From positions 1 through 24,090 of the IMG/VR virus record IMGVR_UViG_3300005527_000289: 24,090 bases of DNA, one strand, 5' to 3'. The notes under the pieces were generated by a model. The model had not been told where the DNA came from. It made no database searches and worked only from the letters and a program-made list of their open reading frames with translations. A program made the position numbers and the translations under genes. This DNA is from a virus. Of this stretch, positions 1 through 24,090 are shown piece by piece. Within the stretch, counting starts at the first letter, position 1; the number at the start of each line of letters is the position of its first letter.

Positions 1-771
1 CCAAACCAACTCAAAACTTTAATAGAATCTATGTTGGTATATGATGAAGATTTTATTAAAAAACCACGTAAAATTCTTTTAGATAACTCAACGGATTTTA
101 CGACAACCCCAATATATTCTGAAATATGTTCTAATTATGGATTTGAACACATAAAAAAAGATAATTTAGGAATATGTGGTGGAAGACAATGGGTTGCGGA
201 ACACTTTGAGAAGTCAGGTATGGATTATATGTATTTTTTTGAGGATGATATGTTCTTTTACCCAAATAAAGGTGAGGTATGTAGAAATGGGTTTAATAGA
301 TTTGCACCTAATTTATTTATTAAATCCCTTTCAATAATACAGAAAGAAAAATTTGATTTCCTTAAGTTAAATTTTAGTGAATTCTTTGGTGATAATAGTG
401 TACAATGGAGTTGGTATAACGTACCACAAACTGTTAGAGAAGAGTATTGGCCTGACAATCAAAAATTACCTGAATTAGGTACTTCAGAAAACGCACCTAA
501 GGCGAAATATACTAGTGTTAGAAGTTATGAAGGTGTACCATATGTTACAGGTGATGTTTATTACTGTAATTGGCCACAAGTAGTTTCAAAAGAAGGTAAT
601 AGAAAAATGTTTTTAGAAACAACTTGGGCACACCCATATGAACAAACTTGGATGAGTCACATATTCCAAGAGACTAAGAAAGGTAGAATTAGTGGTGGTT
701 TATTATTAATGACACCAACTGAACATAACAGGTTTGACCATTATTCGCGTGAATTAAGAAAGGAAAGTTAA
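1..771 (+). CDS. Glycosyltransferase, GT-A/GT2-like, 5' partial
   Basis: Probable nucleotide-sugar glycosyltransferase. The reading frame is open to the left edge: the ten codons before the first ATG (position 31) read PNQLKTLIES, which fits the early helix of GT2-type enzymes, so the true start lies outside the window. Further features fit the GT-A fold: KILLDNSTD after the first strand, NLGICGGRQW around window residues 55-64, and an acidic metal-binding-like motif FFEDDMFF around residues 79-86, matching the DxD region that holds the divalent metal and sugar nucleotide. The C-terminal half is Trp/Tyr-rich and may form the acceptor site. It ends with TAA, and a Thr/Pro-rich structural gene starts 40 bases downstream. 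Phage enzymes of this kind modify DNA bases, host surface sugars or virion proteins; the neighbour suggests virion protein modification, but that is inference. The family call is moderately sure; donor and acceptor are unknown. Confidence 0.68.
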   Translation, partial: PNQLKTLIESMLVYDEDFIKKPRKILLDNSTDFTTTPIYSEICSNYGFEHIKKDNLGICGGRQWVAEHFEKSGMDYMYFFEDDMFFYPNKGEVCRNGFNRFAPNLFIKSLSIIQKEKFDFLKLNFSEFFGDNSVQWSWYNVPQTVREEYWPDNQKLPELGTSENAPKAKYTSVRSYEGVPYVTGDVYYCNWPQVVSKEGNRKMFLETTWAHPYEQTWMSHIFQETKKGRISGGLLLMTPTEHNRFDHYSRELRKES

Positions 772-789
772 TTATTTTATATTATAAAG

Positions 790-796
790 TATTTAT
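790..796 (+). promoter_or_regulatory. TATTTAT element upstream of the 812 gene
   Basis: TATTTATAGTA on the coding strand, with 15 bases between the heptamer and the ATG at 812. The same TATTTATAGTA string occurs on the minus strand before the SOD-nuclease gene. It may be a phage promoter -10-like element or a translation signal; role unproven. Confidence 0.35.
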
Positions 797-811
797 AGTA
801 AAAAATAATAG

Positions 812-1555
812 ATGGAGTTTTTTATTAAAAAAAACGCAACATTACCAGTATTAAAATTACAAGTAGTTAAGGACGGTAGAAGTGATTATAATAACTTTAT
901 GAATACCATAGAGTTGTCCACAATATTCTTTTCTATGGTTGATGTTGAGACAGGGGTTCCAAAAATAAGTAGTAGACCTGCGGGGTTTGTTGAAAAACTT
1001 TTTGAAGACCCTAATGCGGAACCTGAATATTACATCTATTACCAATTCACAAATAAAGACACAAATAGAGTAGGACGTTATGAAGGACAATTCATGTTAC
1101 GTAATGATGATGGTGTTTTAATTTTACCAATAAGAGAAAATTTATTTATAAATGTACAAGAGTCTTTTATAAGTGACGAATTACCTTATGAAAGTTGTTA
1201 TGTTTCCGAATTTCCTTGTTGTGTTAACGGACCTTATACTACAACTACAACTACAACACCTTGCCCGACGTGTCCCCCATGTCCACCTGTAACAACAACA
1301 ACAACAACATACAATCCTGTAACAACAACAACAACAACACATATTCCCGTAACAACTACCACAACAACAACTCATACACCATCTTCTACACCGACTAATA
1401 CACCAACACCATCTTCTACACCGACTAATACACCAACACCAACTCCGACCTTAACTCCAACTCAAACACCACCTGTTGATGTATTAATTAACCCTATAAT
1501 AACTGAGGGTGGTGTGTATATAATAATTGGAAATAACGAATACTTAGAATTTTAA
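812..1555 (+). CDS. Thr/Pro-rich tail or virion surface protein
   Basis: Unrecognised protein of 247 residues that looks structural. Residues 1 to about 140 form a compact, beta-rich globular region with a Cys cluster near its end (ESCYVSEFPCC). A low-complexity linker follows (about residues 142-222): runs of six or seven Thr, a CPTCPPCPP knot, three decapeptide-like VTTTTTT units, then two identical PSSTPTNTPT units and more TP repeats. A short hydrophobic tail closes the protein (about 224-247, ending IIIGNNEYLEF). Such Thr/Pro tracts usually act as extended, often O-glycosylated stalks. A similar poly-Thr linker occurs in the tail sheath of this phage, which supports a virion location. 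The upstream glycosyltransferase could be its modifier (inference). Start chosen at ATG 812, the first in frame, preceded by an A-rich leader and the TATTTAT element. It lies upstream of the fibre-like gene in the same direction. Confidence 0.6.
   Translation: MEFFIKKNATLPVLKLQVVKDGRSDYNNFMNTIELSTIFFSMVDVETGVPKISSRPAGFVEKLFEDPNAEPEYYIYYQFTNKDTNRVGRYEGQFMLRNDDGVLILPIRENLFINVQESFISDELPYESCYVSEFPCCVNGPYTTTTTTTPCPTCPPCPPVTTTTTTYNPVTTTTTTHIPVTTTTTTTHTPSSTPTNTPTPSSTPTNTPTPTPTLTPTQTPPVDVLINPIITEGGVYIIIGNNEYLEF
1237..1470 (+). repeat. Thr/Pro-coding tandem repeats
   Basis: ACA/ACT microsatellite-like stretches coding for Thr runs, with a roughly 30-base unit (CCTGTAACAACAACA...) recurring two to three times. 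An exact 30-base tandem duplication follows, 1381-1410 equal to 1411-1440, coding for PSSTPTNTPT twice. All repeat units keep the reading frame, so copy-number change would lengthen or shorten the stalk without breaking the gene. Confidence 0.85.
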
Positions 1556-1568
1556 TATTCTATATAAA

Positions 1569-1574
1569 ATTTAT
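1569..1574 (+). promoter_or_regulatory. ATTTAT variant upstream of the fibre-like gene
   Basis: A one-base variant (AATTTAT) of the recurring TATTTAT element, 14 bases before ATG 1589. The leader TATAAAATAAAAAAACT before this ATG is almost identical to the leader of the tape-measure gene near 20301-20317, suggesting a shared initiation signal. Confidence 0.3.
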
Positions 1575-1588
1575 AAAATAAAAAAACT

Positions 1589-3508
1589 ATGACACTAACT
1601 GGTAAAACAATTGGACAACTAACATATCTTTCGGGAGTAACAAGGGATACATTATTTCCCGTAGAATTAAGTGGCGATACTTACCATATACCCTATTCAG
1701 CATTCACTAATTCAAACTATAACGAAGGAACTTACGATGAGTTATATTCATTCGCCACAGGTGGAACACTAACCGCTGGAAGTTATTACTTAATGACTGA
1801 CTTCCAAACGTGTTACGACCAACCAAACTATGATAACACTAAAACCCCTATTACAACGGGTAACTATAAAACAGGAACAACAGAACCAATTTTATTATTG
1901 GCGGTATCCACAACAGAATTTTCACCTACTGTATATTCTACATTATACACTAATGATAAAATAACATACGACATAACTTGGAATACCACTGAAATCACGA
2001 GTAGTCCTGCAAAAGGTAGAATTACTGAAAGAATTGATAACTTTAATAATAGAACTGATTATGATAACAGAAGTATTTTATTTAAAAGATATGATGGGTA
2101 TTCATATAACGAAAATAACCCATTAAGTGGTCTTGTTGGGATAAGTGGTTTAACAGGAACAACAGGCGTGTTATATGGTAATACAGGTACCACATTTTTT
2201 TCAAATTTCTCAACGGGGTCAATTGTTTCAGTACGAAATTTAAATCCTTCATTTTTCGAAATTATATCAGTTGAGAGTGATTCTATCGCAATTATATCAG
2301 GTGTAACAATAAATGAAACTACTGACTCACCTTATTATTATGGAAATGATGATGGTATAATGAGTTATTACCAACCTAATGTAAGACAAGACCAAGTTTT
2401 TGAATACACAACATTTGGTGATGCTATTGATGATGGTGGAGCGGTTAATAACTATATTGGTAACTATTCTAATTTACATTTAAAATTTGGAACTGGGGAT
2501 TTTTTACTTGCAAATAATGTATTCTTAATAGGTTCATTTAGAAACAACACCATTGGTAACGGTTCTTATAATAACACATTTAATGACGATTGTGATAATA
2601 ATCAAATAGGTGATAGTTTTTATAACAACTCAACGAATGATGATTTTGACGGTAATATAATTGGGGAAAATTTTAATAACAACTATATCACCTCTAATTT
2701 TAATAATAATAGAATTGGTAGTGATTTTGATTTTAATATTCTAATTGGTGGTTCTTTTTATAGAAATAATATTGGGAACGACTTTAACAATAATGTTTGG
2801 ACTAATGGAGATTTTCAAAATAATGAAATAGGAAACCAATTTAATAATAATAAAATCTATAACGATTTCTATAATAATGATATTGGTAATGGGTATAATA
2901 ATAATGAAAGTTACTCAACTTATAATCGTAATTTAATTGGTAACGGATATAATGGTAATACGGTATATTCACTATTCTACGAAAATAATATTGGTCAAGT
3001 TTTTGAAACTAATACTATTGGAACCAATTTAACTATTGGTACATACAATTTCTCTAAAAATAGAATAGGGGATAGTTTTTATATTAATGTTATTTCTGGT
3101 AATTTTCAATATAATGAGATAGGTAATGATTTCTATGCTAATAATATCGCTAATAACTTCTCATATAATGAAATTAGAAATTATTTCTATTCTAATCTCA
3201 TTAATAATGATTTTGGTTTTGGTGGTAGTGTTAGTCAAGGTAATAAAATAGGTAATTATTTTTATAATAATAATATTGGTGAATATTTTTATAATAATAA
3301 TATTGCTGACAATTTTTACTTTAATATAATAGGTAATGATTTCCAATTAAACGAAGTTAAATTTGGTTTAAATTCTGTAAATCTTAGTTTATCAACTCAC
3401 GTATATGCTAACTATAATTGTACTATATTTTTAAGAAGTGATGCTCAACTTAGACTATCATATTACGACTCAACTGATACACTGTTAATTACAGATGTGG
3501 CAAGTTAA
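1589..3508 (+). CDS. Fibre-like protein with Asn-ladder nonapeptide solenoid
   Basis: Protein of 639 residues, probably a tail fibre or other extended virion appendage; no close family recognised. The first 45 residues (GKTIGQLTYLSG, FPVELSGDTYHI) resemble a short anchoring region, followed by a beta-rich middle domain to about residue 310. From about residue 316 to 590 the chain is a 9-residue repeat with consensus [F/Y]xxNxIGxx, about 27 units by eye, in which Asn at position 4 is nearly invariant. IG-bearing units tend to alternate with units lacking IG, giving an 18-residue super-period. This predicts a solenoid with Asn ladders, comparable in period to RTX beta-rolls or left-handed beta-helices but without the RTX GGxGxD signature. 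The final 50 residues are non-repetitive and may cap or bind. It is last in the plus-strand block and is followed by a terminator. Confidence 0.62.
   Translation: MTLTGKTIGQLTYLSGVTRDTLFPVELSGDTYHIPYSAFTNSNYNEGTYDELYSFATGGTLTAGSYYLMTDFQTCYDQPNYDNTKTPITTGNYKTGTTEPILLLAVSTTEFSPTVYSTLYTNDKITYDITWNTTEITSSPAKGRITERIDNFNNRTDYDNRSILFKRYDGYSYNENNPLSGLVGISGLTGTTGVLYGNTGTTFFSNFSTGSIVSVRNLNPSFFEIISVESDSIAIISGVTINETTDSPYYYGNDDGIMSYYQPNVRQDQVFEYTTFGDAIDDGGAVNNYIGNYSNLHLKFGTGDFLLANNVFLIGSFRNNTIGNGSYNNTFNDDCDNNQIGDSFYNNSTNDDFDGNIIGENFNNNYITSNFNNNRIGSDFDFNILIGGSFYRNNIGNDFNNNVWTNGDFQNNEIGNQFNNNKIYNDFYNNDIGNGYNNNESYSTYNRNLIGNGYNGNTVYSLFYENNIGQVFETNTIGTNLTIGTYNFSKNRIGDSFYINVISGNFQYNEIGNDFYANNIANNFSYNEIRNYFYSNLINNDFGFGGSVSQGNKIGNYFYNNNIGEYFYNNNIADNFYFNIIGNDFQLNEVKFGLNSVNLSLSTHVYANYNCTIFLRSDAQLRLSYYDSTDTLLITDVAS
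2534..3355 (+). repeat. 27-base coding periodicity (nonapeptide repeats)
   Basis: DNA repeat rich in TTTTATAATAATAAT and ATTGGTAATGAT-type words with a 27-base period, diverged between copies. Irregular units occur around 2735-2760, 2785-2815, 3030-3050 and 3205-3245, where one or a few residues are inserted or lost. The repeat encodes the solenoid of the fibre-like protein. Confidence 0.8.
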
Positions 3509-3524
3509 ATTATTTTTTAAGATA

Positions 3525-3560
3525 AAAAAAAAGGGGGTCACAAAAACCCTCTTTTTTTAT
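3525..3560 (+). terminator. Rho-independent terminator after the fibre block
   Basis: An A-rich stretch and GGGGGT pair with ACCCTC plus a T7 run across a short CACAAAA-type loop. The stem is G/C-rich at its centre with one wobble pair and ends in a T tract, 20 bases or so after the fibre stop codon. It separates the fibre block from the polymerase promoter. Confidence 0.8.
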
Positions 3561-3589
3561 TTGACAAAAAACAAATTTACTAATATACT
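3561..3589 (+). promoter_or_regulatory. Sigma70-type promoter of the DNA polymerase gene
   Basis: TTGACA at 3561-3566, a 17-base spacer, then TATACT at 3584-3589: a full -35 consensus and a 5-of-6 -10 at the ideal spacing. The TTTG at 3560-3563 would also satisfy the Bacteroidota -33 element, but a TAnnTTTG -7 box is absent. Expected transcript start near 3596, giving a leader of about 57 bases before ATG 3653. The leader contains two tiny hairpins (CGTT/AACG and AAATG/CATTT) and no clear Shine-Dalgarno. The T4/RB69 polymerase gene is translationally autoregulated through a leader hairpin; whether these small stems do the same is unknown. Confidence 0.6.
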
Positions 3590-3652
3590 TATTGATGTAA
3601 GGTAAATGTCGTTTGTAACGGCAGCAAATGAACCATTTAAAACTATAAGTGT

Positions 3653-6463
3653 ATGATAAACGAAGAAGAAATCAAAACCTTCCTAGAAGGTAATGACCCC
3701 GAGCAATTTATAGTTGCTATTGAGTACGATTATGTGTCGGACTCCATCTACAAAATCAAAGAAGACCCCATTAAAGGTAAGTTAATCCAAAAAGACACAT
3801 TCACTGCATTTGCGTGGGTTGGTGATTTACGTGGTTTAAATTTCTATCAATCATCTAAGGCTCTTCAAAAAGAAGGTATGTCCAAACATGGTATTATGAT
3901 TGAGAAGTTAAGAACAACTCATGAGGATGGTACATCTAATGAACAATTAGAAAATGGTTTAAAATTTATGGTTAAATCATTAAAAGGATACCGTTCCTTA
4001 ATTCAGTTTTTTCGTGATGGTGGTGTTGACCCATGGGGTGAAAGAACCAAAGATAGAATATCTGTATTACCCCCTGTTGAACAATACCTCATCTCAAAAG
4101 AAAAAAGATTATTCAAAGGGTTTGACGAATATAATGATATCACGAGGTTTGTATTTGACCTTGAGACGACCTCTTTAGAACCAAAAGACGGTCGTATTTT
4201 CATGATTGGGGTTAAAACAAATAAAGGATTACAAAGAGTTATTGAATGTTCAAACGAAGATGAAGAACGTAGAGGTTTAGTTGAGTTCTTTAGAATAATT
4301 GATGAGGTTAAACCAACTATTATCGGTGGGTACAACTCCGCAAACTTTGACTGGTATTGGATATTTGAAAGATGTAAAATGTTGAATATAGACATTAAAA
4401 AAATTTGTCATACCCTAAACCCTAAAGCAACCATAAAACAGTCTGAAAACCTTTTAAAATTAGCAAATGAGGTGGAAAGATATAACCAAGTTGGTATGTG
4501 GGGTTATAATGTTGTTGATATCATTCACGCGGTTCGTAGAGCACAAGCAATTAACTCAAGTATTAAGTCCGCAGGTTTGAAGTATATTACCAAGTATATT
4601 GATGCTGAGGCTAAAGACCGTGTATATATTGACCACTTAGATATCGGTCCATTCTATGCTAAGAAAGAAGAGTTTTGGTTAAACATTGAGAATGGTAACT
4701 ATAGAAAAGTTGGTGTTGACCCAAAGGTTGATGCTATCTGTGAAAAGTATAATAAGGTTTATATTAAAACAACAGGTGATGATTTAGTTGAGCGTTATCT
4801 TGACGATGACCTTGAGGAAACGTTATTGGTGGATGAGGAATTTAACCAAGGAACGTTTCTATTAGCATCCTTAGTACCAACAACATATGAACGAGTTTCA
4901 ACAATGGGTACCGCAACTTTATGGAAAATGATTATGTTAGCGTGGTCATACAAACACAAATTAGCAATCCCCCAAAAACAAGAAAAAGGTGCGTTTGTTG
5001 GTGGTTTATCACGATTATTAAAAACAGGTTATTCTAAGGATGTATTAAAACTTGACTACTCTTCACTATATCCATCTATTCAGTTGGTTCATGATGTGTT
5101 CCCTGAATGTGACGTTATGGGGGCGATGAAAGGAATGTTAGCTTACTTCCGTAACTCTCGTATTATGTATAAAAACTTGGCTAAGGAGTGGGAAAGTAAG
5201 GATAAGAAAACCTCACTTAAGTTTGACCGAAAACAATTACCGATTAAAATCTTTATCAACTCCCTATTCGGTGCGTTATCCGCTCCACAAGTATTTGCTT
5301 GGGGTGACATGCACAAAGGTGAACAGATTACTTGTACGGGAAGACAATATCTTCGTCAGATGTTAAGATTCTTTATGAAACGAGGTTACACCCCACTAGT
5401 GTGTGATACGGATGGTATGAACTTCTCATTACCTGAAGGTGGTGTTGATGATAGAAAGTATATTGGTAAAGGACTAAATTGGTTAGTTAAAGAGGGTAAA
5501 GAATATACAGGTTACGATGCTGATGTTGCTGAGTTTAATGATTTGTTTATGAGAGGTGCAATGGGACTTGACTGTGACGGTACCTGGAAATCTTGTATCA
5601 ACTTGGCAAGAAAGAATTATGCAACCTTAGAACATAAGGGTAAAATTAAATTAACAGGTAACACAATTAAATCTAAGAAACTACCTCTTTATATTGAGGA
5701 GTATTTGGATAAAGCGGTTAGACTTTTACTTGAGGGTGATGGTAAAGGTTTTGTTGAGTGGTATTATGAATACCTGACTAAAATATTTAATCAGGAGATT
5801 CCACTTATGAAAATCGCTCAACGAGCTAAAGTTAAATTGAGTTTGGATGATTATAATAAAAGAGCAAACCAAAAAACTAAGTCAGGCGGTGCTATGTCAC
5901 GCATGGCACATATGGAGTTGGCGATTCAACATAAATTAAATGTGAATCTTGGTGATGTTATTTATTATGTAAATAATGGTACAAAGGCTTCTCAAGGGGA
6001 TGTCCAAAAAGTGGGTAAACCAAAAACGGGATGGAAAGACGCTCACAAAGACATATACCGTAACCAAACAGGTAAAGAACTTTTAGAGACAATGGATGCT
6101 ATGATACAGATTAATTGTTATATGTTAGAAAGTTCTGATATTGAATCGGACCCAAATATGACAGGTGAGTATAATGTACCAAGAGCGATTGCGACATTCA
6201 ACAAACGAATAGAACCCTTACTTATTGTCTTTAAAGATGAGGTTAGAGATGGGTTATTAGTTACTGACCCAGAAGATAGAGGTTTCTTTACAACTGAACA
6301 ATGTGAATTAATTAATGGTAAACCATTTAATGAACAAGACCAAGATACCATTGAGGATTTGTTAACAATAACTGAACAAGAAATGGAATTTTGGGGTAAG
6401 GTAGGAATTCAGCCTGATTATATCTACGAGTTAGCTAGTGAAGGGTACGAAGAGTATGTATAA
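3653..6463 (+). CDS. Family B DNA polymerase with 3'-5' exonuclease
   Basis: Replicative DNA polymerase of family B (T4 gp43 role), 936 residues against 898 in T4. The exonuclease domain carries Exo I FDLETTSL (D169, E171), Exo II GGYNSANFD (N228, D233) and a candidate Exo III YxxxD at Y382-D386. The polymerase domain carries motif A LKLDYSSLYPS (D468), motif B KIFINSLFG (K533 to G540) and motif C VCDTDGMN (D585, D587), all in the usual order. A KNYATLEHKGK segment matches the downstream conserved K-x-Y region. All expected catalytic acidic residues are present, so the enzyme should be active in both synthesis and proofreading. Motif C is CDTDG rather than the common YTDTDS. The gene stands alone between two terminators with its own promoter, set among structural genes, so it can be expressed at a different time. 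The gene symbol is left blank because the lineage is distant from T4. Confidence 0.95.
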   Translation: MINEEEIKTFLEGNDPEQFIVAIEYDYVSDSIYKIKEDPIKGKLIQKDTFTAFAWVGDLRGLNFYQSSKALQKEGMSKHGIMIEKLRTTHEDGTSNEQLENGLKFMVKSLKGYRSLIQFFRDGGVDPWGERTKDRISVLPPVEQYLISKEKRLFKGFDEYNDITRFVFDLETTSLEPKDGRIFMIGVKTNKGLQRVIECSNEDEERRGLVEFFRIIDEVKPTIIGGYNSANFDWYWIFERCKMLNIDIKKICHTLNPKATIKQSENLLKLANEVERYNQVGMWGYNVVDIIHAVRRAQAINSSIKSAGLKYITKYIDAEAKDRVYIDHLDIGPFYAKKEEFWLNIENGNYRKVGVDPKVDAICEKYNKVYIKTTGDDLVERYLDDDLEETLLVDEEFNQGTFLLASLVPTTYERVSTMGTATLWKMIMLAWSYKHKLAIPQKQEKGAFVGGLSRLLKTGYSKDVLKLDYSSLYPSIQLVHDVFPECDVMGAMKGMLAYFRNSRIMYKNLAKEWESKDKKTSLKFDRKQLPIKIFINSLFGALSAPQVFAWGDMHKGEQITCTGRQYLRQMLRFFMKRGYTPLVCDTDGMNFSLPEGGVDDRKYIGKGLNWLVKEGKEYTGYDADVAEFNDLFMRGAMGLDCDGTWKSCINLARKNYATLEHKGKIKLTGNTIKSKKLPLYIEEYLDKAVRLLLEGDGKGFVEWYYEYLTKIFNQEIPLMKIAQRAKVKLSLDDYNKRANQKTKSGGAMSRMAHMELAIQHKLNVNLGDVIYYVNNGTKASQGDVQKVGKPKTGWKDAHKDIYRNQTGKELLETMDAMIQINCYMLESSDIESDPNMTGEYNVPRAIATFNKRIEPLLIVFKDEVRDGLLVTDPEDRGFFTTEQCELINGKPFNEQDQDTIEDLLTITEQEMEFWGKVGIQPDYIYELASEGYEEYV

Positions 6464-6466
6464 TAA

Positions 6467-6489
6467 AAAAGGGACCAAAAGTCCCTTTT
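6467..6489. terminator. Bidirectional terminator between convergent units
   Basis: Perfect stem AAAAGGGAC / GTCCCTTTT with a 5-base loop CAAAA. It has T-rich flanks in both orientations and lies 3 bases after the polymerase stop and 3 bases from the stop of the minus-strand operon, so it can end both transcripts. Confidence 0.88.
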
Positions 6490-6492
6490 ATT

Positions 6493-6852
6493 TTATTCTT
6501 GTTTTAACCCATCACTAGATAATATATACCATATGTTATTGATTGATAATAACTCAACACATGCCCCTTTATCAATAAAAATTTCATCATATTCTTCATC
6601 AATTTTACCAATCATGGGTATTATAAAAACTTTTGTTAATGCTTTTATCTTTATATGTTTAGTTGTAGATGAATCCAACATAACTCTTGATGAGTTAACC
6701 TCTCTAACAACCAAAATACTTTCTCCTTTGGTTCTATAATCAGTGTTTGAAATAACTTTAATTTCATTATTTTTAGGTGACCTATCATCAATAACTGTTT
6801 CGGTCATATAAAATTTATCACCAATTCTTTTTTTATTTATTAACGTTTTCAT
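6493..6852 (-). CDS. Small protein, possible tail or neck accessory
   Basis: Hypothetical protein of 119 residues. It appears beta-rich, without membrane segment or signal peptide. The last 20 residues (ELLSINNIWYILSSDGLK) resemble the closing strand often seen in phage tail appendage proteins, where a motif of the type xxWYIxSSxGx ends the chain; this supports a virion or attachment role but is weak evidence. ATG 6852 follows the stop codon of the gp13-like gene by one base (TAA-n-ATG), so translation is probably coupled and the product made in step with the neck protein. It is last in the minus-strand operon, just before the shared terminator. Function unknown. Confidence 0.5.
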   Translation of the reverse strand: MKTLINKKRIGDKFYMTETVIDDRSPKNNEIKVISNTDYRTKGESILVVREVNSSRVMLDSSTTKHIKIKALTKVFIIPMIGKIDEEYDEIFIDKGACVELLSINNIWYILSSDGLKQE

Positions 6853-6853
6853 T

Positions 6854-7975
6854 TTATATCACATATATTTGTCTTGGCATTGCTCTGAACTTTAATTGTT
6901 TATTTAAGTTCTCAGCTAATAATGCCTCACGTTCCATAACCTTTTCAGGTTTCAATCTTGTTAGTCTTCCTTCGGCCCCAATTAATTCCTCAATTAACTT
7001 TGTTTTTTCATCTTTGGCTTCAGTTGACAATGATTGATAATCCATTGTTAATTCAGAATCGGGTGTTTTTAAGTTACCGCTATATTTACCTCTTACTCTT
7101 GAAAGTGTTTCTTTACAATATGCAATAAACCAACGTCTAACCCATTGTTGTGCAGGGTTATTAAGTTCAGTCCAACTCATGTTTTCAAAAGGGACATCTG
7201 AAGGTAATTTGATAATATCAGGATTATCTTTAAGACATTTATCTCTACCACCTTGTGTTGTGTCATAATAATGATACCACACTTTACCTCTCATTAATGT
7301 TGCGTTACCGAAGTCAAATTTACCACCTGGAGTATTCATTAAATTAATTGACTTTTTACCATCAGGTAATGCCGTAATAGTGTAAGTTAGGTCACCAGCG
7401 ATAATTCTTCTTTGTATATTAATTTCTTGCATTCTCAATAACATATCAAATGCTGGCATCATAAAATATGAACCCGAATAACCCATTTGTGAATAACCCG
7501 CAGGTCCACCAAGTCCAGCTCCACCAAGGGCTCCAAATGTCCAAGGGTCAAATAGTAAATTATTTAATTCTGAAGGTGTAAACCATAGTAGTTCATTGAT
7601 TTCCCTATTAGCGGGAATTTCATACATTTGTTGATTCGCTTGTAACTGAATGTAGTCTTTTTTTAATTCCCAATCACCACCAGCTTGTAATCCAACTATT
7701 TTAGAATAAGCGTATGTGTACCTCGTTTCATAATCCAAACTCTTAGTAATAAATGCTCGGGATAAAGATTGAGTATCTAAATTAAGATTATATAATGAAG
7801 TCCATTGAGATTCAATTAGCCAATCTTGAACATATTGTGAGTATTCCCCTATAGAGAACTCTAATAATGTGTCCATTTGTTCGTCCTCTAATTCAACTGA
7901 ACGTAATGGGGCTCCCAACAAATGTCTAACTTTTTTGTATAGGGAACTTCTTTCTGGTTCTGGGATAACTGACAT
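6854..7975 (-). CDS. gp13-like neck protein
   Basis: Neck/head-completion protein of the T4 gp13 type, 373 residues against 309 in T4. These proteins form the ring below the portal vertex that receives the finished tail. The N-terminus (SSLYKKVRHLLGAP, then VELEDEQMDTLLEFSIGEYS) fits the gp13 opening, where a short helix precedes an acidic L-E-D-E-Q-M helix. The most diagnostic part lies at about residues 281-337: WVRRWFIAYCKETLSRVRGK, then SGNLKTPDSELTMD, then KDEKTKLIEEL, matching the conserved gp13 helix-loop-helix. A Gly-rich loop at about residues 148-172 (GALGGAGLGGPAG) looks like an insertion. Unlike T4, where 13, 14 and 15 are adjacent and co-directional, this gene is on the opposite strand about 4.6 kb from the likely gp14 and gp15. 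A TATTTAT element lies 16 bases before its ATG. Confidence 0.78.
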   Translation of the reverse strand: MSVIPEPERSSLYKKVRHLLGAPLRSVELEDEQMDTLLEFSIGEYSQYVQDWLIESQWTSLYNLNLDTQSLSRAFITKSLDYETRYTYAYSKIVGLQAGGDWELKKDYIQLQANQQMYEIPANREINELLWFTPSELNNLLFDPWTFGALGGAGLGGPAGYSQMGYSGSYFMMPAFDMLLRMQEINIQRRIIAGDLTYTITALPDGKKSINLMNTPGGKFDFGNATLMRGKVWYHYYDTTQGGRDKCLKDNPDIIKLPSDVPFENMSWTELNNPAQQWVRRWFIAYCKETLSRVRGKYSGNLKTPDSELTMDYQSLSTEAKDEKTKLIEELIGAEGRLTRLKPEKVMEREALLAENLNKQLKFRAMPRQIYVI

Positions 7976-7991
7976 ATATATTTTTTTATAT

Positions 7992-7998
7992 ATAAATA
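7992..7998 (-). promoter_or_regulatory. TATTTAT element upstream of gp13-like gene
   Basis: TATTTAT on the minus strand, 16 bases before ATG 7975, in the 39-base gap after the 8015-9175 gene. The presence of the element and the gap suggest the gp13-like gene has its own initiation signal within the operon. Confidence 0.35.
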
Positions 7999-8014
7999 TC
8001 TAGACGATACTCTT

Positions 8015-9175
8015 TTATCTACAAATTATTTTGTCGGTATCTTTTTTAGGGATGTTTAAAATAATTTTTTTTAAAACATCAGATTCTCTGTCAAATACAT
8101 AAGCGGGGATTGAGGTACCTCTAAGGTCAGGATTAATTCTAAATCTAATTGATAATCTTTTTTCATTACACCCTCTTTGACCTAAATTAGACCAATAGAA
8201 TTGAATGTATTTTGACGGTATAATAGTATAATCATCATATATTAAACCGTCCATATTACCTGACAAGTTATCAAGGAAAGTTTCAGCAATTGGTAACTTT
8301 TCAACCCACTTGAATATAGCGTCTATGGTGTGGTTATATATTCCTAAATGAGTTGGTTTAAAAGATGATAAATCGCTTTGTTTAAAAATAGAAAAGAATT
8401 CGGACAAATAACTATCAATGTTAGTATCCATCATTTTTATCTCAAACTTTGACCCCGCACTAAAAAGGATTTCTTCATTACCATTATCATCAATAACATA
8501 TAAAGGTTTTTTAGAAACAACATCAATTTTAGTTGGGTTAGATGATTCTAAAGATTCAACTATACAAGATTTAATATCTTCTAGTAGTTCGGTGAATTCA
8601 TTCTCATCGGAAGTTTGTTTAAGTTTATCTATAATATCAATAAATTTATCGGTACTTTCTTCACCACATTTATAATTTAAACTTAACCCAGTTCGTTTAG
8701 GGTCAAAATATTCACCAACAAAACTGTTTTCGTATTGGGTATATTCGGTCTGACGAACATTTTTAAGTATTTCCTCTAAATCATCAGGTATAATACCCTC
8801 TCTACTTATTTGTTTAAGTTTTCTTTTTAAAGGTACATTTTCCACTTCATTACCATCTATAAATTTTGCAATGGTTTTTAGTATGCTAATAGTTCTATCT
8901 TCATATTGTAATGATAACTCTAAAATCTTAGGTAGTAACCCAACATTTTTATGACCAAAAAATTTGTGTATTGACCTTATAGAATCATTTAATGATTTTT
9001 TAAGTTTGTCGTCTAAAGTATCCCTCAATGATTTTAATCTACACGATGGACTGTTAATGTTTCTTGACGTTTTACATAGTTTAGATAAATAATCACGGGT
9101 GTCCGCATTTGTTACGACTTCACCATCAGATTCAAAAATACGGTTGTACTGACTTTCAGACATTATGAATTTCAT
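8015..9175 (-). CDS. Hypothetical protein, 386 aa, lytic-phage accessory
   Basis: Not recognised. The first residues, MKFIMSESQYNRIFE, form a short tag of the type M-K-hydrophobic-[ST]-E-x-Q; a similar MKYIITEG string sits inside the upstream SOD fusion protein and FEGFD opens the HAD protein. Residues about 20-150 are Lys/Asp/Glu-rich and probably helical. The C-terminal third is more ordered (QFYWSNLGQRGC, RLSIRFRINPDLRG). FEIKMMD near residue 246 resembles an E-x-K, but no full nuclease motif set can be assembled. No membrane segment or signal peptide is seen. ATG 9175 follows the upstream stop by one base (TAA-n-ATG), so it is translationally coupled to the SOD-nuclease gene and may act with it. 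Real gene by length, strand and packing; function unknown. Confidence 0.6.
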   Translation of the reverse strand: MKFIMSESQYNRIFESDGEVVTNADTRDYLSKLCKTSRNINSPSCRLKSLRDTLDDKLKKSLNDSIRSIHKFFGHKNVGLLPKILELSLQYEDRTISILKTIAKFIDGNEVENVPLKRKLKQISREGIIPDDLEEILKNVRQTEYTQYENSFVGEYFDPKRTGLSLNYKCGEESTDKFIDIIDKLKQTSDENEFTELLEDIKSCIVESLESSNPTKIDVVSKKPLYVIDDNGNEEILFSAGSKFEIKMMDTNIDSYLSEFFSIFKQSDLSSFKPTHLGIYNHTIDAIFKWVEKLPIAETFLDNLSGNMDGLIYDDYTIIPSKYIQFYWSNLGQRGCNEKRLSIRFRINPDLRGTSIPAYVFDRESDVLKKIILNIPKKDTDKIICR

Positions 9176-9176
9176 A

Positions 9177-10706
9177 TTAATAAATATCCTTTATTAAGTT
9201 ATTGTCAGGTATAACATATTTACCATTAGTTATTTTGACATTTTTATTATCAAAAATCATAATTTTACCACTAGTACTTGCAAAAATTAACCAATCAGTT
9301 GTATATTGTTTTATTTGACCAGTATCATTCATTGTATATTCCCCATTTGATAGGTCAAATGTTTTATATGGTTTTACTTGTGCAGTGAAAATGTTATTAT
9401 CAATTTTAACTCTACAATCAATTCCACCGACAGCATCTTCCAAACTACCAAGTTCTCCCACTTTTTCTACATTATCTTCACCATAGATTTCTTTAAGTTT
9501 GGTAACAACCATCTCTTCAGTAGCATCACCAATTTTGTTGGTACTACCTAATGTTGCCATTATGTTTTCAAATGTCGGAGATGAAATTGTAAAAATTCTA
9601 AATTTAAATTCATTAACAACCTCAATAAGTTTTTTAGATTCGTCTATTTGTTGTTTAACTGACTTACCATCAAATGATATTGTTGGTCTGTTTAATTTTG
9701 TTAATACTTTGTTAATGTCATTTATTAAAACACAGAACACCTCGTAGTTTGTATTAATTTTATTTAATACAGACCTACCAGGTTTTTCTAAATCATAGAT
9801 ACCATTCATTTGGTCAACACCATACTCATCTTTTTTATAGTAGTTGTCAGGAAATACATCTGATAATATTTTTTCAATCCCATATCGGTAAATCTTTTTA
9901 ACATACTTGTTGGTGTTAAATATGTCTTTGTATTTAACAACATCGGACCTCTTACACCTATCGGAAACACCCTCAGTAATGATATATTTCATTTTAATAT
10001 TCTCATTAATTTTAGTTTGAGTTTTCATCTTCAACAGTTCGTTAACAAATTTCCAATTCACACATTTCCAAAAGTTACGGATATATTCATCTCTTTTATT
10101 TTGGTATTTTAAATAATATGCATGCTCCCATAAATCCAAACCTAATAGAGGGTAACCTCCATTTTTAATAATATTCATCAATGGATTATCTTGGTTTGGT
10201 GTTGAAATGATTTTTAATGTACCTCTTTTAGTTAAGACTAACCAAGCCCATCCTGAACCAAATCTATTTTTAGATATATCCTCAAATTTAGATTTAAATT
10301 CTTTAAAACTGCCAAATGACTGATTTATTTTTTTAAGTATCGGTCCATCACATTGTTGTTCTTTAGGTGATAACATTTTCCAAAACAAAGCGTGATTAAA
10401 TGCTCCACCAGCATTATTTCTAATTGTTTTGTTGTACTTACTGATTTTCTTAATAATATCCTCAAGTTCCACATCACCATATTCTTTTTTGGATAATGCG
10501 TCATTTAATTTTTTAACATATCCTTTATAGTGTTTATTGTAATGGAAATCCATTGTTTCAGCATCAATGAAATTTTTTAAAGCTGAATAGGCGTACGGCA
10601 ATTTCTCAATCCCAATTTTTTTCGCTTCACTAATAAGTGTTCTTTTAGCGGATTGTTTTTTAATATCTTCAGTAAGCAATTTTGCTTTTTCTTCTAACGA
10701 TTTCAT
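9177..10706 (-). CDS. Fe/Mn superoxide dismutase fused to PD-(D/E)xK-like domain
   Basis: Two-part protein of 509 residues. Residues about 33-225 are an iron/manganese superoxide dismutase, which converts superoxide to oxygen and hydrogen peroxide. Conserved segments are LPYAYSALKNFIDAETMDFH, NNAGGAFNHALFW, FGSGWAWLVL, NQDNPLM and LDLWEHAYYLKYQNKRDEY. The four metal ligands are intact (H55, H105, D191, H195), as are second-shell H59 and Y63. Gly at 101 with Gln at 172 (NQD) is the Mn-type arrangement. After a short linker, residues 239-509 begin MKYIITEG and carry G393-D-A-T-E-E, G428-I-D430 and Q443-V-K445 before KQYTTDWLIFAS, the E...D...QxK pattern of restriction-endonuclease-fold nucleases. 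Family knowledge supports the SOD part strongly; the nuclease part is inferred from motifs. The gene lies between a SNF2 helicase and the unknown 386-residue protein, both on the same strand. ATG 10706 is first in frame; the 32-residue N-terminal extension is Lys/Glu-rich. Confidence 0.85.
   Translation of the reverse strand: MKSLEEKAKLLTEDIKKQSAKRTLISEAKKIGIEKLPYAYSALKNFIDAETMDFHYNKHYKGYVKKLNDALSKKEYGDVELEDIIKKISKYNKTIRNNAGGAFNHALFWKMLSPKEQQCDGPILKKINQSFGSFKEFKSKFEDISKNRFGSGWAWLVLTKRGTLKIISTPNQDNPLMNIIKNGGYPLLGLDLWEHAYYLKYQNKRDEYIRNFWKCVNWKFVNELLKMKTQTKINENIKMKYIITEGVSDRCKRSDVVKYKDIFNTNKYVKKIYRYGIEKILSDVFPDNYYKKDEYGVDQMNGIYDLEKPGRSVLNKINTNYEVFCVLINDINKVLTKLNRPTISFDGKSVKQQIDESKKLIEVVNEFKFRIFTISSPTFENIMATLGSTNKIGDATEEMVVTKLKEIYGEDNVEKVGELGSLEDAVGGIDCRVKIDNNIFTAQVKPYKTFDLSNGEYTMNDTGQIKQYTTDWLIFASTSGKIMIFDNKNVKITNGKYVIPDNNLIKDIY
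9180..9186 (-). promoter_or_regulatory. TATTTAT overlapping the SOD gene's 3' end
   Basis: GGATATTTATTAATATG on the minus strand. The heptamer lies inside the last codons (D-I-Y-stop) of the SOD fusion gene and only 4 bases before ATG 9175. The same GGATATTTATYAATATG layout precedes ATG 12568. It may be coincidence here, since the bases also code for protein. Confidence 0.2.
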
Positions 10707-10723
10707 ATTCTTAATATATTACT

Positions 10724-10730
10724 ATAAATA
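10724..10730 (-). promoter_or_regulatory. TATTTAT element upstream of SOD fusion
   Basis: TCGGCTTATTTATAGTA on the minus strand, 17 bases before ATG 10706. The 14-base string TCGGCTTATTTATA is identical to that at 17778-17791, which precedes the HAD gene, although there it overlaps a terminator stem. Confidence 0.35.
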
Positions 10731-10748
10731 AGCCGAAACCTCAAAATA

Positions 10749-12518
10749 TCACTTAGAATGTATACGATTCATTATTTCTTGTACAACATCACTCTTATCA
10801 ATATTATCTCCCATTACGGTATCAATCACATTTTTCTTATTTGATAAAATATCATATATTGCTCCCTCAATAGAGTTTTCAAATATAGGATAATAAATTG
10901 ACACACTATTCTTTTGACCGAATCTATAAGCTCGGTCCTCTGCTTGTTGGTGGTCTGATGGAACAAATGATAAGTCATTCATAATACATGCCTCACCAGC
11001 GGTGAGAGTAATTCCGACACCCGCGGCTTTAAGGTTCCCAACAAATACTTTGATTTTATCGTTCTCTTGGAATTGGTCAACGGCATTTTGGCGATGAGGT
11101 TTACTACATGACCCATCTAAATAAACCGCTTGTTTACCAAAGTGTTGATAAATTTTTTGTAGTGTGTCTGTAAAGTTTGTAAATATGATGACCTTTTTAT
11201 CTTGGTCAATAATACTTTGAGCTAATTCTATTGTGGTATTTATTTTTTCTTCGGCAATTACTTGTCTAACCTTCATCAACTTACTAAATTGAATCGTTAA
11301 TGATGAAGATTCTTCTTTTTTATTTTCATACCAATTATAATACTCACCCATTAAACCTTCGTAGTTTTTTGATTTGAGTCTTAGATATACTGGTGTGATT
11401 ATCTTGTCAGGTAAATCTAACACATCAGTTTTTAATCTCCTTAAAAATTGTCTTGATGTTCTATCCCTTAATTCCTCTAAGTTGGATGCTCCTGATGTAT
11501 TCCATACTTTTCTTTTACCTGCATTAAATTGATACCCCTGACAATATCTAATTGCGTAAGCCATCCAATTCTGAGCAACGGGACTTTCAATTAAGTTTAA
11601 TAAATTATAATAATTCATTGGTCGTGATGTCATTGGTGTTCCCGTTAACAACCAAAGATATTTTGTTTTTGATGCAAAATTATTTACAAGTTTGGTCCTT
11701 TGAGCCTGACCATTTTGAATGTAGTGAGCCTCATCAATGATGATTAGTTCAGGATTAAATTGAGATATTAATGTTTCTTCTTTTGATTTTAATTCGTGGA
11801 AGTTCTTTAGTATATCATAATTAATTATCAGGAAATCATGTTCTAATGAAAAGTTTTTACCTTCAGCAATATAAACACTTCTGTCAGTATAGTTTGCAAT
11901 TTCTCTTTGCCAATTTATTTTTAACGATGCAGGACATATAATCAAAACTCTTTTTGCTCCTGTTTCTAAAGCGGCAATAATTGTTGATGTGGTCTTACCT
12001 AATCCCATATCATCCGCTAAGATAAATCTTTTAGTACCTACCAATTTCTCAATAGATTCTTTCTGATGTGATAATGGGGGTCTATGTTCGTATTTAGAAT
12101 AATCAATCTCAACTTTTTCAGTGGTGTGAGTTTTTATTATGGCACTTTTAGGTAACCAAAAGTCATGAAGTTGTTCAGATTCAAACACCTTACCCCAAAT
12201 ATGATAAGCCTTGTCTTTCTCAACCAATAATTTCTCAACCCATATTTTTTCAGGTATGGTTGTATATAGTTTTTCATCAGATATTTTTTTAGCAAAATAA
12301 GGGTCAAGGTCAACCCATTTTTTGGCGACTTTAGGATTAACACCTGAATAGTTTATAATATAATCTGATTGTGAGCGTGTAGGAACAAAGCTCTTATTCG
12401 TTAAGAACTTATTCTTTAAATTTATCAAAAAGTTATTTGACCCTTGATATTCTTCCAATATATTAAGAGCCTTTCTTTCAACAACTTCAAAATTACTTTT
12501 TATTTCGTTATTTTCCAA
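10749..12518 (-). CDS. SNF2-family DNA helicase/translocase, TTG start
   Basis: Superfamily 2 ATPase of the SNF2 type (SMARCAL1-like layout), 589 residues; in T4-like phages a related role, branch migration and recombination-dependent replication, is filled by UvsW. N-terminal residues 1-150 are an accessory region. Motif I is LADDMGLGKT (167-176), motif Ia LIICPASLKINWQ (192-204), motif II IDEAH (261-265), motif III LTGTP (291-295), followed by the second RecA lobe with VIIFTNFT (443-450), VYLDGS (465-470), GVGITLTAGE and motif VI QAEDRAYRFGQ (525-535). All core motifs are intact. The frame starts at TTG 12518: an in-frame stop lies four codons upstream, and no ATG occurs before motif I. It stops with TGA. 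First gene of the minus-strand operon, diverging from the 12568 gene across 49 bases. Confidence 0.92.
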   Translation of the reverse strand: MENNEIKSNFEVVERKALNILEEYQGSNNFLINLKNKFLTNKSFVPTRSQSDYIINYSGVNPKVAKKWVDLDPYFAKKISDEKLYTTIPEKIWVEKLLVEKDKAYHIWGKVFESEQLHDFWLPKSAIIKTHTTEKVEIDYSKYEHRPPLSHQKESIEKLVGTKRFILADDMGLGKTTSTIIAALETGAKRVLIICPASLKINWQREIANYTDRSVYIAEGKNFSLEHDFLIINYDILKNFHELKSKEETLISQFNPELIIIDEAHYIQNGQAQRTKLVNNFASKTKYLWLLTGTPMTSRPMNYYNLLNLIESPVAQNWMAYAIRYCQGYQFNAGKRKVWNTSGASNLEELRDRTSRQFLRRLKTDVLDLPDKIITPVYLRLKSKNYEGLMGEYYNWYENKKEESSSLTIQFSKLMKVRQVIAEEKINTTIELAQSIIDQDKKVIIFTNFTDTLQKIYQHFGKQAVYLDGSCSKPHRQNAVDQFQENDKIKVFVGNLKAAGVGITLTAGEACIMNDLSFVPSDHQQAEDRAYRFGQKNSVSIYYPIFENSIEGAIYDILSNKKNVIDTVMGDNIDKSDVVQEIMNRIHSK

Positions 12519-12528
12519 AACTAAAGTT

Positions 12529-12553
12529 TAATTATAAATAATAATCATAATTA
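12529..12553. promoter_or_regulatory. Inverted repeat in the divergent intergenic region
   Basis: TAATTAT (12529-12535) and ATAATTA (12547-12553) with an 11-base spacer form a dyad centred between the divergent helicase and 12568 starts. It could bind a dimeric regulator such as a ribbon-helix-helix protein, but AT-rich dyads arise easily by chance. Confidence 0.25.
12534..12540 (-). promoter_or_regulatory. TATTTAT element upstream of helicase
   Basis: TATTTAT on the minus strand, 15 bases before the TTG start at 12518; the spacing matches other copies. Read on the plus strand, 12533-12540 is TATAAATA, the T4 late-promoter word, 27 bases before ATG 12568, so orientation here is ambiguous. 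Confidence 0.3.
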
Positions 12554-12556
12554 GGA

Positions 12557-12563
12557 TATTTAT
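12557..12563 (+). promoter_or_regulatory. TATTTAT element 4 bases before ATG 12568
   Basis: GGATATTTATCAATATG: the heptamer ends only 4 bases before the start codon. If it is a -10 element the mRNA would be nearly leaderless. ATATTTATCAATA is shared with 14365-14377 upstream of the sheath gene. Confidence 0.3.
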
Positions 12564-12567
12564 CAAT

Positions 12568-13083
12568 ATGTCAGAAAATAAAGTTCCAATAACAAGATTA
12601 GGTAAATTCTTTGGTGCTGAAGATTTTAATTTGGATATCTCTATGGGTGAAGAATGGTTACACGGAGATATGAATTTTACATTGGTATTATATAGAATTG
12701 ACCGTAAAAAAACTGTCACAGATGATGTGTATGGTGAGACTGTTAGTGATGGTATCAAATTTTTACCTCCTATAGAATTTAAAGCATTTGTACAGGTTAT
12801 GGCTCCTGAAAATAAAAATGTGGGTAATTCTAAAATAGAACAATTTGAACCTGGTAATATTAGAGTATCGGTTTATCAATCACATTTGGATGAATTAGGT
12901 ATTGATATTGAATTTGGTGATTATATAGCTTATTACGAAACTGAAACACGAGTTAGATATTACACGGTTAATAATGATGGTCGTGTTGTTTCTGACAACA
13001 AACACACATATGGTGGTTATAAACCATTTTATAAAACTATTATTGCGTCTCCTGTTGGACCAAATGAATTTAACGGATTATAA
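12568..13083 (+). CDS. Probable neck/head-closure protein (gp14-like)
   Basis: Protein of 171 residues, likely a component of the head-to-tail joint. The central part has YGE...KFLPPIEFKAFVQVMAPE, followed by ISMG-, VSVYQSHLDELGIDIEFGDY and RYYTVNNDGRV, a beta-rich build that fits small head-closure or neck proteins. Placement is the main support: it lies immediately upstream (4 bases) of the gp15-like gene, where T4 has gene 14, and diverges from the operon containing gp13. T4 gp14 is longer (256 residues), and the sequence similarity I can see is not decisive. It could instead be another connector protein. ATG 12568 is the only reasonable start; the next Met in frame is residue 27. Confidence 0.5.
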   Translation: MSENKVPITRLGKFFGAEDFNLDISMGEEWLHGDMNFTLVLYRIDRKKTVTDDVYGETVSDGIKFLPPIEFKAFVQVMAPENKNVGNSKIEQFEPGNIRVSVYQSHLDELGIDIEFGDYIAYYETETRVRYYTVNNDGRVVSDNKHTYGGYKPFYKTIIASPVGPNEFNGL

Positions 13084-13087
13084 TTAA

Positions 13088-14125
13088 ATGGCTTTACCAA
13101 AAAAAATAAAAAAAGACATTCCACTAACTGAACAAAAAACTCTTTTACCGAGAAGACAAGAGTTAGTAGATAAAATTAATAGAGATGGTACTTACCTTCC
13201 TAAATCAATTCTTCATGCAGATTTAGATGGTGGTATGTTAGAGTTTGTTAAGAACGATTTAAAAACTGTCGTCACTGGAAAAGTAATACCAATGATAGAT
13301 ATTTTAATTACAACTCAAAATTGGGCTCAATTCGCACAAACTTGGGATATTCAAAACATTGACAAAAATGTGGAACCCCCTTTTATTACTGTAGTTAGAG
13401 TACCCGAAGTTAAATACGGGACTAACCCATCAACCGTTTATAATATACCAAATAGAAAACAATTTTTTTACGCTCAGGTACCAACTTGGGATGGACAAAG
13501 AAACGGACTTGACATATATAAAATACCTCAACCTGTTCCCGTTGATATAACATTCCAAGTCAAAATAGTTTGTAACAGAATGAGGGAGTTAAATAAATTT
13601 AATCAAATTGTTATTGAGAAATTTGCCTCAAGACAGGCTTATACTAATATTAAAGGTCATTATATTCCTATAATAATGAACGGAATAACCGACGAATCTG
13701 TAAATGACATTGAGAAAAGAAAATATTATGTCCAAAGTTACGAATTCACAATGTTAGGATTTTTAATTGATGAAGACGAATTTGAAGTTTCTCCCGCAGT
13801 GTCAAGAGTGTTACAAGTCTTAGAGTTGGAACAAAATAAAAGTAAGAAAAGAAAAAAGGAAAATTCAAATCCTGACAATTTATCAACGGTTGCATTATTT
13901 GTGGTTGGTAATAATGTATTGAGTGAGTTATTCAATTACACCGTTGATATTAACATCGGAAATATTTCAAATGTTGAATCTTTTGATGTTTATATTAATG
14001 ACGATTATTATGGTAGTGATTTAAGTTTAATACAAATTAACACTAACGATAGGTTACGAATTGAGATAACTAAAAATGATGACACAAAAGAAGCGACGAT
14101 AGAGTTTAATAATAAATTACTTTAA
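13088..14125 (+). CDS. gp15-like tail completion / sheath stabiliser
   Basis: Protein of 345 residues with the features of the T4 gp15 group, which caps the tail tube and sheath and docks the tail to the neck. Supporting segments are VPEVKYGTNPSTVYNIPNRK, PQPVPVDITFQVKIVCNRM, LNKFNQIVIEKFASRQAYT and the late EFTMLGFLID strand, an arrangement like gp15 where prolines and a long helix precede a final beta strand. T4 gp15 is 272 residues; here residues about 243-258 are a basic linker (KNKSKKRKKENSN) leading to an extra beta-rich domain of about 85 residues (to LRIEITKNDDTKEATIEF), possibly Ig-like. The gene follows the gp14-like gene by 4 bases, so it is co-translated. Its stop (TTAA) overlaps that of a convergent small gene by 4 bases. 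The group assignment is moderate, resting on pattern and position. Confidence 0.6.
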   Translation: MALPKKIKKDIPLTEQKTLLPRRQELVDKINRDGTYLPKSILHADLDGGMLEFVKNDLKTVVTGKVIPMIDILITTQNWAQFAQTWDIQNIDKNVEPPFITVVRVPEVKYGTNPSTVYNIPNRKQFFYAQVPTWDGQRNGLDIYKIPQPVPVDITFQVKIVCNRMRELNKFNQIVIEKFASRQAYTNIKGHYIPIIMNGITDESVNDIEKRKYYVQSYEFTMLGFLIDEDEFEVSPAVSRVLQVLELEQNKSKKRKKENSNPDNLSTVALFVVGNNVLSELFNYTVDINIGNISNVESFDVYINDDYYGSDLSLIQINTNDRLRIEITKNDDTKEATIEFNNKLL

Positions 14126-14286
14126 TTTTCACCGTAGATATCTTTAGACTCCTTACATTTTTCCATTATAAGTTTCTCAATAAATCTATAAATTTTAATC
14201 CCTCGTTTCTCACAATACTTTTTTAGAGTGTCATGAGCCTCTTTTGAAATCTTTAAATTCTTTATCTCTTTACCTTCATTTTCCAT
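14122..14286 (-). CDS. Small ribbon-helix-helix-like protein, 54 aa
   Basis: Short gene read directly from the minus strand: 54 residues, start ATG at 14286, stop TAA at 14122-14124. The core, KEIKNLKISKEAHDTLKKYC then EKRGIKIYRFIEKLIMEK, fits a ribbon-helix-helix DNA-binding fold: an N-terminal strand (IKNLKIS), helix 1 (KEAHDTLKKYCEKRG) and helix 2 (IYRFIEKLIMEKC). Such proteins (Arc, MetJ, CopG types) bind DNA as dimers and repress their own or neighbouring promoters. The gene is antisense to the transcript of the gp14/gp15 unit, whose terminator lies beyond it at 14336-14360. A palindrome abuts its start codon. No Shine-Dalgarno is seen. Helix prediction is by eye; an anti-restriction or toxin-antitoxin role is not indicated, and a phage regulator is the simplest view. 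Confidence 0.65.
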   Translation of the reverse strand: MENEGKEIKNLKISKEAHDTLKKYCEKRGIKIYRFIEKLIMEKCKESKDIYGEN

Positions 14287-14287
14287 A

Positions 14288-14314
14288 GTAGAAAAAAGGC
14301 AGAATTTATTCTAC
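14288..14314. promoter_or_regulatory. Palindromic operator candidate next to RHH gene
   Basis: GTAGAA (14288-14293) and TTCTAC (14309-14314) flank a nested palindrome AGAAT-TT-ATTCT (14301-14312), one base upstream of the RHH start codon. Position and symmetry suit autoregulation by a dimeric RHH protein; unproven. Confidence 0.35.
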
Positions 14315-14321
14315 CTAATTT

Positions 14322-14328
14322 ATAAATA
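14322..14328 (-). promoter_or_regulatory. TATTTAT element upstream of RHH gene
   Basis: TATTTAT on the minus strand, 35 bases before ATG 14286. If it is a promoter element, the palindrome at 14288-14314 would lie over the initial transcribed region, a good place for repression. On the plus strand the same bases read TATAAATA. Confidence 0.3.
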
Positions 14329-14335
14329 CTTGCCA

Positions 14336-14360
14336 CAAAGTAAAGTACTTTGGTTTTTTT
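14336..14360 (+). terminator. Terminator of the gp14-gp15 unit
   Basis: CAAAGTA / TACTTTG stem (7 bp) with a 3-base loop AAG, one G, then seven T. It lies 211 bases after the gp15 stop, so the transcript reads antisense through the whole RHH gene before ending. Confidence 0.7.
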
Positions 14361-14365
14361 CAGAA

Positions 14366-14372
14366 TATTTAT
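14366..14372 (+). promoter_or_regulatory. TATTTAT element upstream of tail sheath
   Basis: AATATTTATCAATAAAAT just after the preceding terminator and 40 bases before ATG 14413. The A-rich leader (AAATAAATAAATAAAAAACC) lacks a Shine-Dalgarno. Placement directly after a terminator is what a promoter for the sheath gene would need. Confidence 0.4.
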
Positions 14373-14412
14373 CAATAAAATAAAAATAAATAAATAAAAA
14401 ACCAAAAAAATA

Positions 14413-17400
14413 ATGGCGACAAACAGTAAAGTATTCGTATCACCTGGGGTTTATACATCCGAGGTTGATTTGAGTTTTGTAGCTCAAAGTGTTGGTGTTA
14501 CTACATTAGGTGTTGTAGGTGAAACTTTAAAAGGTCCAGCTTTTGAACCTATTTTTATCACTAATTTTGATGAGTTTACAACCTATTTCGGTGGAACATC
14601 ACCTGAAAAATTTGTTAACACACAAATACCGAAATATGAAGCATCTTACATTGCTAAATCTTATTTACAACAATCTAACCAATTATTCGTTACAAGAGTG
14701 TTAGGATTATCGGGGTATGATGCGGGACCTTCTTGGTCAATATTAACTAAGGCAAATGTTGATAAATCAACAGTTGATTTCTTTTGTGAAAGTGCTACAA
14801 CTATTGATTGTGTTACAGAATGTGTTGATTATAAAACAATTGATTTTGCAATTGATTTCTCAGGTTGTACTAATAGTACAGACACTATAACATTCTTAGA
14901 CCCAACTCAAATTCCTGATGAGATATTAGTAAAATTAAATTTACCATATGAGAATTTTGATAACTCAACATCAACTTTAGATGCTGACATTAAACTTCAA
15001 ATATTTAACATTTTAAATGAACCATCAACTGAGTTGAGTTCTATTAATTATTATGGTACAATACCTTATTCAGATTATTCAGGTTTAACTGCATTTACAG
15101 GTGAAACTAATGTATTTGATGTTGACGGTGTTGATTCATTAACCGCTGATTATACGGCACCTCAAAATGATTCTTGGTATTACGCATTATTTGATAATGT
15201 TGGTTCAGGAGCATATACAGGTTATTCGTTTTGGTCAATTGTTACTGATTTAACTTTAATACCTGTAACAACAACTACAACAATAGCACCTACAACAACT
15301 ACAACAACAACTAATCCTTGTGTTACACCTGTACCTACAACAACAACTACAACAACAACTGCGGCACCTGTTAATTGTTACACGGGTACTTTAGTTGGTA
15401 GAATATATGTTTATTCAGGAACTGCTTACACTGATTATGATGATTTAGTTATTGCGACGATGCGTTCAAGAGGGCTAGCAACTTATGGTTCTAATGACAA
15501 TGGAGCGGTTTATGAAGTTTCAGGTTTGACTGATGTTGAAATGGTTTGTACAGGAGGTTATTCTGGAGTTACTAAAAACCCATTCTCAACATTTGGTTTA
15601 AATGTAACTAAAATTGATGGTGAAACTCTATTCTTTGAAACTTCATTGTCAACATCTGATTCAAAGTACTTAACTAAAGTATTTGGTAAATCTAACTTTG
15701 GTAAAGATAAAGATTCAGTACCTGTATTTGTTGAGGAAAACTTCCCTAATCTATTAGTTTACGCTTATAGAAAAGGATATATTAGAGGTTTAAATTGTGA
15801 ATTGGTTTCATTACCTGATGCTAGACAAGGTGTTGACCCAACATCAATAGCGTTCTATTTAGAAAAATATCAATCACCGACATCTCCTTGGGTTGTGTCT
15901 GAATTGAGAGGTTCTAAAGTTTATGATTTATTTAAATTTACAACTATTTCTGATGGGGACTCTGCTAACACTGAGGTTAAAATTTCAATAGCTAACATCT
16001 CATTTAATAATGGAACATTTGATGTATTGATTAGAGATTATTTTGATACTGATAATAATCCTGTTGTAATTGAAAAATTCACTAATTGTAATATGAACCC
16101 AAGTGACAACAATTATATAGCTAAAAAAATAGGAACGTCTGATGGTGAGTACCAATTGAACTCTAAATATGTTATGGTAGAACTTAATGAGGACGCCCCG
16201 ATTGATGCTTTACCTTGTGGGTTTAAAGGTTTCTCTACAAGAGAATATGCGGGGGCTCGTTCACCATTTAGTTTAATTAAAAATAAATACGACTATCCTG
16301 GTGAAGTGGTGTTTGACCCACCATTTGGTTTATCCACAGGTGCAAATGCGGTAACTACAAGTCCTGGTGATAATATTAGAAGAACTTACTTAGGTATTTC
16401 TGATACTATTGGTATTGATTCTGACATTTATTCATACAAAGGTAAACAATTACCAAATAATATATGTGACGCTGTAACAGGAGCTGATTGGGCTTATATG
16501 ACGAGAGGTTTCCATATGGATAAAAATGCTAGCGGTATTACAATACCAAATACATTTGTAACAAGTGGTACACCAGCGTTTATTTGTGGTGACGCAGAAT
16601 TTACATCGGACCCTGATAATGAATCTAATCCATATTACAGATTATTTGCTAGAAAATTCACATTATTAGCTCAAGGTGGTTTTGATGGATGGGATATATA
16701 TAGAGAATACAGAACTAATGGTGATAGATTTGTTTTAGGTAGAAGTGGATACTTGAAGGGTTCTTGTCCAACACTTAAATACCCTACGGCAACAGGATGG
16801 GGAGCATTCAAACAAATAACAGTTGGTGATAATAATGTTGATTATGCAAATACTGACTACTACGCTTACTTATTAGGTATCCAAACTTTCTCTAATCCTG
16901 AAGCGGTTAATATAAATGTATTTGTAACACCAGGAATTGACTATGTGAATAATTCTGATTTGGTTGGAAGTGCTATTGAGATGATTGAGTTTGATAGAGC
17001 GGATTCAGTTTACATCACAACAACACCTGATTACAATATGTTTACACCTTCGTTAGGTGACCCTACTGATTTAATTTACCCTCAAGAAGCGGTTGATAAT
17101 TTGGAGACGGCTGGTTTAGATTCTAACTACACGGCAACTTATTACCCTTGGATTTTGGTTAGAGATACTGTTAATAATACACAAATCTACTTACCACCAA
17201 CAGGTGAGGTAACTAAAAACTTAGCGTTGACAGATAACATCGCATTCCCTTGGTTCGCTGCGGCGGGTTACACTCGTGGTATTGTTAGTTCAATTAAGGC
17301 TCGTAAGAAGTTAACTCAAGAAGATAGAGATACTCTTTACAAAGGTAGAATTAACCCAATCGCAACTTTCTCAGATGTTGGTACAGTTATTTGGGGTAAT

Positions 17401-17742
17401 AAAACACTTCAAATCAGAGAGTCGGCATTAGATAGAATTAATGTAAGAAGATTGTTACTACAAGCTCGTAAGTTGATTTCAGCAGTTTCAGTAAGATTGT
17501 TGTTTGAACAAAACGACCAAAAAGTAAGACAAGATTTCTTAAATGCGGTGAACCCAATCTTAGATGGTATCAGAAGAGATAGAGGTCTTTACGACTTCCG
17601 TGTAACAGTATCATCAGATGCGGCTGATTTAGATAGAAACCAAATGACAGGTAAAATCTACATCAAACCAACCAAATCGTTAGAGTTTATAGATATAACA
17701 TTCTATATAACACCAACGGGGGCTTCGTTTGAGAATATCTAA
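14413..17742 (+). CDS. Tail sheath protein (gp18-like), enlarged
   Basis: Contractile tail sheath subunit. The N-terminus, SPGVYTSEVDLSFVAQSVG followed by GVVGETLKGPAF and PIFITNFDEFTTYFG, is the standard sheath opening. The C-terminus carries the conserved core: NVRRLLLQARKLISAVSVRL, LFEQNDQKVRQDFLNAVNPI and GLYDFRVTVSSDAADLDRNQ, ending in the strand IDITFYITPTGASFENI used for subunit interlocking. A middle sheath segment FDVLIRDYFDTDNNPVVIEK is also recognisable. At 1109 residues it is far longer than T4 gp18 (659). Residues about 286-317 are a poly-Thr linker (VTTTTTIAPTTTTTTT, PVPTTTTTTTTAAP) flanked by Cys, separating an N-terminal insertion rich in Asp/Thr from a following domain; these insertions should decorate the outside of the sheath. 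A single-gene unit with a terminator at each end. Confidence 0.92.
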   Translation: MATNSKVFVSPGVYTSEVDLSFVAQSVGVTTLGVVGETLKGPAFEPIFITNFDEFTTYFGGTSPEKFVNTQIPKYEASYIAKSYLQQSNQLFVTRVLGLSGYDAGPSWSILTKANVDKSTVDFFCESATTIDCVTECVDYKTIDFAIDFSGCTNSTDTITFLDPTQIPDEILVKLNLPYENFDNSTSTLDADIKLQIFNILNEPSTELSSINYYGTIPYSDYSGLTAFTGETNVFDVDGVDSLTADYTAPQNDSWYYALFDNVGSGAYTGYSFWSIVTDLTLIPVTTTTTIAPTTTTTTTNPCVTPVPTTTTTTTTAAPVNCYTGTLVGRIYVYSGTAYTDYDDLVIATMRSRGLATYGSNDNGAVYEVSGLTDVEMVCTGGYSGVTKNPFSTFGLNVTKIDGETLFFETSLSTSDSKYLTKVFGKSNFGKDKDSVPVFVEENFPNLLVYAYRKGYIRGLNCELVSLPDARQGVDPTSIAFYLEKYQSPTSPWVVSELRGSKVYDLFKFTTISDGDSANTEVKISIANISFNNGTFDVLIRDYFDTDNNPVVIEKFTNCNMNPSDNNYIAKKIGTSDGEYQLNSKYVMVELNEDAPIDALPCGFKGFSTREYAGARSPFSLIKNKYDYPGEVVFDPPFGLSTGANAVTTSPGDNIRRTYLGISDTIGIDSDIYSYKGKQLPNNICDAVTGADWAYMTRGFHMDKNASGITIPNTFVTSGTPAFICGDAEFTSDPDNESNPYYRLFARKFTLLAQGGFDGWDIYREYRTNGDRFVLGRSGYLKGSCPTLKYPTATGWGAFKQITVGDNNVDYANTDYYAYLLGIQTFSNPEAVNINVFVTPGIDYVNNSDLVGSAIEMIEFDRADSVYITTTPDYNMFTPSLGDPTDLIYPQEAVDNLETAGLDSNYTATYYPWILVRDTVNNTQIYLPPTGEVTKNLALTDNIAFPWFAAAGYTRGIVSSIKARKKLTQEDRDTLYKGRINPIATFSDVGTVIWGNKTLQIRESALDRINVRRLLLQARKLISAVSVRLLFEQNDQKVRQDFLNAVNPILDGIRRDRGLYDFRVTVSSDAADLDRNQMTGKIYIKPTKSLEFIDITFYITPTGASFENI
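15266..15363 (+). repeat. Poly-Thr linker in tail sheath gene
   Basis: Runs of ACA/ACT codons coding for TTTTT to TTTTTTTT separated by IAP, NPCVTPVP and AAP. It matches the style of the linker in the 812-1555 protein, indicating shared origin or shared function within the virion. Confidence 0.85.
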
Positions 17743-17755
17743 AATAAGAAATAAG

Positions 17756-17787
17756 ATAAGCCGACATTTTTTTAAGTGTCGGCTTAT
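17756..17787 (+). terminator. Terminator after the tail sheath gene
   Basis: Perfect 11-bp stem ATAAGCCGACA / TGTCGGCTTAT with a loop TTTTTTTAAG, 13 bases after the sheath stop. The 3' flank is ATTTATATATAAA rather than a clean T tract, so termination may be partial. The final stem bases merge with the TATTTAT element of the HAD gene. Confidence 0.7.
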
Positions 17788-17791
17788 TTAT
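17785..17791 (+). promoter_or_regulatory. TATTTAT element upstream of HAD gene
   Basis: TATTTATATATAAAAG with 16 bases to ATG 17808, overlapping the 3' arm of the sheath terminator. Confidence 0.35.
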
Positions 17792-17807
17792 ATATAAAAG
17801 AAAACAA

Positions 17808-18629
17808 ATGAGAAAAAGAAAAATTTTTGAAGGTTTTGATGAGGAGGGAACTCCTGATATGAAGTATTATGCTTTTGATTGGGACGATAATATTTTAGAA
17901 ATGCCAACCAAAATTATTTTAAAAGATAAAGATGGTGAGGAGGTACCAATGAGTACTGAAGATTTTGCACACTATAGAGGTATGTTAGATAAAAAAGAAG
18001 ATTTTGAATATAATGGTCACACTGTAGTGGGGTTTGCATCAAATCCTTTTAGATATTTTACCGTAGAGGGCGATAAAAATTTTATAGTTGATTCTATGTT
18101 AGCTAAATTAGGTCCAGCTTGGCCTGATTTTGTTGAGGCAATTAATAACGGGTCAATTTTTTCTATTGTTACAGCTAGAGGACACACCCCTTCAGTTATT
18201 AAAAATGCGGTGTACAACTTCATTGTTAGTAACCATAAAGGAATTGATTCAAATGAACTAGTTAAGAATTTAGAAAAGTATAGAGATTTGGCGGGTGACG
18301 AACCGTTATCAAAAAAAGAAATGATTCAAGAATATCTTGATTTATGTAAATTTTATCCTGTAACATATGGAAGTGGTTCCGCAACTAACCCTGAACAAGG
18401 TAAAATTGATGCACTGACAGAATTTGTTAATTATGTAAAAAGGATGTCAAAATTCTTAAACAAGAAGGCTTACCTTAAAAATGAGATTAGCAACAACTTT
18501 GTTCCACAAATAGGATTCTCCGACGATGATTTAAGGAATTTAGAAAAAGTAAAATCACATTTTGGGGATGACCCAGAAAACATTATTAAAACAATTTCAA
18601 CGCATGGAGGAATTAAAAAACCTTATTAA
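17808..18629 (+). CDS. HAD-superfamily phosphatase
   Basis: Haloacid dehalogenase-fold phosphohydrolase of 273 residues. Motif I is FDWDDNIL with nucleophile D24 and acid/base D26; motif II is IVTARG with T122; motif III is likely K199 in NPEQGKIDAL; motif IV is GFSDDD with D239/D240. All four catalytic elements are present in order, so an active Mg-dependent phosphatase is expected. A cap region lies between motifs I and II (residues 30-115) and a second insertion at about 130-190. Candidate substrates are 5'-nucleotides or 3'-phosphate ends (the phosphatase half of T4 Pnk belongs to this fold), but no kinase half exists here and the substrate cannot be read from sequence. The N-terminus (MRKRKIFEGFDEEGTPD) is a short basic-then-acidic tail. 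It sits between the sheath and tube genes, an unusual place for an enzyme. ATG 17808 is chosen for its A-rich leader. Confidence 0.82.
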   Translation: MRKRKIFEGFDEEGTPDMKYYAFDWDDNILEMPTKIILKDKDGEEVPMSTEDFAHYRGMLDKKEDFEYNGHTVVGFASNPFRYFTVEGDKNFIVDSMLAKLGPAWPDFVEAINNGSIFSIVTARGHTPSVIKNAVYNFIVSNHKGIDSNELVKNLEKYRDLAGDEPLSKKEMIQEYLDLCKFYPVTYGSGSATNPEQGKIDALTEFVNYVKRMSKFLNKKAYLKNEISNNFVPQIGFSDDDLRNLEKVKSHFGDDPENIIKTISTHGGIKKPY

Positions 18630-18785
18630 TATATTTATTAATATAAAAGTAAAAATAAATAATAATTAAAACTAGAAATGACTGTTATACTGGAATGATA
18701 ATTTTAAAAAATCTGAAAGTAAATAGAAAAATTTTTCAAGTGATATTTATAATAAAAAAATAAACGAAAATTAAATTAAAATGAT
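18630..18785. other. AT-rich intergenic region before the tube gene
   Basis: 156 bases between the HAD and tail tube genes, almost wholly A/T. Apart from the TATTTAT element at 18744-18750 I see no gene, hairpin terminator or clear -35/-10 pair. It is long for this compact genome and probably holds the promoter and leader of the tube gene. Confidence 0.5.
18744..18750 (+). promoter_or_regulatory. TATTTAT element upstream of tail tube gene
   Basis: GATATTTATAATAAAA, 35 bases before ATG 18786. The long leader resembles that of the sheath gene (40 bases), so the two most abundant tail proteins share long A-rich leaders. Confidence 0.35.
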
Positions 18786-19274
18786 ATGGCTGATTTATTA
18801 ATGAGAATGCCAATACCTTACGAACCGAAGAGACAGAACAGGTTTATTTTGAGATTTCCTTCTACTTTGGGGATTAACGAGTGGTTTGTTGAAACAGCAT
18901 CAAGACCTAAATTAACGATAGCTTCTACGGAGATTCAATTCTTAAACACTTCTACATATGTTGCTGGTCGTTTTACTTGGGGTGAGATAAGTGTTAAATT
19001 TAGAGACCCTATTGGTCCTTCAGCATCTCAAGCTTTAATGGAATGGGTTCGTTTATGTGCAGAATCTGTAACAGGTCGTATGGGTTATGCTGCTGGTTAT
19101 AAGAAAAATGTTGACTTGGAAATGTTAGACCCAACAGGAGTTGTTGTAGAGAAATGGATATTAGAAGGTGCTTGGTTAATGAATGTTGACTTTGGTTCAT
19201 TGGCTTATAACAGTGACGCAATTGCTGACATCACGGCAACTTTGAGACCTGACCGTTGTATATTGGTATACTAA
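18786..19274 (+). CDS. Tail tube protein (gp19-like)
   Basis: Tail tube subunit, which stacks in hexameric rings to form the inner tube that carries DNA. It is 162 residues long against 163 in T4 gp19. Conserved stretches include YEPKRQNRFILRFP near the N-terminus, WFVETASRPKLTI, the TSTYVAGRFTWGEISVKFRD strand pair, and WILEGAWLMNVDFGSLAYNS with a final ITATLRPDRCILVY, the usual ending of tube proteins. No insertions or decorations are seen, in contrast to the enlarged sheath. It is flanked by a long AT-rich leader and followed 20 bases later by a strong terminator, so it is a single-gene unit suited to very high expression. ATG 18786 gives the expected family length; the upstream ATGAT overlaps but is out of frame. 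Confidence 0.93.
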   Translation: MADLLMRMPIPYEPKRQNRFILRFPSTLGINEWFVETASRPKLTIASTEIQFLNTSTYVAGRFTWGEISVKFRDPIGPSASQALMEWVRLCAESVTGRMGYAAGYKKNVDLEMLDPTGVVVEKWILEGAWLMNVDFGSLAYNSDAIADITATLRPDRCILVY

Positions 19275-19295
19275 AATAAAAAAATATATTTTATT

Positions 19296-19327
19296 AATCC
19301 ACGTAATAGTTATTGCGTGGATTTTTT
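19296..19327 (+). terminator. Terminator after the tail tube gene
   Basis: AATCCACGTAATA pairs with TATTGCGTGGATT (one G.T wobble), followed by TTTTT. Strong stem and T tract 20 bases after the tube stop. Confidence 0.85.
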
Positions 19328-19376
19328 GTTTATTAAAAATACTTCCATACTATATTTAAAATAAAAAGTAAATAAT

Positions 19377-20135
19377 ATGGAACAAAATGTTTTTGAAGCG
19401 GGACAACAAAATTTTAATTTACCACACGATATCGTATCATTACCTAGTGGGGGTATTTTTTATAAGTCAAAGAAAAAATCTATCAAAGTTGGGTATTTGA
19501 CAGCATCTGATGAGAACTATTTAATTGGTTCATCTCAAAGTGGTAGAGAAAATATTATAATGACATTATTAAGAAATAAAGTTTATGAACATGATTTAAG
19601 ACCTGAAGAATTGGTTGAGGGTGATGTGGAAGCAATTCTTATTTATTTAAGAAACACTTCATTCGGACCTGAATATGGTATGAGATTAATTGACCCTAAA
19701 ACAAATAAAGTTTTTGAACATACTGAAATTTTAGATGAAATCACAATTAGACAACCAAAAGTTCAACCCGATTCTGATGGTTTATACACAATGATATTAC
19801 CACGTTCAGGTAACACCCTTAAATTAAGACCATTAACTTTCCACGATTCCTTAGAATTAGAAAGAATGGCGGACCAATATCCTGTAGGTAGAATCGCTCC
19901 AAAGATAACATGGAGATTAAATAAATTAATACATTCAGTTGACGGGAATGAAGATAGAAATTTTATTTCACAATTTGTTGAAACATTACCTATTGTTGAT
20001 TCAAAAGAAATCAGAACGTTTATGAGAGAAAATCAACCTTCATTAGATTTATCTAGAAGAACAATCGCCCCGTCAGGAGAAGAGGTAATATTTGATATTG
20101 CCTTTGGGGTGGAATTTTTTCGTCCTTTCTTCTGA
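19377..20135 (+). CDS. gp26-like baseplate hub / tail assembly chaperone
   Basis: Protein of 252 residues resembling the T4 gp26 family (Pfam T4 baseplate protein). Signature: LPSGGIFYKSKKKSIKVGYL, then LTASDENYLIGS, MTLLRNKV, LVEGDVEAILIYLRNTSFGP EYG (split here), and a C-terminal PSLDLSRRTIAPSGEEVIFD followed by FFRPFF, the usual order in this family. In T4, gp26 acts in hub assembly and is absent from the finished baseplate, so a chaperone role is likely. It lies between the tube and tape-measure genes, exactly where many tailed phages keep tail assembly chaperones. Its stop is TGA, against TAA for nearly all neighbours, and its last 47 bases overlap a downstream frame containing a T6 run that could support frameshifting. 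ATG 19377 follows an A-rich leader. Confidence 0.75.
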   Translation: MEQNVFEAGQQNFNLPHDIVSLPSGGIFYKSKKKSIKVGYLTASDENYLIGSSQSGRENIIMTLLRNKVYEHDLRPEELVEGDVEAILIYLRNTSFGPEYGMRLIDPKTNKVFEHTEILDEITIRQPKVQPDSDGLYTMILPRSGNTLKLRPLTFHDSLELERMADQYPVGRIAPKITWRLNKLIHSVDGNEDRNFISQFVETLPIVDSKEIRTFMRENQPSLDLSRRTIAPSGEEVIFDIAFGVEFFRPFF

Positions 20136-20277
20136 ATATAATAAAATTTTAATTGACGAATTTTATTATTTAGCAAAACTCCTACATATTTCATATTCGG
20201 ATTTTCTAAAAATTCCGACATATATGAGAAAATACCTGATAAACAAATTAGTTGAAGATAGTACCCCAAAAGAGTAA
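20089..20277 (+). CDS. gp51-like small ORF, probable frameshift extension
   Basis: Short frame opening after an in-frame TAA at 20086-20088 and ending at TAA 20275-20277, overlapping the gp26-like gene by 47 bases. The product (about 50-60 residues) has EYNKILIDEFYYLAKLLHIS, SDFLKIPTYMRKYLINKLVE, the pattern of the gp51-type partner (hydrophobic helix, Y-x-D-F/V-x-x-[IM]-P-x-x-x-R-x-[YF]). No ATG lies before this conserved part, only TTG codons (20092, 20098), so independent initiation would be weak. A +1 (or -2) slip on the T6 run 20115-20120 would join it in frame to the gp26-like protein, giving a fusion of about 299 residues. The start given is the first open codon of the frame. Compare the G/GT chaperones of lambda (-1) and Mu (-2). 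Confidence 0.6.
   Translation, partial: YLILPLGWNFFVLSSEYNKILIDEFYYLAKLLHISYSDFLKIPTYMRKYLINKLVEDSTPKE
20115..20121 (+). promoter_or_regulatory. T6 slippery run, candidate recoding site
   Basis: TTTTTTC read as TTT-TTT-C in the gp26-like frame. A forward shift by one keeps Phe tRNA paired (TTT or TTC) and enters the gp51-like frame; TGA follows at 20133. An obvious downstream pseudoknot is not seen. Confidence 0.45.
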
Positions 20278-20290
20278 AATTTTTTGGGGT
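20263..20290. other. Hairpin spanning the gp51-like stop codon
   Basis: ACCCCAAAA and TTTTGGGGT form a 9-bp stem with a loop of about 10 bases. The loop contains the stop codon TAA. No T tract follows, so it is not a typical terminator; it could be an RNA processing or stability element or a partial terminator before the tape-measure gene. Confidence 0.4.
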
Positions 20291-20294
20291 TAAC

Positions 20295-20301
20295 TATTTA
20301 T
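20295..20301 (+). promoter_or_regulatory. TATTTAT element upstream of tape measure
   Basis: AACTATTTATTATAAAACAAAAAACTATG: heptamer 16 bases before ATG 20318, with a leader almost the same as that of the fibre-like gene. Confidence 0.38.
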
Positions 20302-20317
20302 TATAAAACAAAAAACT

Positions 20318-22147
20318 ATGGCGGAAGAAACAGAAAGTTTTATGGATGACTTCGGAAAAAAGATTAAAGAAGTTCTTGATTCCGTTGGTGAGGTATTTAA
20401 ATCAAATATTGACCCAAGTAGAATTACTGCGGTCATGGAAGAACTTGATGTACAAGCAAGTAAGGTCATTGCAACTTTTGGTCAAGGTAGAGAAAATATT
20501 GTCGGTATTAAACAAGCAATGGCTGATGCCGTTGTGAGTGTTAAGGCGTTAGGAGGTAGTTTCCAAGACGTATTAGATACTCAAAATAATATTGCTAATA
20601 CTTTAGGTAGAAACTTGGTATTAGCATCTGATTCATATAAAGATTTATACGCCGCAGCCGAAGCGTCGGACCAATCATCGTCAACTATTGTTGAATCATT
20701 TAAAAATGTTGGTATATCAGTTTACGACTCATCAAAACAAATTGAGGGGATTTTGAATACCGCTAGAGAAATTGGTGTTAGCGGTTCTTTAGTGACAGGG
20801 GAAGTTTTAAATAATATGGACTTATTAAATAAGTACACATTTCAAGGAGGAGTTGATGGATTAGCGAAAATGGCCGCACAAGCGGTTAACTTAAGGATTA
20901 ATGTTAATGCGATTGGTGCGACTTTAGATAAAGCATTTAATCCTGAATCCGCAATTGAAATGGCCGCAGCAATGCAAAGATTAGGAGCAACACAATCTGA
21001 TTTATTAGACCCACTTAGATTAATGGATTTAGCTCAGAATGACCCTGCTGAACTACAAAATCAAATTGCGGAAATGTCAAAACAATTTGTTGAATTGAAT
21101 GAAAAGGGACAATTTGAAATTATGCCAGGAGCCAAAAGACAAATGAAGGAGATTGCTGACGCTATGGGTATGGATATATCTAACTTAACCAAAATGGCGA
21201 TTGGTAGTGCGGAACTTGAAGATAAAATGTCTAAGATTAGTTTCCCTGATACGTTTACTGAAGAACAAAAAACTATGATTGCCAATATGGCCGAAATGGA
21301 GGGTGGTGAATATAAAATACAACTTGGTGGTGACAAATTAGGAATCGCTGAAGCGATAGAAAGATTAAAGTCAGGAGGTGATGATGCAATGCAAGATTTA
21401 ATGGATTCTGCAAAACCTAAGACTCTTGAAGAGTTAACAAAAGAACAATTGGGTTATACGGCAGCAATGAAAGCCTCATTAAGTACGCTTGAAGACAGAA
21501 TTCCATATGCAATTGCGAGTATGAGAGGCGTTAGTCAAGGTCAAACCAAATTAATGAAAGGTACTGAAGCAGTGACTGGTGCGTTTGATACCGATGCTCT
21601 AAGTGTTAAAACAATTAGAAATCAGTTTAACGACCTTTATGAAGGAGTAAGTGGCTCAATAAGTCAAAATGGGATTGACTTTGAAAATTTAAGCGATAGT
21701 ATCAATAAATTTGGTGATTATTTTAATACATCATTTACTGAAAGTTTTAAAAATTTAGATGAAAAAGTTAATGAAGCGGTTGGTTACAAAATAACAGAAA
21801 TCCTAAAAAAAATGGATGAATCTTTAAATATTGGTACTAAATCTACAGAAACTAAAACTGAAACCCCTACGGCAACCCCAATTCAGACTGTTACTACCAC
21901 ACCACCAACGAGTACGAATAACAATTTGGCGGTAAATAATTTAAATACAACAACCACTGAAAACAAAACCAATACAAATGTTAGTGAAAATAAAAACATT
22001 TCACAAATAACTTTAGACATAAATGTTAATTCAAGTAATGTTGATAAAGATAAGGTAATAGAAATAATTAGTAGAACTGAAGTTGTTCAAGCAATCAATT
22101 CTGAAATCAAAAAACTTAATACAACTAACGGTCTAACAACAACATAA
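20318..22147 (+). CDS. Tape-measure protein (gp29 role)
   Basis: Protein of 609 residues, close to T4 gp29 (590), probably the tape measure that sets tail length and fills the tube before ejection. Evidence: strongly helical, with Ala/Met/Gln-rich amphipathic stretches (ATFGQGRENIVGIKQAMADA, AIEMAAAMQRLGATQSDLLD, GYTAAMKASLSTLEDRI), no transmembrane segment by eye, and position after the tube and chaperone-like genes. Residues about 513-566 are a Thr/Pro/Asn-rich linker (TETPTATPIQTVTTTPP, NNNLAVNNLNTTTT) leading to a short terminal domain (QITLDINVNSSNVDKDKVIE) that could contact the baseplate hub. No lytic-transglycosylase or peptidase motif is visible. The start at ATG 20318 follows an A-rich leader. 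It continues, 36 bases later, into a large tail protein. A different tail role cannot be excluded, because tape measures share little sequence. Confidence 0.75.
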   Translation: MAEETESFMDDFGKKIKEVLDSVGEVFKSNIDPSRITAVMEELDVQASKVIATFGQGRENIVGIKQAMADAVVSVKALGGSFQDVLDTQNNIANTLGRNLVLASDSYKDLYAAAEASDQSSSTIVESFKNVGISVYDSSKQIEGILNTAREIGVSGSLVTGEVLNNMDLLNKYTFQGGVDGLAKMAAQAVNLRINVNAIGATLDKAFNPESAIEMAAAMQRLGATQSDLLDPLRLMDLAQNDPAELQNQIAEMSKQFVELNEKGQFEIMPGAKRQMKEIADAMGMDISNLTKMAIGSAELEDKMSKISFPDTFTEEQKTMIANMAEMEGGEYKIQLGGDKLGIAEAIERLKSGGDDAMQDLMDSAKPKTLEELTKEQLGYTAAMKASLSTLEDRIPYAIASMRGVSQGQTKLMKGTEAVTGAFDTDALSVKTIRNQFNDLYEGVSGSISQNGIDFENLSDSINKFGDYFNTSFTESFKNLDEKVNEAVGYKITEILKKMDESLNIGTKSTETKTETPTATPIQTVTTTPPTSTNNNLAVNNLNTTTTENKTNTNVSENKNISQITLDINVNSSNVDKDKVIEIISRTEVVQAINSEIKKLNTTNGLTTT

Positions 22148-22161
22148 AATACATTATAGTC

Positions 22162-22168
22162 TATTTAT
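22162..22168 (+). promoter_or_regulatory. TATTTAT element upstream of the last gene
   Basis: TATTTATTAATAAAAAAAC, 15 bases before ATG 22184, in the 36-base gap after the tape-measure gene. Confidence 0.35.
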
Positions 22169-22183
22169 TAATAAAAAAACAAA

Positions 22184-24090
22184 ATGCCTGAAAGTCCATT
22201 ATCATTCGCGTCAACATCTACGTTTAGAAATACTTTAATGGCTAAAAATTTAGCTCAATATACTGTTGTGGGGAATTACACACCACCAACAGGTCCATTG
22301 AATTATGAAATTGTGTTGGGTGATAGTAATGTTATTGATTCACCAAACAATTTAAATCAAACATACCCTGACCAATTATATCCACTTAATGAATATGGAC
22401 CTGATGGGGGGTACAACTTAACTATTGATTTTAATGGACCACCATTACCTGTTGACTCAAATCAAGGACCGTATAATCCTAATCCTGACCAAAGTCAGTT
22501 AATAACATTAAATGGTTTATATATAACAGGACCGTATATTATAAATGATTATTCCCCTGAAAATGGATATAACTACGTTTATGGTGTTACTGATACAATC
22601 AACCCAGGTCAGATACATTTACCATATGTAAATAGTTTTGTCGCATCAAGTTACTCACCGTATTCAATACTATCAAGTGATAACCCAACGGGAAGTGACG
22701 GTTCATTATCTCAAGATTCGTATATTGCTCAATTAGGAGCAGCACAACTACAAAATTTATTTGAAGATAGAATCAATTTAGAAATTTATCAAAGTACTGT
22801 AGGTGCTGTAAATTTAAATACGTTACAAGACCCTTTTGAAGCTGCATTGATAGCTACAGGTCAACAACCATTAATCTATAGAAATTGGAGGATTACGGTA
22901 CCTGAAAACTCAATTGTTGCGGCCTTAGACTTTGCAACTAGATTAACAGGGTCTTATTGGCCCGTATCATTAATACCTGGTGACTATTACGATGAGAATA
23001 CTAGCAATGGTTTACAATCAAACCAAACTTCTAATGCGTTAAGTACGGTTAATCAATTAACGGGTGGATTATTAGGTCCGATACTGAATATCAATAGAAA
23101 CCCCTCACAAATATTTTTAGCTAACACAGGTAATGGACAAAGGTCAGCATTATTCGCTAACCTACATTATAATAGATATTCACCTAATTACAATAATGAG
23201 TTTGGAGGGGCCTTGGGTGTTATTCAGGGATTAGTGAATGTGGTAAATAATGTTGTGAATCCTAATGGGACCATAACAAGTAGTTATTACGTAGGTAGTA
23301 GTAATGCTGAACCTTCACAAATAACAAGTCCAGCTAACCAAATACCAATTAATTCATTTGGTCAACAAAATCCGTCACCTGTTTATGGTCCTTCTGAATT
23401 GGGTCAATTATATGAAGGTAATATTGATAATATTAAGTTTGGTTTAGCGGGTATATCATCTGAAAATGGTGGGGGTATTGATGGTCAATTTATATGGACT
23501 TCACCAAAATACAAAAGTAATGCTGGATTTAAAGCAACACCTGGTGGGGGTAGTGGGAGTAAAGATGATGACTTTAATCAAATTAGTTCTCAGTATCAAA
23601 GTAATGAATCAACTAATCTTGAATATAAAAAAGGTTCAATATTAGATAATACTCAAAAATTAATTGATTCTGCGGATAATGTTACGGGTATCTCAAGATT
23701 AAAACACGTAGGTAATGCGATGAACCAAGTTTCAAAGGTATTCCACGATGGTTACAAGGAGATGACAAAAGGTTCTCAAGTGGTTTCATATAAAGATAAT
23801 ACAACAGGTAACGAAGCGGGTATTGAATATTGTAGAGTTTTTACCAAAGACACACCTTATTACACTTTCGCTGACTTACAAAAAACTGATGGTATAACTA
23901 CTTCAGGTAGACGTTTTAGTTATTCTATTTTAGATAATACTTACAATTTGAATATTGCTCCACTTAAAAATCCTGGGTCAACCAATATTGTAAAAAATGA
24001 GAAGGGTGATTTTTATGCCAAGAAATATATGTTCTCAATTGAGAACTTGGCTTGGAGAACATCAAGTAGACCTGGTTTTACTTATGATGA
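22184..24090 (+). CDS. Large tail/baseplate structural protein, 3' partial
   Basis: The frame is open from ATG 22184 to the right edge: 635 complete codons with no stop, beginning MPESPLSFASTSTFRNTLMA. It is rich in Asn, Tyr, Pro, Gly and Ser, with few Lys and Cys residues, as expected for a virion protein. Visible segments are NYTPPTGPLNYEIVLGD, LNEYGPDGGYNL, a helix EAALIATGQQPLIYRNWRIT, and VVAALDFATRLTGSYWPVSL-like text with PGDYYDEN. The last residues, YMFSIENLAWRTSSRPG, precede the window edge. It directly follows the tape measure, where contractile phages encode hub or tube-initiator/baseplate proteins, so a baseplate component is likely. No enzymatic motif was recognised in the visible part. 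Protein family not identified; the missing C-terminal part may settle it. Confidence 0.65.
   Translation, partial: MPESPLSFASTSTFRNTLMAKNLAQYTVVGNYTPPTGPLNYEIVLGDSNVIDSPNNLNQTYPDQLYPLNEYGPDGGYNLTIDFNGPPLPVDSNQGPYNPNPDQSQLITLNGLYITGPYIINDYSPENGYNYVYGVTDTINPGQIHLPYVNSFVASSYSPYSILSSDNPTGSDGSLSQDSYIAQLGAAQLQNLFEDRINLEIYQSTVGAVNLNTLQDPFEAALIATGQQPLIYRNWRITVPENSIVAALDFATRLTGSYWPVSLIPGDYYDENTSNGLQSNQTSNALSTVNQLTGGLLGPILNINRNPSQIFLANTGNGQRSALFANLHYNRYSPNYNNEFGGALGVIQGLVNVVNNVVNPNGTITSSYYVGSSNAEPSQITSPANQIPINSFGQQNPSPVYGPSELGQLYEGNIDNIKFGLAGISSENGGGIDGQFIWTSPKYKSNAGFKATPGGGSGSKDDDFNQISSQYQSNESTNLEYKKGSILDNTQKLIDSADNVTGISRLKHVGNAMNQVSKVFHDGYKEMTKGSQVVSYKDNTTGNEAGIEYCRVFTKDTPYYTFADLQKTDGITTSGRRFSYSILDNTYNLNIAPLKNPGSTNIVKNEKGDFYAKKYMFSIENLAWRTSSRPGFTYD

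Follow-up and report, generated by a model that had tools for sequence, protein, structure and literature searches.

Late gene expression in T4-type phages is generally attributed to late promoters, a late σ factor and the sliding clamp; we know of no dedicated repressors in their structural module. Arc, the small repressor of phage P22, binds promoter sites that lie about one helical turn from each other. A second point of reference is RelB, whose ribbon-helix-helix (RHH) dimers bind repeats lying along a single face of the DNA (PMC2812701). The locus considered here offers a compact example of regulation within a late module, and one that can be tested directly: a strongly conserved, single-copy RHH gene that lies antisense between neck and sheath genes in hundreds of environmental phage contigs, with what is probably a single operator per genome. 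As a by-product, TATTTAT emerges as a probable late promoter element in a large group of phages that are uncultured.

The window, that is, the whole 24,090-nucleotide stretch of viral DNA that was analysed (IMG/VR record IMGVR_UViG_3300005527_000289), contains the following features at this locus, in order of position:

13088-14125, plus strand: gp15-like neck/tail gene, the name being based on position and synteny; converges on the RHH gene
14122-14125: TTAA common to the stop codons of the gp15-like gene (plus strand) and the RHH gene (minus strand); convergent, with no room for a terminator
14122-14286, minus strand: RHH (Arc/CopG-like) gene, 54 amino acids, MENEGKEIKNLKISKEAHDTLKKYCEKRGIKIYRFIEKLIMEKCKESKDIYGEN; assigned by conservation, predicted fold and dN/dS
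14287-14293, minus strand: third heptad, TTCTACT, abutting the RHH start codon
14297-14316, minus strand: hairpin of the first two heptads, then T6, terminator-like; AGGTAGAATAAATTCTGCCT on the minus strand
14298-14304, minus strand: second heptad, TTCTGCC, the most conserved of the three
14309-14315, minus strand: first heptad, GGTAGAA, inverted relative to the other two
14321-14328, minus strand: TATTTATA, promoter-like element of the RHH gene, the same motif as TATTTAT
14336-14360, plus strand: weak terminator-like hairpin and T7 for neck transcription
14338-14345, plus strand: AAGTAAAG box in the divergent RHH/sheath region
14366-14373, plus strand: TATTTATC, promoter-like element of the sheath gene
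14413-17742, plus strand: tail sheath gene (PF17482, PF04984), divergent from the RHH gene

The 54-residue reading frame is a genuine gene, far above chance. The preliminary description of this DNA had placed an RHH gene of that length on the minus strand, and the claim is borne out: the ORF at 14122-14286 is conserved, syntenic and under purifying selection, and its product has a predicted RHH fold. Between the gene and its near relatives synonymous change is near saturation, with dN at 0.04-0.07 and dN/dS at about 0.02-0.03. A first scan of IMG/VR produced 45 confirmed loci, and an alignment-based scan found relatives encoded in at least 571 confirmed IMG/VR stretches. The gene lies antisense between the gp15-like and sheath genes in all 45 of the first loci and in 76 new ones, where the neighbours are on the contig, and wherever its orientation was checked it is tail-to-tail with gp15 and divergent from the sheath gene. 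Loci retrieved by gp15 alone constitute an independent sample, which avoids selecting on the RHH gene itself; the gene is present in 79 of these 80 loci and antisense to the neck genes in 79 of 79, just as the antisense arrangement had been proposed from the window alone. When all samples are pooled the gene is found at 280 of 283 loci, the three exceptions (L221, L226 and L227) amounting to two contigs from a single lineage. Each record of 100-322 kb has one confident copy and no confident paralogues.

A scan of GTDB genomes confirmed no relative of the gene, and a collection of named phages returned only weak matches (E of 1 or more). The annotations of Flavobacterium phage immuto and Microcystis phage Mel-JY01 show no RHH gene in the interval from the neck genes to the sheath gene, no such gene was recognised among the ORFs ahead of the sheath gene in LR756508, and the literature searched holds no description of a neck/sheath RHH gene of this kind. 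Nor is there a toxin gene next to it: at the loci examined, its neighbours are the gp15-like and sheath genes on the opposite strand. Neither a Pfam family above cut-off nor a PHROGs family matched the gp15-like gene. At 1109 amino acids the sheath protein is unusually long, with threonine-rich tracts in its N-terminal half, and known sheath families match it in its C-terminal part only.

The AlphaFold model of the RHH protein (mean pLDDT 79.8) consists of an extended N-terminal segment followed by helices at residues 15-28 and 32-44; the N-terminal strand is unassigned because a single chain was modelled, and the tail is of low confidence (pLDDT below 50 at residues 52-54). Foldseek puts Arc at the top (probability 1.0, TM about 0.65, 29% identity), and the leading matches are nearly all RHH proteins; none attains E 0.001, which is often the case with domains of this small size. 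A second structural aligner also returns RHH proteins, with Z about 5-6. The best PHROGs profile, matched by 23 of 24 members, is PHROG 582 ('Arc-like repressor', E 2e-5), in which the match covers only the last half of a longer profile and "repressor" is an annotation. When the 24 members are aligned, K9, N10, K12, I13 and S14 are invariant, and along the predicted DNA-contacting strand N10, K12 and S14 alternate with hydrophobic L/I11 and I13. The gene product belongs to the ribbon-helix-helix (Arc/MetJ/CopG) superfamily; the gene and its predicted fold are secure.

Where might such a protein bind? The whole heptad array occupies 14287-14315, its three members centred on 14290, 14301 and 14312, i.e., 11 bp apart, and relatives keep GGTAGAA-N4-TTCTGCC-N4-TTCTACC or close variants of it between TATTTATA and the ATG. 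When leaders are clustered at 85% identity and a heptad is taken as TTCTRCC with at most one mismatch, two or more heptads are found in 45 of the 48 clusters; 35 clusters have direct repeats and 27 have inverted repeats at a spacing of exactly 11 bp, and each other spacing occurs at most once, except for 22 bp (2 x 11) in 17 (about 0.01 expected from shuffles); the 48 clusters are not independent events, because the heptads are related by descent. The four-base spacers differ in sequence (TTTT, TTTA, TATT, TTAA) and are constant in length. A palindrome had been pointed out at 14288-14314. An inverted repeat does exist, at 14297-14316, but it is just part of the conserved heptad array, and the palindrome is rejected as the essential unit, the direct repeat being the more widely kept of the two. 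A search for it elsewhere in the genome, which the preliminary description had proposed, shows the array to be essentially restricted to the RHH gene, where it occurs once per record (in records of up to 322 kb); matches elsewhere are about as frequent as with reversed-pattern controls, and other promoters yielded no second array. A trade-off between a good left arm and the third heptad shows up as no more than a trend (odds ratio about 0.27; with leaders clustered at three levels, Fisher p is 0.14, 0.06 and 0.03, uncorrected for relatedness).

Two groups of leaders depart from this plan. L044 and L045 are a divergent RHH lineage with an apparent GTG start, in which the leader repeats AGTATG/CATACT instead of GGTAGA/TCTRCC and further CATACT-like copies lie upstream. 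In L169, L171 and L174 about 55 bp are inserted between the array and the RHH start, and a second TATTTAT lies near the start codon.

The best-supported reading, and in our judgement a somewhat probable one, is that the RHH protein is an Arc-like late autorepressor acting through the heptad array. The proposed sequence of events is as follows: 1) Minus-strand transcription of the RHH gene would begin at a promoter containing TATTTATA, an element that these phages use. 2) RHH dimers would bind two or three TTCTRCC heptads, which are spaced by one helical turn (11 bp) along the same DNA face. 3) The occupied heptads, lying directly downstream of the promoter and reaching to the start codon, would block further transcription of the RHH gene. 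Dimerisation, binding of the array by the RHH protein, repression and late timing are what we infer; by analogy with RelB, the array looks like an RHH operator, with its repeated sites on one DNA face. The position of the array, which begins immediately below the promoter element and reaches the start codon, predicts autorepression, and self-regulation is favoured over repression of another late gene because the array is essentially found only at the RHH gene. The original suggestion had been that the regulator represses a late gene or itself: the second half gains from a putative operator at the gene's own start and from its being the single site, while the first half finds no array at other promoters.

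We count in favour of autorepression the RHH fold and profile matches, the invariance of N10, K12 and S14, dN/dS, the 11-bp spacing, the near-uniqueness of the array, and a lineage without the RHH gene that also lacks the array. Counted against it are 1) the heptads of L044, which become CATACT/AGTATG while N10, K12 and S14 are unchanged, 2) the replacement of the third heptad by TTATCTT in some lineages, 3) the ability of the array to form a hairpin as well, with some compensatory changes, and 4) the fact that the sole recognisable site is the gene's own promoter, which leaves the benefit to the phage unexplained.

The third of these objections opens onto a different reading, in which the leader acts as RNA: its 5' hairpin and U-run would be an attenuator or terminator, or else a stem-loop that stabilises the message or limits its translation, with little RHH protein made. 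We regard this as rather unlikely. The 20-nt hairpin and T6 on the minus strand are called terminator-like (1 found, against 0.2 in shuffles), pairing is kept in 89.5% of cells (19 distinct sequences), and 3 of 7 pairs have changed on both sides, which 2 of 500 shuffles also reach; L044 replaces both arms together (AGTATG/CATACT). Of the 126 distinct leaders in which at least T4 follows TCTNCC, 125 have the T6, and the RHH leader is pyrimidine-rich before its ATG, unlike the A-rich leaders of other genes. All of this speaks for an RNA function, but a perfect hairpin with a T-run occurs in just 17 of the 48 leader clusters (0.3% in shuffles), and in several lineages other bases break up the T-run (TTTATT, TATTTT, TTAATT). 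The TTCTRCC degeneracy and the 11-bp spacing extend to the third repeat, outside the hairpin; and if transcription starts about 6 nt below the promoter element, the hairpin begins at about +1, which leaves little RNA for termination. No known RNA family matches 14100-14450 at E up to 1.

When would the autorepressor be made? TATTTAT, the motif of the RHH promoter-like element, is present in sense orientation in 72 and in antisense orientation in 24 of 151 upstream regions taken from the window and from four related records. Its preferred distances from the ATG are 20-24 nt and 11-12 nt, and it precedes the sheath gene, the tube gene and many others. It is present in 116 of 142 distinct RHH leaders, with TATTTGT, TATTAAT or TATTGAT in 20 more. 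In this phage group TATTTAT is likely to be a late promoter element; TATTTATA and the T4 late element TATAAATA are reverse complements of each other. Since the RHH gene carries the TATTTAT of the structural genes, its transcription probably coincides in time with theirs, rather than being early and then silenced. Examples in the window lie at 790, 12557, 14366, 17785, 18744, 20295 and 22162 on the plus strand and at 7998, 10730 and 14328 on the minus strand. The sheath promoter region that had been placed next to the RHH gene is indeed there, in the form of the promoter-like TATTTATC at 14366.

A second motif of the divergent region, the AAGTMAA box, precedes TATTTAT by about 27-28 bp at the sheath gene as well as at the tail-tube gene. 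Boxes were noted in the window at 14338-14345 and from 18717, and in the tube upstream regions of L012-L045 and L308; in the L024 group the sheath and tube boxes are both AAGTCAAG, which suggests one shared binding factor. As a target of the RHH protein the box is unsupported. In the lineage that lacks the RHH gene (L221/L226/L306 and L227/L308) the gp15-sheath order is kept, the array is gone, the sheath gene and its TATTTAT persist, and the box upstream of the sheath gene is degenerate; the tube promoter of the same contig nevertheless retains its box (AAGTAAATAG, in L308), and the AAGTMAAG box is for that reason independent of the RHH gene.

On the other side of the RHH gene, the neck genes converge upon it. 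The gp15 and RHH stop codons fall within one TTAA (offset 3) in 42 of the 79 RHH-bearing loci sampled by gp15, and the gap between the two genes is at most about 30 nt in all 79. This space is usually too small for a terminator, and an overlap of antisense RNA between neck transcription and the RHH gene is therefore likely. A terminator of the neck unit had been proposed beyond the RHH gene; a hairpin (stem CAAAGTA/TACTTTG, 14336-14352) followed by T7 is present, but it is weak and the window's own, being found in 1 of 48 leader clusters, and a conserved plus-strand neck terminator is rejected. The arrangement could serve as a switch, in which neck transcription turns the regulator off through antisense RNA or polymerase collision and so releases a late gene such as that of the sheath. 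Convergence at every RHH-bearing locus of the gp15 sample, with little or no room for a terminator, accords with such a switch, as does the placement of the sheath promoter-like element about 40 bp from that of the RHH gene. We nonetheless consider it decidedly improbable: the array sits between the RHH gene and that gene's promoter, at a distance of some 50 bp or more from the sheath element, and no counterpart of it was found at any other promoter; the RHH and structural genes have the same class of promoter element, so that all would be on together; and the sheath gene and its promoter-like element persist where the RHH gene is missing.

The C-terminal KDIYGE is near-invariant, is kept in L040 and L043 despite a 13-residue insertion after the RHH core, and ends no other ORF in the scanned records. 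These properties would suit an adaptor, a protein anchored by its DNA-binding part whose tail recruits a partner, be it the phage transcription machinery or the sliding clamp; the tail is modelled with the low confidence noted above, and we give this proposal very little credence. A composite version, in which a late autoregulator of a large uncultured T4-like clade lies tail-to-tail with the neck genes for mutual limitation and is linked by KDIYGE to the late transcription machinery, also strikes us as quite improbable.

How does the proposed autorepressor compare with its described relatives? It shares with Arc its size (54 versus 53 amino acids) and fold, and an asparagine plus a basic residue on the DNA-contacting strand. 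It differs in residing in the tail module of uncultured T4-like phages, with no immunity region seen, in carrying the additional conserved KDIYGE tail, and in the placing of its candidate sites, which comprise both direct and inverted repeats and come after the gene's own promoter element, on the downstream side. With the autorepressors of the RelB, CopG and omega type it has in common that a small RHH protein is paired with repeated short sites at its own promoter; the gene here, however, stands alone, with neither toxin partner nor operon mate, and the spacing and sequence of the sites differ from those of that group. The RHH gene of the neck/sheath interval is an addition to the known Arc/CopG regulators and not a new kind of system.
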